From Alphaproteobacteria bacterium (lineage in GTDB: Bacteria; Pseudomonadota; Alphaproteobacteria; SMXS01), in contig JANQQJ010000023.1 in NCBI GenBank assembly GCA_028284945.1, positions 124,001 through 188,000 of the forward strand: a stretch of DNA of 64,000 nt, written 5' to 3'. Position 1 is the stretch's first letter; every line of letters starts with the position of its first letter. The notes beneath the pieces were generated by a model. That model saw only the letters and a list, made by a program, of their open reading frames with translations, was not told the origin of the DNA and searched no databases. This document shows positions 1 to 64,000 of the stretch, in pieces. Both the position numbers and the translations under genes were made by a program.

Positions 1-294
1 GGCACGTTTGTCGGTCAGATCGCGCCACACGACATCGACGAGGGCACCTTCGATCAGGACCTGGAACACGTCGCCTGCGTGGCCGACGTCGTACATCCAG
101 CCCATCAGATTCTGTTCGAGAACGATAACCTGCAAAAGGCCCTATCGATCATGGACGTCACGCATGAGGACCATATTCCGGTCCTCGATAATCCCGAGAC
201 ACGAAAGATCGTCGGCATTCTGCACCACCGCGACGCCCTGGCCGCCTATAACCGCGCCCTGCTGGACGAACGCCGTGAAGAACACGGCGATTAA
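1..294 (+). CDS. ClC-family chloride channel/antiporter, C-terminal CBS domain (5' partial)
   Basis: The reading frame is open from base 1 to a TAA at 292-294, so only the last 97 residues are present. They contain a CBS-domain half: 'HIPVLDNPETRKIVGIL' is the usual second strand and helix of a CBS motif. The tail 'DALAAYNRALLDE' resembles the ending common in bacterial ClC chloride channels with cytoplasmic CBS pairs. In such proteins the CBS pair sits behind about 10 membrane helices and senses adenine nucleotides or ionic strength. The membrane part lies outside the window, so the ClC assignment rests on the tail motif alone and another CBS protein is possible. The stop overlaps the stop of the convergent gene at 291 by four bases. 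Confidence 0.7.
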   Translation, partial: GTFVGQIAPHDIDEGTFDQDLEHVACVADVVHPAHQILFENDNLQKALSIMDVTHEDHIPVLDNPETRKIVGILHHRDALAAYNRALLDERREEHGD

Positions 295-818
295 TTGATC
301 TCGATCACGACCTTGTCTTTGTCGTTGCCACTTGTGCGACGCGTACGATTGCCGTTGTCATTGTCTGTGGCTTCAACAATGCCCCAGATTGCGCCCCCGA
401 CCAGAAGAACGACTAGCCCGATGCACAGCAGGTAGCAGCTCATCTCCTCACGTTCCCCGTCGGCATTGTAACGGGGCATGAACATCGACTCGCCATGGTC
501 GTAGCGATAAGCATCAAGCCCGCCGAGATTGACGCGGAGCTGTTCGCCCATATCCCATTGAAGGCCGGTCAACGAGGCGGCCCGATAAACCCGGTCATCG
601 GCCAGAACACCAACACCATGCTGGGATCCAGCTTCAACAGCCAGACGGAATTGCGGACCGCGTTCATCGCGCTTGGTCTCACCAAATTTCAGCGAAAACC
701 CTGCTTTGATACTAACCCCCTCAAAGGGCTGGCCGAACCGAAAGTCCTGCGCAACAGCGTAAGACGAAGACAGTGCAATCGCGGCCGAACACAGAACAGC
801 CAAGACATGCTTGATCAT
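291..818 (-). CDS. Exported protein of unknown function with C-terminal membrane helix
   Basis: This 175-residue protein was not recognised. Residues 1-23 form a signal peptide (charged start, hydrophobic core, AVAQ cleavage region). The middle, roughly residues 25-120, is rich in alternating hydrophobic and polar residues with 'FSLKFGETK' and 'LRVNLGGLDAYRY', compatible with beta strands. A hydrophobic segment around residues 128-150 (LLCIGLVVLLVGGAIWGIV) looks like a membrane helix. The tail is hydrophilic and rich in N, D, R and K. A strong GAGGAGG-type ribosome site lies about 7 bases before the ATG. It stands alone, divergent from uvrD and convergent with the CBS gene. The topology suggests a periplasmic domain anchored by its C-terminus. 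Confidence 0.6.
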   Translation of the reverse strand: MIKHVLAVLCSAAIALSSSYAVAQDFRFGQPFEGVSIKAGFSLKFGETKRDERGPQFRLAVEAGSQHGVGVLADDRVYRAASLTGLQWDMGEQLRVNLGGLDAYRYDHGESMFMPRYNADGEREEMSCYLLCIGLVVLLVGGAIWGIVEATDNDNGNRTRRTSGNDKDKVVIEIN

Positions 819-831
819 GATATCCCCTCCT

Positions 832-846
832 CGACGATTTTCGTCG
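832..846. repeat. Short perfect inverted repeat between divergent genes
   Basis: CGACGA (832-837) and TCGTCG (841-846) flank a TTT loop. It lies just upstream of the ribosome site of the 175-residue gene and about 65 bases before uvrD. It could be an operator or a small hairpin in either leader. There is no other evidence for a role. Confidence 0.35.
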
Positions 847-909
847 TTTAACGCCCTCTACGGTAATACGACTGGTGTGAAGAACGCCACCATGTTGTAG
901 AAGGAGAAG

Positions 910-3183
910 ATGTCCGACCCTTTCGATCTCAACGCTATTTCTGACGTTCAACAGGCGGCCGCGCCTCAGGAAGCGCCCTATTTGACAAGCCTCAACCCGC
1001 CGCAGCGTGAAGCCGTGACCACACTGGATGGCCCGGTTCTGGTGCTCGCCGGCGCAGGCACAGGCAAGACCCGCGCACTGACGACGCGGCTGGCGCACAT
1101 TCTGCACTCAGGCAAAGCCTGGCCCAGCCAGATGCTGGCCGTCACGTTCACCAACAGGGCCGCCCGCGAGATGCAGAACCGGGTCGCAGAACTTGTGGGA
1201 CAAACGGTCGAAGGGATGCCCTGGCTGGGTACCTTTCATTCTGTCGCGGCGCGCATCTTAAGGCGCCATGCCGAATTGGTCGGCCTGCGCAGCAACTTCA
1301 CAATCCTGGATACGGATGACCAGATCAGGCTGTTGAAACAATTGATCCAGGCCGAGGGCATCGACGACAAACGCTGGCCGCCACGGGTGTTCGCCGGGAT
1401 TGTCGACCGCTGGAAGAACCGCGGCCTGACACCGGACAAAATTCCGGAAGAGGATTCCTATGCTTTTGCCGATGGCCGCGGGGGGTTGCTCTACCGCACC
1501 TATCAAGAGCGCCTGAAGACGTTAAACGCCGCGGATTTCGGCGATCTGCTGATGCACAATCTGACGCTCTTTACCGAGCATCCCGACGTGCTGGCCGAGT
1601 ATCACAAGCGCTTCAAGTACATCCTGGTCGACGAATACCAGGACACCAATGTCGCGCAATATTTGTGGCTGCGGCTGTTGGCGCAGGCGCATCACAACAT
1701 CTGCTGTGTCGGCGATGATGACCAGAGCATCTATGGCTGGCGCGGTGCGGAAGTCGGCAACATTCTGCGCTTTGAAGAAGACTTTCCCGGCGCCAAGGTG
1801 ATACGGCTGGAGCAGAATTACCGCTCGACGCCGCATATTCTGGGCGCGGCCTCCGGCCTGATCAGTGCAAACCAAAGCCGGCTGGGCAAGACGCTCTGGA
1901 CCGACGCCAATGGGGGCGACAAGGTTCAGGTGCTGGGCGTCTGGGACGGCGAGGAAGAAGCCCGTTCGATCGGCGAGAGCATTGAGAACCTGCACAGGCA
2001 GGAAACGCTCTACAACAATATGGCGGTACTGGTCCGCGCCAGCTTCCAGACCCGTGAATTCGAAGAGCGGTTTATGACAATCGGCGTGCCTTATCGGGTC
2101 GTCGGCGGTCTGAAATTCTATGAACGCCAGGAAATCCGCGACGCCATCGCCTATTTGCGCGTGGTTCAACAACCGGATGACGATCTGGCGTTTGAACGTA
2201 TCGTCAATGTCCCCAAGCGCGGGTTGGGCGATGCAGCCATGCGCGCGCTGCACTCTGTACAGCAGTCGCAACAGGTCCCACTGCTTATTGCCGCGAAAAT
2301 GCTGGCTGAGAGCGAAGACCTTCGGCCAAAGGCCCGCACCGCGCTGGCTGAGCTGACCGAGAACTTCGACCGGTGGCGTAAGATGCTCGACACCATCCCG
2401 CATACGGAGCTGGCGGAATTTGTCCTCGATGAATCCGGCTATACAGAGATGTGGCAGATGGATCGTTCGGTCGAGGCCCCTGGCCGCTTGGACAATTTGC
2501 AGGAATTGATCCGCGCGATGGAGCCGTTCGAAAACATGACCGGCTTTTTGGAGCATGTCAGCCTGGCCACCGACGTCGACGAACTTGCCGATGATGACAA
2601 GGTCAATGTGATGACCCTGCACAGCGCCAAGGGACTCGAATTCAAAGCAGTTTTTCTGCCAGGTTGGGAGGAAGGCCTGTTTCCGCATCAACGCGCCCTC
2701 GATGAAGGCGGCAATGCTTCGTTGGAAGAGGAACGGCGCCTCGCCTATGTGGGCATCACCAGAGCGCGCGAACGCGCCTTTATAAGTGCAGCCGCCAACC
2801 GGCGCGTGTTCGGACAGTGGCAATCATCCCTGCCCTCACGGTTCATCTCGGAATTGCCCGAGGAACACATTGAGCGCGAAGCTGCCCCCGGCCTCTATCA
2901 AGGCAACAGCTTCGATTATCAAGGCTATGCCAGCTACGCCAACGAATATGGCGGCCGCGGTGGTGGACAACGTAATCCATCCGGTGGGCCGATGATCACC
3001 GAACATGCCGACAAGATTTTGGTGCGCCAGGTCGCCCCATCCCACTATGCGGTGGGCGAGCGGGTGTTTCATCAGAAGTTCGGCTATGGCCAGATCGTCG
3101 ACGTTGAAGGCAACAAGCTGGAAATCGAGTTCGACAAGGCCGGGACAAAACGCGTACTGGACTCGTTCGTGGAACCGGCCTGA
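910..3183 (+). CDS. uvrD: ATP-dependent 3'-5' DNA helicase UvrD/PcrA
   Basis: A 757-residue superfamily 1A helicase for nucleotide excision repair, mismatch repair and removal of RecA or stalled RNA polymerase. The motifs are all visible and in order: Walker A GAGTGKT at residues 48-54, motif Ia TFTNRAAREM, motif II DEYQDT at 241-246, motif III GDDDQSIYGWRGA, motif IV QNYRS, motif V VMTLHSAKGLEF and motif VI EEERRLAYVGITRARE. The C-terminus has the small Tudor-like segment typical of PcrA/UvrD (VFHQKFGYGQIVDVEGNKLEIEFD), which binds RNA polymerase in PcrA. A Gly-rich spacer precedes it. The ATG follows AAGGAGAAG. The stop overlaps the prmA start by one base (TGATG), so the two are probably co-transcribed. 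Confidence 0.95.
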   Translation: MSDPFDLNAISDVQQAAAPQEAPYLTSLNPPQREAVTTLDGPVLVLAGAGTGKTRALTTRLAHILHSGKAWPSQMLAVTFTNRAAREMQNRVAELVGQTVEGMPWLGTFHSVAARILRRHAELVGLRSNFTILDTDDQIRLLKQLIQAEGIDDKRWPPRVFAGIVDRWKNRGLTPDKIPEEDSYAFADGRGGLLYRTYQERLKTLNAADFGDLLMHNLTLFTEHPDVLAEYHKRFKYILVDEYQDTNVAQYLWLRLLAQAHHNICCVGDDDQSIYGWRGAEVGNILRFEEDFPGAKVIRLEQNYRSTPHILGAASGLISANQSRLGKTLWTDANGGDKVQVLGVWDGEEEARSIGESIENLHRQETLYNNMAVLVRASFQTREFEERFMTIGVPYRVVGGLKFYERQEIRDAIAYLRVVQQPDDDLAFERIVNVPKRGLGDAAMRALHSVQQSQQVPLLIAAKMLAESEDLRPKARTALAELTENFDRWRKMLDTIPHTELAEFVLDESGYTEMWQMDRSVEAPGRLDNLQELIRAMEPFENMTGFLEHVSLATDVDELADDDKVNVMTLHSAKGLEFKAVFLPGWEEGLFPHQRALDEGGNASLEEERRLAYVGITRARERAFISAAANRRVFGQWQSSLPSRFISELPEEHIEREAAPGLYQGNSFDYQGYASYANEYGGRGGGQRNPSGGPMITEHADKILVRQVAPSHYAVGERVFHQKFGYGQIVDVEGNKLEIEFDKAGTKRVLDSFVEPA

Positions 3184-4049
3184 TGCCAGCCATTCAGGTG
3201 ACCGTCGAGATCGCAAAGGACCAAGTATCGACAATCGAAAGCGTCTTGTTGGCCGCGGCGCCTGAGGATGAACCGCCCGCCCTGTCGAGTTTTGCCGTCG
3301 AGCCGGGTGAAGGCTGGAAGATCGACGCGATATTCGCCGAACCACCGGACCTGAATGCACTAAAAGTGGAACTGGAAGCCGCCGGCGTGCAGAAAGAGAG
3401 CCTGAAGGTTGCCGATGTTCCGCCGGTCGACTGGGTGGCAGAATCCCTAAAACACCATGACGTGGTCCGCGCCGGACGCTTTTACGTCCATGGCAGCCAT
3501 CATGCCGCCCGGCCATGGAGCCGTTACGCGATCCGAATCGACGCGGGCATGGCTTTCGGCACCGGCCAACACGAAACGACCCTGGGATGCCTGCGCGCGC
3601 TCGACTATTTAGCAAAACGCCGAAACATCCAACGCCCGCTGGATCTGGGTTGTGGCACCGGGGTTCTTGCCATCGCCACAGCCAAGTCCTGGCCGTGCAT
3701 CGTAACCGCCAGCGATATCGATCCGGCCTCAACGCAGATTACGCTGGAAAACGCCACGCGCAATGGTGTCGGCCATCGGGTTGACCCCATCACAGCCGTA
3801 GGCCTCGACCACCCGGCGCTCAGAACCCCGCAACGGTTTGATCTGGTCACGGCAAACATTCTCGCGCAGCCGTTGATTGACCTCGCACACGACCTGGTTC
3901 GCGCTCTCGACGATACTGGGACTCTGGTGCTGTCCGGATTCCTAGATCATCAACAGACGCGCGTTTCAGCAGCCTATCGAAACCGCGGCTTGCGGTTGGT
4001 TCAGCGATACCAGATCGGAGACTGGATCACGCTTGTTCTTGCCCGTTAG
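3183..4049 (+). CDS. prmA: Ribosomal protein L11 methyltransferase PrmA
   Basis: A 288-residue SAM-dependent methyltransferase that trimethylates ribosomal protein L11. The N-terminal ~100 residues form the L11-recognition region. FGTGQHETT (residues 125-133) is a PrmA signature, followed by the SAM-binding motif I DLGCGTG at 154-160 and the family's TANILAQPL motif. The length matches the family. Its start overlaps the uvrD stop by one base. The 3' end overlaps the convergent diguanylate cyclase by four bases, with no terminator visible between them. Confidence 0.93.
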   Translation: MPAIQVTVEIAKDQVSTIESVLLAAAPEDEPPALSSFAVEPGEGWKIDAIFAEPPDLNALKVELEAAGVQKESLKVADVPPVDWVAESLKHHDVVRAGRFYVHGSHHAARPWSRYAIRIDAGMAFGTGQHETTLGCLRALDYLAKRRNIQRPLDLGCGTGVLAIATAKSWPCIVTASDIDPASTQITLENATRNGVGHRVDPITAVGLDHPALRTPQRFDLVTANILAQPLIDLAHDLVRALDDTGTLVLSGFLDHQQTRVSAAYRNRGLRLVQRYQIGDWITLVLAR

Positions 4050-5926
4050 ACTTCGACCCGATTTCTTCCCATCGCTTTGGCGCGGTATAGTGCGGCGTCT
4101 GCATCGCTCACGAGCTGCGATGCCATACTCGATCCATCAGGAATCCGTGCGGCCACACCAGAACTGACCGTTACTGTACCAAATTCAGAGTCCTGATGCG
4201 GCTTCCCAGTCGCCTCTACAGCTTTGCGAACCCGCTCAGCGACATGGACTGCACCCTCTTCATCCGTATCGGCCAACAATACTGCCATTTCCTCACCACC
4301 GACCCGTGCAGCAAAATCACGGGGCCGATTGACCGACTGGCGGATAGCTGTGGCTACGGCGGTGAGGGCTTTGTCACCTTCGAGATGACCATATCGATCA
4401 TTGAAGCGCTTGAAGTAATCCACATCAATCATAACGACCGACATGGGTGCTTTTCTGCGCCGATGATCTGCCCAATGACGTTCAAGCTCCTGATTAAACG
4501 CTCTGCGATTTGCCAATTGGGTTAGCTCATCAACCAGCGACATCCGAGCGAGTTTCTCGTTAGCCTCTGCAAGTTCAGCTGTTCGGGTAATGACAGCCTG
4601 TTCAAGTTCCTGAGCATGAAGATCGATGCGGCGGTGCGCCTCTGCAAGTTGCTCACCTCTGACCCTGATCTGATTCATAGCTTTCGCTGACCGTCTGGCC
4701 AGCAAGGCCGCCTGGGTCAGAATAAACGCGAAATATCCAGCTGGCAGCAGCAGCATATCCGCACCGAACAGCTGGATCGTCGCAAGCTGCGGAAACAAGC
4801 TGACCCGAAGGTCGTACAACACCAGAAAAACGAGAAGAAAAATACTGGCCGCAAAAGCTTTTGCCCCCTCGCGGCCACGGAACGCAGCAAACACAATGAG
4901 GCTTGGCACGACGAAAACACCCAGCAAAACCAGCCCCTGGAAAGCGGGAAGAAAGCTCGTGAAATGGTATATTGGAAGAAAAGTAACCATGAGGCCATAA
5001 AGGCAAATAGGCACAACAAACAGTGCGGTGATCACTCGGCCTGCTTCATGAGGAAAGACAAGCCGAATGAACAACCAACTGAACAGATATGTGAAGACCA
5101 TAAATAGGTATTCAATTCGCAACTGTGCACCGAACGGCAATGCATCAAAAACCAGACGCAGATAGGTGTCATTCGTCGTCAGAATTCTACCACCGAGAGA
5201 AACGCAGATAAGCGCGAAAGCAAGGTATGGAAGTTCAGAACGACGCAATGTCCACACCATCAAATGGTATAAGCCGATCATGACAGAAGCGCCGGTAAGG
5301 AAGAGCGCGATTCCCAACCTCAGCTCGCGGCTGCGACGAAGGTCTTCCAACGGCCCAACAGAAATGGAAGGCCAAAGTCCACCGCGGACGTGTTCATAGT
5401 TAGAGACCTGGATAACCACCTGCATCGCATCGGTTGCACGCGGCAGCTCGACAATCTGAGGGAAGTACTGCGGCACATGAGACGCCCGTGTGGTCCCGAC
5501 GGTGCCAACTTCTGATATCAACCGGCCATCAACAAACACGGCATAGGCTGATGAGAGCGTCCAGGTTTCAAGGCCAAGATCTGGTGCACCTGCCGGCGAA
5601 ATGATGTTCAGAGCATAAGTGGCATATCCCGCACCTTTTCTCTCACCTTCGGGTAACGCCTCGTCACCCCAGGCTGCGGGCACGTCTGTCAATAACCCTT
5701 CAGCGTTCTCCGCTGACACACTGTTTCGCAGTTCGAGTGGAAAATACCTCCATTGACCATTGAGCTTAACCGGGCCGCCACGGGCAAAGTCCCATTGGCT
5801 GAGATCGATACTTCCGTCTTCTACTATTGGCGGGCGGGGCGTCTCTGCTTCACATGCACTCAAAAGCAAGATGGTCCCAAACAGACCAAACAGCCCCAAG
5901 ATAGATCGACTCCGACCTGCACCCAT
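4046..5926 (-). CDS. Membrane diguanylate cyclase with 7TM-DISM sensor
   Basis: A 626-residue protein. The N-terminus is a signal sequence with a lipobox-like LLSAC. Residues ~35-190 match the extracellular sensing fold of 7TMR-DISM proteins (IDLSQWDFARGGPVKLNGQWRYFP). About seven membrane helices follow (~200-405), then a coiled-coil linker (~415-455). The C-terminal GGDEF domain carries the active-site variant GGEEM at 543-547 and an inhibitory-site RxxD (RPRD) five residues before it. It therefore probably makes cyclic di-GMP in response to a periplasmic ligand, with product feedback. The fifth signature residue is Met rather than Phe, which is tolerated in many active cyclases. Base composition looks more AT-rich than its neighbours. 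Confidence 0.88.
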   Translation of the reverse strand: MGAGRSRSILGLFGLFGTILLLSACEAETPRPPIVEDGSIDLSQWDFARGGPVKLNGQWRYFPLELRNSVSAENAEGLLTDVPAAWGDEALPEGERKGAGYATYALNIISPAGAPDLGLETWTLSSAYAVFVDGRLISEVGTVGTTRASHVPQYFPQIVELPRATDAMQVVIQVSNYEHVRGGLWPSISVGPLEDLRRSRELRLGIALFLTGASVMIGLYHLMVWTLRRSELPYLAFALICVSLGGRILTTNDTYLRLVFDALPFGAQLRIEYLFMVFTYLFSWLFIRLVFPHEAGRVITALFVVPICLYGLMVTFLPIYHFTSFLPAFQGLVLLGVFVVPSLIVFAAFRGREGAKAFAASIFLLVFLVLYDLRVSLFPQLATIQLFGADMLLLPAGYFAFILTQAALLARRSAKAMNQIRVRGEQLAEAHRRIDLHAQELEQAVITRTAELAEANEKLARMSLVDELTQLANRRAFNQELERHWADHRRRKAPMSVVMIDVDYFKRFNDRYGHLEGDKALTAVATAIRQSVNRPRDFAARVGGEEMAVLLADTDEEGAVHVAERVRKAVEATGKPHQDSEFGTVTVSSGVAARIPDGSSMASQLVSDADAALYRAKAMGRNRVEV

Positions 5927-6196
5927 AATTCAATCGAATAACACGCCCAACAAATGGCGAAGGCAGCCCCAAGGTCATGAACCGCAGAACCAGATCGCCG
6001 ACCCCGCCATCATTTACTGTGTCATAGAATGTCAACAGCGGCAAATCACCGCGATGGACCTAAACACCGCCCAAAGGCAGCGGCCGGGGCCTGGCGCTCC
6101 GGTTCCTAGATTGGAACTGGACCGCCCTAGTTCTGGGGAGAGACTAGTTTGAGTTAGGCCGCCGACCGCGTCGGACGCCCGATCATCCTAAAGTCC
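5927..6196. other. Non-coding stretch between cyclase promoter side and a small gene
   Basis: About 270 bases with no convincing gene. It should hold the promoter of the diguanylate cyclase on its left and the 3' end of the 49-residue gene on its right. Several CTAG tetramers occur at 6107-6148, a word usually rare in proteobacterial DNA. I see no hairpin followed by a T-run. Confidence 0.4.
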
Positions 6197-6346
6197 TTAA
6201 GCGACTTCGGGGTGCGAGGCGTCGCTGGAAAGCGCCTCGTTGTCGTTGGCCACATTGTCGTTGGCGACAGTGCGGGTCACAACGTCGAGGGCCTCCATGA
6301 AGGGATGGTCGTCACGCGTTATGAACGCGATGATTTCGTTCCACAT
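6197..6346 (-). CDS. Small hypothetical protein, 49 residues
   Basis: Not recognised. I set the start at the ATG at 6346 because AAGAGGAG lies 6 bases upstream. Longer in-frame starts lack such a site. The product begins MWNEIIAFITRDDHPFMEAL, then has a tandem VANDN-VANDN repeat encoded by a 15-base duplication, and ends in an acidic tail. It has no membrane helix. It stands alone downstream of ligA, with an AT-rich leader between them. Confidence 0.5.
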   Translation of the reverse strand: MWNEIIAFITRDDHPFMEALDVVTRTVANDNVANDNEALSSDASHPEVA

Positions 6347-6448
6347 GGCATGCTCCTCTTGGGTTAGCGCAGCAGCCCAATGCCGCCGCGCAAGGGGAGA
6401 TATATTGCGCCGCACAAATATCAAAAGGGGCAAGAAAACACGCTCGAC

Positions 6449-6463
6449 ATGCACAAATTGCAT
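6449..6463. repeat. Short inverted repeat in AT-rich leader of the 49-residue gene
   Basis: ATGCA (6449-6453) and TGCAT (6459-6463) flank five bases in the AT-rich spacer 6380-6500, between the ligA stop and the small gene. It may be an operator. No adjacent T-run supports a terminator. Confidence 0.25.
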
Positions 6464-6500
6464 ATCAGTAAAAGTCATAATTGCTTTTTTACATCAGTAG

Positions 6501-8591
<2,091 letters not shown>

Positions 8592-10265
8592 TCAGCCCTC
8601 CACACCGTCCAACAGGCGGTCAGCAGCGGCACGCGCTTCGTCGGTCACTTCTGCCCCGGCCAGCATGCGCGCCACTTCCTCGCGCCGTCCCTCATCGGTC
8701 ACCTCATGAACGCGGGTCAGCGTCGCATCACCCTCCAGCAGCTTGCCGACAACAAAGTGCTGACGGCCCCTCGCTGCAACCTGCGGCGCATGGGTTACCA
8801 CCAATATCTGCGCCTGGGCAGATAGCCGCGCCAGCCTGTCACCGACAGCAGCGGCAACCGCCCCGCCGACACCCTGATCGATTTCATCGAAGACCATGGT
8901 CGGCATGGCATCCGACTGCGCGAGCACCACCTTGAGCGCGAGCGCAAACCGCGCCAGTTCGCCACCTGAGGCGATCTTGTTGAGCGGGCCCATGGGCGCG
9001 CCGGGATTTGTGGCGACCTCAAACCGAACTTCGTCCGCACCGAACGACGACCATCGGTCCCTGGGCAATTCCGCCACAACGGTCTTGAAAACAGCCTTAT
9101 CAAGCTTCAATGGCGGCAGTTCGGCCCCGACGGCGTGATCAAGCTGGTCTGCAGCCTTTTGACGCTCGGCACTTAAAGCCCGTGCGGCCTTAACGAAAGC
9201 CTCCTCTGTTTCGCGAACTTGGCGTTCCAGCACCACAAGTTCTTTGCCGCCGGAATCAAGCGCCTCAAGCTCTTCGGACATCTTTGCGGAAACGGTAGGC
9301 AGGTCTTCAACAGTACAATTGTGCTTCCGCGCGGCAGCCCGCAGCGCGAACAGCCGTTCTTCGGTACTTTCAAGGGCCTGCGGATCAAATTCCAGCGCCC
9401 GCGTTGTCTGCTGCAGCACGCGGGCCGCTTCTTCCGTCTCCGTATAGGCCCGGCCCAATGCTTCAATGGCATCGTCGAGCCGGTCGCCGGCTTTCTCGGC
9501 AACTCTTTCCAGCCGGCGCAACGCGGCCCGCAACTTCGCCTCGGCGCCTTTGTCCGCAGCCACGGAAGACAGAGCTTCGTTGAGTTCAGCGGAGACCTGC
9601 TCGCCATGCATCATCAGCGCCCGGCTGCCAGCCAACTCTTCCTCTTCGCCATGCTGTGGAGCGAGCGCCCGCAATTCGTCCACGGCATGACGCAGAAAAT
9701 CCTCGTCTGCCTGCGCCTTTTCCATCCGCGCCTGCGCATCTTCGTACCGAGCCAGGGCGTCGCGATGCGCCTGCCACGCGGCGGTCGTTGCGGCATTCTG
9801 CTTGTCGAGACCTCCAAAGGCATCGAGCAAAGATCGGTGGGTCGCCGGGTTGAGCAAGCCTTGCTGGCCATGCTGACCGTGGATTTCGACCAGCATATCG
9901 CCCAGTTGCTTCAACAAAGCCACCCCCACAGGCTGATCATTCACGAAGGCCCGACCGCGGCCATCGGCGCCGACCTGCCGCCGGAGGCGCACAACGGGCC
10001 CCTCATCCGAAAGGCCCTGCTCTTCCAACACCGCGTGAAGCGGATGATCATCATCAATGAGGAACTCGGCACTAACGGTGCCGGCCTTCGCACCAGCCCG
10101 GACCAAGCCGCTATCGCCACGGCCACCCAGCACCAGGCCCAGCGAGTCGAGAAGAATGGATTTCCCCGCGCCGGTTTCACCGGTCAGCACGCTCAGGCCG
10201 TTCTGAAATTCCAGGTCGAGCCAGTCGATCAGAACGATGTTTTGGATGGAAAGGGCGGTCAGCAT
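8592..10265 (-). CDS. recN: DNA repair protein RecN (SMC-like ATPase)
   Basis: A 557-residue SMC-related protein for double-strand break repair. It has N-terminal Walker A GETGAGKS (29-36), a long coiled-coil region (~150-360), the ABC-type signature ASGGELARFALALK and Walker B MVFDEIDQGVGG, followed by the H-loop (ILVVTHAPQVAA). Length and order match the family. It sits between bamD and ligA on the same strand, 27 bases from bamD. The recN-ligA pairing is familiar in alphaproteobacteria. Confidence 0.95.
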   Translation of the reverse strand: MLTALSIQNIVLIDWLDLEFQNGLSVLTGETGAGKSILLDSLGLVLGGRGDSGLVRAGAKAGTVSAEFLIDDDHPLHAVLEEQGLSDEGPVVRLRRQVGADGRGRAFVNDQPVGVALLKQLGDMLVEIHGQHGQQGLLNPATHRSLLDAFGGLDKQNAATTAAWQAHRDALARYEDAQARMEKAQADEDFLRHAVDELRALAPQHGEEEELAGSRALMMHGEQVSAELNEALSSVAADKGAEAKLRAALRRLERVAEKAGDRLDDAIEALGRAYTETEEAARVLQQTTRALEFDPQALESTEERLFALRAAARKHNCTVEDLPTVSAKMSEELEALDSGGKELVVLERQVRETEEAFVKAARALSAERQKAADQLDHAVGAELPPLKLDKAVFKTVVAELPRDRWSSFGADEVRFEVATNPGAPMGPLNKIASGGELARFALALKVVLAQSDAMPTMVFDEIDQGVGGAVAAAVGDRLARLSAQAQILVVTHAPQVAARGRQHFVVGKLLEGDATLTRVHEVTDEGRREEVARMLAGAEVTDEARAAADRLLDGVEG

Positions 10266-10292
10266 AGCGGGTCTACTGCCGGTGGCAGGGGA

Positions 10293-11147
10293 TCAGAACC
10301 AGTCGAACCAGCCGCCCGAGTCACGGTCGGCCGTATCCAGCCCGGCAAGACCTTCGCCTTCCATCATGGCATAGCTGAACTTATACCAGTCGCTTTCGGG
10401 GAAATTATATCCAAGAACCGCCGCCGCTTTCTGCGCCTCGGGTTCGACCCCCAATGCAAGATAGGATTCGACCAGCCGATGCAGCGCTTCGGGAACATGG
10501 CTTGTCTGCCCATATTCCTTGATCACCCGCTTAAACCGGTTGATCCCGGCGAGGTATTCTTTCCGCTCAAGGTAGTAGCGGCCAATGGTCATTTCCTTGC
10601 CCGCCAGGTGGTCCTGGGCCAGTTCGATCTTAAGCTGCGCATCCTCGGCATAGTCGGTGCCCGGAAAACGGCGAACCACATCATTCAGACGGTCCAACGC
10701 CTGTTGCGTGGACTTCTGGTCCCGGCCGACGTCGGAGATCTGCTCATAGAACGAAATCGCAACCAGGTAATACGCGTAGGCTGCGTTCCGGTTCCCCGGA
10801 TGCAAGGCGATAAAGCGCTGGCAGGCAAGAATTGCGGCGTCATAGTCGTTCGACAGATAGTGATTATAGGCCGACATCAGCGTGGCGCGCCGCGCCCACA
10901 CCGAATAGGGGTGCTGGCGCTCCACCTCGTCGAACATCACAGCAGCGAACCGGTACTGGCCCGCATCCATGAACTCATGGGCCTTCAGATAGAGCGTTCC
11001 GACGTCCGCTTCGAAGTAGTTGATCTTGTCACCACCACACGCGCCCAGGCCGACCGTAAGCACAACGGCGGCAAGGAAGCGGCGCACGCCCCGGGAGATC
11101 GTCGGGGTCGCGGACATGGTATCGCGGCGCAGATCATCAGCAGTCAC
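10293..11147 (-). CDS. bamD: Outer-membrane assembly lipoprotein BamD
   Basis: BamD is the essential TPR lipoprotein of the BAM complex that inserts beta-barrel proteins. The signal peptide ends in the lipobox LGAC, followed by GG, and five TPR-like helical repeats follow (YLKAHEFMDAGQYRFAAVMFDEVERQHPYSVWA...; AILACQRFIALHPGN). The start is uncertain. I chose the GTG at 11147, which has a GGAGAGAG site 7 bases upstream. An ATG at 11117 gives a more usual signal length but has no ribosome site. A GTG at 11189 is also open. Confidence 0.9.
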   Translation of the reverse strand: MTADDLRRDTMSATPTISRGVRRFLAAVVLTVGLGACGGDKINYFEADVGTLYLKAHEFMDAGQYRFAAVMFDEVERQHPYSVWARRATLMSAYNHYLSNDYDAAILACQRFIALHPGNRNAAYAYYLVAISFYEQISDVGRDQKSTQQALDRLNDVVRRFPGTDYAEDAQLKIELAQDHLAGKEMTIGRYYLERKEYLAGINRFKRVIKEYGQTSHVPEALHRLVESYLALGVEPEAQKAAAVLGYNFPESDWYKFSYAMMEGEGLAGLDTADRDSGGWFDWF

Positions 11148-11214
11148 GGTGGAGCTCTCTCCGGCAATGGCGGCGTGCGGTCGGGTCACGCAGGGCGTGT
11201 CTAAAGTCTCTTAT

Positions 11215-11244
11215 GTTATAGGGAGACCTCTACCCGAAACGCAA
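11215..11244 (-). promoter_or_regulatory. Candidate sigma-70 promoter of bamD-recN-ligA
   Basis: On the minus strand, TTGCGT (11244-11239) and TATAAC (11220-11215) are separated by 18 bases, in the gap between ftsZ and bamD. Transcription would start near 11208, in front of all three bamD start candidates. A CTCTAC/GTAGAG hairpin lies in the spacer region. Confidence 0.4.
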
Positions 11245-11286
11245 GCGTAGAGCCGCCTTTTTGCTGCCGGTTTAAAGCTCCTGTCC

Positions 11287-12909
11287 CTAGTTGGCCTGGC
11301 GACGCAGAAAAGCCGGAATATCAATCTGATCTTCCGTTGGCGTATTCGTTTCGCCAGCGTCCGGGGTTGCGGCACTGCGAAGCGTCAAGGGCGCCTCTTC
11401 CGCGGCTGGTGCTGGCGGCGGTGCCAGGATCGGCTCCGGCACGTTGCGTTCACGGTCCTTACGCCCACGGCCTGTCATCCGCTCAAACAAACTCGGCCCC
11501 TTGGGAGGTTCGACCGGTTCGGCAGCACTAGGTGAGCCATTGGTCACAGCCGCTTCTGCGAAGGGGTCCGGCTTCTCCAAAACCTCTTCAACGGGCTCTT
11601 CTTCGGGTTCCTGCGGCAGGGGCGGAATAAAGGCACGATCGGCTTCGGCCTCTTCTGCCACCTCGGGTGCGGCAGCAACGACGTCTGCTTCGGGCAGCGC
11701 ATCATTGATTTCAAGCGCCAGCGGCTCTTCAGTGGCCTGCGGTTCCGGCTGGAATGCCGAGATCGGGTCGATCTCTTGGGTTTCCTCCAGCGCCGAATCA
11801 GGTTTGGCCATAGCAACGACCGAGGGGCTCTCGGCAACAGCCGGTGAGCTCACCACAGGTTCGGGGCGGGGTTCGGGCCGCGGCTCAGGACGGCTGGGCG
11901 CAACAAAGGGCATCACGGTCGCAGCATTGGCTGAGGCGCCTTCAGCGGCTTCAATCCCCGTCGAGAACACGGAAACGCGCATCTTGCCATTCAGCGCTTC
12001 ATTGAAGGTTGAGCCGACGATGATGTTGGCATCCGGATCGACCTCGTTGCGAATCCGGTTGGCGGCTTCATCCACTTCATAGAGCGTCAGATCGGTGCCG
12101 CCGGTGATGTTGATCAGTACGCCGCGTGCGCCCTTCATGGAGACTTCATCCAGAAGCGGATTGGAAATGGCTGCTTCAGCTGCATCGATGGCACGCGCTT
12201 CGCCTTCGGCTTCGCCGGTCCCCATCATGGCCTTGCCCATCTCCATCATCACGGTGCGGACGTCGGCAAAGTCAAGATTGATCAAGCCCGGCATCACCAT
12301 CAGGTCGGTAATACCGCGCACACCGGAATGCAGCACGTTGTCCGCCATCTGGAACGCGTCCGCAAAGGTCGTCTTCTCATTGGCAATACGGAACAGGTTT
12401 TGATTGGGAATGATGATCAGCGTATCGACATGCTTCTGCAGCTCTTCGACGCCCTCTTCGGCGATGGTCATCCGCCGTGAGCCCTCGAACTGGAACGGCT
12501 TGGTCACAACGCCGACCGTCAAAATGCCCTGTTCCCGGGCCATCTTGGCAATCACCGGGGCCGCACCGGTGCCGGTACCGCCCCCCATGCCGGCTGTAAT
12601 GAAGGCCATATGCGCGCCGGTCAGCGGTTCTTTCAGCTGATCAATGGCTTCCTGCGCCGCAGCTGCGCCGATATCAGGCCGTGCGCCGGCGCCCAGCCCT
12701 TGCGTAATCTGCGTGCCTAGCTGGATTGGCCGGTCACATAATGAACTGGCCAAGGCTTGTGCATCTGTATTCGCGACCACAAACTCGACCCCTTCCAGGT
12801 CGGATCTGATCATGTTGTTGACCGCGTTGCCGCCGGCACCGCCGACGCCTACGATCAGGATCCGGGGCTTAAGCTCCGTGATCTCTGGTACTCCAATTGA
12901 AAGCGACAT
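11287..12909 (-). CDS. ftsZ: Cell division GTPase FtsZ
   Basis: A tubulin homologue that forms the division ring. The GTPase domain covers residues ~15-320, with the tubulin signature GGGTGTG at 109-115, the [13 protein letters not shown] loop and the T7 loop [12 protein letters not shown] long acidic, Pro/Glu-rich linker follows (~320-520). The conserved C-terminal peptide [12 protein letters not shown] binds FtsA and other partners. At 540 residues it is longer than the ~380 of E. coli FtsZ. A long linker of this kind is usual in alphaproteobacteria. The ATG follows CGGAGA. It is the last gene of the dcw block, 38 bases after ftsA. Confidence 0.97.
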
Positions 12910-12947
12910 TTCGATCTCCGTTTATTGCCTCGTTCGAGGCACCTCTC

Positions 12948-14201
12948 TCAAAAGTTCTCTCTGAACCATCGGCCTACGCGCGCCATGGTGCTTCTGGGCT
13001 CCTCTGGGACCAGCATGGCGGCTGTTAACGGGCCCTTCTGGGCCACCCCCTGCGCCGCATAGGCCAATAAACCTGCGCAGGTTGCAAAAGCGGGTCCGAC
13101 CGTGGCCTCCGCCAATCCTTCAATCTCGATCGGCTTACCTAGACGGACCTGTTTGTTTAGTATTCTGGAGGCGAGTTCCCGCACGCCCTGAAGCTGGCTG
13201 GCGCCGCCGGTCAGCACGACCCGCTTGCCAACGGCCTGATCAAACCCGGAGGAGATCAGGCGTTCATGGACGGACTCGAATATCTCTTCAACGCGTGGCT
13301 GGATGATGCCGGTCAGCATCGCCCGCGGGATCGTCTGGCTCTGGTCTTCTTGTGACGCTTCCCCGACCTGAACCACCGTAATCATTTCATGGTCGTCCGA
13401 GGCGCTGCGGATCGCGCTGCCGAACAGAGTCTTCAGGCGCTCTGCGTCGATATGACTGGTCAGCAATCCCCGGGCGATGTCATTGGTGACGTGCTGCCCT
13501 CCAATCGGCACCACATCGGTATAGACCAGCGCCCCTTCCATGAAGACCGCGATCGAGGTCGTGCCGCCGCCCATATCGATAAGTGTGACGCCCATGTCGC
13601 GCTCGTCTTCAACCAAACAGGCGAGGCCGGACGCATAGGCGGACGAGCACGCGCCAGCGATGCCCAGATGCCCCCTGTCCATGCAGAGTTGAAGATTGCG
13701 CAGCGGTCCGGTCGTGGCCGTCACCACATGAACATCGACCCCGAGCCTGTCGCCATACATGCCGCGCGGATCATCGATCCCGCGGGAGCCATCGATCGAA
13801 TAGGTGATTGGAATGGTATGCAGCACCTCGCGCTCAGGCTGCTCGGCCTGGCGGCGCGCTTCTTCCAGGGCGCGCCTGATATCATTGTCGCCGACCTGAT
13901 GCCCGGCGATTTTGACTTCGATGTGGATCGCATCGGACCGCGGCGAGCCCGTCGAAACATTCACGAAGACCCGGCGCATGGTTTCGCCCGCCATACGCTC
14001 TGCCGCATCGGCTGCGGCCCTTACGGACGCCTCTACGGATGCCAGGTCAACCACCGCACCAGACTTAATCCCCTCTGAGACCTGATGGCCGATGCCCTCT
14101 ACCTTGATCGCACCGGTTTCATCCGCCCGCGCGACGAAGCAGCAGACCTTGGTCGACCCGACGTCCAGTGCGGCGATTAATGTTCCCTTTGCCGAAGACA
14201 A
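12948..14201 (-). CDS. ftsA: Cell division protein FtsA
   Basis: An actin-like ATPase of 417 residues that tethers FtsZ to the membrane. Visible parts are the phosphate-1 loop ALDVGSTKVCCFVA, phosphate-2 VTLIDMGGGTTSIAVF, the adenosine motif VVLTGGASQLQGV and a C-terminal amphipathic tail (MARVGRWFRENF) that acts as the membrane anchor. The start is TTG at 14201, supported by a perfect AGGAGG at 14216-14211 with a 9-base spacer. That ribosome site overlaps the ftsQ stop codon, which suggests translational coupling. Confidence 0.96.
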   Translation of the reverse strand: MSSAKGTLIAALDVGSTKVCCFVARADETGAIKVEGIGHQVSEGIKSGAVVDLASVEASVRAAADAAERMAGETMRRVFVNVSTGSPRSDAIHIEVKIAGHQVGDNDIRRALEEARRQAEQPEREVLHTIPITYSIDGSRGIDDPRGMYGDRLGVDVHVVTATTGPLRNLQLCMDRGHLGIAGACSSAYASGLACLVEDERDMGVTLIDMGGGTTSIAVFMEGALVYTDVVPIGGQHVTNDIARGLLTSHIDAERLKTLFGSAIRSASDDHEMITVVQVGEASQEDQSQTIPRAMLTGIIQPRVEEIFESVHERLISSGFDQAVGKRVVLTGGASQLQGVRELASRILNKQVRLGKPIEIEGLAEATVGPAFATCAGLLAYAAQGVAQKGPLTAAMLVPEEPRSTMARVGRWFRENF

Positions 14202-14214
14202 TTCCCCAAACCTC

Positions 14215-15123
14215 CTATGATGCGTTCTCGGCGCTTCGACGCGCCTCTGCGGCCTCTGGCGATTGCCGGACAGTCAGGCGGTCCGGCAGGCGCAGATCGA
14301 TGGCGACAATGTCGCGGTCCAGAATGCCCTGATGCCGTTGCAGCGCCGCTAGCCGGTGCCAGGCGGCTTCGGGGTCGCTTTCGGGAAGCAATACGTCCAC
14401 ACCACCATGGATCCGAATGTTCCAGCGCCGGTCACCGACCCAGACAGCGGCCTCAACCCTGTGCATTAACGCCGGTTCGGCCTCCAACATGGCAAAGAGC
14501 CCGGCGGCATGCCGGGGCGCACCCAAGTCAACGACCATGGGCAGGTGTTCAAAACCATCTGCCCGGTCCGTGATCTGAACGCCCTCACCGTCGATCACCC
14601 GAATCTTGTTCTCGAATTGCCAAAGGCCGAATGGCACACGCTCGATCACTTTGATCCGGACAGTGTCAGGCAACAGCCTGGATACCTGCGCCGTCTTCAC
14701 CCAGCCCAGCGCCTCGACGCGTTCTCGGACCAACGAGAGATCGAGCTCGGCAATTTTCTGGCCTGGCCTCAGGGCCGCTGCGTCGACCACCGCCTGTGGA
14801 TCAAGATAGCCGGTGCCTGAGACATCGACCGTGCCCACCTGCAACCCCGGCATATTGGATACCCTTGGCAGGAGCGACTGAGCGTCGGCAACGACCGTGT
14901 CCAGATGGCCCTGTTTCCAGGCCCACATGCCGCCACCGACGATGGCGGCTATACCGAGCAGCAGAGACATGCGGCGTATGGTCTGCATCCGCCGGCGCAT
15001 CACGAATGACCGTGCTTGTGCATCCCTGTCAGGTGCGGCGGGTGCTGCCTTCTCCCGGCGGCGGCGCTTTTCGGGCACGGGCCGGGCTTCGGTCACAATG
15101 CGTCCCGGTGTCAACGTGGACAT
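14215..15123 (-). CDS. ftsQ: Cell division protein FtsQ
   Basis: A 302-residue bitopic divisome protein. A basic cytoplasmic tail (~1-50, rich in R, K and A) precedes one membrane helix (~52-68, MSLLLGIAAIVGGGMWAW). A POTRA domain follows (LQVGTVDVSGTGYLDPQAVVDAAAL) and then the FtsQ/DivIB beta domain (VRIKVIERVPFGLWQFENKIRVID). It bridges the FtsL/FtsB complex and early division proteins. Its ATG at 15123 lies 13 bases inside the 3' end of ddl. Confidence 0.94.
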   Translation of the reverse strand: MSTLTPGRIVTEARPVPEKRRRREKAAPAAPDRDAQARSFVMRRRMQTIRRMSLLLGIAAIVGGGMWAWKQGHLDTVVADAQSLLPRVSNMPGLQVGTVDVSGTGYLDPQAVVDAAALRPGQKIAELDLSLVRERVEALGWVKTAQVSRLLPDTVRIKVIERVPFGLWQFENKIRVIDGEGVQITDRADGFEHLPMVVDLGAPRHAAGLFAMLEAEPALMHRVEAAVWVGDRRWNIRIHGGVDVLLPESDPEAAWHRLAALQRHQGILDRDIVAIDLRLPDRLTVRQSPEAAEARRSAENAS

Positions 15124-16025
15124 GACGCATCCTCCACCATCCAGCTAGCCAGCGCCTCAAAGGTCATGCCTTCATAGGCGGCCAGTTCAGGCACCAGCGA
15201 CAAGGGCGTCATGCCGGGCTGGGTATTGGTTTCCAGCAGGTAAAGCGCTCCGGGTTCGCCGCCCGTATCGTCATAGCGAAAATCACTTCTGCTAATGCCG
15301 CGGCAACCGAGAGACCGGTGCGCTGTCAACGCCGCCTCGCGGGCTTTTTCATAGATCCCAGGGTCGATAGGCGCGGGCATAATGTGCTCAGTCACGCCGT
15401 CGGTGTACTTCGCCTCATAGTCATAGAAGCCGCGCATTGGTTTGAGTTCGAGAACACCCAGCGCACGGTCACCAATCACTGCACAGGTAATTTCCCGCCC
15501 CGGCACATAGGCCTCGACCATCAGCTCATCGAAGTCTTGCCAGGGGCCGGGCTGATCGGGTGTGAAATTATCACCCTCATGAATTACCGCGACACCAACG
15601 CTCGATCCTTCATTAGGCGGCTTTACGACAAAGGGCCGCGGCAACGGATCAGCATCAAACAAGGCGTCCCGGTCGGTCAGCACATGGCGGGCTACCGGCA
15701 AACCAGCCGCTTCAAAGACCTGTTTCGCGGCAGGCTTGTCCATCGCAACGGCTGACGCCAAAACCCCGGAATGGGTGTAGGGAATGCCCATCACCTCCAG
15801 CAGGCCCTGAACGCACCCATCCTCGCCCCAACGGCCATGCAGCGCGTTGAACACCACGTCTGGCTTGGCTGCGGTCAGTGACGCCGAGAGATGACGGTCG
15901 GCATCGATATCCGTGACACTGTAGCCGGAGTCCGACAGGGCCTTGGAAATCGCCGCACCCGAAACCAGCGACACCTCGCGCTCGTTTGACCAGCCCCCCA
16001 TGACGACAGCGACATGTTTGCTCAT
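15111..16025 (-). CDS. ddl: D-alanine--D-alanine ligase
   Basis: A 304-residue ATP-grasp enzyme that joins two D-alanines for the peptidoglycan stem. The N-terminal motif is VVMGGWSNEREVSLVSG, the ATP-grasp loop RPFVVKPPNEGSSVGV, and the Mg-binding end YLLETNTQPGMT. I set the start at the ATG at 16025, which overlaps the murB stop as ATGA. The longer open frame upstream lies inside murB. Confidence 0.95.
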   Translation of the reverse strand: MSKHVAVVMGGWSNEREVSLVSGAAISKALSDSGYSVTDIDADRHLSASLTAAKPDVVFNALHGRWGEDGCVQGLLEVMGIPYTHSGVLASAVAMDKPAAKQVFEAAGLPVARHVLTDRDALFDADPLPRPFVVKPPNEGSSVGVAVIHEGDNFTPDQPGPWQDFDELMVEAYVPGREITCAVIGDRALGVLELKPMRGFYDYEAKYTDGVTEHIMPAPIDPGIYEKAREAALTAHRSLGCRGISRSDFRYDDTGGEPGALYLLETNTQPGMTPLSLVPELAAYEGMTFEALASWMVEDASCPR

Positions 16026-16951
16026 GCGCCGCCTCCCGGGACGCCGATACGGCGGATTTCCCATTCCAGGTGAATGCCTGATGTCTCTCGTACCCGCAGG
16101 CGGACTTCTTCGCCGAGCGATTCAATATCTGCAGCGGTCGCATCACCCGTATTGATGATGAAGTTGCAATGCTGCTCTGAAATCTGCGCACCGCCGATCG
16201 CGAGCCCGCGGCACCCGGCCGCATCGATTAATTCCCAGGCCTTGGCCCCATCCGGGTTCTTGAAGGTGCTGCCGCCGGTCCGCGCCTTGGTCGGCTGGCT
16301 GGACTGACGTTGGCTCGAGACATCATCCATGCGCGCGGCAATGTCAGCCGGCGAGTCCGAGGCACCCTGCACAACCGCTGAGGTGACGATCCAGCCTTCT
16401 TGAAGGCTGCTGTAGCGATGTGCGAACTGGAGCTGGTCACGACGGATCACATGCCGTCCGCCATCCATATCAAAGGCTGTGGCCTCAACCAGCACATCGG
16501 CGATTTCACGGCCATAGGCCCCGGCATTCATGCGGACAGCGCCGCCAATGTTACCCGGCACGCCGCGCAAGAACTCCAATCCGGCAAGGCCAGCATCGCG
16601 CGCGGCGAGCGCGACATTCATGTCCGCTGCGGCGCCGCCGGCGATAATTCTCGCGCCCTCAATCTCAACACGGGCAAAGTCCCGCCCGAACCGGATAACC
16701 ACGCCCGGCACGCCACCATCGCGGACCAACAGATTGGATCCGGCACCGATTATCGTCACCGGCACGTCAGCCGGGCGACCCAAGAGAAAGCCCTCCAGGT
16801 CATCCTCGTCCACCGGCCGGAAGAGCACCTCGGCAGGTCCGCCGACCCGGAACCAGGTCAGCTTGCTGAGCGGCACACCTTCCTCGTAGCTACCCCGTAC
16901 CGCCGGCAACCGGTCGACAAGCCGTTGTTGGAGATTTTCCGCGGCCATCAT
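16022..16951 (-). CDS. murB: UDP-N-acetylenolpyruvoylglucosamine reductase MurB
   Basis: A 309-residue FAD enzyme that reduces UDP-GlcNAc-enolpyruvate to UDP-MurNAc with NADPH. Visible motifs are [15 protein letters not shown] (FAD site), [30 protein letters not shown] and the catalytic-region [15 protein letters not shown], with the late Glu in [12 protein letters not shown]. The C-terminal features match type II MurB. It overlaps murC and ddl by four bases each. Confidence 0.95.
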
Positions 16952-18363
16952 GCGGCATCTCCTAACTCGGCCAGACGCGCAGGCAGGCCATGCGCCCAGG
17001 CGGAAATACTGCCGGCGCCCATACAGACGACGACGTCACCGGATTCTGAAAGACCGGCGATGGTATCCGCCAGTTCGGCCTCACCTGGGATATCGACGAC
17101 ATGGCGGTGGCCCCGGTCACGCAGACCATCAGCCAGCGTAAACCGGTCGAAGCCCTCTAAAGGTTGCTCGCCAGCAGGATAAACGTCGCAAACCACGACG
17201 CTGTCTGCGTCATTGAAGCAGGTACAGAATTCTTCAAACAGATCCCGCAGCCGCGTGTATCGATGCGGCTGAACGACCGCGATCACACGCCCATCAAACG
17301 CTTCACGAGCTGCGGATAAGACAGCGGCAATCTCCACCGGGTGATGGGCATAATCGTCAACGACCGTAGTGCCGCTGACGGTGCCAACGCGGGTGAACCG
17401 CCGGCTCACGCCTTCAAAGGCATCAAAGGCCGCTCTGACCGCATCATCTGAAATGTGGAGCACATCTGCAGCGGCGACGGCGGCCAAAGCATTCTGAACA
17501 TTATAGCGGCCCGGCATCGGCAGCCGCAGACCATCAATTCGCCGGGTATCGCCGGTTGCGCGATTAGCGATCTCAACGTCAAAATGGGCCGCGCCACCGT
17601 CAAAACTAAGGTCGATCGCCCGCACATCTGCCTGCGGGCTGAACCCGTATGTCGTAATCGGCCGGTCAGAAACCCGCCCGATCAGGGCCTGAACTTCCGG
17701 GTGATCGAGACACAGAATGGCCCGTCCGTAGAAGGGGACGTTTTCGACAAATTGATGAAATGCATCGCGCAACGCATCAAAGCTGCCGTAATGCGCCAAA
17801 TGCTCGGGATCGATGTTGGTCACCACAGCCAGCATGGCCGGAAGCCTGACAAAGGTGCCGTCGGACTCGTCGCCTTCGACAACCATCCAGTCGCCCTCGC
17901 CCAGGCGGGCATTGGTGCCATAGGCATTGATGATCCCGCCATTAATGACCGTGGGGTCAATGCCGCCAGCGTCCAGCACCGCCGCGATCATCGACGTGGT
18001 CGTCGTCTTGCCGTGGGTACCCGCAACCGAGATGCACCATTTCAGCCGCATCAGTTCCGCCAGCATTTCCGCCCGGCGGACCACAGGCAACAGCCGCTCG
18101 CGGGCCGCGCGAACCTCCGGGTTGTCGCCGCCGACCGCGCTTGAAATCACCACTACCTTGGCAGCGCCCAGATTCTCCGGCGCGTGGCCGAGCGAAATCT
18201 CAATCCCTAACAACTTCAGCCGCTTAACGTTGGCGCCTTCAGCAAGGTCGCTGCCTTGTACGCGGTAGCCCAGATTGTGCATCACCTCGGCAATACCGCT
18301 CATGCCGATGCCACCAATGCCAACGATATGAATCGGTCCGATGTCGAATGGAAGCGTCTGCAT
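16948..18363 (-). CDS. murC: UDP-N-acetylmuramate--L-alanine ligase MurC
   Basis: A 471-residue Mur ligase that adds the first stem residue, L-Ala. It has the N-terminal Rossmann motif [19 protein letters not shown], the P-loop [11 protein letters not shown], the central motif [11 protein letters not shown] and the C-terminal domain with [12 protein letters not shown] and [10 protein letters not shown]. All are diagnostic for MurC among the Mur ligases. Its ATG shares one base with the murG stop. Confidence 0.96.
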
Positions 18364-19538
18364 CAGGCGCCCTCCACCGACATGCGCGCACTTACGCCTG
18401 CGCCATCACCACCTTTTGTTGGCTGAATAGCCTTAACCGCGCGCCCATCCAGAAGTCCTTCCACCATATCCGCCAGCCGTTCAGCCGCGTCAGGCCGGGC
18501 CAGTGATCGGGCCGCATGGGAGGCCCGCGCCAGGGCGTCCGAATCGTTGAGCAGGCTCGTCAGTTTTTCAGAAAGGACCGGGGCGCTGAAGTCATCCTCG
18601 GGAAAAACCCAGGCGCCGCCCGCAGCTGCCAGACCAGCAGCATTGGCCGTTTGATGATCATCCATCGCAATGCGCAGCGGGACCAGAATGGAGGGGCGTC
18701 CCGCCACTTCCAGTTCGGAGATCGTCGATGCCCCTGCCCTGGCAATAACAAGATGGGTATTGACGAGCTGCTCAGCCATATCGCCGAAGAACGCAGCAAG
18801 ATTGTGTTTCACCCCGGATTTTTCGTATGTGGCGCGCACCGCATCCAAGGTCTCGGGACGGCACTGCTGCGTGACGTGGATACGGGCTCTCAATCCCTTG
18901 GGGAGCGCAACAATTGCGTCTGGAATCACGTCACTCAGGATCTTGGCGCCCTGGCTGCCACCAAGCACCAGAATGCGGACGTCACCATCGTCTTCGGGGG
19001 CAAGATAGGGCGTCGCGTAAAGCGCCGTTACTTCATCACGAACCGGGTTGCCCGTTACGACAGTCCGGTCGGCGAGACTTGGTTTCAAAAGCCGCGTCTC
19101 CTCAAAAGAAAGCGCAATGCGCTGGACCGACCCGCCAATCGCCCGGTTGACGCGTCCGAGCACCGCATTTTGCTCGTGAACGCACCTCGGAACGCCGCGA
19201 AGACGCGCCGCCAGTAGTGCGGGCAGCGCGGCATATCCGCCGAAGCCCATTACCAAGGCGGGCTTCATGATCCCGAACAATCGAAATGCAGAAAGGGTCG
19301 CGCGGATCAGGTTAATCACGCCCGTCAATCGGCTCCGCGCCACATTGGCCGCGGGCAGCTGATGCTGTTCCATATCACCAAACGGCCCGGCATAGCGCGC
19401 GCCACGCTCATCGGTGGCCAAAACAGGCTTATAACCGCGCCCACGCAGAGCCTCAGCGACCGCATAGGCAGGGAACATGTGTCCCCCGGTTCCGCCGGCT
19501 GCCAGCACGATCCGTGTGTCGCTCGACCGTCCTGTCAT
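18363..19538 (-). CDS. murG: N-acetylglucosaminyltransferase MurG
   Basis: A 391-residue GT-B glycosyltransferase that converts lipid I to lipid II at the inner face of the membrane. It has the glycine-rich N-terminal loop [21 protein letters not shown], a second Gly loop [13 protein letters not shown], and the UDP-GlcNAc site [22 protein letters not shown]. It overlaps ftsW by four bases (ATGA). The last ~25 residues are a low-complexity tail beyond the fold. Confidence 0.95.
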
Positions 19539-20671
19539 GGCAGCGGCCTTCCGAACGAGCCGCCGAAATGGGTGCGGCGGGTGAGCGCCAGCATCATCCC
19601 CATGGCCATCGACAGCGACAGCAGGGACGACCCGCCATAGCTGATGAACGGTAGCGTCATGCCTTTGGACGGCATCAGGTCGAGATTCACGCTGATATTG
19701 ATCACTGCCTGAAGCCCGAACAGGACCAGTAAACCGGCGCCAGCCAGAAAGACGAACGGATCGTTCTCGCGCAGCATGTGCAAGAAGCCGCGCAACACGA
19801 TAAATGCGAACAGCAATACAAGGCCCAGGCAGGCGATCAGCCCGAATTCCTCGCCGATCACGGCAAAGACAAAATCCGTATGCGCGTCGGGCAGGCCGCG
19901 CTTAACAACGCCTTCGCCAGGGCCCCGCCCCAAAAATCCGCCAGACTGAAACGCCGTCATGGCTTTTTCGATCTGGTAGGTGTCGCCGCTGGCGGGATCG
20001 AGGAACCGGTCGACGCGGCTGGCCACGTGCGGCAGCAGGTTATAGGCGGCAATGGCCGCCCCGATGCCCGCCACGGCCAGAATGACAATCATGAAGAGCG
20101 GTAATCCAGCCATGAAGAACATGGCGCTCCACACCATGAACAGCAGGAACGCCTGGCCAAAGTCCGGCTGCAGGATCAATACGCCAATGGTCATGGCGCA
20201 TAGGGCAATCGCAATCGCGTTGCCGGGGAACCCTTCATGCCGCTTCTGCTCTGCGAACATCCAGGCCGCCATCACAATGAACATCGGCTTGAGGAATTCC
20301 GAGGGCTGAATGGCTGTTCCGCCGATAAACAGCCAGCGCTGCGATCCCTTGATCTCGGGCGCAAACACCAGGGTCAGGGCCGTCAGAACAAAGAACGCGC
20401 AGAACAGAATGCTCGCGGTTCTGCGAACGGTCAGCGGCGACATCAGCGAAAAGCCGATCAACAGCATCAGCGCGATAGGCAAAAACATCAGCTGACGCCG
20501 GACAAAGTGAAACGCGGGCAGTCCCAACGCCTCTGCCTTGGGCGGGCTGGCCGCCATGGCAAACAGTACGCCGGCCGCCATCAGCAGCAGCAGCGAAGCC
20601 AGCAGCCAACGGTCGACCGTCCACCACCAGCGGCCCACCACGCTCGTATCCGTGCGCGCAAAACTGCTCAT
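19535..20671 (-). CDS. ftsW: Lipid II polymerase FtsW (SEDS family)
   Basis: A 378-residue membrane protein with about 10 helices. It polymerises septal glycan strands with the FtsI transpeptidase. SEDS features are GSQRWLFIGGTAIQPSEFLKPMFI, the catalytic-loop region (LPDAHTDFVFAVIGEEFG) and the C-terminal GMTLPFISYGGSSLLS. I prefer the ATG at 20671, which overlaps the murD stop (ATGA), over an upstream GTG at 20677. Confidence 0.95.
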   Translation of the reverse strand: MSSFARTDTSVVGRWWWTVDRWLLASLLLLMAAGVLFAMAASPPKAEALGLPAFHFVRRQLMFLPIALMLLIGFSLMSPLTVRRTASILFCAFFVLTALTLVFAPEIKGSQRWLFIGGTAIQPSEFLKPMFIVMAAWMFAEQKRHEGFPGNAIAIALCAMTIGVLILQPDFGQAFLLFMVWSAMFFMAGLPLFMIVILAVAGIGAAIAAYNLLPHVASRVDRFLDPASGDTYQIEKAMTAFQSGGFLGRGPGEGVVKRGLPDAHTDFVFAVIGEEFGLIACLGLVLLFAFIVLRGFLHMLRENDPFVFLAGAGLLVLFGLQAVINISVNLDLMPSKGMTLPFISYGGSSLLSLSMAMGMMLALTRRTHFGGSFGRPLP

Positions 20672-22059
20672 GCGCACGCCTCCTGTTTCAAGGACGCGAC
20701 GAGCGCCTTGAAGTGGTCGCCGCGCGCTTCGAAGTCAGAGTACTGGTCGAAAGACGCGCAAGCCGGTGACAGGAGAACCGTCGCACCGGGCGTCGCCATA
20801 TCGGCAGCCGCGCTGACCGCCCGGTCCATGGTGACGGACATCTCCACCGCCACACCACTCGCGGTCAGGGTCGCTGCAAACTCTTCTGCCGCTTCACCAA
20901 TGAGATAGGCCCGGTCAACGCGATTGAACCAGGGTTTCAACGCCTCAATACCGCCGTCTTTGGCACGGCCACCGAGAATCCAATGCACCCGGTCAAAACA
21001 TGCCAATGCGCGTGCTGCCGCATCGGTATTGGTCGCCTTTGAATCGTTGTAGTAGGCAAAACCAGCCGCACTTCCGACATATTCAATTCGGTGCGCCAAC
21101 CCGGGAAACGATAGAAGGCCTGCCACAATGCTATCAGGCGCATATCCCAGTGCCCGCGCCGTCGCATAGGCACAGGCTGCATTTTCCCAGTTGTGCTCGC
21201 CCGGCAGCGTTGCCGCTTCGCGCAAGTCGCAGACCGGCGCGGCAGGGCTCGCGTCCAGATCCCAGAGCTGGCCGCCATCAACAAACACACCGCGTTTTTG
21301 GCGGCCCGCGATACTGATCGGTATGACGCTGTGGCCGCCCGCTTCCAACTGGCTGACCGTCGCCGGACCGTAGTCATCATCGGTTCCGACGATGGCGATG
21401 TCCGTCGGGCGCTGCCACGCGAACATCTTTCGCTTCACGCCGACATAACCAGCCATCCCGCCATGACGATCCAGATGATCGGGCGTGATATTGAGCAACA
21501 CAGCGATTTCGGGGTGAAGCGTATGAGTCAGGTCGATCTGATAAGACGACATCTCGATCACATAGATACCATCAGCCGGAAGCGGCTCCAGATCGAGGAT
21601 CGCCTCGCCAATATTGCCGCAGGCAACGGCCTCACCACCGCACGACTTGATGATATGTGCCAGCAGAGCCGTCGTCGTAGATTTGCCGTTCGTACCGGAA
21701 ATCGCGACCACCGTATGGATCGGCAAGGACGGCCGCATCTCGGCAAACAGTTCGATATCGCCAATGATCGGACATTGCGTGGCATGCGCCAGCTTGACCA
21801 CCCAATGTGGCTCAGGATGGGTCAGCGGAACACCAGGGCTCACAACAAGGGCCGCCTGTCTTGCCCAGTCCAATTCCTCAGGATGGCGAAGGTTGATCCC
21901 TTCCGACGCCGCATATTCCCGCCGTTCCTCGCTATCGTCCCAAGCCGTGACATCGGCACCGCCTTCAGCGAGCGCCCTGGCTGCGGCGATGCCGCTGCGC
22001 GCCAGACCGAATACAGCAACAGGCCGGTCACGATATGTGGTGACGGGAATCACGGGCAC
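20668..22059 (-). CDS. murD: UDP-MurNAc-L-alanine--D-glutamate ligase MurD
   Basis: A 463-residue Mur ligase that adds D-Glu. The N-terminal domain has VAVFGLARSGIAAARAL, the P-loop is ISGTNGKSTTT, the central domain has LLNITPDHLDRHG, and the C-terminal domain has NDSKATNTDAAARAL and LSPACASFDQYSDFEARGDHF, both typical of MurD. The start is GTG at 22059 (a second GTG lies two codons on). It shares one base with the mraY stop. Confidence 0.95.
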   Translation of the reverse strand: MPVIPVTTYRDRPVAVFGLARSGIAAARALAEGGADVTAWDDSEERREYAASEGINLRHPEELDWARQAALVVSPGVPLTHPEPHWVVKLAHATQCPIIGDIELFAEMRPSLPIHTVVAISGTNGKSTTTALLAHIIKSCGGEAVACGNIGEAILDLEPLPADGIYVIEMSSYQIDLTHTLHPEIAVLLNITPDHLDRHGGMAGYVGVKRKMFAWQRPTDIAIVGTDDDYGPATVSQLEAGGHSVIPISIAGRQKRGVFVDGGQLWDLDASPAAPVCDLREAATLPGEHNWENAACAYATARALGYAPDSIVAGLLSFPGLAHRIEYVGSAAGFAYYNDSKATNTDAAARALACFDRVHWILGGRAKDGGIEALKPWFNRVDRAYLIGEAAEEFAATLTASGVAVEMSVTMDRAVSAAADMATPGATVLLSPACASFDQYSDFEARGDHFKALVASLKQEACA

Positions 22060-23147
22060 TATCTCAGCTTCAATGTGGCAAGACCGGCCAGCGCGAGAAT
22101 CAATGCAATGATCCAGAACCGAATGACAATGGTCGGTTCTGCCCAGCCTTTTTGCTCATAGTGATGATGTAGCGGCGCCATGCGGAAGACCCGCTTGCCC
22201 GTCAGCTTGAAGGATATCACCTGGACGATGACGGAAACCGTCTCCAGCACAAACAAACCACCGACAATCGCCAGGACGATTTCATGTTTGATGATGACGG
22301 CGACAGACCCCAGCGCCCCACCCAATGCGAGGCTGCCCGTATCGCCCATGAACACCATCGCCGGCGGTGCGTTAAACCAAAGAAAACCCAGCCCGGCACC
22401 AATCAAGGCGCCCAAAAAGACCACTACTTCCCCGGACCCGGCGACATAGTGAATTTGCAGGTATTCAGAGAACACGCTGTTACCGACCAGATAGGCGATC
22501 AGCGCGAATGTACCGGCCGCGATGATCACGGGCATGGTCGCCAGGCCATCCAGCCCGTCGGTCAAATTGACAGCGTTGGACGCCCCGACAATCACCAGCA
22601 TGGCAAAGGCGATAAACCCAAAGCCAAGTGGAATCAGAACATCTTTGGCAAATGGAACGGCAATCTGCCCTGCCAACTCAGGGGAGGATTGGTTCATCAC
22701 CCAAATCGCGGCAACGGCTGCGATTGAAAACTGAAGCAGCAGCTTCAGGCGCCCGGAGATTCCATTGCTGGAATTGCGGGTAACTTTCAAATAATCGTCA
22801 ATGAAGCCAACCAGGCCGAATCCCATGGTGACCAAAATACAAATCCAGACATAGGCTTCTGTCAGATCGGCCCAGAGCAACGTCCCGGCTGCAAGCGCGA
22901 TCAGAATCAGAAAACCACCCATGGTGGGGGTTCCCTGCTTTGTCACAATGTGGCTTTGGGGGCCATCGTCGCGGATCGGCTGGCCCTTGCCTTGTTTGGA
23001 CTTCAGCCAGCGGATGATCCGCGGACCGAAGATGAAACAAATCACCAGGGCCGTGATGACTGCCCCGCCGGTCCGGAACGAGATGTACCGGAAAAGATTT
23101 AGGACAGCGAAGTCTTCGCTAAGCGGAAAAAGCAGGTGATAGAGCAT
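22059..23147 (-). CDS. mraY: Phospho-MurNAc-pentapeptide transferase MraY
   Basis: A 362-residue, ten-helix membrane enzyme that attaches phospho-MurNAc-pentapeptide to undecaprenyl phosphate, giving lipid I. Key acidic and basic motifs are [29 protein letters not shown] and the C-terminal [13 protein letters not shown]. The length is normal. It sits 7 bases after murF and overlaps murD by one base. Confidence 0.97.
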
Positions 23148-23154
23148 CTTGGCC

Positions 23155-24579
23155 TTACCCCGCTGCCTGCCGGTCGACAGACCGGTGTTCCAGATCGATC
23201 AACGCATCAACCACAGCCGACAAACCGACCGCGTTCGACCCCTTCACCATGACAACATCGCCAGATGCCACTGCTTCCATCACTGCCTCAATCGCTGCTG
23301 CTGCATTCGAACAATGCGTAGCGCTGATTGAAGGCGGTAACGCGTCAACAAGGTGGCGCATGAGTGGTCCAACGGTGACGATCTGGGTCACGCCTGCTTC
23401 GGCAAGAGTCGACGCCAGGTCCCGATGGTGCGCGGGCCCGGTTTCGCCGAGTTCACGCATATCCCCCAGGACGGCGACACGCTTACCAGCTTTGGCGGGC
23501 GGGGCCGTGCCACCCAAAAGCTGAATGGCCGCTGCCATGGCAACGGGGCTCGCGTTGTAGCTTTCATCCACTACAAGAATTTCGCCGCCCGGCACTGGGA
23601 CAACATGCCTGCGGCCGCGTCCCTTTGGTGGACGCTGATCGGCCAGGGTCAACCCTGCCAAGCCGAGATCGGCACCCGCAGCGTGAACCGCCGCCAGAAC
23701 GCCAAGGCTGTTACGCACCCAGTGCTCGCCCGGGATGCCGAGCTTATAGGTCAGCAAGACACCAGCTACGTCGGCCACCAGACAGCTACAGTCGTCATGC
23801 AGCTTTTGCTTCACCAGCCGGATATCGGCATCGTCGTGAAAACCAAATGACAAGATGTTGTCCGCGCCCGCCGCCTTGGCCGCATCGAGCATCCGGGCAA
23901 AATAGGGGTTATCGTGATTGATGATCGCTGTGCCGCCGGGCTGAAGCCCTTCAAAAATCTCGGATTTTGCATCGGCGATCTGCGCGACGGAGTCGAAGAA
24001 CTCCATATGCACGGCTTCAACTGTCGTGATTATCGCAATGTCCGGCTTGGCAATCTGGGTCAGCGCGCGCAACTCGCCGGCATGGTTCATACCCATTTCC
24101 AGAACCGCATAATCAACGGCCGGTGGCGTCCTCGCCAGCGTCAGCGGTACACCGATATGGTTGTTGAAGCTGCGAATGCTGGAAAAGGTCTCGCCGCTAC
24201 CGGATAGCGCCGCTGCCAGAACAGACTTGGTCCCCGTCTTGCCAACACTGCCGGTGACGCCAATGACCTTGCCGGTCAGTCGTTCGCGCGCGGCAGTGCC
24301 TAGTTCTGAAAGAGCCGCAAGCGTATCATTCACCGCGACCGCCGGCGTATCATCAGAGAGGTTTGAGGATCGCTCAACAAGCGCTCCGAAAGCTCCTTTT
24401 TCCGCCGCGCGATCGATATATTGGTGACCGTCCGCATTCTCTCCCTTTAGCGCGACAAATAAATCGCCGTGGCGGATGTCACGGCTGTCAATATCGACGC
24501 CGAATACTTCGAACGGGGCGATCTCCGTGCCACCTGTGGCTGCGGCGATCTGTGCCGATGTCCAGAGCGGCTCAACCAC
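23155..24579 (-). CDS. murF: UDP-MurNAc-tripeptide--D-Ala-D-Ala ligase MurF
   Basis: A 474-residue Mur ligase that adds D-Ala-D-Ala, completing the pentapeptide. P-loop [13 protein letters not shown] is the MurF form. [20 protein letters not shown] and [13 protein letters not shown] are further MurF marks. The start I chose is GTG at 24579, because GGAGG (24590-24586) lies six bases upstream. This overlaps the murE 3' end by eight bases. Confidence 0.94.
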
Positions 24580-26020
24580 GCGACGCCTCCAGGCGCGCAA
24601 GCACGCTTTTTACGACCTCGGCATCGTCGAATGGCAGAGTTTCATCACCGATGATTTGCCCTTGTTCATGGCCCTTACCGGCAACGACAAGGACATCCCC
24701 TGCCTGAAGGTCGGCAATGGCCTTAGCGATCGCTGCGTGGCGGTCCGCCACCTCGAGGGCGTCTTGGCAGGCGGCAAGAATTTCGCGGCGGATCGCTGCC
24801 GGATCTTCGCGGCGTGGGTTGTCATCCGTCACGATCACCTTGTCGGCAAGTTCTGCCGATACCGCGCCCATTTGAGGGCGTTTCCCGCGGTCTCTGTCCC
24901 CGCCGGCCCCGAAGACAATGTGCAGCTTCCCCGCCGTGTGCGGCCGCAGGCTCTGCAGAACAGCTTGAAGCGCGTCCGGCGTATGAGCGTAGTCGACGAA
25001 GATTCGCGCGCCATTCGGATGAGCGGCAACAAGCTCTAGGCGGCCACGGGCCGGCTTTAGATTGGAAAGTGCGTTGACGGTTGCCTTTGGGTCACCGCCC
25101 GTTGCGATGACCAGTCCAGCAGCAACCAGCGCATTGGACGCCTGGAAGTCGCCGATAAGAGGCAGCGTCACCTGATATTCATCCCGGCCCAGCGTGAGGC
25201 TGAGTTGCTGGCCGTCCATATCTGGCGCACAGCGGGTCAATGCAAGATCGCCACCCTTACCAACGGTCAATATCTTCAGACCCCTGCCCCAACAGATGTC
25301 CAAAAACTCCTCAAACATCGGTGTTTCGGTGTTGAGCACAGCGGTTCCGCCCGGCGGCAGAAGCTCACCGAAAAGCCGCAGCTTGGCGAGGAAGTAGTCT
25401 TCGTAGCTGTCGTGATAGTCCAGGTGATCGCGCGACAGGTTAGTAAACGCAGCGGCCTTGATCCGCACCCCGTCCAGCCTGTGCTGTGCCAGCCCGTGAC
25501 TGGATGCTTCCAGCGCCAGATGATCCACACCGGCGCTCTTTAGTTCAGCCAGGCGGCGATGGACCTCGACCGGATCGGGTGTGGTCAATGACGGGGTTGA
25601 GGCCTGACCTTCTACATTGACACCCAGCGTCCCCATGGAGGCCGCAGTTTGACCAAGTTGGGTCCAGATCTGCCGGACGAACTCGACGATCGAGCTCTTT
25701 CCGTTCGTCCCGGTGACAGCGACCACTGTCTCTGGCTGCGCATCAAAGAACTGTGCAGCCATGAGCGCCAGACGACGGCGTGGATTGCTGTCCGCGACCA
25801 GATATGCCTGCGATGGATCAAAGGTCACGGTGGGTTCCGCCAACACGGCCACGGCACCCTGACTTATGGCATCGCCAATAAAATCAGCGCCCTGCGCCCG
25901 CGTACCGGAAAGTGCCGCGAACAGATATCCCGGCTCGACGGCGCGGCTATCGGCAGTCAGTCCGCGAATATCAATCTCCGACGCGGTACCATTGTGCCCT
26001 ATCAGGTCGGATAACCTCAT
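24572..26020 (-). CDS. murE: UDP-MurNAc-dipeptide--meso-diaminopimelate ligase MurE
   Basis: A 482-residue Mur ligase that adds the third stem residue. P-loop AVTGTNGKSSIVEF, substrate loop TTPDPVEVHRRLAEL, and the C-terminal motif DNPRREDP. DNPR is the signature of enzymes selecting meso-diaminopimelate rather than lysine, so the cell wall is the DAP type expected of a Gram-negative. It overlaps ftsI by four bases. Confidence 0.96.
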   Translation of the reverse strand: MRLSDLIGHNGTASEIDIRGLTADSRAVEPGYLFAALSGTRAQGADFIGDAISQGAVAVLAEPTVTFDPSQAYLVADSNPRRRLALMAAQFFDAQPETVVAVTGTNGKSSIVEFVRQIWTQLGQTAASMGTLGVNVEGQASTPSLTTPDPVEVHRRLAELKSAGVDHLALEASSHGLAQHRLDGVRIKAAAFTNLSRDHLDYHDSYEDYFLAKLRLFGELLPPGGTAVLNTETPMFEEFLDICWGRGLKILTVGKGGDLALTRCAPDMDGQQLSLTLGRDEYQVTLPLIGDFQASNALVAAGLVIATGGDPKATVNALSNLKPARGRLELVAAHPNGARIFVDYAHTPDALQAVLQSLRPHTAGKLHIVFGAGGDRDRGKRPQMGAVSAELADKVIVTDDNPRREDPAAIRREILAACQDALEVADRHAAIAKAIADLQAGDVLVVAGKGHEQGQIIGDETLPFDDAEVVKSVLARLEASRG

Positions 26021-27705
26021 GAGCGTAGCTCCGGCTGGATCAGCGGCAACATGGCCGGGACCAGCGGATGGGTCTCATCATCGCTGGGCATAACGCCCAG
26101 TAGCGGCGCGGCCCTTTCAATGACCCGCTTGACGACAGGCGCCGCGGTCCAGCCACCGCTCGAAAACCCGTAGGTCGATGCGTTGCCCTTGGGCTCGTCC
26201 ATCAACACCCAGACCACATAGCGGGGATCAGTGACCGGAAAGACGGAAATGAATGAGGACAGCAGCGCCTTGCGGCGGTATCCGCCGACGCCGCTCTTTT
26301 CCGCCGTACCGGTCTTGCCGCCGACCAGATAGCCTTTAGCGTCGGCTTTGCGGCCCGTACCCTTTTCAACAACCAGACGAAGCAGTGCCTGCATCTTTCG
26401 GCTAGTTGCCTCTGAAACAACGCGGGTGCCGCCTGGTGGGAATGCAGGGTCTGCCCGAAGCACAGTCAGGGGCCGTTTGATGCCGCCATTGGTGATCGCG
26501 GCAAAGCCTGCCGCCAGCTGCAGTCCGCTCACGGCAACCCCGTGGCCAAAGGCGATGGTCATGGTGTTGATATCGCGCCATACCGTCGGGGTCATGGGCG
26601 CGCCGACCTCATGGAGCTGGACCTCAGGCTTGTCCAGTTGGCCCAGGCTGCGCAGAAAGTCCTGCTGCAGATCGCCCCCGGCTTCGAGCGCCATCTTGGC
26701 GCTGCCAATATTGGACGAGTACATAAAGATTTCCGGCATGCTGAGCCAGCGTGCCTTGGGGTGGTCATCATTGATCGTAAAGCGCGCGACCCTGATCGGG
26801 TTAGTCGCGTCGTACCCGTCCTCAAGATCGGCGATGTTGTGTTCCAGCGCCATGGCCATGGTGAAGGCCTTGTAGGTCGACCCCATCTCATAGACGGCAT
26901 GGGAAGCACGGTTCATATAGGCGGGCTTTTTGATTAGCGCGCCCGGTTCATTCGGATTGAAGTCAGGCAGGCTCGCCATCGCCACAATCTCGCCTGTGTT
27001 GACGTCGACGATCAGGCCGGTGCCACCCAGCGCACGGAAATCTTCCATGGCCATTTGAATTTCGTGGCGAAGCACATGCTGCACCCGGACGTCCATAGCC
27101 AGCTGCAGCGGTTTGCCCCCGGCACCGTCTTTTTTCAGCCGCGCGTCGAAGTATCGCTCGGTGCCGCCCTTACCGACACCGTCGACATTGGTGTACCCGA
27201 TCAGGTGGGCGGCCAGATTGCCATGCGGGTAGACCCGCTCAATTTCAGTTCGGAAATCAACGCCCGGAATGCCAAGTCGGATAACGGCGGCATGTTCGGC
27301 CGGCGTCAGCTTGCGTTCGACCCAGACAAAGGATGATGACGAACGGAGTTTCTTCTCCAGGTCTGCCGCACTGAGCCCCGGCAGAACAGAGGCAAGCCGG
27401 GCTGCCGCGATTTCCGGATGTCTGATGGCCGATGGCTTGGCGTAGGCCGATACCGTTCGCAAATCCGTCGCCAGCAAAACTCCATTGCGGTCGATGATAT
27501 CGGCGCGGGCCGTGCGGCCTCCGTCAGCCGGACCCTGCGTGGAGGCTTGCGCCATGCCGCTCAACAGGCCCAGATCGATCAGCCGGGCCGAAATCACACC
27601 GAAACAGAGTGAGAAGACCACGATGGTTACGACAACCCGCCCCTTGGCATTATCGATTGCCCGTTTGCCCGCGCCATCAAATTCGATGGTGGTGATCCGC
27701 CTCAT
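26017..27705 (-). CDS. ftsI: Septal peptidoglycan transpeptidase FtsI (PBP3)
   Basis: A 562-residue class B penicillin-binding protein and partner of FtsW. It has a short cytoplasmic tail, one membrane helix (~25-48), a dimerisation/pedestal domain with RGxIxDRNG-like RADIIDRNGVLLA, and the transpeptidase domain. The active-site serine is in GSTYK (Ser276), the second motif is SSN and the third is KTGTAEK. It overlaps murE and ftsL by four bases each. Confidence 0.96.
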   Translation of the reverse strand: MRRITTIEFDGAGKRAIDNAKGRVVVTIVVFSLCFGVISARLIDLGLLSGMAQASTQGPADGGRTARADIIDRNGVLLATDLRTVSAYAKPSAIRHPEIAAARLASVLPGLSAADLEKKLRSSSSFVWVERKLTPAEHAAVIRLGIPGVDFRTEIERVYPHGNLAAHLIGYTNVDGVGKGGTERYFDARLKKDGAGGKPLQLAMDVRVQHVLRHEIQMAMEDFRALGGTGLIVDVNTGEIVAMASLPDFNPNEPGALIKKPAYMNRASHAVYEMGSTYKAFTMAMALEHNIADLEDGYDATNPIRVARFTINDDHPKARWLSMPEIFMYSSNIGSAKMALEAGGDLQQDFLRSLGQLDKPEVQLHEVGAPMTPTVWRDINTMTIAFGHGVAVSGLQLAAGFAAITNGGIKRPLTVLRADPAFPPGGTRVVSEATSRKMQALLRLVVEKGTGRKADAKGYLVGGKTGTAEKSGVGGYRRKALLSSFISVFPVTDPRYVVWVLMDEPKGNASTYGFSSGGWTAAPVVKRVIERAAPLLGVMPSDDETHPLVPAMLPLIQPELRS

Positions 27706-28037
27706 GGCGCCACCTCACTAACCTCGGTCCTGTCGGCGGCGTCTTCTTCCGGCAGTATTTCTGCGGGACGTTCCGGGATGTCTTCGAGGTTACTGATCTG
27801 CCCCGCACGAAGCGGCTCAAGCGTCATGAAGTCCTTAGACAGGTCTTCCAATCGCTGTGGCCGGGTCAAATAGGCCCATTCCGCCCGCAGAACCTTGATC
27901 GCCCTCTTGTCGGTCTCAATCTGGTTTTCGATCGCCGTTACGTGGTTTCGCTGAGCCTCTACCGTATATTTCAGGCGATAGAGGCCATAGCTCACCGCAA
28001 TCAGCATGATGAGCGTGACCACCGTTACCCCGCGCAT
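27702..28037 (-). CDS. ftsL: Cell division protein FtsL
   Basis: A 111-residue bitopic protein with one N-terminal membrane helix (~4-20), then a coiled coil (LKYTVEAQRNHVTAIENQIETDKRAIKVLRAEW) and the motif AYLTRPQRLEDLSKD typical of alphaproteobacterial FtsL. The acidic tail after residue ~80 looks disordered. The position between rsmH and ftsI supports the call. FtsL with FtsB and FtsQ activates FtsWI. Confidence 0.87.
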   Translation of the reverse strand: MRGVTVVTLIMLIAVSYGLYRLKYTVEAQRNHVTAIENQIETDKRAIKVLRAEWAYLTRPQRLEDLSKDFMTLEPLRAGQISNLEDIPERPAEILPEEDAADRTEVSEVAP

Positions 28038-29017
28038 CAGCGGACCTGCTGGGAGTCTTGGGACCAGGCCGGGTGCTCGGTCCGTATCGCCGCCCGAAGA
28101 CGGGCTGAACGGGACCGGGGGTTTCGGGTGATCTCTGCTTCGGTTGGTTTGACCGCCCGCCTGTTTGGCACACGGAATGAAGGGGGGCGACGGTCTGGCG
28201 CTTGAGGGAGGTGTCGGGAGTGGGTCGGCGCCAAACCGCCGCGCTCACGCAGAAAGTCTTTCACAATGCGGTCTTCGAGGGAGTGGAAAGAGACGACCGC
28301 CAATCGACCTTCAGGTGCGAGCATTCGTTCAGCAGCTTGGAGCCCTTGCTCAAGCTGCCCTAATTCGTCGTTTACATAGATGCGCAGGGCCTGGAATGTG
28401 CGCGTGGCCGGATGGACCTTGCTGGCGCCTTTGCCACCAACGGCCCCGGCGACAATCTGTGCCAGTTGAAGCGTTCGCGTGATCGGCTCTTCGGCACGCG
28501 CCTCGACAATCGCCCGTGCGACCCGCCGCGATTTCCGTTCTTCGCCATAGCGCCAGATGATGTCTGCCAGATGGTTCTGGTCTTCATTGTTCACGATATC
28601 AGCGGCAGACGGCACGGATGAATCGCTTGTCCCGCTCATCCTCATATCGAGGGCGCCGTCATGCATGAATGAAAAGCCGCGCTCACTGTTGTCCAGTTGC
28701 ATCGACGAAACGCCGACGTCGAACGCCATTGCCTGAATAGACGAATGTGTTTTCGCCACCAGTGCCTCGACATCGCCGAACCGGCCTTGCTGGAACGAGA
28801 ATCGATCCGGATAAGCGCGTGCGATCTCTTCGGCACGCGCCTTAACCGTTGGATCACGGTCGATCGCAATCACATGGCAAGGCGCTGCATCAAGAAAAGC
28901 CTCGGTATAGCCGCCGCCGCCGAAGGTCGCGTCAATGACGACGTCACCAGGCTGCGGAGAAATTGCTTTCACCACCTCGTCAAGCATGACCGGCCGATGC
29001 GGATTGATCTCATCCAT
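28037..29017 (-). CDS. rsmH: 16S rRNA m4C1402 methyltransferase RsmH (MraW)
   Basis: A 326-residue SAM-dependent methyltransferase for N4 of C1402 in the ribosomal P site. HRPVMLDEVVKAI, the SAM loop DATFGGGGYTEAFL, DVGVSSMQLDNSERGFSF and the C-terminal FHSLEDRIVKDF are diagnostic. I place the start at the ATG at 29017, after GGGAGGTGCCG. The frame is open further upstream but lies inside mraZ. It overlaps the mraZ end by eight bases. Confidence 0.96.
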   Translation of the reverse strand: MDEINPHRPVMLDEVVKAISPQPGDVVIDATFGGGGYTEAFLDAAPCHVIAIDRDPTVKARAEEIARAYPDRFSFQQGRFGDVEALVAKTHSSIQAMAFDVGVSSMQLDNSERGFSFMHDGALDMRMSGTSDSSVPSAADIVNNEDQNHLADIIWRYGEERKSRRVARAIVEARAEEPITRTLQLAQIVAGAVGGKGASKVHPATRTFQALRIYVNDELGQLEQGLQAAERMLAPEGRLAVVSFHSLEDRIVKDFLRERGGLAPTHSRHLPQAPDRRPPSFRVPNRRAVKPTEAEITRNPRSRSARLRAAIRTEHPAWSQDSQQVR

Positions 29018-29480
29018 CGGCACCTCCCAGCGGGGGTGGCGCGAGGGTGATGCTGTCCGGATTGGCCTGAATGATCGCTTCAGCCTGGTCGGCGAACTCC
29101 GCAAAGCGGCTGGGCTCCCAGATCTGAAAGGTTTGTCCACGGCCGGCAAAGATCGCCTTGGTCTTGATTCCGGCATGTTCCTGGAGCTTGGGCGTCAGCT
29201 TGACCCGGCCTTCCGGATCAAAAGCAAGTTCCTTGCTCTTGGTCATTAATGTACTGTTAGCGGCATATTGCGCAGAAAGCGGCGGCAGGGAATCCATGCC
29301 CGCGGCCAATCGCATCATCCGGGATATGGCCCATCCCTCGATGCACGGAAGTTCGAGATGCGGAAAGCCTACAAAGCCTTTGAATTCGGTTTCTTCGAGT
29401 TGCGTGCGAAAGGCAGCCGGAACCGAGACGCGTCCCGTCTTATCGACCTTGTTCTCATATTCCGACAAAAACAGCAGCAT
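29010..29480 (-). CDS. mraZ: Transcriptional regulator MraZ
   Basis: A 156-residue protein with two SpoVT/AbrB-like domains. The first begins FLSEYENKVDKTGRVSVPAAFR, the second LAFDPEGRVKLTPKLQEHAG, each with the family DxxGR motif (DKTGR, DPEGR). MraZ forms a ring and represses the dcw operon by binding TGG-type direct repeats in its own leader, and such repeats are present upstream here. The ATG at 29480 is preferred to a GTG at 29489. AGGTGGG lies upstream. Confidence 0.93.
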   Translation of the reverse strand: MLLFLSEYENKVDKTGRVSVPAAFRTQLEETEFKGFVGFPHLELPCIEGWAISRMMRLAAGMDSLPPLSAQYAANSTLMTKSKELAFDPEGRVKLTPKLQEHAGIKTKAIFAGRGQTFQIWEPSRFAEFADQAEAIIQANPDSITLAPPPLGGADG

Positions 29481-29567
29481 CGCTGCCACCCACCTAGCCC
29501 TGCACGTTCACTCCCTGTACCGCTCGCAGCGCAGGCTGACGCCTTATGGAGAGGACCCCCGCTGAAT

Positions 29568-29603
29568 TGGTAAATTATGGTTTAACATGGTGAAATATGG
29601 TGG
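29568..29603. promoter_or_regulatory. Array 1 of 10-bp-spaced TGG repeats (candidate MraZ operator)
   Basis: TGGT occurs with its first base at 29568, 29578, 29588 and 29598, exactly 10 bp apart and separated by AT-rich spacers. Ten bases is the period of MraZ boxes described in E. coli. The array lies in the leader, 88-123 bases upstream of the mraZ ATG. The TGG word reads on the plus strand, opposite to mraZ. Confidence 0.6.
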
Positions 29604-29650
29604 TCAATGCCGGGAAAGGGCGTTCAAAGGGGTTCTGCGCCCGAAATCCA

Positions 29651-29673
29651 TGGTGAGCTATGGTTACGCATGG
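29651..29673. promoter_or_regulatory. Array 2 of 10-bp-spaced TGG repeats (candidate MraZ operator)
   Basis: ATGG words place TGG at 29651, 29661 and 29671, again exactly 10 bp apart, 53 bases beyond the last in-phase unit of array 1. It falls just downstream of the candidate mraZ promoter, where bound protein would block RNA polymerase. Confidence 0.55.
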
Positions 29674-29698
29674 CGCCCTTAGATCAGGATCGGGACCT

Positions 29699-29726
29699 GC
29701 TATAACCACATGCCGACCGCCCTCAA
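29699..29726 (-). promoter_or_regulatory. Candidate sigma-70 promoter for mraZ and the dcw operon
   Basis: Minus-strand TTGAGG (29726-29721), 16 bases, then TATAGC (29704-29699). Transcription would begin near 29691, giving a leader of about 210 bases that carries both TGG arrays. Confidence 0.45.
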
Positions 29727-29744
29727 TTGATAATTCAATTGAGG
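29721..29744. repeat. Perfect 10-bp inverted repeat between dcw promoter and crotonase gene
   Basis: CCTCAATTGA (29721-29730) and TCAATTGAGG (29735-29744) flank TAAT. It lies 42 bases after the stop of the crotonase gene at 29786 and overlaps the -35 element proposed for mraZ. It may be a terminator stem (no T-run follows) or an operator. Confidence 0.5.
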
Positions 29745-29785
29745 CCTGGGAAGGGTTGAAAGCGGGTGTTTAAAGGGCGGACGCC

Positions 29786-30556
29786 CTACCAGTTGGGGCG
29801 GCGCTTCTCGACAAAGGCGGCCATGCCTTCTTGCGCGGCCTCGGTTTCGACAAGCGCACACATCGCATCCACGACCGCGCCGATGTCGCGGCGATAGTCA
29901 CGGTCATTGGCCCGCATAAAGGCGTCGCGGCCACGGCGCATCACCACAGGTGAGAGCGACGACATCCGCCGCGCCATCGACATGGCCAGCGCCCGCGCTT
30001 GCCCCGGATAGACCGCACGATTGATCAGGCCCAGCTTTTCCGCGTCGTCGGCAACGATGGGTTCTCCGGAAAATAGCAGCTCGAACGCGCGGTGGCGGCC
30101 GATCTGCCTGGGCAGGTGGACAAAGTGAATGCCCGGGATGATCCCGACCTTTACTTCCGGATAGCCCAGGGTGACGCCTTTTTCCGCCAGAATAATGTCG
30201 CAGGAGACCGCCAGGGTCATGCCACCCGCCCGCGCCGCGCCGTTGATCGCAGCAATGGTCGGTTTACCGAGCGCATATTGGACGTCATAGAGCTCCATAT
30301 AGAGTTTGTTGAGGATCTCCCGGAAGCCTTCACCACTCATGTCCCGCATGACGCTGAGGTCCAGCCCGCCGCAGAACATGTTCGGGACCGCACTGGCCAA
30401 GACGATCGCGCGAACATCATCGTCTTCGCCGGCCTGTTTGAACGCGTCGATAATGGCGCTGATGAACTCAAGGTCGATGGCGTTAACCGGCCCCCGATCC
30501 ATTTCGATAACGGCGGTCTGCCCTTCTGTACTGTAGTGAATGTCGGGGTGAGCCAA
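29786..30556 (-). CDS. Enoyl-CoA hydratase/isomerase family protein
   Basis: A 256-residue crotonase-fold protein. The oxyanion-hole segments are NMFCGGLDL and NGAARAGGMTLAVSCD. In the classical hydratase two Glu residues act. The second is kept here (GYPEVKVGIIPG), but the first position, normally Glu in GGCELA, reads Thr in GGMTLA. So it may be an isomerase, hydrolase or other crotonase rather than a hydratase. It directly follows a second crotonase gene (stop and start adjacent at 30556/30557), suggesting one operon for acyl-CoA breakdown. Confidence 0.85.
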   Translation of the reverse strand: MAHPDIHYSTEGQTAVIEMDRGPVNAIDLEFISAIIDAFKQAGEDDDVRAIVLASAVPNMFCGGLDLSVMRDMSGEGFREILNKLYMELYDVQYALGKPTIAAINGAARAGGMTLAVSCDIILAEKGVTLGYPEVKVGIIPGIHFVHLPRQIGRHRAFELLFSGEPIVADDAEKLGLINRAVYPGQARALAMSMARRMSSLSPVVMRRGRDAFMRANDRDYRRDIGAVVDAMCALVETEAAQEGMAAFVEKRRPNW

Positions 30557-31336
30557 TTAGTTTTCCTTCCAGTCAGGGGGCCGCTTTTCGAGGAAAGCAC
30601 TGATCCCCTCGCCCGCATCGCCAAAGCCCATATTTTCGATCATCGCCTCAGTCATGGCCGCATAGGCCTCTGTCAAATCCATGCCCAACTGACGCCTGAA
30701 CGCCGCCTTGCCAAAACGCATAACCTTGCCGGATTTCGAGGCGATCTGCGCCGCCAGCGCCTGCACTGTGGCGTCCAGGTCATCCTCGGGCACGGCGCGG
30801 TTAATCAAACCAATTTCAGCGGCGCGTTGCGCCGAGACCATATCGCCGGTCAGCAGCATTTCCATCGCGTGCTTGGGGGCCACGTTGCGCGACAGCGCGA
30901 CCTGTGGCGTGGAACAGAACAGCCCGATATTGACGCCGGGCGTGGCAAACCGGGCGGTCTCGGCTGCAACGGCAAGGTCGCAGGACGCGACCAATTGGCA
31001 GCCGGCCGCCGTGGCCACGCCATGCACCCGCGCAATCACCGGCTGCGGCAAATTGACGATCGCCTGCATCAGCGTTGAACAGGTCTCGAATGTTTCCCGA
31101 ACGATCTCCGGGCGGTTGTTCGATGTCATCTCTTTGAGATCATGGCCGGCACAGAAAGCCGGGCCCTCACCAGCGATCACAACAACCTTCAGCGACTGAT
31201 CGCCCGCAATCTCATCCAGTGCTGCTTGCAGCGCTTCCATCAAGTCCAGGCTGAGGGCATTGCGCGCCTGGGGACGATTGAGCGTCAGCGTCGCCACGCC
31301 GTCCTCGTCATTTCTGATGATCGTCCCCCCGCTCAT
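30557..31336 (-). CDS. Enoyl-CoA hydratase-like protein (ECHDC3-like)
   Basis: A 259-residue crotonase-fold protein with CAGHDLKEM and HGVATAAGCQLVASCDLAVAAETARFATPGVNIGLFCSTP. These segments resemble the ECHDC3 branch. Both catalytic Glu positions of enoyl-CoA hydratase are replaced (Gln in GCQLV and Gly in TPGVN), so ordinary hydratase activity is doubtful. The fold should still bind an acyl-CoA. It is the first gene of the pair, divergent from the acetyltransferase at 31384. Confidence 0.82.
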   Translation of the reverse strand: MSGGTIIRNDEDGVATLTLNRPQARNALSLDLMEALQAALDEIAGDQSLKVVVIAGEGPAFCAGHDLKEMTSNNRPEIVRETFETCSTLMQAIVNLPQPVIARVHGVATAAGCQLVASCDLAVAAETARFATPGVNIGLFCSTPQVALSRNVAPKHAMEMLLTGDMVSAQRAAEIGLINRAVPEDDLDATVQALAAQIASKSGKVMRFGKAAFRRQLGMDLTEAYAAMTEAMIENMGFGDAGEGISAFLEKRPPDWKEN

Positions 31337-31383
31337 GGCGGCTATACTAGCCGGACAAAGAACTTTGGCAAATGAGAGCAGGC

Positions 31384-31851
31384 ATGTGGACGGTCAAGGA
31401 ACTTAACGGCCCAGCTGAAAAGCAGGCCGCTTGCCGGGCCATCATCAAACAGCTTCCCGAATGGTTCGGCATGCCCGAGGCCATCCAGCGTTACACGACG
31501 GAAGTCGCCGACAAGACAGCATTTGTCGTCAGCGACCCCAAGGGTGCACCCATCGGCATGCTGTCCCTGCGGCGGCCCTTCCCCAACAATGCCGACGTCT
31601 TCTGGCTTGGCGTGCTTTCGACCCATCACCGCCAGGGAATCGGCAGAGCGCTGATGGATGCGGCCGCGGATCGTGCGCGATCATGGGGATGCAAAACGCT
31701 GACGGTCGAGACCCTAGCACCAAGCCACCCGGACGAAGGGTATAGAAGAACACGGGCGTTCTATGCCGGCATGGGATTTGAACCACTCTTCGAACTCGAC
31801 CCATACGGACCCGAAAACCCGCAAATCTACCTGCTCAAATCGCTCGGATAG
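31384..31851 (+). CDS. GNAT-family N-acetyltransferase
   Basis: A 155-residue GNAT protein. The acetyl-CoA-binding motif A is visible in VFWLGVLSTHHRQGIGRALMDAAADRARSWGCKTLTVET, with the Q/RxxGxG/A loop. The later segment YRRTRAFYAGMGFEPLFELD is the typical motif B with FY/GF. The substrate cannot be told. I take the ATG at 31384 (GAGAGCAGG upstream) rather than the ATG at 31372. It ends five bases before the 3' end of the RNase P RNA gene on the other strand. Confidence 0.85.
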   Translation: MWTVKELNGPAEKQAACRAIIKQLPEWFGMPEAIQRYTTEVADKTAFVVSDPKGAPIGMLSLRRPFPNNADVFWLGVLSTHHRQGIGRALMDAAADRARSWGCKTLTVETLAPSHPDEGYRRTRAFYAGMGFEPLFELDPYGPENPQIYLLKSLG

Positions 31852-31855
31852 ATAA

Positions 31856-32221
<366 letters not shown>

Positions 32222-32227
32222 ATGATG

Positions 32228-32256
32228 AACATGCGCACTTGGTGTTAAACGGTCAA
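32228..32256 (-). promoter_or_regulatory. Promoter of rnpB
   Basis: Minus-strand TTGACC (32256-32251), a 17-base spacer, and CATGTT (32233-32228). The predicted start falls at about 32221, exactly at the first base of helix P1. Confidence 0.6.
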
Positions 32257-32318
32257 GAACCCCTTGCAAGCCATGGGGGATTTGCCGATGATGCCGCCCG
32301 GTTCAAAGGCAGGACACC

Positions 32319-32549
32319 ATGGCCCTTCGCGCAACACGAACAATGATGATCATTGCGGCAAGCTCGGCGTTGATGCTGGGCGGGTGCGAGACTCTGCAGT
32401 CGATCAACCCGTTTGGCGGCAGCAGCAAAAAGGCGGAACAGGCCAAGGAAGAAAAGTTCGACGACCGCCCACTGACCAAAGACACCGGGAACATTCCGCC
32501 CGATATCAGCAATCGGAATTATACCGAAGAAGAACTGCGCGCTGAATGA
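32319..32549 (+). CDS. Small lipoprotein of unknown function
   Basis: A 76-residue protein with a signal peptide ending in the lipobox MLGGC, so it should be lipidated at Cys23. The mature part is short and hydrophilic: a Ser/Lys-rich stretch and an acidic end (NRNYTEEELRAE). No domain is recognised. Small lipoproteins of this shape are common in alphaproteobacteria. It is followed 15 bases on by the NrtS-like gene. Confidence 0.6.
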   Translation: MALRATRTMMIIAASSALMLGGCETLQSINPFGGSSKKAEQAKEEKFDDRPLTKDTGNIPPDISNRNYTEEELRAE

Positions 32550-32564
32550 CGCTAGAATGTCGTG

Positions 32565-32789
32565 ATGAGCGACAGTCCCTCCATCTTCCATTGCGCAACC
32601 CGCCCATCGGTGATCAAGAGCTCGCTGGCCGTGGCCGTATTCGTCGGCATCATTCTCAACCTGATCAACCAGGGTGATGCCATTTTCGGTGATAAGCCGT
32701 TGATTCTGTGGAAGCTGCTATTGACCTTCTGCGTGCCCTATTGCGTCTCGACCTATGGCGCGGTTATGGCACTCAGGTCGAAGGCCTAG
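32565..32789 (+). CDS. nrtS: NrtS-like small membrane protein
   Basis: A 74-residue protein with two membrane helices (~17-35 and ~47-68). The motifs VGIILNLINQGDAIF and TFCVPYCVSTYGAVMAL match the NrtS family, small proteins linked to nitrate/nitrite transport in cyanobacteria and widespread elsewhere without known function. I chose the ATG at 32565. No clear ribosome site is visible. The stop overlaps the convergent amidase gene by four bases. There is no nitrate gene nearby. Confidence 0.7.
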   Translation: MSDSPSIFHCATRPSVIKSSLAVAVFVGIILNLINQGDAIFGDKPLILWKLLLTFCVPYCVSTYGAVMALRSKA

Positions 32790-33523
32790 CCTTCTTCAGC
32801 CTCGGCCTGGTTTGCTGCCATGTCGGCCTGCACCGCGATCTGCACTGCCGCCAGCATCTTGCGGGTATCCTTGTCCGCCTTGCCATCAACCGACTTCGGC
32901 CGCCAGTGCCGTTGAAAGGCTTTCAAGATCGATCGATAGACAACATTGTCTTCTCCATCGACCGGCACGCAGTACCCGATGTTCCGCATGGCCAACTGGA
33001 CATCCCGGACGGTGCCGCCCACCGGCTCGACATCCGTTTGCTGCGGCCAAAGGCCAATGCCTTTTTCAGCGAGTCCCTTCCAGTCGAATAACTCGCCGGG
33101 GTCCTCTTTGCGCATGGGCGCCACATCAGAATGGGCGAGCACCCCGCGCCGCTGAATCGGATGGCGGCCTAATATTTCTTTGGATAGCGATTCAAGCGCC
33201 GTCATCTGTGCTTCGGGAAACGCGCGGTATCCGAATTCATGCCCCGGATTAACGAGCTCAATCCCGATGGAACGCTGGTTCATGCCGATCTTGCCTTCCC
33301 AGCAGGATTGCCCCGCGTGCCAGGCGGTTTTGGTCTCAGGCACCAGGCAATAACAGCTGCCGTCTTCATCAATCAGATAATGAGCGCTCACCTTGGCCTC
33401 GGGATCGCACAGGCGCTCCACCGCCGCCTCACAGCTTTCCATGCCTGTATAGTGCATCACCAGAAGATCGATATCGAAGCCCGGTGGCCGGTCCGAGCAA
33501 TTTGGGGATTCTTTTTCGATCAT
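32786..33523 (-). CDS. N-acetylmuramoyl-L-alanine amidase (AmiD/AmpD type)
   Basis: A 245-residue amidase_2 zinc hydrolase that cuts the bond between MurNAc and L-Ala. Zinc and catalytic residues are visible: His in LVMHYTG, the region SIGIELVNPG, His in GVLAHSDVAP, and KEDPG. A C-terminal peptidoglycan-binding domain follows (~170-235, VRDVQLAMRNIGYCVPVDGE...VVYRSILKAFQRHW). No signal peptide is obvious, which favours a cytoplasmic AmpD-like recycling role or non-classical export. It overlaps the DMT transporter gene by four bases. Confidence 0.88.
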   Translation of the reverse strand: MIEKESPNCSDRPPGFDIDLLVMHYTGMESCEAAVERLCDPEAKVSAHYLIDEDGSCYCLVPETKTAWHAGQSCWEGKIGMNQRSIGIELVNPGHEFGYRAFPEAQMTALESLSKEILGRHPIQRRGVLAHSDVAPMRKEDPGELFDWKGLAEKGIGLWPQQTDVEPVGGTVRDVQLAMRNIGYCVPVDGEDNVVYRSILKAFQRHWRPKSVDGKADKDTRKMLAAVQIAVQADMAANQAEAEEG

Positions 33524-34404
33524 AATGCCTCCACAGTCCTCGCGCGTCTTGCTCCCAGCGCTTCACGGATTTGAATAACGGCGACCCCACCCAGGGTCAT
33601 CAGCCCGCCGACGACAATCTTCCATGTGATCGGGTCATCGTAAAGCCAGATCCCGAAAAGAACGCCCAATACCGGCGGGGCAATCATGAACGGAATCAGC
33701 AACGACACCGGATAGCGTTGCAGCAGATAGAACATGCTGCCATGGCCGATGATTGTCGACCCAACGGCGATGTATATGAGGGCGATAACACCGAGCCAGG
33801 TCACATCCATCGTTCTGGCAATCTGGTCCGTTTCCAGAACCACAGTGCCCGCCAACAAAACCGGGGCGCTGAACAGCGCAATCCACGCCTGCACCTGCAT
33901 CGGATGACCGCCTTCAAAGGCACGCATCAGAATGACGGACACAGCGAAGAAGCATGCCCCGGCGCACACCATCGCAAAGGCCCACGGGTCATTGAAGGCG
34001 TCCGGATCAAGCCCGACAATAAGCACACCGGCAAAGGCGACAACCATCCCGGCCAATCGATAAATTCCGATCCGCTCGCCTAGAAAAACCACCGCCAGCA
34101 ACAGCATGAACGGAATATTCACCTGCACGGCAACCGCCACGGGGCCGACATGGTCGGTCATGGAAAAACCAAGAAAGATCAAGCCGAAGTGCAGCGCCCC
34201 GGCAGTCAAAGCGATCCAGACCAGCCGGACCATCTGCCCCTTCATCGGCTTCAGCCAGGGTGCAAGCAGAATGGCGACCAGCGCAAAACGCAGCATGGCG
34301 AAGTAAATCGGCGGAAACTCGCCCAGTCCCGCCTTGGTCACAACGAAGTTGAAGCCCCACAGCAACGATACCAGCAGGGCAAGAAGGCCATGTTGTAGCG
34401 GCAT
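33520..34404 (-). CDS. DMT-superfamily transporter, EamA type
   Basis: About 294 residues with ten predicted membrane helices arranged as two EamA repeats (LLVSLLWGFNFVVTKAGLGEFPP ... and AFAMVCAGACFFAVSVILMRA ...). EamA proteins export amino acids, purines or other metabolites. The substrate cannot be read from sequence. I set the start at the ATG at 34404, five bases after the stop of the TerB/DnaJ gene. Upstream in-frame ATGs lie inside that gene. It is coupled to the amidase by a four-base overlap. Confidence 0.85.
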   Translation of the reverse strand: MPLQHGLLALLVSLLWGFNFVVTKAGLGEFPPIYFAMLRFALVAILLAPWLKPMKGQMVRLVWIALTAGALHFGLIFLGFSMTDHVGPVAVAVQVNIPFMLLLAVVFLGERIGIYRLAGMVVAFAGVLIVGLDPDAFNDPWAFAMVCAGACFFAVSVILMRAFEGGHPMQVQAWIALFSAPVLLAGTVVLETDQIARTMDVTWLGVIALIYIAVGSTIIGHGSMFYLLQRYPVSLLIPFMIAPPVLGVLFGIWLYDDPITWKIVVGGLMTLGGVAVIQIREALGARRARTVEAL

Positions 34405-34408
34405 CGCC

Positions 34409-35134
34409 CTAGGCCTGACCCCGGTGTTTTTGGATGCTGTCATAGGCATCGTTGATCGTCGCGACTTTTTCCGTCGCGAGATCGATGAACTCCTGCGGCA
34501 GCCCCTGGGCCATCAACGTATCGGGATGATTTTCCCGCACCAGCGTGCGATAGCGGCTTTTGATGTCCTCATCGCTCGCATCGCGGGGAACACCCAGAAC
34601 CAAATATGGATCGGCCTCACCGCCGCTAACATGCCCGGCCTGGATGCGCTCGAACGCCGCATCATCGAAACCGAAGATCGACGCAACCGCCTGGAGATAG
34701 GCGATCTCAGACGGGTGCAGCACGCCGTCAGCCTTGGCGATGTGGAACAGCGCATCGAGCAGGTCTTCCAGTACCGCCGGATTGTCCTTGAACAGCTTGG
34801 CAAGCTGCTGAGCATAAGGCTCGAAGCCTGTGACCTCTTTCTTGGCCCGGTCGAACACCCGCGCGACGTTTTTTACCTCATGCGGCGGGACATGAAACAC
34901 TTCGCGAAACGCTGCGACCTCGTCACGCGTCACCGCGCCATCCGCCTTGGCCATCTTGGCGCCCAGCACGATCACGCCGATGGTGAATGAGACCTTCTTG
35001 GTCGCGTCCTTGACCGGTTCATCAGACGAGGGGCGATCAATAACATGGCCGGCTACCGCACCGATCAATGCGCCCAGCGGCCCGCCCATGGCGAACCCCG
35101 CTGCACCGCCCAGCAATGTGCTCCAGATGCTCAT
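34409..35134 (-). CDS. TerB-DnaJ domain protein (DjlA-like)
   Basis: A 241-residue co-chaperone. It starts with a Gly/Ala-rich hydrophobic segment (WSTLLGGAAGFAMGGPLGALIGAVAGHV). A TerB/DjlA central helical domain follows (~50-160, VLGAKMAKADGAVTRDEVAAF...). The C-terminal J domain (~170-240) has the HPD motif in RTLVRENHPDTL that stimulates DnaK ATPase. This order matches DjlA, a membrane-anchored co-chaperone of DnaK. Confidence 0.88.
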   Translation of the reverse strand: MSIWSTLLGGAAGFAMGGPLGALIGAVAGHVIDRPSSDEPVKDATKKVSFTIGVIVLGAKMAKADGAVTRDEVAAFREVFHVPPHEVKNVARVFDRAKKEVTGFEPYAQQLAKLFKDNPAVLEDLLDALFHIAKADGVLHPSEIAYLQAVASIFGFDDAAFERIQAGHVSGGEADPYLVLGVPRDASDEDIKSRYRTLVRENHPDTLMAQGLPQEFIDLATEKVATINDAYDSIQKHRGQA

Positions 35135-35221
35135 GTCACTGTCCCGGTCTCAAGACGTTCCGGGTTCTATCACGAAGCAAAAGCGGCGTTCCCTGCGATT
35201 TCCGCAGCGCCGCCACTTGCC

Positions 35222-35545
35222 TTACGCGGTCATACGCTCGCCAATCGGGCCATACATGGTCGACTGTATCGTCTTGCCGTTGATTGCCTCGCTCATATTG
35301 ATATCACCGGATTGAATACCGGCGCCAAGAGCGGCCAGCGATGCCTGCGGATCGTCCGTATCCAGTTCATAGAGCGCCAGATATTGCAGGCCCTCACTGC
35401 CGTCCTGCACCTTGAAGCGCTGGGCCGCGACAAAGCCCGGCACAGTTAAAACTTCACCCAGATGGATATTGTCGTACCAGTCGTTATAGGCGTCTTCCTG
35501 GCCTTCGGTCGGTTCGCTCTGAACCACGAAAACATATTTTCCCAT
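35222..35545 (-). CDS. Dimeric alpha/beta barrel-like protein of unknown function
   Basis: A 107-residue protein beginning MGKYVFVVQSEPTEGQEDAYNDWYDNIHLGEVLTVPGF. The pattern 'NDWYDNIHLGEVLTVPGF' followed by 'YLALYELDTDDPQASLAAL' is that of small EthD/ferredoxin-like dimeric barrels. The His in NIHL is typical of the group. The start at 35545 has GGGGAG upstream. Longer open frame upstream crosses the divergent aldo/keto reductase start. Function unknown. Confidence 0.65.
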   Translation of the reverse strand: MGKYVFVVQSEPTEGQEDAYNDWYDNIHLGEVLTVPGFVAAQRFKVQDGSEGLQYLALYELDTDDPQASLAALGAGIQSGDINMSEAINGKTIQSTMYGPIGERMTA

Positions 35546-35612
35546 ATCTTTATCTCCCCTGTTTCTGGGCGAGAGCGTAGTGCATGATCGGGCCACCGCA
35601 AAGGAGCGAGAT

Positions 35613-36620
35613 ATGAAGTTACGACCGCTGGGGAAGACCGGTGTAAGAGTGCCGCCACTGTGCCTGGGGACCATGACTTTCGGGATGCAATGCGACAAGG
35701 AAACATCGTTTGCGATCATGGATAAGGCGTTTGAAGCCGGTGTCGATTTCTTCGATAGCGCGGATGGTTACCCGCTGGGCGGCGGGGCCGAGAGGGCCGG
35801 GCGTACCGAGAAGATCATCGGCAAATGGATGAAGGACAGGGGCATCCGTGACAAGGTTTTCCTGGCCACCAAGTGCCGCGTGCCCATGGGCCCCACAGCC
35901 AATGATCAGGGCCTGTCCCGCTTCAATATCCAGCGCCGCGTGGAAGACAGCCTCAAGCGGCTGAAGACTGACGTTATTGATCTCTACCAGGCGCATTTCT
36001 TCGACCCGCACACCCCGATTGAAGAGACCGTGCGCGCCTATGATGACCTCGTGCGCGATGGCAAGATCCGCTATGTCGGCTGCTCAAACTATCCCGCCTG
36101 GCGGCTGATGGACGCGCTTTCGGCCAGCGAACGGCTCGGCCTGGCGCGCTACGAAACCGTGCAGCCCCGCTACAATCTGCTCTACCGGGATATCGAGACA
36201 GAGTTGCTGCCGCTTTGCCGCGACAAGGATGTCGGCGTGATCGTCTACAATCCCATCGCCGGCGGCATGCTGTCAGGCCGCTATACGGCGGGCCAGGAGG
36301 TGGAGGAAGGCTCGCGCTTTTCATTGCCGCAAGCCGGCGCCGTCTATCAACAACGTTACTGGCAGGAGGAGAAAATCCAGATGATTGCTGGCCTGAACGA
36401 GGCCGCCCAGTCCGAGGGGTACTCGCTGGCTTCGGTCGCGGTCGCCTGGGTCCTGCGCCAACAGGGCATCACCTCAGCCATTATTGGCGCCAGCCGGCCG
36501 GACCAACTCGACGCGACCATCGCCGGGGCCGAGCTTACGCTGAGCGATGAGCTTGCGGCATTGTGCGATGCGGTCTGGTGGCAACTGCCCCGGGTTCCGG
36601 TTCAGGACGGCTATCGTTAA
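35613..36620 (+). CDS. Aldo/keto reductase
   Basis: A 335-residue NADPH-dependent oxidoreductase with a TIM-barrel fold. Catalytic tetrad positions are visible: Asp and Tyr in FFDSADGYPLGGGAE, Lys in FLATKCRV and His in LYQAHFFD. The NADP end motif IIGASRPDQLD is present. The substrate is unknown. The ATG at 35613 follows AAGGAGCGAG. It is divergent from the small barrel protein and 22 bases from the MDR reductase, probably one operon. Confidence 0.88.
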   Translation: MKLRPLGKTGVRVPPLCLGTMTFGMQCDKETSFAIMDKAFEAGVDFFDSADGYPLGGGAERAGRTEKIIGKWMKDRGIRDKVFLATKCRVPMGPTANDQGLSRFNIQRRVEDSLKRLKTDVIDLYQAHFFDPHTPIEETVRAYDDLVRDGKIRYVGCSNYPAWRLMDALSASERLGLARYETVQPRYNLLYRDIETELLPLCRDKDVGVIVYNPIAGGMLSGRYTAGQEVEEGSRFSLPQAGAVYQQRYWQEEKIQMIAGLNEAAQSEGYSLASVAVAWVLRQQGITSAIIGASRPDQLDATIAGAELTLSDELAALCDAVWWQLPRVPVQDGYR

Positions 36621-36642
36621 CGCTCGGATTTTGGAGACCAGA

Positions 36643-37650
36643 ATGAAGAATACGCAGGTTACCCTGGATAAGCGCCCTGACGGCAAACCAAAAGCCTCTG
36701 ACTTCGCGGTGGTCACATCGGATGTGCCAACGCTCAATCCAGGCGAAGCGCTTATCGAGAACCTCTATGTATCGCTCGATGCCGGTTTTAGAAATTGGAT
36801 GGACGAAGGCTCCGGCGACAATGTCCTGCCAGCCATGCCATTGGGTAAGCCCGTGATGGGACTGATCCTGGGCAAGATCATCGAGTCGAAAAACCCGGCC
36901 TACAACGAGGGCGCGTTGATTATGGCGCGCCTGGCCTGGGAGCAGTTTTCCATCCTGACCGCGGACGATTGGCACGTGGTGCTCGAGGACGATGGCGAGC
37001 ACCCGCTGAGCTACCATTTGGGGGTTCTGGGCGACACCGGCATGTCAGCCTATTTCGGCCTCAACGATATCGGCAAACCCCAGCCGGGAGAGACCGTCCT
37101 GGTTTCTGCATCAGGCGGCGCGGTGGGCTCCATCGCCGGACAGATCGCAAAACTCAAAGGCGCGCGCACCATAGGCTTTGCTGGTAATGACGACAAGTGC
37201 CGGCGTCTGGAAACCGAACTCGGCTACGACGTTGGCGTGAACTACCAAGACGAGAACGTGGCCGATCGCCTTGCTGAAGTCGCGCCAAACGGGATCGATG
37301 TTTATTTCGACAATGTCGGCGGCCCATTGCTGGAAGTGGTGCTGGACCAGATTAATGAAGGCGCGCGCATTCCCTTCTGTGGTGCGGTCGCGACCTATGG
37401 TGATCAGGCTGCCACGCCCGGGCCCTCCAACCTTTTTCAGATTGTCTCGAAATGGGCCACGCTGCAGGGGTTCATGACCCACACAAAACTGGACCGCTAT
37501 CCCGAGGCACGGGAGCAACTCTCAGCCTGGCTGAAGTCGGGCGACATCAGGGCCATTGAGCATATGTATGAAGGCGTCGAGAACTGCGGTGTGGCATTTG
37601 CCGATCTGTTCGCGGGCCAAAACTTCGGCAAGACGGTCGTTAAGGTTTGA
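36643..37650 (+). CDS. NADP-dependent medium-chain reductase (PTGR/CurA-like)
   Basis: A 335-residue zinc-free MDR reductase. NADP-binding motif VLVSASGGAVGSIAGQIAKLKGARTIG, N-terminal 'SLDAGFRNWMDE', and 'VDVYFDNVGG'-like NGIDVYFDNVGGPLLEVVL. These match the leukotriene B4 dehydrogenase/curcumin reductase group, which reduces alkenal or alkenone double bonds. The start is the ATG at 36643 with GGAGACC upstream. Confidence 0.87.
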   Translation: MKNTQVTLDKRPDGKPKASDFAVVTSDVPTLNPGEALIENLYVSLDAGFRNWMDEGSGDNVLPAMPLGKPVMGLILGKIIESKNPAYNEGALIMARLAWEQFSILTADDWHVVLEDDGEHPLSYHLGVLGDTGMSAYFGLNDIGKPQPGETVLVSASGGAVGSIAGQIAKLKGARTIGFAGNDDKCRRLETELGYDVGVNYQDENVADRLAEVAPNGIDVYFDNVGGPLLEVVLDQINEGARIPFCGAVATYGDQAATPGPSNLFQIVSKWATLQGFMTHTKLDRYPEAREQLSAWLKSGDIRAIEHMYEGVENCGVAFADLFAGQNFGKTVVKV

Positions 37651-37667
37651 TCCGGGGCGGCACACAG

Positions 37668-38141
37668 TCACGATTGTTGGTCGTGCTCTGCCGCAACATT
37701 CTTATCGAACCACTCACCGAATTCGTCGCTGAACCAGTGACGGCGGGCCGCCCAGAACGCACGGATGACGGCATGCCCATATTGGTCGGCCATTGACCGG
37801 CTGATCCCCTGCCAGAAGCGGTCATCAAGCACGCCCGCGCGCCACTGGATATAGGCGCCTTCGAAGTTGCGAAACATCACGCCAACAAATCCGAACACCT
37901 GCGTTTGTTCGACCTCACTGAGTGCGCGCGGATCAGCAGCAGAGGCCACCCACGCACTCGCCAATCCATCATCATCAGTAATCCGGGCCAGCAAGCTGTC
38001 ATAGGCATCGACATGCGCCTGGCCGGCGGCAATGCGTACCGTCAGCGTATTTTGCCTGATCTGGACGGCGACATAGAGCAAGGACGCGATCACCGTTACA
38101 GCCGCAGCAATCTCGGCGATGAAGTAAACATTCTCCAGCAT
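37668..38141 (-). CDS. Membrane-anchored hypothetical protein
   Basis: A 157-residue protein with one N-terminal membrane helix (~6-28, YFIAEIAAAVTVIASLLYVAVQI), then a mostly helical region with many Trp and Arg residues (FRNFEGAYIQWRAGVLDDRFW). Not recognised. Proteins of this plan are seen in many marine proteobacteria without function. It lies between the MDR reductase (convergent) and the oxoprolinase (divergent). Confidence 0.6.
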   Translation of the reverse strand: MLENVYFIAEIAAAVTVIASLLYVAVQIRQNTLTVRIAAGQAHVDAYDSLLARITDDDGLASAWVASAADPRALSEVEQTQVFGFVGVMFRNFEGAYIQWRAGVLDDRFWQGISRSMADQYGHAVIRAFWAARRHWFSDEFGEWFDKNVAAEHDQQS

Positions 38142-38224
38142 GAGCTGAGACCTCCCCTCTTGATGGTCCTAGACTATCGGAGACGGCCCTCGCACGGGAA
38201 GCCTGCACCGGTTATTAAAAGGCG

Positions 38225-41200
38225 ATGAGCAATAAGCAGGCATGGCAATTCTGGATCGACCGCGGCGGAACCTTTACCGACATCGTTGCGCTGCGGCCTG
38301 ACGGTCAGGTTGTCACCCACAAACTGCTGTCGGAAGACCCGGACCGCTATGACGATGCGGCCATTGCCGGCATTCGCGCGCTGCTGGATCTCGGTGAAGA
38401 CGACCCGATCCCCGGCGATCAGATCGCGGCCATCAAGATGGGCACAACGGTGGCAACCAATGCACTGCTGGAACGCCAGGGTGCACCGACCCTCCTGATG
38501 ACGACCAAGGGTTTCAAAGACGTCCTGCGCATCGGCTATCAAAACCGGCCCCGGCTGTTCGACCTGGACATCAAGCTGCCCGAGCCTCTTTATGAGCGCG
38601 TCATCGAAGTAGATGAACGGCTTTCAGCGACCGGCGAAGTTCTTCAGCCCCTTGATCTGGATGCGGCACGCGAAACACTGGTAGACGCGCTCAAGGACGG
38701 CATCGACAGCGTTGCGATCTGCCTAATGCACGCCTATCGATATCCTGACCACGAGTTGGCGCTGGAGGGGCTTTGCCGGGCGCTGGGGTTCTCGCAGATT
38801 TCCGTCAGCCATCGCGCCAGCCCGCTCATGAAGATTGTCGGCCGTGGCGATACAACCGTCGCAGACGCCTATCTGTCGCCCATCCTGCGACACTATGTGA
38901 ACCAGATCGAACGCCAGGTCGGCACGGCGCCATTGATGTTCATGCAATCGAATGGCGGCCTGACCGAGGCACACCGGTTCCAGGGCAAGGATGCCATCCT
39001 GTCCGGCCCGGCAGGCGGCGTGGTTGGCGCCGTGCGGACCGCGCAACTGGCCGGTTTCGAAAAGATCATCGGTTTTGACATGGGCGGCACCTCGACTGAT
39101 GTGTGCCACTTCGACGGCACTTATGAACGCGCGTTTGACAGTGTTGTAGCGGGCACGCGTATCCGCGCGCCGATGATGCATATCCACACGGTCGCTGCGG
39201 GCGGTGGATCCATCCTTCAGTTCGACGGTGAACGGTTCAGGGTCGGCCCGGAATCCGCGGGCGCCAATCCGGGCCCGGCCAGCTATGGCAAGGGCGGGCC
39301 ACTTTGCGTCACGGACTGCAATGTGATGCTGGGAAAGATTCAGCCCAGCCGCTTCCCCCACGTCTTCGGCGCGTCAGGGACCGATCCGCTGGATGTGGAG
39401 GCAGTTCTGTCCCAGTTCCGCGCCTTGGCCAAGGATACCGGCAAGGCGCCAGAAGAGGTCGCAGAGGGGTTTTTAGCCGTTGCGGTCGAGAACATGGCGC
39501 GGGCCATCAAGCGAATCTCGCTGGAGCGTGGACATGATGTTTCTGACTATACGTTGGTCTGCTTTGGTGGTGCCGGCGGTCAGCACGCCTGTCTGGTCGC
39601 AGACGCACTGGGCATGACGCGCGTGATGATCCACCCTATGGGCGGCGTGCTCTCGGCTCTGGGCATGGGCCTGGCAGACGCGCGCGAAATGAAGCAGGAA
39701 ACCATTGAAAAGAAACTCAATTCCCAATCATTGGACGCGCTTGAAACCATTTATCGCCGCCTGGCCGACGAGGCCCTGCCCTCAGTCGAGCCATTCGCGG
39801 AACGGACCGAGACCCGCCGCACCCTACAGCTCAAATACGCCGGAACCGATACGGCGCTGGAAATCCCATTCGGATCGTATGACGAGGTGGTCAATGCCTT
39901 TGAGACCGCACACAGGCAACGCTTTGGATTTCTCGACCGCGACAAGGATGTGATTATTGAATCGATTGGCCTGGAAGCCATCGGCCATATGCCGCAGCCT
40001 TCAATGAACAACGACGTTACCGGCGGCGGTGACGTGAATATCAACAAAACCAGTTTCTATTCAGGTCGTCAGTTTCAAGAGGCAGCGTTGGTTGAGCGCC
40101 AGGGCCTCGAACCGGGCGACTGCGTCGACGGACCGGCCATTATAACCGAGCCACACGGCACCAATGTGGTAGAACCGGGCTGGGCGGCAAGCGTCAACGA
40201 TCTGGGTGATCTGATCCTGACCCGGCGAACCGCGAATATCCGTGAAGCTGCTATCGGCACCTCGGTCGACCCGGTGCAGCTGGAAATATTCAATAACCTC
40301 TTCATGTCGATCGCTGAGCAAATGGGTGCTGTGATCGAGAACACCGCCCAATCCGTGAACATCAAAGAGCGGCTGGATTTCTCCTGTGCGCTGTTCGATG
40401 CCGATGGAGAGTTGATTGCCAACGCCCCGCATATCCCGGTCCATCTGGGATCCATGGGGGCGTCGGTCCAAACGATCATGCGTGAAAACCCGGACATGAA
40501 ACCCGGCGACGTGTTCGTGACCAACGCGCCCTATAATGGCGGCACCCATCTGCCCGACATCACCGTCATTACACCCGTCTTTGTCGAGGGCGCGCCATTG
40601 TTCTATGTCGCGACCCGCGGGCATCATGCCGATATTGGCGGGATCACGCCGGGCTCCGTCCCGCCATCGTCCAGCTCCATCGATCAGGAAGGCGTGCTGA
40701 TCGATGGTGTGCGCATGATTTCCCAGGGCCATTTTGACGAAACCGGGATAAGGGCAATGCTGGCCGATAATCCATGGCCTGCGCGAAATCCTGATATGAA
40801 TATCGCCGACCTGAAGGCCCAGGCCGCAGCCAACGAAAAAGGCGTCACCGAGTTGAAGCGGCTCGCCGATCACGTTGGCCTCAACGTTGTGCGCGCCTAT
40901 ATGAACCACGTTAAAGACAATGCCGAAGAATCCGTGCGCCGCGTCATCGACCGGCTGAGCGATGGCGCATACGAGGTCGAAATGGACAGCGGCGCCGTCA
41001 TCAAGGTTGCGGTTACCGTCGACAGAGACACGCGCCAGGCCGCGATTGACTTCACCGGCACCAGCGCGCAGCAGGCAAACAATTTCAACGCGCCGTTGTC
41101 GATCACGCGCGCGGCCGTCCTCTATGTCTTTCGCTGCCTGGTCGCCGATGACATCCCATTGAACGAAGGCTGCCTGACGCCCCTAGACATTCATGTGCCT

Positions 41201-41797
41201 GAGGGCTCGCTGCTTAACCCCCGCTATCCGGCCGCTGTGGTCGCGGGCAACGTCGAGACATCGCAATGTGTGGTCAACGCCCTGTTCGGCGCGTTGGGTG
41301 TTTGCGCGTCGGCCCAGGGCACCATGAACAACCTGACGTTCGGTAATGAGAATCACCAATATTACGAAACCATCGCCGGTGGCATGGGGGCTGGGCCAGG
41401 CTTTAACGGTGCCAGTGCGGTCCAGACGCATATGACCAACTCCCGGCTGACCGATCCCGAGGTGCTGGAGTTCCGCTATCCGGTGATTGTCGAGTCGTTT
41501 GCGGTCAGAGCAGGGTCTGGCGGTGGCGGTGAATGGCGCGGCGGGGACGGGGTTGAACGCCACCTTCGATTCCTTGAACCCATGCAGGCAGCCATTTTGT
41601 CCAACAACCGCGAAAACTCACCCTTTGGCCTGAAAGGCGGCAAAAACGGTCAACCCGGCGTCAACCGCGTTATCAAGAATTCTGGCGATGAGAAAAAACT
41701 ATCAGGCAGCGACGAGGCTGACCTCGACGCTGGAGACCTTTTGGTCATCCAAACACCCGGTGGCGGAGGGTATGGCCCCCCGCACGCAGACGACTAG
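38225..41797 (+). CDS. Fused hydantoinase A/B (5-oxoprolinase family)
   Basis: A 1190-residue ATP-dependent amidohydrolase. The N-terminal half is HyuA-like: [15 protein letters not shown] (residues ~8-22), [15 protein letters not shown], and the second phosphate motif [18 protein letters not shown]. The C-terminal half (from ~675) is HyuB-like: [19 protein letters not shown] and [20 protein letters not shown]. The fusion and length match eukaryotic-type 5-oxoprolinase, which opens 5-oxoproline to glutamate. Hydantoin or acetone-type substrates are also possible in this family. The ATG overlaps no neighbour. The stop overlaps the convergent csp gene by four bases. Confidence 0.9.
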
Positions 41798-42000
41798 ACT
41801 TCCTGGAGGTTATCCGCGGCTGTGCGGCCGTCGCGGCCAGGCACAAGTTCGAAAGCCAGCTTCTGACCTTCTTGCAGGGCACCCAGCCCCGCACGCTCCA
41901 CAGCGGTAATATGGACAAATACGTCCTTGCCGCCGTCTTCAGGTTCAATGAACCCATACCCCTTGGTTTTATTGAACCACTTAACAGTTCCGGTCGCCAT
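41794..42000 (-). CDS. Cold-shock domain protein
   Basis: A 68-residue single-domain protein. The RNA-binding motifs RNP1 (KGYGFIEP) and RNP2 (DVFVHI) and the start [18 protein letters not shown] are classic. It binds single-stranded nucleic acid as an RNA chaperone. The open frame continues upstream to 42288, but the start at 42000 is the normal one. A long leader is expected for csp genes. Confidence 0.95.
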
Positions 42001-42109
42001 CAATAGTCCTCGGTACTCACGCGTTACGTCCTGCGGCAAGTACTCGATAAACGTCGAGAGAACGCTGGAACGTAACCGTACGACTCGGGACAGATTCTCG
42101 ACTACTGCC

Positions 42110-42138
42110 AATAATTTGGTACCCGCCGATCCTTGCAA
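42110..42138 (-). promoter_or_regulatory. Candidate promoter of the cold-shock gene
   Basis: Minus-strand TTGCAA (42138-42133), 17 bases, ATTATT (42115-42110). It would give a leader of ~105 bases before the ATG at 42000, as is usual for csp genes. A CCTTG/CAAGG hairpin overlaps the -35 region. Confidence 0.35.
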
Positions 42139-42242
42139 AAACAAGGAATAATTCGGAGTCGACCCCGCCAGCGGAACAACGGATAATGGCGCCGTTGGTA
42201 GTCTAATTCGCTTGGGGGCTGTGATTATGCGGAGGGCGAACC

Positions 42243-43255
42243 ATGACCAGAGTGTATTTCGGCACCAATCGAAACCCCAAGACAACACGTAACATTCGCG
42301 ACTTCGGCAAGGAATTCAGCCGCAATGGCCTTGTCGACCTGCGATTCGGCTATGCCGATGTTGAAGATGATGCAATCAGCGAAATCCACGTCGCGCCGGA
42401 AAAACTGACGGTCCCGGAAGCCGACCTCAACCGGGGCGATTTGAGCAAACAGAAACTCGGCAGCACCAAGATTTTCGACATGGTCAAGGAGGATATGACC
42501 AAGGGCGAATGCGATCTGATGCTCTATATTCACGGGTTCGACTACACGTTCAAAGAAGCCGTTGTCAGGGCCGCCGAGATCAAAAAGTTCTATAAGGGCA
42601 AACCTATGGTGATGTTCCTGTTTACATGGCCGGGCGACGGATCAAAATTCCCATTCCTTGCTTATGCCAATGACCGTGACGACGCCAAAGCCTCGGGCGC
42701 GGCACTGGGCCGGGGCATGCAAAAGCTGGCGAGTTTCTTAAAAGACCTGCCGCCGGATGAACATTGTGGTCAGAACCTGCACCTGATGGCCCACAGCATG
42801 GGCAACTATGCGCTGCGGCATGCCATCCAGGCGATTGAAGACTCCAGCGGCGGGCGCGTCCGGCGATTGTTCGATCAGGTGATCCTGATGGCCGCTGATG
42901 AAGATGATGACGCGTTCGAATTCCAGCATAAACTCAAGCCGCTGCCCAAAATGTGCCGGCGGGTTACCGCCTATGTTAATCCGGGCGACCTGGCGCTGGT
43001 AGTGAGCGACAAGACAAAGGGCAATCCGGACCGATTGGGCGCCGGTGGCCCTCGCAACAGTTGGTCGCTGCCTGACAAAGTCAGCGTGATCAACTGCGAA
43101 AAGATCATCAGCAGCCGCCATGACAAAACCGGCCATCAATATTACCGGAACAACGGCAAAGTCATGTCTGACGCAATTGATGTTTTAAACGGTGTGGATC
43201 AAAGGACTATTGGGGCGCGGGATTATGACCCTGAGACACGGACCTATCATCTGAT

Positions 43256-43259
<4 letters not shown>
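42243..43259 (+). CDS. Alpha/beta hydrolase of the DUF900 type
   Basis: A 338-residue protein with an alpha/beta-hydrolase core: [15 protein letters not shown] (oxyanion His-Gly) and the nucleophile elbow [15 protein letters not shown] (Ser in AHSMGN). The pattern VYFGTNR at the N-terminus is typical of DUF900 proteins, whose substrates are unknown. An Asp ([13 protein letters not shown]) and a late His would complete a triad. There is no signal peptide. GGAGGG precedes the ATG. It is divergent from the csp gene and overlaps the metH gene end by four bases. Confidence 0.75.
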
Positions 43260-45885
<2,626 letters not shown>

Positions 45886-45889
<4 letters not shown>

Positions 45890-46950
45890 GCTGCTGCTGT
45901 GAACGGCTCCAGACCTGACAGACGCAGGCGCGGGTCAAACTTTGGCACTTGGCGCGGCGGCAAACCTTCGACGCACTTTGCAAGCGCTGCGATGTGTTCA
46001 GGTGTCGTGCCACAGCACCCGCCGACAATATTGACCAGGCCGGCCGCAGCCCATTCCCGCCAGTCCTCTGCCATGGATTCAGGGGTTTCGTCATAGCCGC
46101 CCATGTCATTCGGCAGGCCGGCATTGGGATAGGCGCTGATCAACGTATCAGCCACGCGCGACAAGTCGGCCAGAAACGGGCGCATCAGATCCGGCCCCAA
46201 TGCACAGTTGAGCCCGACACTGAAGGGTTCGCCATGTCTCAGCGAGTACCAGAATGCTTCAACTGTCTGTCCTGAAAGGGTCCGTCCGGACGCATCGGTG
46301 ATGGTGCCGGAAATCATGACCGGCAACCGCACGCCAAGGGCTTCAAAAACATCTTCAATGGCGGCAACGGCAGCTTTTGCATTCAGCGTGTCGAAAATGG
46401 TCTCTACAACCAATATATCGACCCCGCCCTCGATCAGAGCGCGCGCGGCTTCGGCGTACGCATCACGCAGTTCATCGAACGACGTATTTCGGAAACCAGG
46501 GTCGCTGACATCGGGCGATATCGACGCGGTTCGATTGGTGGGCCCCAACGAGCCTGCCACAAAACGCGGTTTATCGGGGGTTTTTGCAGTCCAGGTGTCA
46601 GCTGCCTGGCGCGCCAGACGGGCGCCTTCAAGGTTCAACTCGGCTGCGATTTCTTCCATACCGTAGTCAGCCTGGGCGATCTGTGTTGAGCTGAATGTAT
46701 TGGTCCCGACAATATCAGCCCCCGCCTCGAAATAGGCGTCATGGATCGCCGTTACGATCTGGGGCTGAGTGATGTTGATGAGGTCATTGTTGCCCTTCAC
46801 ATCACTCGGCCAGTCGGCAAAACGATCGCCGCGATATCCAGCCTCATCAAGTGCATAGCCTTGAATCATCGTTCCGAATGCGCCGTCGAGCACGAGGATG
46901 CGCCGATTGACAGCGCCCTTAAGGGCGGCCAGCCGTTCTTGGCGATTCAT
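45886..46950 (-). CDS. Methionine synthase, homocysteine-binding subunit
   Basis: A 354-residue Zn-dependent homocysteine S-methyltransferase domain, equivalent to the N-terminal part of MetH. It starts [15 protein letters not shown]. The zinc-binding Cys residues are in [14 protein letters not shown] and [17 protein letters not shown]. It lies before the other MetH part and after metF in the same operon. The start at 46950 is chosen because it overlaps the metF stop as ATGA. Confidence 0.93.
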
Positions 46951-47870
46951 TGTCCTGCCTCCTTCGACGCGCGCAGACCCAGCAGATGGCATATGCCCGC
47001 TGTCAGCTCCGCGCGATTAAGTGTGTAAAAGTGAAATTCATGCACACCCGCTGCGATTAACTGGCGGCATTGTTCGGCGACGATCGCGCTGGCAACCAAT
47101 CGCCTGGTCGCAGGATCATCGTCCAAATGGTCGAAATGACGCCCCAGCCAGTCCGGAATCAGCGCTCCGCATCCGGCACTGAACCGCACAATCTGGGAAA
47201 AGTTGGTGACCGGCATAATGCCCGGAATGATTGGCACGCCGATTCCCGCGGCAACGGCCTTATCCCGAAACCGAAGAAACGCAGCGGGATCAAAGAAATA
47301 CTGGGTGATCACCCGGCTGGCCCCGGCGTCGACCTTACGCTTCAAATAGTCAAGGTCGAATTGTGGACTGGGTGCCTCTGGATGAATATCCGGATAACCG
47401 GCGACGGAAATCTCGAAATCCGCGACCCTTTTCAGCCCTTCGACCAGGTCCGCGGCATAGGCATAGCCCTCAGGATGCGGTTCATATTTTTCCGTCCCTT
47501 CCGGTGGATCGCCGCGCAGCGCCACCAGATGCCGGACGCCTTCGTCCCAGTAACGGCGGGCGATGTCATCGACCTCGCCTCGCGAGGCGCCCACACAAGT
47601 CAGGTGAGCGGCCGGCGTCAAAGCCGTTTCTTTTTCGATCCGCAGGACCGTGTTATGGGTCCGCTCACGCGTCGTGCCGCCCGCGCCATAGGTGACGGAT
47701 ACAAAATCCGGCCCCAAGGGCTCAAGGCGTTTGACCACCTCCCAAAGCGACTGCTCCATTTTTTCCGTCCGGGGCGGAAAGAACTCGAAGGACACCTTTA
47801 GGGGGCCGGGATCCCAATCCAGAAAGGAAAAGGCCGTCGCCTCATCAATGCTTTTTGCCACGGCGGTCAT
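46947..47870 (-). CDS. metF: Methylenetetrahydrofolate reductase MetF
   Basis: A 307-residue FAD enzyme that makes 5-methyltetrahydrofolate, the methyl donor for MetH. Motifs are [57 protein letters not shown] and [14 protein letters not shown]. The start at 47870 overlaps the regulator's stop by four bases. Upstream in-frame codons lie inside the regulator gene. Confidence 0.96.
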
Positions 47871-48853
47871 GCGCCTTGCTCCACAATTCTCAGGCCCGGT
47901 GTACCGGTCCCCTGGCGCCGCGCCAACCACAGAGTCACCGTGAGTTCGCCGCCGCGCAAATGCTTGATGGTGATATCGTCAAAACCTGCAGCCCGGCACC
48001 AGGACGAGACCTCCTCGTCCGCAAAACCCAAACGCCGGTGCGCCTGCTCGCTGCGCAGGAACTCCAGTTCATGTGGGGCAAAGTCGACAATCAGCAATCG
48101 CCCACCGCGTCCAACCACCCGGCCTGCTTCACGCACTGCCGTCGCCGGGTCCTCTGCGAAATGCAGCACCTGATGGAAGATGGCCATATCAGCCGCATTA
48201 TCGGCCATGCCCAGATGGTACATGTCGCCCTGGCGCACCTGACAGTTGTCAGCGCCCGACTGATCAAGATTGGCCCGGGCAACCGCCAGCATGTCGCGGT
48301 TGCTGTCCACGCCGACGCCCCGCTGAATACGGTCTGACAGGACCGACAATATCCGCCCGGTGCCTGTACCCACATCAAGCAGGAGATCAATCGGGTCCGG
48401 CCCCAACAGATCGAGGATCGCCTCCTCAACCTTGGCTTCGGCTGTATAAAGCGACCGAATGCGGTCCCAGTCGTCGGCATTCTCACTGAAATAGGAGGCA
48501 GCAGCCTCAGCCCGTGTGGCCTTGACCAGCTCAAGCTGATCCAGGTCCCTGGCCGCTGTCTGGTCCGCTTCGGGCACCATATCGACAATCGACCGGACCA
48601 GGGTTCGCGCCTGCGGATTATCCGACAGCCTATAGAACGCCCATGTGCCTTCCGAAAAGCGCTCGACAAGGCCGGCTTCGGCCATCAGTTTGAGGTGACG
48701 TGACACGCGCGGCTGCGACTGGCCCAGAATTTGAGTGATTTCCGATACCGTCAGCTCATTACAGTCCAGCAACGCCAAAAGGCGCAGCCTGGTAGGCTCT
48801 GCCGCTGCTTTCAGCCATGCCAGTAAGTCATCCATCAGGGTCTGCCGTTTCAT
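47867..48853 (-). CDS. ArsR-type regulator fused to a SAM-dependent methyltransferase (SahR-like)
   Basis: A 328-residue protein. Residues 1-100 form an ArsR winged helix (EPTRLRLLALLDCNELTVSEITQILGQSQPRVSRHLKLMAEAGLVERFSEG). The C-terminal half is a class I methyltransferase (LLLDVGTGTGRILSVL, motif I). Fused proteins of this kind next to metF/metH are known in alphaproteobacteria, and SahR-type ArsR regulators respond to S-adenosylhomocysteine to derepress the methionine cycle. The palindrome at 48871-48900 fits a self-operator. I infer that this gene leads the operon metF-homocysteine domain-metH. The metal-site Cys residues of arsenic ArsR are not seen. Confidence 0.85.
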   Translation of the reverse strand: MKRQTLMDDLLAWLKAAAEPTRLRLLALLDCNELTVSEITQILGQSQPRVSRHLKLMAEAGLVERFSEGTWAFYRLSDNPQARTLVRSIVDMVPEADQTAARDLDQLELVKATRAEAAASYFSENADDWDRIRSLYTAEAKVEEAILDLLGPDPIDLLLDVGTGTGRILSVLSDRIQRGVGVDSNRDMLAVARANLDQSGADNCQVRQGDMYHLGMADNAADMAIFHQVLHFAEDPATAVREAGRVVGRGGRLLIVDFAPHELEFLRSEQAHRRLGFADEEVSSWCRAAGFDDITIKHLRGGELTVTLWLARRQGTGTPGLRIVEQGA

Positions 48854-48870
48854 CGAACATTCAGATTACA

Positions 48871-48900
48871 TGCATATATAAGGATGTCTTTATATATGCA
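48871..48900. promoter_or_regulatory. SahR-type operator palindrome and promoter of the met operon
   Basis: TGCATATATAA (48871-48881) mirrors TTATATATGCA (48890-48900), an 11-bp perfect arm, with GA/TC in the centre; 26 of 30 positions are symmetric. On the minus strand TTGTTG (48904-48899), 17 bases and TTATAT (48881-48876) form a promoter that the palindrome covers. It sits 18 bases before the ArsR-methyltransferase ATG. Confidence 0.65.
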
Positions 48901-48997
48901 ACAAAGAGATTCAAACGACATAGTGATCCAACGACCACTGGCAGCGGCATAAAGCAATTGATATATCTTGGAAATCCTTCCTGAAAGGTTTCGCTTC

Positions 48998-49861
48998 GTG
49001 CACTTTCGCTCAATGATCTTCCGGCCTACCCGCCTGCCCGTGTTGACGGCCTTGCTGCTTGCCACAATGGCCGCAGGCTGTGCGACCGTACCGCCCGCCA
49101 GCGACCCGCAGGCACTGGCTGAATATCATGAGCGCAACGACCCGCTGGAGCCCACCAACCGGGCGATTCACGGCTTCAACGAGGCGGTGGATGCCGTCCT
49201 GATCAAACCGCTGGCCGAGGTCTATCACTTTATCTTGCCGAACTTCATTGAACGCCGGATCACGGCCATTTTCCGCAATGCCGCTGAACCCTGGACGTTC
49301 GTTAATGATCTGCTGCAGGGCGAGACCGACCGCGCGGGCAAGACCGCGAAGCGGTTCCTGACCAACACGACGGTCGGCCTGGGCGGCATGTTCGATGTGG
49401 CCAAGCACCAAGGACTTGAGCGCCATACCGAAGACTTCGGCCAAACCCTGGCGGTGTGGGGCGTCGACAGCGGGCCCTATCTGGTCCTGCCCTTATTGGG
49501 ATCTTCCGGCGTGCGTGACGCTTTTGGTACAGGTGTCGGGTTCTTCGCCGACCCGGTCAGCATCGCCCGCGACCAGGCCAATGTGGATGGCCTGACCTTA
49601 AGCCTGATCGGCGCCCAGGCGCTGGACGCCCGCGCCCGCAATCTTGACCTGGTCGAACAGATCAAGTCGGAATCGATCGACTATTACGCGACCCTGCGCA
49701 GCGCTTATCGGCAAAACCGCGAGGCGGAGATCCGCAACGGCAGACCGCCCGAACCGCAGGAAGAAGAAGACATCTTTGAAGACTTCGAGGAGTTCGAAGG
49801 GTTCAACGACGATCCAACCGATGACGGCGATGAAAGCGCGATGCTGAAGCTACAGTTCTAG
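48998..49861 (+). CDS. mlaA: Outer-membrane lipid asymmetry lipoprotein MlaA (VacJ)
   Basis: An MlaA/VacJ protein of about 287 residues that removes misplaced phospholipids from the outer leaflet. The signal peptide ends in the lipobox AAGC. The MlaA core is visible: NDPLEPTNRAIHGFNEAVD, YHFILPNFIERRITAIFRNAAEPWTFVNDLLQG, GLGGMFDVAKHQGLERHTEDFGQTLAVWGVDSGPYLVLPLLG. The tail is acidic. I favour a GTG at 48998 (AAAGG upstream). A TTG at 48968 or ATG at 49013 are also in frame. Confidence 0.92.
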   Translation: MHFRSMIFRPTRLPVLTALLLATMAAGCATVPPASDPQALAEYHERNDPLEPTNRAIHGFNEAVDAVLIKPLAEVYHFILPNFIERRITAIFRNAAEPWTFVNDLLQGETDRAGKTAKRFLTNTTVGLGGMFDVAKHQGLERHTEDFGQTLAVWGVDSGPYLVLPLLGSSGVRDAFGTGVGFFADPVSIARDQANVDGLTLSLIGAQALDARARNLDLVEQIKSESIDYYATLRSAYRQNREAEIRNGRPPEPQEEEDIFEDFEEFEGFNDDPTDDGDESAMLKLQF

Positions 49862-49901
49862 GCTACTGGTGCACCGATCGTCCGTCGATCGACAGCACCA
49901 C

Positions 49902-50471
49902 TCAATCGATGACAGCGCTGCCAATGATCCGATCCGCTTCCGCAGCTCGGCGATCAAAGTAGAGTAGATCAGCGCCTTCATAAGCGATCATATAGAGTTT
50001 GTCCTCATATACGGTGCCAGCGGCCTTACCACGGCGTTTTACGTCGTCACCGCCGACATATTCGTAATCAAAGGCAAACCCCTGAAATCCGGCAAATTCG
50101 AACGGACGAAGATTCCTTGTCGCAGTTATGCTCGACCCGGTGAGCCTGGTAAGCGTTGCCTCAAAGGATTCCACAATCTCGTTCGGCAACATATCGGCCG
50201 AGAAAATCGGGAGTTGTTGCTTCTTGGAAGCCTTGTACAGAGGTTTGCCGTCTTCGATTCCTTCAAAGAAGACCACGCGATTAAGCAGCAAACCATCCGC
50301 AGTCCACGTTGTTCGCCCACCCGGCGCAGCTACCGAGGGCGCCTTGTTCCAGGGAGACCCCGCATTAACAGAAAGCGCCTTGACGGAATGCCTTCCTGGC
50401 GAGACGAGCGTGTAATTCGCGCAGCCGGCCAAAACCGCGCTCATCAAGATGATGCCAATAATCTTTTTCAT
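49902..50471 (-). CDS. Lipoprotein of unknown function, module gene 3
   Basis: A 189-residue protein with signal peptide and lipobox VLAGC (Cys17). The mature part is a compact mixed domain: VKALSVNAGSPWNKAPS, LLNRVVFFEGIEDGKPL, AFDYEYVGGDDVKRRGKAAGTVYEDKLYMIAYEGADLLYFDR. I do not recognise it. It follows directly on the M48 peptidase (stop 50472 and start 50471 adjacent), so it is probably co-transcribed with it. A partner or inhibitor in the periplasm is an inference. Confidence 0.65.
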   Translation of the reverse strand: MKKIIGIILMSAVLAGCANYTLVSPGRHSVKALSVNAGSPWNKAPSVAAPGGRTTWTADGLLLNRVVFFEGIEDGKPLYKASKKQQLPIFSADMLPNEIVESFEATLTRLTGSSITATRNLRPFEFAGFQGFAFDYEYVGGDDVKRRGKAAGTVYEDKLYMIAYEGADLLYFDRRAAEADRIIGSAVID

Positions 50472-51650
50472 CTAACTTCCCCAACCAATATACATTTGGA
50501 TCATTTCCCTATCCTCGGCATCCGGAACAAGCTTCAGATAGGTTTCGAAAGCCTGAACTGCCTCAGCCCTTCGTTTTTCCTTAAGCAAGACCATCCCCAT
50601 TGACCGGTGGATGGCCGCCGGAACTGATTGATGTGAAAGAGCGAGCTCATACTTTTCAAGGGCCCGTTGGCGATCACCTTCATCGTTGCGGATACGGTAC
50701 ATCTCTCCCCTGAAGAACTCGAGCTCACCAAGATTGTGCCCGTGCCTCTCAAGCCCGTTGAATACAACTTCAACCCGACCAAACTGACGCAGGTCGAGCT
50801 CATCTTGGAGGAAAACGGCTCGTCTGCTCGCCATGATCTGCTCGAATGTCGTGCCCGATTGAAGGCCTGAACCGCTACTGGCCACAATTGCTTTGGCCTG
50901 ACTGCTCAGATTCGAGACACGCTCCTTGGGGTGTGGGTGCGAGGCAAACAAGAAGCTACGGCTTTGGCTATACTTTGCCGCATTCTGCTCCGCGATAATG
51001 TTCTGCCAGACCTTATGCGCCTGCATGGGATCGTACCCTGCGTCCGCAATCAATTGCAGACCAATCGCGTCGGCTTCCCGCTCATGATCACGCCCGTAGC
51101 CGAAAATAGCCAATAGAGCAGCATATTGGGCGCCCTGTACCGCGGTTCCGCCAGCGCCGCCGACAGCAAGGCCCAAGCTCAAAAACTGAGCAAATGTCGC
51201 TACGTTCCGCTGCGTCTTCCAACGCTTAAGGGAATGTCGACGGAGGTAGTGACCAAGCTCATGCCCGATCACGAAAGCAAGCTGTGCTTCGTTGTGGACC
51301 CTCACCAAGAGACCCGTGTTAATGATCATCATGCCGTTGGGATACATACCGGCGTTGAAAACTGGCGATCTGACGACATAGACACGAATGTCATCGCAGT
51401 ATTCGCCCGCGAGGGAGCAAACCATGTCCCGCAAATAGTTGTTCAGGACTTCATCTTCTGAGACATGCGCTGAACTTGCATAGCGACGCTCGAATTTCTC
51501 TACCGTCATCCACAATCCTGCCTCAACCTTGGTCAAAGTAGGTTTGTGGCCCGGCTGCACCTCGGGTGTCAGATCAATCGCGCCGGCACGCGTCGCGCAC
51601 AGACTGACTGTCAACGCGGCTGCAACAGCGGCTATTCGCCGGGAACGCAT
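50472..51650 (-). CDS. M48-family zinc metalloprotease with TPR tail (BepA-like)
   Basis: A 392-residue periplasmic peptidase. Signal peptide to residue ~24 (ATRAGA). The M48 domain has HELGH at 130-134 and the third ligand region HEREADAIGLQLI. The C-terminal half holds about three TPR-like repeats (RALEKYELALSHQ ... AVQAFETYLKLVPDAEDR). This plan is that of BepA/YfgC and LoiP-like proteases, which act on outer-membrane protein assembly. It lies between two lipoprotein genes on the same strand. Confidence 0.88.
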   Translation of the reverse strand: MRSRRIAAVAAALTVSLCATRAGAIDLTPEVQPGHKPTLTKVEAGLWMTVEKFERRYASSAHVSEDEVLNNYLRDMVCSLAGEYCDDIRVYVVRSPVFNAGMYPNGMMIINTGLLVRVHNEAQLAFVIGHELGHYLRRHSLKRWKTQRNVATFAQFLSLGLAVGGAGGTAVQGAQYAALLAIFGYGRDHEREADAIGLQLIADAGYDPMQAHKVWQNIIAEQNAAKYSQSRSFLFASHPHPKERVSNLSSQAKAIVASSGSGLQSGTTFEQIMASRRAVFLQDELDLRQFGRVEVVFNGLERHGHNLGELEFFRGEMYRIRNDEGDRQRALEKYELALSHQSVPAAIHRSMGMVLLKEKRRAEAVQAFETYLKLVPDAEDREMIQMYIGWGS

Positions 51651-51655
51651 CCTCT

Positions 51656-52384
51656 TTACTCAGGCAGACCTTCGAGCAATTCGTCCACCGTTTCACGAGC
51701 GCGAGCCTCCGTGCGCAGGTCACCCGTTCCTCGCTGAAGGAGATTAAACCAACCGACTTCGCCGGTCTTTAGATCAACAAGCGACGCAAACCCGACTTGC
51801 TGGCCGCCGGATATCCCAACACCAATGACCGCTAGAGCGACCTGTGCAGCAACGCGACCTGCGCTCGCATAACTGTCCCGAACAAACAGGAACAGCGCAT
51901 AGTCCGCCTCATAATGCTCTCCGAGCACCTGCACCGATGGACCAAGAGTCCAGTCCCAAACATCTTTTTTTGAGGGCAAGGGCTGGCCGATATATTCATG
52001 AAATAAGATCGTATTGCCCACTGCGCCGTGAAGCCGCTCCAGAGCGACATGCGCGCCCGGCTGCGTTCCAATTTCAGGGTCATAGATGACCATAGCGATC
52101 TCGCGCTCAGCATTGATCGCATCAATGGCGGTCATCATGTGAGCCTTCGCGTCCTGCGTCCACTCGGCATTGGGTTCGTTAAAGCCACCTGTTGTCAATA
52201 AACTGAGCTCAACATCGAGTGGCATAAGGAGGATCCGTACACCGTCGCCATCCTGATCGCTGAGCTGCGTTATCGTACCCTTATTGTTGGACGCACACGC
52301 TGCAAGAAAGACCAATAAGAATACTGAAGCCAAACGCGAGAGACGGCCTGCGTAAAGAACTCCACCTGTCGGCAAAAATACCAT
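51656..52384 (-). CDS. Lipoprotein of unknown function, module gene 1
   Basis: A 242-residue protein with signal peptide and lipobox LAAC. The mature domain starts VRILLMPLDVELSLLTTGGFNEP, then YALFLFVRDSYASAGRV and GFASLVDLKTGEVGWFNLL. That last motif is like the 'LVDLKTGEVLW' strand of CsgG/GNA1162-like outer-membrane lipoproteins, so a related fold is possible. I chose the ATG at 52384 with a G-rich ribosome site, over a TTG at 52399. It lies six bases before the M48 protease gene, forming a three-gene set. Confidence 0.65.
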   Translation of the reverse strand: MVFLPTGGVLYAGRLSRLASVFLLVFLAACASNNKGTITQLSDQDGDGVRILLMPLDVELSLLTTGGFNEPNAEWTQDAKAHMMTAIDAINAEREIAMVIYDPEIGTQPGAHVALERLHGAVGNTILFHEYIGQPLPSKKDVWDWTLGPSVQVLGEHYEADYALFLFVRDSYASAGRVAAQVALAVIGVGISGGQQVGFASLVDLKTGEVGWFNLLQRGTGDLRTEARARETVDELLEGLPE

Positions 52385-52495
52385 AACAAAAACCCCCAAA
52401 TGCCAATCTTTAAAGACTAGCAGTAAAATTGCGGAGGCTTCAACCTATCGAACAGAAGCCGATATCCAGGTCGGATATTCGCGGATATGCTCGCC

Positions 52496-54172
52496 TTAAG
52501 CCGCGAATTTCTTGAATTTGATCCGGTGTGGCTGTTCGGCAGCAGCGCCCAGGCGGCGTTTTCGGTCTTCCTCATAGTCCTGGTAATTGCCTTCGAACCA
52601 GACAACTTCTGACTCGCCTTCATAGGCGATGATGTGGGTGCAGATACGGTCCAGGAACCAGCGGTCATGGCTGATGATGACGGCGCAGCCGGCAAATTTC
52701 TCCAGCGCTTCTTCCAGCGCTCGGAGCGTATCGACGTCCAGGTCATTGGTCGGCTCATCGAGCAGCAGCAGATTGGCGCCTTCCTTCAGCATCTTGGCCA
52801 GATGCACCCGGTTACGCTCACCGCCGGAAAGCTGGCCGACCTTCTTCTGCTGGTCCGGGCCCTTGAAATTGAACGCCCCGACATAAGCGCGGGATGCCAT
52901 CTCCGTCTTGCCGAGTTCGAGCACATCCAGGCCGCCTGAGATTTCCTCCCAGACATTCTTGGCATCATCCAGGCTGTCACGCGACTGGTCGATATAGCCG
53001 AGCTTGACCGTGTCGCCGACCCGGAAGGCGCCGCTGTCTGGCGTTTCCTGGCCCGTGATCATGCGGAACAGGGTTGTCTTGCCCGCACCGTTGGGGCCGA
53101 TCACGCCGACAATGGCACCCGGCGGCATCTTGAAACTGAGGTCGTCGATCAGCAACCGGTCGCCGAACCCTTTGGAAACACCCGTCGCCTCAACCACCAG
53201 ATCGCCCAGCCGCGGCCCGGCAGGAATAACAATCTGTGCCTTGCCGGACTGTTTCTCATTGGCCTGGGCCAACAGCTCGTCATAGGCACGGATACGGGCT
53301 TTGGACTTGGCCTGCCGGGCACGCGGTGATTGACGGATCCATTCCAGTTCTGTCGCCAGCGTACGTTGGCGCGACGCCTCTTCACGACTTTCCTGTTCCA
53401 AGCGCTTTTGTTTCTGTTCCAGCCAGGCCGAGTAATTCCCCTCATAGGGAATGCCCATGCCGCGGTCGAGTTCGAGGATCCAGCCGGTCACATTGTCCAG
53501 GAAATATCGATCATGGGTCACCATCAAGACAGTGCCGGGATAGTCGGCCAGGAAATGTTCGAGCCAGGCGACACTTTCCGCATCCAGGTGGTTGGTCGGC
53601 TCATCAAGCAGCAGCATATCCGGCTTTTCGAGCAGCAACCGGCACAGCGCCACCCGCCGGCGCTCGCCGCCCGACAGGGTCGAGACATCCGCCTCGCCGT
53701 CCGGCACGCGCAGCGCATCCATGGCGATGTCGACCTGATGGTCCAGGTTCCAGCCGTCGACGGCCTCGATCTGCTCGGAGAGATCGGCCATGCGTTCATA
53801 GAGCGCATTCATCTCATCGTCCGGCAGCGCCTCGCCAAGCTTGCCGGCGACCTCGTTATATTCGTCGATGATGGACTGCACCGCATGGACCCCGTCCATC
53901 ACATTGCCCAGCACGTCCTTGTCCGGGTCAAGCTGCGGTTCCTGCTCCAGATAGCCGACGCGGGTGCCCTGGGCGGCCCACGCCTCGCCGGTGAATTCCG
54001 TGTCACGGCCCGCCATGATTTTCATCAGGGTGGACTTACCCGCGCCATTGACGCCCAGCACGCCGATCTTGGCACCAGGCAGAAACTGCAGGGTGATGCC
54101 CTTCAGCACCTGGCGACCACCGGGGAAGGTCTTCGCCAGATCCTTCATCACATAAACATATTGGGTCGACAT
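52496..54172 (-). CDS. ettA: Energy-dependent translational throttle EttA (ABC-F ATPase)
   Basis: A 558-residue ABC-F protein with two ATPase domains. The first has GVNGAGKST, signature [16 protein letters not shown] and [11 protein letters not shown]; the second [28 protein letters not shown] and [11 protein letters not shown]. The interdomain 'arm' region ([24 protein letters not shown]) is typical of EttA, which gates the ribosome in response to the ATP/ADP ratio. Its ATG follows AGGAGCCGGCCC. Confidence 0.94.
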
Positions 54173-54205
54173 GGGCCGGCTCCTGCTGTGCTTCGAGACG
54201 CCGGT

Positions 54206-54234
54206 TATATAGCTGCGAAGGCCTGGTCGGTCGA
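54206..54234 (-). promoter_or_regulatory. Candidate promoter of ettA
   Basis: Minus-strand TCGACC (54234-54229), 17 bases and TATATA (54211-54206), 34 bases before the ettA ATG. The -35 is a weak match. The rest of 54240-54420 shows no gene or strong hairpin. Confidence 0.35.
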
Positions 54235-54426
54235 TAGGGTTTTGGCGCCATCGGGCCCGGATACAATTGACGCCCTAGACCACAGTCGGACAAGGGTGAC
54301 GAATTCAACAAAATTCCATCCGCCGCCTGAAAGGCGCCGTGCGCGCTGACAGACGACATGGCGCCTGCTCAGCTGTCTGTACACCAGCCATTCCAACCGC
54401 TGGGGCGACACTCTTCAGCCGGTACA

Positions 54427-54464
54427 TTGATCTTATGATATATGATAACTATATATGATATCAT
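54427..54464 (+). promoter_or_regulatory. Promoter and operator repeats of vapBC
   Basis: TTGATC (54427-54432), 17 bases and TATATA (54450-54455) form a promoter. TATATGATA occurs twice, at 54439-54447 and 54452-54460, and ATGATATCAT (54455-54464) is a perfect palindrome. The predicted start (~54462) coincides with the vapB ATG at 54463, so the message may be leaderless. Such repeats would fit autorepression by the ribbon-helix-helix antitoxin. Confidence 0.55.
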
Positions 54465-54684
54465 GCGAACAATTGTAGATATCCCTGACGAAGAAATCCG
54501 TGCACTCGCAGACCTGTGCGAGGCGGAGAAAATCTCGCGCGCCGAGGCGGTACGACGAGCGATCCGAGGCTATTTGAAGGTACAGCAAACCCAACAGAGC
54601 GACGACGCTTTTGGCGCATGGCGCGGCAGAGGCGAAGACGGCCTAACCTATCAGGAACGTCTTCGGTCTGAATGGGACAGATGA
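54463..54684 (+). CDS. VapB-type antitoxin (ribbon-helix-helix)
   Basis: A 73-residue antitoxin. The start MRTIVDIPDEEIRALADLCEAEKISRAEAVRRAIRGYL is a MetJ/Arc/CopG ribbon-helix-helix domain (residues 1-40). A flexible toxin-binding tail with GAWRGRGEDGLTYQERLRSEWDR follows. It is translationally coupled to the PIN gene by an ATGA overlap. No ribosome site precedes the ATG. Confidence 0.85.
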   Translation: MRTIVDIPDEEIRALADLCEAEKISRAEAVRRAIRGYLKVQQTQQSDDAFGAWRGRGEDGLTYQERLRSEWDR

Positions 54685-55046
54685 AAGCCGTCTTCGACAC
54701 AAATATCCTGATCGACTATCTGAACGGTATCGACCAAGCGCGCGAAGAGATTGCGCGATATACCGATCCCGCCATCAGCGTGATCGCATGGATTGAGGTC
54801 CTGGTCGGCGCCAAGGACCCAAACGAAGACAATCTGATACGCAGCTTCCTTAGGCGGTTCGAGACAATCTATATCGAACGCGACATCAGTGAACGCGCCG
54901 TTGCAATCCGTCAAACCCAACGTCTGCGCCTGCCGGATGCAATCATCCTGGCGACAGCTCAACATCACAACGCTCTGTTGGTGACGCGCAATACGAAAGA
55001 TTTTTCACCCGACGCACCACAGATCAGATTGCCATACGAACTTTAG
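54681..55046 (+). CDS. VapC-type PIN-domain toxin ribonuclease
   Basis: A 121-residue PIN nuclease. The acidic active-site residues are visible: Asp in FDTNILIDYLNG, Glu in SVIAWIEVLVGAK, Asp in RLRLPDAIILATAQ and the late Asp in TRNTKDFS. VapC toxins cut tRNA or rRNA. The substrate here is unknown. It is coupled to the antitoxin by a 4-base overlap, and a hairpin follows (55055-55088). Confidence 0.88.
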   Translation: MKAVFDTNILIDYLNGIDQAREEIARYTDPAISVIAWIEVLVGAKDPNEDNLIRSFLRRFETIYIERDISERAVAIRQTQRLRLPDAIILATAQHHNALLVTRNTKDFSPDAPQIRLPYEL

Positions 55047-55054
55047 AAACGGTT

Positions 55055-55088
55055 GGGCCCGCGGGGGAGGAGGGAACCCCGCGAGCCC
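55055..55088. terminator. Terminator-like hairpin after vapC
   Basis: GGGCCCGCGGGG (55055-55066) and CCCCGCGAGCCC (55077-55088) pair in 11 of 12 positions around a 10-base loop. No T-run follows, so it may be a Rho-assisted stop or a folding end for both convergent transcripts. Confidence 0.45.
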
Positions 55089-55096
55089 GGTACAGA

Positions 55097-55118
55097 GCGG
55101 CCTGATAGGTCAGGCCGC
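55097..55118. terminator. Second hairpin at the 3' end of the AhpD-like gene
   Basis: GCGGCCTGA (55097-55105) and TCAGGCCGC (55110-55118) form a 9-bp perfect stem with loop TAGG. It contains the stop codon of the AhpD-like gene. No T-run is seen. Confidence 0.4.
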
Positions 55119-55667
55119 CTGCGCCCCGTCCAGTCCGGTGCGGACCACCGGGAAGTCGATTTCCGTGTCGGCTACATGGTTGAAATAGTTGGTGAAGATG
55201 TTGAGCGCGACGGCGGCAACGATCTCGGCAATCTCCTGATCGCTGACGCCAGCCTGGCGTACCTCGTCCAGATCGTCGTCATCGACCCGGCCCCGCGCTT
55301 CGACCAGCTTGCCGGCAAAGTCGAGGATCGCCGAGGTGCGCTCGTCCGAGGAATAACCTTCGAGGTTTTTCTCGATCTCCGCGCGGTCAATACCGGCACC
55401 TTTGCCAATGGCGCTGTGGGCAGAGGCGCAATAGTCGCACCCATTGATGCCGGCCACGGTCAGAGCGATCTTCTCATTCAGCTCAGCACCGAGGCTGGAT
55501 TGGGCCAGAGCGCCGGACAGGCCGAGATAGCCCTCCAGCGCCGCGGGCGCGTTGGCAAATGTCCGCAACAGATTGGGGACGACGCCAAGTTTCTGGTGAA
55601 CGGCGTCCAAAAGATCGGCTGTCTTTCCACTGGCATGGGCGGGGTCGATGGCGTTGAGGCGGGGCAT
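55110..55667 (-). CDS. AhpD-like carboxymuconolactone decarboxylase family protein
   Basis: A 185-residue protein. The redox motif NGCDYCASAHSAIG has the CxxC-x3-H arrangement of alkylhydroperoxidase AhpD. It would reduce organic peroxides or act as an unassigned CMD-family enzyme. The start at 55667 follows GGAG. The open frame upstream passes through the shared promoter. It is divergent from the TetR regulator, which probably controls it through the two sites between them. Confidence 0.87.
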   Translation of the reverse strand: MPRLNAIDPAHASGKTADLLDAVHQKLGVVPNLLRTFANAPAALEGYLGLSGALAQSSLGAELNEKIALTVAGINGCDYCASAHSAIGKGAGIDRAEIEKNLEGYSSDERTSAILDFAGKLVEARGRVDDDDLDEVRQAGVSDQEIAEIVAAVALNIFTNYFNHVADTEIDFPVVRTGLDGAQAA

Positions 55668-55737
55668 ATTTATTCTCCGGCGTTTGAGTGTCGTTAACGG
55701 GCTTGGTTCGGTGACCACTGCCCATGAACAGTGAAAT

Positions 55738-55755
55738 AAACAGATCGGTCTGTTT
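55738..55755. promoter_or_regulatory. TetR-type operator, site 1
   Basis: AAACAGA (55738-55744) mirrors TCTGTTT (55749-55755) around TCGG, a perfect 7-bp palindrome of the size bound by TetR dimers. It lies 71 bases before the AhpD-like ATG. The core ACAGATCGGT recurs at site 2. Confidence 0.6.
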
Positions 55756-55830
55756 TTCAATATAGGGTGACGGATCAGTTCTGCAAAACACCATCGCAGA
55801 AATGCACGAAACCGGTGATTGCCTCAATCC

Positions 55831-55847
55831 GTACAGATCGGTATAGT
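55831..55847. promoter_or_regulatory. TetR-type operator, site 2
   Basis: A degenerate copy of site 1: TACAGATCGGTATAG (55832-55846) keeps the core ACAGATCGGT. It is 12-27 bases upstream of the tetR ATG, a place suited to autoregulation. Confidence 0.5.
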
Positions 55848-55857
55848 TGCGATCGAT

Positions 55858-56424
55858 ATGGCCAGCTCAAAGCGAGACCACCTTGTCGAAACCGCGCTGA
55901 CCCTGTTCTATGAACAGGGCTTTCATGCAACCGGCATCGACACCATCCTGCGCGAAGCCGGCGTCGCCAAGATGACGCTTTATAATCACTTCAAGTCCAA
56001 GGACGAGTTGATTGTCGCGGCGCTGGACCTTCATGATGCGCGGTTCCTGGAATGGTTTGCCCAACGTGTTGATGAACTGGCAGACGCCCCGCGGGACAAG
56101 TTGCTGGTGATGTTCGACGTGCTGGAAGAGTGGTTTAACGGCGACGCGTTTAATGGCTGCGTCTTCATCAATGCGGCGGCTGAATATGGCAACTGCAACG
56201 ACCCGGTACACGAGGCTGCCGCCCGGCACAAAAGACTAACCTTCGATTACATCGTGGACATGGCGAAACAGGCTGGCTCGGTAGATCCGCGTGGCCTGGG
56301 CCAGCAATTGCTGCTGCTACAGGAAGGCGCGATCGTGGTCGCCCATGTGCTGGATGCGCCCATCGCAGCCCGGCAGGCAAAGCGTGCTGCGCAAACCCTC
56401 ATCGATCAGGCGTTGGCCGGGTAA
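55858..56424 (+). CDS. TetR-family transcriptional regulator
   Basis: A 188-residue regulator. The N-terminal TetR DNA-binding domain is clear: SSKRDHLVETALTLFYEQGFHATGIDTILREAGVAKMTLYNHFKSKDELIVAAL. The rest is a helical ligand and dimer domain. It likely represses itself and the divergent AhpD-like gene via the two ACAGATCGGT sites. The ATG at 55858 has no strong ribosome site. A TTG at 55819 would add 13 residues over site 2. The last 108 bases overlap the DUF389 gene on the other strand. Confidence 0.88.
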   Translation: MASSKRDHLVETALTLFYEQGFHATGIDTILREAGVAKMTLYNHFKSKDELIVAALDLHDARFLEWFAQRVDELADAPRDKLLVMFDVLEEWFNGDAFNGCVFINAAAEYGNCNDPVHEAAARHKRLTFDYIVDMAKQAGSVDPRGLGQQLLLLQEGAIVVAHVLDAPIAARQAKRAAQTLIDQALAG

Positions 56425-57411
56425 CTCATCACCGCGCCATGAGATCGCCAAAGCGATCAACACGAGCAAAACCGTCCAGACCGCAATATTGCGCCACACG
56501 AGGCGCCGCGAATCCCGCTGCTCGAATACGGTACGGGGGCCCAGGCCGCGCATTACGAAAACGACCTGTGCCGCCAGGTTGACGCAAATCACGTTAACCG
56601 CCAGCAGAAGGGCCGCGCCGATCGCATTGTCCCAGTTGCCGACGCCCACCATCATGCCGACCACCGCTGCGGGAGGCAGTAACGCGACAGCGACCATAAC
56701 CCCGACGAGCGCTGAAGATACGCCAGTGGTTAAGGACAGCACCGCCGCCGCCCCCGATGCCAGGGCAATGGCAATCCCTTCGTAACCAACGGCTGTGCGA
56801 GCCATGATTTCCGGGCTGTTGAACACGCCGGTCCACACCCCACCGATCATCACGCTGATCGCGAGCGTGATGCTTAGCCCGACCGCGTTGCTTTTGAGCG
56901 CGAGAGACCGCAGCTCACGATCACCAACAGCCGATGCAAAGGCAAAGGCCAGATTGGGCCCCAGAAGCGGTGCGATCACCATCGCCCCGATCACGACAGC
57001 GACACTATCCGTAATCAGCCCAACGGCAGCGACGATGGTCGACAAAACGACAAGGACAATAAATGTCCGATCCAGCCGAGTGCCGGCCTTAACATCGCCA
57101 TAGAGCTCTTCCCGGCTGGCCATGCGGCCGGCCGGCAATGTTGGTTTTTCCTCTGACTTTTCCGGTTCCGGCAGGGCCGCTTCCACGGGCAGGATGACCA
57201 GCCGCCAGCCTGTCGATCCAGATAGCGCCTTTTGGACACTATCGATCACGACCTGTTGATTCCCGGGTGTTACCAGAATGCGAATGGTCTGCCGGCCATC
57301 TTCACTGACGACCCCGATATAGCAGTCTACCGCACCATGCTGTTCGGCGAGCGCGGTCAGCGTGTCGGCATGGCCCTCATCGAGATAGATTTCCAGCAGC
57401 CGGAGGGCCAT
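56317..57411 (-). CDS. DUF389 / TIGR00341 family membrane protein
   Basis: A 364-residue protein of unknown role. The N-terminal ~95 residues form a soluble ferredoxin-like domain, then come about seven membrane helices (~110-330) with the family patterns VIGAMVIAPLLGPNLAFAFA and GVSSALVGVMVAVALLPPAAVVGM. The C-terminus is shifted far into the tetR gene on the other strand: its final ~36 residues (GDELPGQRLIDEGLRST...) overlap it by 108 bases. This extended tail may be species-specific. Confidence 0.82.
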   Translation of the reverse strand: MALRLLEIYLDEGHADTLTALAEQHGAVDCYIGVVSEDGRQTIRILVTPGNQQVVIDSVQKALSGSTGWRLVILPVEAALPEPEKSEEKPTLPAGRMASREELYGDVKAGTRLDRTFIVLVVLSTIVAAVGLITDSVAVVIGAMVIAPLLGPNLAFAFASAVGDRELRSLALKSNAVGLSITLAISVMIGGVWTGVFNSPEIMARTAVGYEGIAIALASGAAAVLSLTTGVSSALVGVMVAVALLPPAAVVGMMVGVGNWDNAIGAALLLAVNVICVNLAAQVVFVMRGLGPRTVFEQRDSRRLVWRNIAVWTVLLVLIALAISWRGDELPGQRLIDEGLRSTLCLPGCDGRIQHMGDHDRAFL

Positions 57412-57429
57412 GTCCGTCCCCCGCCCCGA

Positions 57430-58356
57430 CTATCCGCCGGTCGCCTTGGCGGTCAACTCGGCATTCTTTTGAGCCTGCTCGCCATTGTGGTTCAACACGA
57501 CAGCGCCATCCATATTGGCGATCTGCTCGTAATTGGCCGCGACGTCTTCGACGGTCATATCATCGCCGAGATAGAGCCCCGGGCTTTCCATCATTGCCGC
57601 CCGCGCGACCGTGCCGCCACCGGCGCTGAGGATGATGCCGGTTGGCGCATCCTCGCTGACCAGGAAAACTGCTGCCGGCGTCGCCTTTTCAGGCGCGATA
57701 CGGGCGGCAATTTCTTTCGCCTGATCTTCGGGCACCGGATTCAGGCCCGCCGTCATCCGCGTCCAGGCAATCGGCGCGAGTGTATTGACCCGGATATTGT
57801 CCTTGGCGCCTTCCATCTTCAGCGAATGCATGAAGCCATAAAGCGCCGCCTTGGCCGCGCCATAGTTGGTCTGGCCAAAGTTGCCATAAAGGCCGGTGAC
57901 CGACGTGGTCATCAACAGGCGGCCATATTGCTGCTGCTTCATAATCGGCCACACCGCATGGGTGCACATGACCGAACCCATCAGGTGCACATCAAGCACG
58001 GCGCGGAAATCCGCCAGATCCATCTTGCCGAAGCTCTTGTCGCGCAAAATGCCTGCATTGTTGATCAGGACATCAATTCTGCCGAACGCGTCCATGGTCT
58101 GCGCCACCAGCCCAGCCACACCATCAGCATCTGAAACGCTGGCGCCATTGGCTATGGCCGTACCACCCATCGCTTCGATTTCCGCAACAACGGCGTCTGC
58201 GGACTCACTCGACCCGCCGGATCCGTCCATCGCAGCGCCCAGATCATTGATCACCAGCTTGGCGCCGCGCCGCGCCAGCTCAAGTGCGTGCGCGCGGCCC
58301 AATCCACCGCCCGCACCGGTTACGATGGCTACTTTATCTGTAAAGTCGATCGCCAT
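57430..58356 (-). CDS. Short-chain dehydrogenase (MFE2-type 3-hydroxyacyl-CoA dehydrogenase-like)
   Basis: A 308-residue SDR. Cofactor motif VTGAGGGLGRAHALELARRGAKLVINDLG, NNAGILRD, and catalytic Ser, Tyr and Lys in TSVTGLYGNFGQTNYGAAKAAL. The pattern 'GGGLGRAHALELARRGAKLVINDLG' and the extended C-terminus match the dehydrogenase part of peroxisomal-type multifunctional enzyme 2 and bacterial relatives that oxidise (R)-3-hydroxyacyl-CoA or steroid substrates. Here the SDR domain stands alone. It is 18 bases from the DUF389 gene. Confidence 0.85.
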   Translation of the reverse strand: MAIDFTDKVAIVTGAGGGLGRAHALELARRGAKLVINDLGAAMDGSGGSSESADAVVAEIEAMGGTAIANGASVSDADGVAGLVAQTMDAFGRIDVLINNAGILRDKSFGKMDLADFRAVLDVHLMGSVMCTHAVWPIMKQQQYGRLLMTTSVTGLYGNFGQTNYGAAKAALYGFMHSLKMEGAKDNIRVNTLAPIAWTRMTAGLNPVPEDQAKEIAARIAPEKATPAAVFLVSEDAPTGIILSAGGGTVARAAMMESPGLYLGDDMTVEDVAANYEQIANMDGAVVLNHNGEQAQKNAELTAKATGG

Positions 58357-58547
58357 GGATCGCCCCCTCTTTGATTTGTCTTGTGTTGCGCCATTGTTAA
58401 CACTGCGCCTGCGCGGTCAACGCCAAAACCGTGCCCGTTGCGATAGAATCAGCCCTCACACCGGGCTCTCGGAAAGGTTATTGGCGCGCGATGGGATATA
58501 GTTTCTAGGCTAAGCCGCAGAGAAGGGAACAGGTAGGAGTTGCTGTG

Positions 58548-60065
58548 ATGTTCGAATCCGAAACCCTGCGCGAGGTCATGAGCGTTGCCGACTTCATGGC
58601 AACGCTGTTTATCATTGTGGTCGGTATCGCCATTTTGTTCCTGATCGGGGTCGCAATCGTCGACCTGACCCAGCGAAAACATGCAATCCGGCACAATTAT
58701 CCGGTCATCGGTCACCTTCGCTACTTCTTCGAATCCCTGGGCCACTTCTTCCGTCAGTACTTTTTTGCCCTGGACCACGAGGAACTGCCCTTTAACCGCG
58801 CGCAGCGCACCTGGATCTACCGGGCATCCAAGGATGTCGACAGCACCCTGGCCTTCGGCTCCACCGCGCCGTTGGGAGAGCCCGGAACGGTCTATTTTGT
58901 CAACTGCCCGTTCCCTCATCTCGATGAAGACACCGCAGAGCCCGGCCCTGTCACAATCGGGCCGTTCTGTGACAAGCCCTATACGACGGCCAGCCTGTTC
59001 AACATCTCAGGCATGAGCTATGGCGCGATCTCAAAACCGGCTGTCATCGCCCTGTCCAACGGCGCGCGCATGGCCGGCGCTTGGCTGAACACCGGCGAAG
59101 GCGGGCTGTCTCCCTTCCATCTGGAGGGGGGCGCGGACATCGTGTTTCAGATCGGCACCGCAAAATATGGCGTGCGCGACGAACACGGCGGACTGAGCGA
59201 CGAAAAATTGCGGCAGGTCGCCCAGCATGAGCAACTTCGCATGTTCGAAATCAAGCTCAGTCAGGGCGCCAAGCCCGGCAAAGGCGGCATCCTGCCCGGG
59301 GTCAAGGTTTCAGAAGAAATTGCAGCCATCCGGGGCATCAAACCGGGCGAAGATTCCATCAGCCCCAACCGCCATCCGGAAACCGAAACCGTCGGTGACA
59401 TTCTGGACATGGTGGACAGGATCAGGCGCGCCACCGGCAAACCGGTCGGGTTCAAGACGGTAATCGGCGCCTATGGCTGGCTGGAGGAACTTTGCCAGGA
59501 AGTGGTAAAGCGCGGTCCGGAATCAGCGCCTGACTTCATCACCGTAGACAGTGCAGATGGCGGCACGGGCGCCGCACCCAAGCCGCTGATGGATTATGTC
59601 GGGATGCCGATTCGTGAAAGCCTGCCACTCGCGGTCGACATCAGAAACCGATACGGACTGAAGGACCGGATCAGGATCATTGCCTCAGGCAAGCTGGTGA
59701 ATCCGTCCGATGTTGCCTGGGCCCTTTGCGCGGGTGCAGACTTTGTCGCATCAGCGCGAGGCTTCATGTTCTCCCTGGGCTGCATCCAGGCGCTCAAATG
59801 CAACAAGAACACCTGCCCCACCGGGATCACGACCCATCAGCCCCGCCTGCAGGCGGGGCTGGACCCGGAAGACAAAGCCGTCCGCGTCGCACAGTACATC
59901 AAGAACATGGTTCACGAGGTCGGGATTATCGCCCATTCCTGCGGTGTGCCCGAGCCCCGGCGGCTGAAGCGATTCCATGCGCGTATTGTCTGTGAAGATG
60001 GACGGTCGCGGCCGCTCGATGAAATCTACCCCAATGAGGGGCTTCAGCAGCAGGCCGCCGAATGA
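58548..60065 (+). CDS. Membrane-anchored FMN glutamate-synthase-like protein
   Basis: A 505-residue protein. One N-terminal membrane helix (~12-40, FMATLFIIVVGIAILFLIGVAIVDL) precedes a soluble region and the FMN-binding alpha/beta barrel of glutamate synthase: GGLSPFHLEGGADIVFQIGTAKYG, VDSADGGTGAAPKPLMDYVG, and the Fe-S-type Cys segment GCIQALKCNKNTCPTGITTHQ. It lacks the glutaminase and other domains, so it is not a full GOGAT. Function unknown, probably an FMN oxidoreductase. ATG at 58548, AGGAG upstream. It is 58 bases before the GST gene. Confidence 0.85.
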   Translation: MFESETLREVMSVADFMATLFIIVVGIAILFLIGVAIVDLTQRKHAIRHNYPVIGHLRYFFESLGHFFRQYFFALDHEELPFNRAQRTWIYRASKDVDSTLAFGSTAPLGEPGTVYFVNCPFPHLDEDTAEPGPVTIGPFCDKPYTTASLFNISGMSYGAISKPAVIALSNGARMAGAWLNTGEGGLSPFHLEGGADIVFQIGTAKYGVRDEHGGLSDEKLRQVAQHEQLRMFEIKLSQGAKPGKGGILPGVKVSEEIAAIRGIKPGEDSISPNRHPETETVGDILDMVDRIRRATGKPVGFKTVIGAYGWLEELCQEVVKRGPESAPDFITVDSADGGTGAAPKPLMDYVGMPIRESLPLAVDIRNRYGLKDRIRIIASGKLVNPSDVAWALCAGADFVASARGFMFSLGCIQALKCNKNTCPTGITTHQPRLQAGLDPEDKAVRVAQYIKNMVHEVGIIAHSCGVPEPRRLKRFHARIVCEDGRSRPLDEIYPNEGLQQQAAE

Positions 60066-60123
60066 GCGTTATTGCAGGCCCCGACTTCGAAGGGCATAAG
60101 GCAGGCGACGACTTTCAGGAGAA

Positions 60124-60756
60124 ATGACGATGAAATTGTATAATTTCGAAATGGCGCCCAATGCGCGCCGGGTCCGCGTTTTTGTCGCCGAAAAGGGCCT
60201 GGATATCCCGATGCAGGACGTCGACCTGGGCAGCCGCGCACAGCTCAACGACGACTACATGGCGACCAATCCGATGGCCGAAGTACCCTCGCTGGAACTG
60301 GACGACGGGACGATCATCACCGAAAGCACAGCGATCTGCCGCTATCTGGAAGAAGTCTTCCCGGATCCGCCCCTGATGGGCCGCAATCCGCTGGAAAAAG
60401 CGCAAGTGATGATGTGGGACCGCCGGGTCGAACAGCACGGTTTCGCGGCCGTCGCTGAAGGCTTTCGCAATCTGAACCCGTTCTTTGAGAACCGGGCTTT
60501 GACCGGCCCCGTTGACTACGAACAAATCCCCGCGCTCGGTGAGCGCGGCAAAGCACGTTTTCCGCAATTCCTCGATATGCTGGAAAAACGTCTCGCCGAG
60601 AGCGAATTCATCGCAGGCGACCGCTATTCCATCGCCGACATCACCGCCCTGGTCACCATCGATTTCTCTCGCACCATCAAGGGCGAGATCGGCGACCGGT
60701 CACATGTTCAACGATGGAATGAGGCCGTCTCAAGCCGGGAGAGTGCCCAGGCCTGA
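60124..60756 (+). CDS. Glutathione S-transferase family protein
   Basis: A 210-residue GST. Thioredoxin-fold N-domain MKLYNFEMAPNARRVRVFVAEKGLDI with cis-Pro/ESTA region (EVPSLELDDGTIITESTAICRYLEE) binding glutathione, and an all-helical C-domain (ending GDRYSIADITALVTIDFSRTIK). The detoxified substrate is not known. The ATG at 60124 follows CAGGAGAA. The stop is directly next to the convergent PEP-CTERM gene's stop, the two reading as TGATCA. Confidence 0.9.
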   Translation: MTMKLYNFEMAPNARRVRVFVAEKGLDIPMQDVDLGSRAQLNDDYMATNPMAEVPSLELDDGTIITESTAICRYLEEVFPDPPLMGRNPLEKAQVMMWDRRVEQHGFAAVAEGFRNLNPFFENRALTGPVDYEQIPALGERGKARFPQFLDMLEKRLAESEFIAGDRYSIADITALVTIDFSRTIKGEIGDRSHVQRWNEAVSSRESAQA

Positions 60757-61857
60757 TCAGGTTTGCAGTCGACGGCGTTTACGAATGAGGATCAGACCGC
60801 CCAGCCCGAAGCCCAACAGAGCAGCAGCTCCCGGCTCGGGAACCCCGATACCCAGAAAATCGATCCCGTCGAGCGCGCTGGTCTCCAACCCGCCAACATC
60901 AAGCGCCCGGCTGGCGCCGATAATGATGAAGTCAGCCGTCGACAGAAGGCTCTTGTCCTGGTTTGCCGCGATCGTGATCAGAAGAGCGTCCTCGTCGGAC
61001 CACGTCGAGCCATTGTTGCTGGCAGAACCATATTGGAAATTCCCGGCCAGGCCATCAGGGCCAAAGGTGAAGCCTTGAAGGTCCGAACCATTCAGCAGGT
61101 TGGCCGGATCATCGAGAAAGAACGACACATCCGTCACGGTCCCGCTCCCGTTGAATGTCAGCAGGACCAAGTCTTCCCGATCGACATCAATACCGCCGGG
61201 AATCAATCCTGGCGCCAGCCCATTATGGTCCCGGTCGAATGACACCAGGACCTGGTTGTCGCTGAATCTATGCACCGCATCGACGTCGAGATTTCGATTT
61301 CCACCGCCGCCGGTGGTCGGTGTAATTGATGTTACGTCAACCAAGAGGCTCGTCGTCAGACCGCCTCCCGAGTTGTCGATGACAACTATATCTTCATCCT
61401 GAACCGCCCCCGATGGCAGGGTCTCGTTTCGCTTGAACGAAACAAGATACTCATCGCCGCCCAACACATCGACCGCATCGAGATTCAGCCCGCCGGCAAG
61501 CGCCTCTAACGGCGTTACATCGAGCGCGATACTCAGGGATTCAGGAACGCCTACCGGGTCGAGAACATTATTGATCGTAATAATGTCCTCATTGCGTGCG
61601 AGCCCATCCGTTGTTGTCGCATTATTATTAAAGTTACCGAAGAATTGCAGCGCGCCGGCAGGCGTTGCCGCAAAAGCCGCGCCGAGAATGCCGAATACCA
61701 GGATGAAAGGGCGCACACGCCAACACACACTTGAAAAATCAAGCGTAAAGGCAGGCGCGCCAAAGGCGGCCTGTCTTGCGTTACAATGTTGAGCCTCGAC
61801 CAGAACAGTTACCTGTAAGTTTCGACAGTCACTCGAGTAAATAGCCCGAACAACCAA
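60757..61857 (-). CDS. PEP-CTERM sorted exported protein
   Basis: Up to 366 residues. The C-terminus VPEPGAAALLGFGLGGLILIRKRRR is a textbook PEP-CTERM signal: VPEP, membrane helix and basic tail, recognised by exosortase. Before it is a mostly beta domain with repeated aspartate-rich motifs (DITPLEALAGGLNLDAVDVLGG..., RNLDVDAVHRFSDNQVLVSF). A signal peptide core FILVFGILGAAFAATPAGA lies at ~50-68. The start is uncertain: TTG at 61857 has AGGA upstream, while GTGs at codons 44 and 48 give a normal signal length. No exosortase gene is seen here. Confidence 0.8.
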   Translation of the reverse strand: MVVRAIYSSDCRNLQVTVLVEAQHCNARQAAFGAPAFTLDFSSVCWRVRPFILVFGILGAAFAATPAGALQFFGNFNNNATTTDGLARNEDIITINNVLDPVGVPESLSIALDVTPLEALAGGLNLDAVDVLGGDEYLVSFKRNETLPSGAVQDEDIVVIDNSGGGLTTSLLVDVTSITPTTGGGGNRNLDVDAVHRFSDNQVLVSFDRDHNGLAPGLIPGGIDVDREDLVLLTFNGSGTVTDVSFFLDDPANLLNGSDLQGFTFGPDGLAGNFQYGSASNNGSTWSDEDALLITIAANQDKSLLSTADFIIIGASRALDVGGLETSALDGIDFLGIGVPEPGAAALLGFGLGGLILIRKRRRLQT

Positions 61858-62086
61858 GAGGTTCCTAAAATTATTTAATTAATAAAATTCGAACTATTAC
61901 CCGCGGCGTATAATCAGCCCGCAATACGGCTGGTTTTCCGAACAGTGCTCTGACTTACGCAAGAAAAAATCCCATGGATCACAAAGATTGTCTGTCACAG
62001 CCAGGGGCTTACGCGCCGCGCCATCGGATGATCTATACTGCGACGATCTTTACCGGGGGAAACAGTGAACGGAATTGGCTGACGTC
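61858..62086. other. Intergenic region between PEP-CTERM and mod genes
   Basis: About 230 bases with an AT-rich core (61866-61888) and a TATAAT at 61909-61914. No gene. It should contain the promoter of the PEP-CTERM gene on the left and that of the ModE-like gene on the right. Confidence 0.35.
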
Positions 62087-62443
62087 ATGAGCAATCGGCA
62101 GACCAGGTCAAAAATCAGCCTTCGGGTTATGCATGGAGATAGTATTGCCATCGGACCCGGCAAGGCAGACCTGCTGGAAGGTATCCGCGATACCGGCTCT
62201 ATTGCCGCGGCCGGGCGGGCGATGCAGATGAGCTACAAGCGGGCCTGGCTTTTGGTCGACACCATGAACGCGTGTTTCAAGGAGCCGCTGGTCCTAACCA
62301 GCAAGGGCGGCGCAAGCCGTGGTGGCGCTGAACTAACGGCCCTGGGCGAAGACGTCCTGAAGCGATTCAGAGCGATGCAAAAGACCGTGGAAGCCTCGGT
62401 CGAGTGTGAAATGGACGCCCTCGTAGACCTACTCGCTGACTGA
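62087..62443 (+). CDS. ModE-like molybdate-responsive regulator (DNA-binding domain only)
   Basis: A 118-residue winged-helix protein of the ModE N-terminal type: GPGKADLLEGIRDTGSIAAAGRAMQMSYKRAWLLVDTMNACFKEPLV followed by GGASRGGAELTALGEDVLKRF. Full ModE has extra Mop domains that bind molybdate. This one lacks them, so it must sense Mo another way or act with a partner. It precedes modABC. The start is ATG at 62087; a TTG at 62075 is also in frame. Confidence 0.85.
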   Translation: MSNRQTRSKISLRVMHGDSIAIGPGKADLLEGIRDTGSIAAAGRAMQMSYKRAWLLVDTMNACFKEPLVLTSKGGASRGGAELTALGEDVLKRFRAMQKTVEASVECEMDALVDLLAD

Positions 62444-62489
62444 TCGAGCGCTTAACGGTCTTGAGTCACGGGAAGTGAGTGGCTAGTTT

Positions 62490-62513
62490 CGATATGTTTT
62501 GTGGAATATATCG
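62490..62513. promoter_or_regulatory. Candidate Mo-box at the modA start
   Basis: CGATAT (62490-62495) mirrors ATATCG (62508-62513). The extended arms keep the pattern CGATATnTT...AAnATATCG. This resembles the Mo-boxes bound by ModE proteins (CGxTATATA-type). It overlaps the proposed modA start codon. Confidence 0.45.
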
Positions 62514-63290
62514 GAAATATCCTGCACCGGCCTCCGTCGGTTGATCGCTGCGGCGCTTGTCGTCCTGACCGTGTCAGGGGCGCCCGCCAGCGCGGCGGAC
62601 GCGTTAATTGCGGTCGCGACCAACTTTGCCGAGCCGATGGAGTTACTTGAAGCCGACTTCGAGAACCGATCTGGCCACGCCATCACCGTTGCGCCGGGGT
62701 CAACGGGAAAACTCTATGGCCAGATCGTCCAGGGCGCCCCCTTCGACATCCTGCTGGCCGCCGATATGGAACGACCAAGGCGGCTTGAAGATGAAGGTCA
62801 CGCGGTTACGGGGTCGCGCTTCACCTATGCGATCGGCCGCCTGACCCTGTGGAGCGCGGATAGATCCCTGATCCCTGAGGATGGACTCACAGTTCTCCAT
62901 TCAGGCGGATTCCGGTCCCTCGCTATCGCCAATCCGGACCTGGCGCCCTATGGCGCCGCCGCGCTTGAAACCCTCGCCAAGTATGGGCTTCAGGACGCGC
63001 TTTCAGAAAAACTGGTCAGAGGGCAGAACGCCGGACAGGCCTTTGCCCTGGTCGCCACGGGCAACGCCGAACTCGGACTGGTCGCTCTGTCCTCCGTGCT
63101 GAGCACCCGCAACGCCATCAAAGGCAGCCGCTGGGATGTGCCCGCAGGAGACCACGAACCGATTGCACAGGATGCCGTACTGTTGGCCCGCGCCGCCGAC
63201 AATCCGGCCGCCCGCGATTTCATGGCATATCTGCGGTCTGAAGGTGCGCGCGAGATCATCGCCCGGTTCGGATATGGGGTCAGTCCGTAA
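62499..63290 (+). CDS. modA: Molybdate ABC transporter, periplasmic binding protein ModA
   Basis: Up to 263 residues. Signal peptide LRRLIAAALVVLTVSGAPASA, then the ModA core: ALIAVATNFAEPMELLEADFENRSGHAITVAPGSTGKLYGQIVQGAPFDILLAADMERPRRL, and GNAELGLVALSSVLS, GDHEPIAQDAVLL. It binds molybdate in the periplasm and hands it to ModB. The start is odd: the only early in-frame codons are TTG at 62499 (inside the Mo-box-like repeat) and TTG near 62541, and an ATG at 62494 is out of frame. Confidence 0.93.
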   Translation: MWNISEISCTGLRRLIAAALVVLTVSGAPASAADALIAVATNFAEPMELLEADFENRSGHAITVAPGSTGKLYGQIVQGAPFDILLAADMERPRRLEDEGHAVTGSRFTYAIGRLTLWSADRSLIPEDGLTVLHSGGFRSLAIANPDLAPYGAAALETLAKYGLQDALSEKLVRGQNAGQAFALVATGNAELGLVALSSVLSTRNAIKGSRWDVPAGDHEPIAQDAVLLARAADNPAARDFMAYLRSEGAREIIARFGYGVSP

Positions 63291-63961
63291 TGCTCGATTG
63301 GGGACCCATATTACTGACGGCCAAGCTGGCCGCCGTGACCACGTTGGTCCTGCTCGTTCTTGGCGTACCCATGGCATGGTGGCTGGCGACGACACGCAGC
63401 AGGCTGAAACCCTTCCTGGAGGCCTTTACCGCGCTGCCCCTTGTGTTGCCGCCCACTGTATTGGGGTTCTACCTGCTGATCCTGTTAAGCCCTGCGTCGA
63501 CATTTGGCGGCTTCTGGGTCGACGTCATCGGGACCACACTGACGTTCTCGTTCATCGGGCTGGTCATCGCATCGGTGTTTTACTCGCTGCCCTTCATGGT
63601 TCAACCGTTGCAGACCGCCTTTGAGGCTGTGGGGCGCGGGCCGATGGAAGCAGCAGCCAGCCTGGGCGCCACACGCCTCGACGCGTTCTTTACCGTCGCG
63701 GTTCCTTTATCCCTGCGCGGTTTCGTTTCAGCCTGCGTCCTGACCTTCGCGCACACTGTCGGCGAGTTTGGTGTCGTGCTGATGGTCGGCGGCAACATTC
63801 CGGGGCGAACACAGGTGATCTCCATCGCCATCTACGAACATGTCGAGACACTGCGCTATGCCGAAGCCCACATGCTGTCGGCCGGTCTACTGGTTTTCTC
63901 GTTCGCGGTGCTCCTTCTGGTCTATAGCATCAATCGACGGTTCCCGATCCATGCCGGATAG
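63290..63961 (+). CDS. modB: Molybdate ABC transporter permease ModB
   Basis: A 223-residue inner-membrane permease with about five helices. The EAA loop that contacts the ATPase is visible: EAVGRGPMEAAASLGATRLDAFFTVAVPLSLRGF. TVGEFGVVLMVGGNIPGRTQVISIAIYE is typical of ModB. It overlaps modA by one base and modC by 11. Confidence 0.95.
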   Translation: MLDWGPILLTAKLAAVTTLVLLVLGVPMAWWLATTRSRLKPFLEAFTALPLVLPPTVLGFYLLILLSPASTFGGFWVDVIGTTLTFSFIGLVIASVFYSLPFMVQPLQTAFEAVGRGPMEAAASLGATRLDAFFTVAVPLSLRGFVSACVLTFAHTVGEFGVVLMVGGNIPGRTQVISIAIYEHVETLRYAEAHMLSAGLLVFSFAVLLLVYSINRRFPIHAG

Positions 63962-64000
63962 CAGCCTCGACATGAAGTTCCGCCTGGACCATGGCGGATT
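63951..64000 (+). CDS. modC: Molybdate ABC transporter ATPase ModC (3' cut)
   Basis: Only the first 16 codons are present: MPDSSLDMKFRLDHGG. The ATG at 63951 overlaps the modB end. The position after modAB gives the call; the sequence alone is too short to prove it. Confidence 0.7.
   Translation, partial: MPDSSLDMKFRLDHGG

Follow-up and report, generated by a model that had tools for sequence, protein, structure and literature searches.

The window, by which we mean the whole stretch of 64,000 nucleotides that was analysed, carries mraZ on its minus strand. Few bacterial regulators are as conserved as MraZ, which controls the division and wall-synthesis gene cluster (dcw). Here mraZ is followed on its 3' side, on the same strand, by rsmH, an ftsL-like ORF, ftsI and murE, which represent the dcw cluster, and is preceded on its 5' side by two enoyl-CoA hydratase genes that also lie on this strand. 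The mraZ start codon (ATG) is located at 29480 and the nearest box of the repeat arrays described below lies 88 bp upstream. The features of the region are as follows.

29010 to 29480, minus strand: mraZ (Pfam PF02381, E 1.1e-15).
29436 to 29438, minus strand: codon (ACG) of MraZ Thr15 in D-K-T-G-R; nearly all other MraZ proteins examined have Lys here.
29568 to 29600, minus strand: proximal array, putatively bound by MraZ, of four intact CCA units with a 10-bp period (CCATATTTCACCATGTTAAACCATAATTTACCA), read as TGGT on the plus strand; orthologous arrays are found class-wide.
29579 to 29584, minus strand: predicted -10 element TAAACC, separated from the -35 by N17 and preceded by TGT; this is a prediction, and the class form is TGnTATCCC.
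29601 to 29610, minus strand: fifth, degenerate unit GCATTGACCA, the counterpart of CCATTGACnC in the class, with the predicted -35 inside it.
29602 to 29607, minus strand: predicted -35 element TTGACC, based on the phase of TTGA in class arrays.
29648 to 29673, minus strand: distal array of three CCAT units (CCATGCGTAACCATAGCTCACCATGG), 53 bp from the proximal array and apparently private to this genome.

Some further structures were observed around the leader. A terminator scan returned a short hairpin at 29473-29490 (minus strand) that contains the mraZ start codon and could affect translation. Just past the enoyl-CoA hydratase stop lies an inverted repeat (CCTCAATTGAATTATCAATTGAGG, 29721-29744) which is unique in the genome, folds into a strong hairpin (z -3.4) without a T run and is perhaps an operator or terminator remnant. 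A near-palindrome around AATTACTTG, located about 10-50 bp upstream of the -35 and conserved in relatives (L083-L085, L087-L090, L093 and L094), is absent from the corresponding place in the window.

On re-reading the sequence, the seven TGG positions given by the original prediction were all exact. On the plus strand, TGGT starts at 29568, 29578, 29588 and 29598 in the proximal array and TGG starts at 29651, 29661 and 29671 in the distal array, so that both consist of direct repeats of a TGG core with an exact 10-bp period. Read on the mraZ strand, the proximal array is GCATTGACCA CCATATTTCA CCATGTTAAA CCATAATTTA CCA, in which a degenerate fifth unit precedes the four perfect ones. The gap between the arrays (29598 to 29651) is 53 bp, which is out of the 10-bp register and close to five turns of 10.5 bp. 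When both strands of the 64-kb window were searched, these two arrays were the only runs of at least three TGG at 10-bp spacing, and a run of four was obtained in none of 5000 first-order Markov copies of the leader. In the 3.56-Mb genome the pattern ATGGTN5ATGGTN5ATGGT has a single match, the proximal array, and ATGGN6ATGGN6ATGG occurs without mismatch in two places, one per array and both in the mraZ leader. TGG triples alone were rejected as evidence (53 genome-wide versus 32 for the reversed control).

Eraso and colleagues are said to have described, in 2014, the E. coli mraZ operator, with TGGGN repeats as the MraZ boxes of Pmra. The E. coli leader, whose sequence was checked in NC_000913, resembles the one described here in having direct repeats with a TGG core and an exact 10-bp period, just upstream of mraZ and at the dcw promoter. 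It differs in that its three TGGG boxes lie on the coding strand and start right after the -10, whereas here TGG is found on the non-coding strand, with boxes that run across the predicted -35 and -10. In Burkholderia cenocepacia, MraZ shifts a fragment containing 10-bp TGG/GTG boxes; the four GTG-core repeats (7 + 3 nt, giving the 10-bp period) are again located at the dcw promoter but downstream of the -10, over the start site (PMC7761207). In the beta and gamma leaders compared, the core lies on the coding strand. The Mollicutes MraZ box, (AAAGTGKN3)3, is bound by an MraZ octamer (PMC5282649) and likewise consists of direct GTG(G) repeats with a 10-bp period at the mraZ promoter, but it is AT-rich, with AAA before GTG and fewer units (PMC5282649, PMC8475190). 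The TGGG form of the box, which is that of E. coli, varies between lineages and does not define the operator, is not found in the proximal array, where all boxes are TGGT. Class relatives mostly carry TGGG, although this base varies in Mollicutes and several other leaders too. A literature search returned no MraZ binding data for any alphaproteobacterium, and in the open-access literature we found no description of an MraZ operator in Alphaproteobacteria.

Conservation was analysed in the mraZ leaders of 9 family members (one contig, L086, has no leader and 8 were readable), in class leaders drawn evenly from about 140 families, in 80 Pelagibacteraceae contigs and in 50 genomes from the rest of the phylum, E. 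coli K-12 among them. The Pelagibacteraceae hits, together with gene content and the MraZ sequences, indicate that the class is Alphaproteobacteria. Runs of at least three CCA units at 10 bp on the coding strand, meaning TGG on the non-coding strand, were present in 134/158 alphaproteobacterial mraZ leaders, and three CCA units were present in all 80 Pelagibacteraceae leaders. At least three TGG on the coding strand were seen in only one of the 158 class leaders, which has at least three CCA too, versus 38 of the 50 leaders from other classes of the phylum (43 when GTG was counted as well). Five of these 50 additionally carry at least three CCA further upstream. A Fisher test on array strand gave p 4e-32, a descriptive value given that the rows are related species. 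Because the strand counts differ in this way between class leaders and the rest of the phylum, the inversion is a property of the class and not an oddity of this genome. The non-alphaproteobacterial habit of a TGG core on the coding strand, itself non-defining, is absent here in keeping with the class-wide inversion. The original prediction was right that the repeats lie opposite to mraZ; this orientation is the rule across Alphaproteobacteria and not special to this locus. It had also named loss of the phase in relatives that keep mraZ as the finding that would speak against it. The proximal array is conserved with mraZ in the relatives, and the distal array alone is not. The strand comparison is one within the phylum, as a scan of viral contigs for MraZ from other phyla found none. 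In genus g187 of another class of the phylum (L277, L278, L283, L284, L286), three further GTGG-like boxes were observed as a second set, on the other strand and 130-270 bp upstream of the usual MraZ array, which would look as though MraZ also targeted a divergent promoter upstream.

The repeats are located in the leader of a gene identified as mraZ by Pfam, and the proximal array overlaps its predicted promoter. The proposed position "between a promoter and mraZ" therefore had to be given up, and the same overlap is seen class-wide. In the class consensus CCATTGACnCCCATntnatCCCATGnTATCCCATaanntcCCA, derived from 116 leaders anchored on TTGA, the boxes are interleaved with the -35 and the -10. 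TTGA stands 17 bp (72 leaders) or 18 bp (44 leaders) before a CCATG unit, spacings that the anchoring itself required, and the independent support comes from a free count of TTGA phase. Of 148 TTGA occurrences between positions -40 and +15 relative to the first perfect CCA, 116 had array phase 2-3. TATCCC, preceded by TGn, then follows the -35 hexamer at a distance of 17 or 18 bp; the -10 of the leader in the window (TAAACC) is unlike this class form. On the coding strand, the element profile exceeded the 99% point of shuffled leaders in 153/156 class leaders, a description of fit and not a blind test since most of the 156 leaders also built the profile.

Placement of the array relative to the promoter is less uniform than its strand. 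In two class leaders (L099, L104) the array appears downstream of a TTGAC-type promoter, and given these leaders occlusion of -35 and -10 need not be the sole geometry in the class. Elsewhere in the phylum the array usually starts just past the -10, and in one genus it reaches into it. Because placement varies inside and outside the class, these leaders point to strand as the firm class difference and to position as a tendency. The 5' leader of Rhodobacteraceae is described as long, with its promoter located far upstream. In L210, a candidate long leader, the array is found 263 bp upstream and contains TTGACA-N17-TATCCC, which would fit this arrangement.

The core pattern CCATGnTATCCCA (genome-wide pattern CCATGNTATCCCA) was searched in 190 class genomes and gave 127 matches versus 7 for the reversed control. 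Ninety-seven of the 127 lie at most 400 bp upstream of mraZ, every one of them on the mraZ strand. The core was present in 105/159 genomes with a detected mraZ versus 4/31 genomes without (Fisher p 4e-8). Seven matches away from mraZ turned out, on reading, to be isolated two-unit coincidences, mostly inside ORFs. The strict core is missing from the window itself. This near-restriction of the motif to the mraZ leader suggests dcw autoregulation as its main task, and the repeats are very probably an MraZ operator; on this point the original prediction finds strong backing in arrays that are conserved class-wide in mraZ leaders and occur almost nowhere else. Another conserved regulator such as NtrX, CtrA, CenR or one not yet recognized might instead occupy the array, with MraZ not binding at all. 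Published work on Rhodobacter and Sinorhizobium puts NtrX and CtrA upstream of mraZ (PMC7240162, PMC3616915, PMC4414408), and a CenR ChIP signal has been reported at mraZ (PMC9275681). However, the published NtrX (GCAn9TGC) and CtrA (TAA-N7-TTAAC) motifs do not match a 10-bp CCAT array, and these three regulators have many targets, whereas the core is coupled to the presence of mraZ and nearly confined to its leader. As the core box is moreover the reverse complement of known MraZ boxes, we consider a regulator other than MraZ most improbable. In the window's own genome, four TGG at 10-bp spacing were also observed immediately before the likely start of a ribokinase-like gene (L292, about 1027-1059; C35:77626-77658). 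Here TGG is on the coding strand and other support is lacking, and the run is possibly a second MraZ target or a chance occurrence.

The distal array differs from the proximal one in its distribution. It was absent from all 8 readable family leaders and, in this comparison, which included a single genome of its genus, appears private to the genome. It is unlikely to have arisen by chance, because only about 0.4 perfect ATGG triples are expected genome-wide (estimated from 15 one-mismatch matches outside the leader, with a pattern that was chosen after the distal array had been seen). Extra CCAT/CCAA units near the class arrays cluster at upstream distances of 11, 20-21 and 32 bp and at 20-21 bp on the downstream side, which places them on the same helix face, and this phasing stops at about 40 bp (134 leaders). 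General distal arrays in the class were rejected, as secondary CCA runs of at least three (2/134 leaders) do not exceed in frequency the runs formed by other trimers with a similar composition.

These observations bear on what the distal array does. The proximal array alone could be the operator, with the distal repeats a product of chance or decay that has no function. Their absence from the 8 family relatives, the unremarkable frequency of secondary CCA runs (2/134), the lack of phasing beyond about 40 bp and the lack of a -35 in the class register at the distal array would all agree with this. On the other hand, the perfect ATGG triple is found at the two arrays only, against about 0.4 expected genome-wide, the last two distal units resemble the proximal ones beyond CCAT (15/22 bases identical), and two of the three distal boxes share the private TGGT form. 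We regard a functionless distal array as a serious possibility, though not the favoured one. The original prediction had further proposed that the two arrays might allow looping or hold two MraZ rings. That there are two arrays, the distal one unlikely to be due to chance, was borne out, but co-operation between them has no comparative support because the distal array is absent from the 8 relatives and phasing does not extend beyond about 40 bp. The spacing of 53 bp does approximate 5 x 10.5 bp and the extra class CCAT units at 11, 20-21 and 32 bp lie on one face. Nevertheless, given the stiffness of DNA 53 bp is very short for a loop, the 134 leaders display no distal phasing and the two-array layout is not conserved, so that co-operation across the roughly five helical turns seems very unlikely. 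The distal array might, alternatively, serve a second, upstream start, each promoter having its own operator and the distal one lying downstream of its -10 as in E. coli. A candidate promoter exists (TTGAGG at 29726-29721, N16, TATAGC at 29704-29699) which by eye has promoter-like spacing and matches 8/12 consensus positions, and the distal array starts about 25 bp past TATAGC. But 8/12 matches are common by chance, a consensus promoter scan listed no promoter in the region, and the TTGAGG lies inside the inverted repeat at 29721-29744, which leaves a dedicated second promoter unlikely, if a little less so than co-operation between the arrays.

The MraZ protein encoded in the window has a peculiarity of its own. 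In the D-x-K-G-R loop close to the MraZ N-terminus, 202 proteins from the class and the Pelagibacteraceae in which the motif could be read have Lys, and the MraZ of the window has Thr (VDKTGR). Two further rows without Lys are, judged by their context, wrong-frame matches. Among 148 longer loci the window is the only true exception at this Lys, the other exceptions listed being Gly variants or second-domain matches. The solved Mycoplasma MraZ proteins retain this Lys as well, and recent MraZ structures are available in the PDB (9qlr, 9qlg/9r4j, 9sx6/9sz7). The base before CCA is A in 4/4 proximal units (TGGT) versus C in 650/749 units of Lys proteins (TGGG), and four A would arise by chance at the observed frequency with a probability of about 2e-5. 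Family relatives have Lys and mostly TGGG. Because other lineages vary the box base yet keep Lys (e.g. L194, TTTT), the link between Thr and TGGT, seen in one lineage, is offered as a suggestion. A history in which the operator was inverted and fused with the dcw promoter once, early in Alphaproteobacteria, leaving MraZ to face the other way on the promoter than in E. coli, and in which Lys to Thr in the DNA-contact loop, TGGG to TGGT in every proximal box and a second array followed here as a natural change of recognition code is tentative and, on balance, rather doubtful.

The array with its phase and strand, its interleaving with the promoter, its conservation across the class and its coupling to mraZ are observations; from these patterns we infer MraZ binding, repression and a role of the distal array, and we give a probability of roughly 0.85 to the reading that the proximal array is an alphaproteobacterial form of the autoregulatory MraZ operator, lying over the dcw promoter, with the distal array as an auxiliary MraZ site. 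Seen as a whole, the original interpretation is partly supported. The proximal operator (29568-29610) would comprise 4-5 direct CCAT(N6) boxes at 10-bp pitch, which on the other strand read as TGG(G) boxes of the E. coli type. One MraZ oligomer would engage the boxes through consecutive subunits, one box per subunit and along a single face of the DNA; it would extend over the promoter from the -35 to roughly the start site and keep RNA polymerase off. Promoter occlusion is the likely mechanism because the class boxes interleave with the -35 and the -10. In this way a negative feedback loop would arise, in which mraZ and the downstream dcw genes are repressed in proportion to MraZ, and the distal array (29648-29673) would be a lineage-specific auxiliary site that probably raises local occupancy or damps an upstream start. 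In E. coli and Mycoplasma genitalium, MraZ binds DNA and represses dcw (PMC8475190). Repression is not certain here, because MraZ can act as an activator in Neisseria elongata (PMC9395523).

The class-wide consensus, with its fixed strand and phase relative to the -35 and -10, would allow operators and start sites to be predicted throughout a very large class. The inverted strand raises the question whether MraZ acts by pure occlusion, in which case direction would be irrelevant, or through directional contact. The natural pairing of Lys or Thr with TGGG or TGGT could be used to test which base of the box is recognized by which residue.
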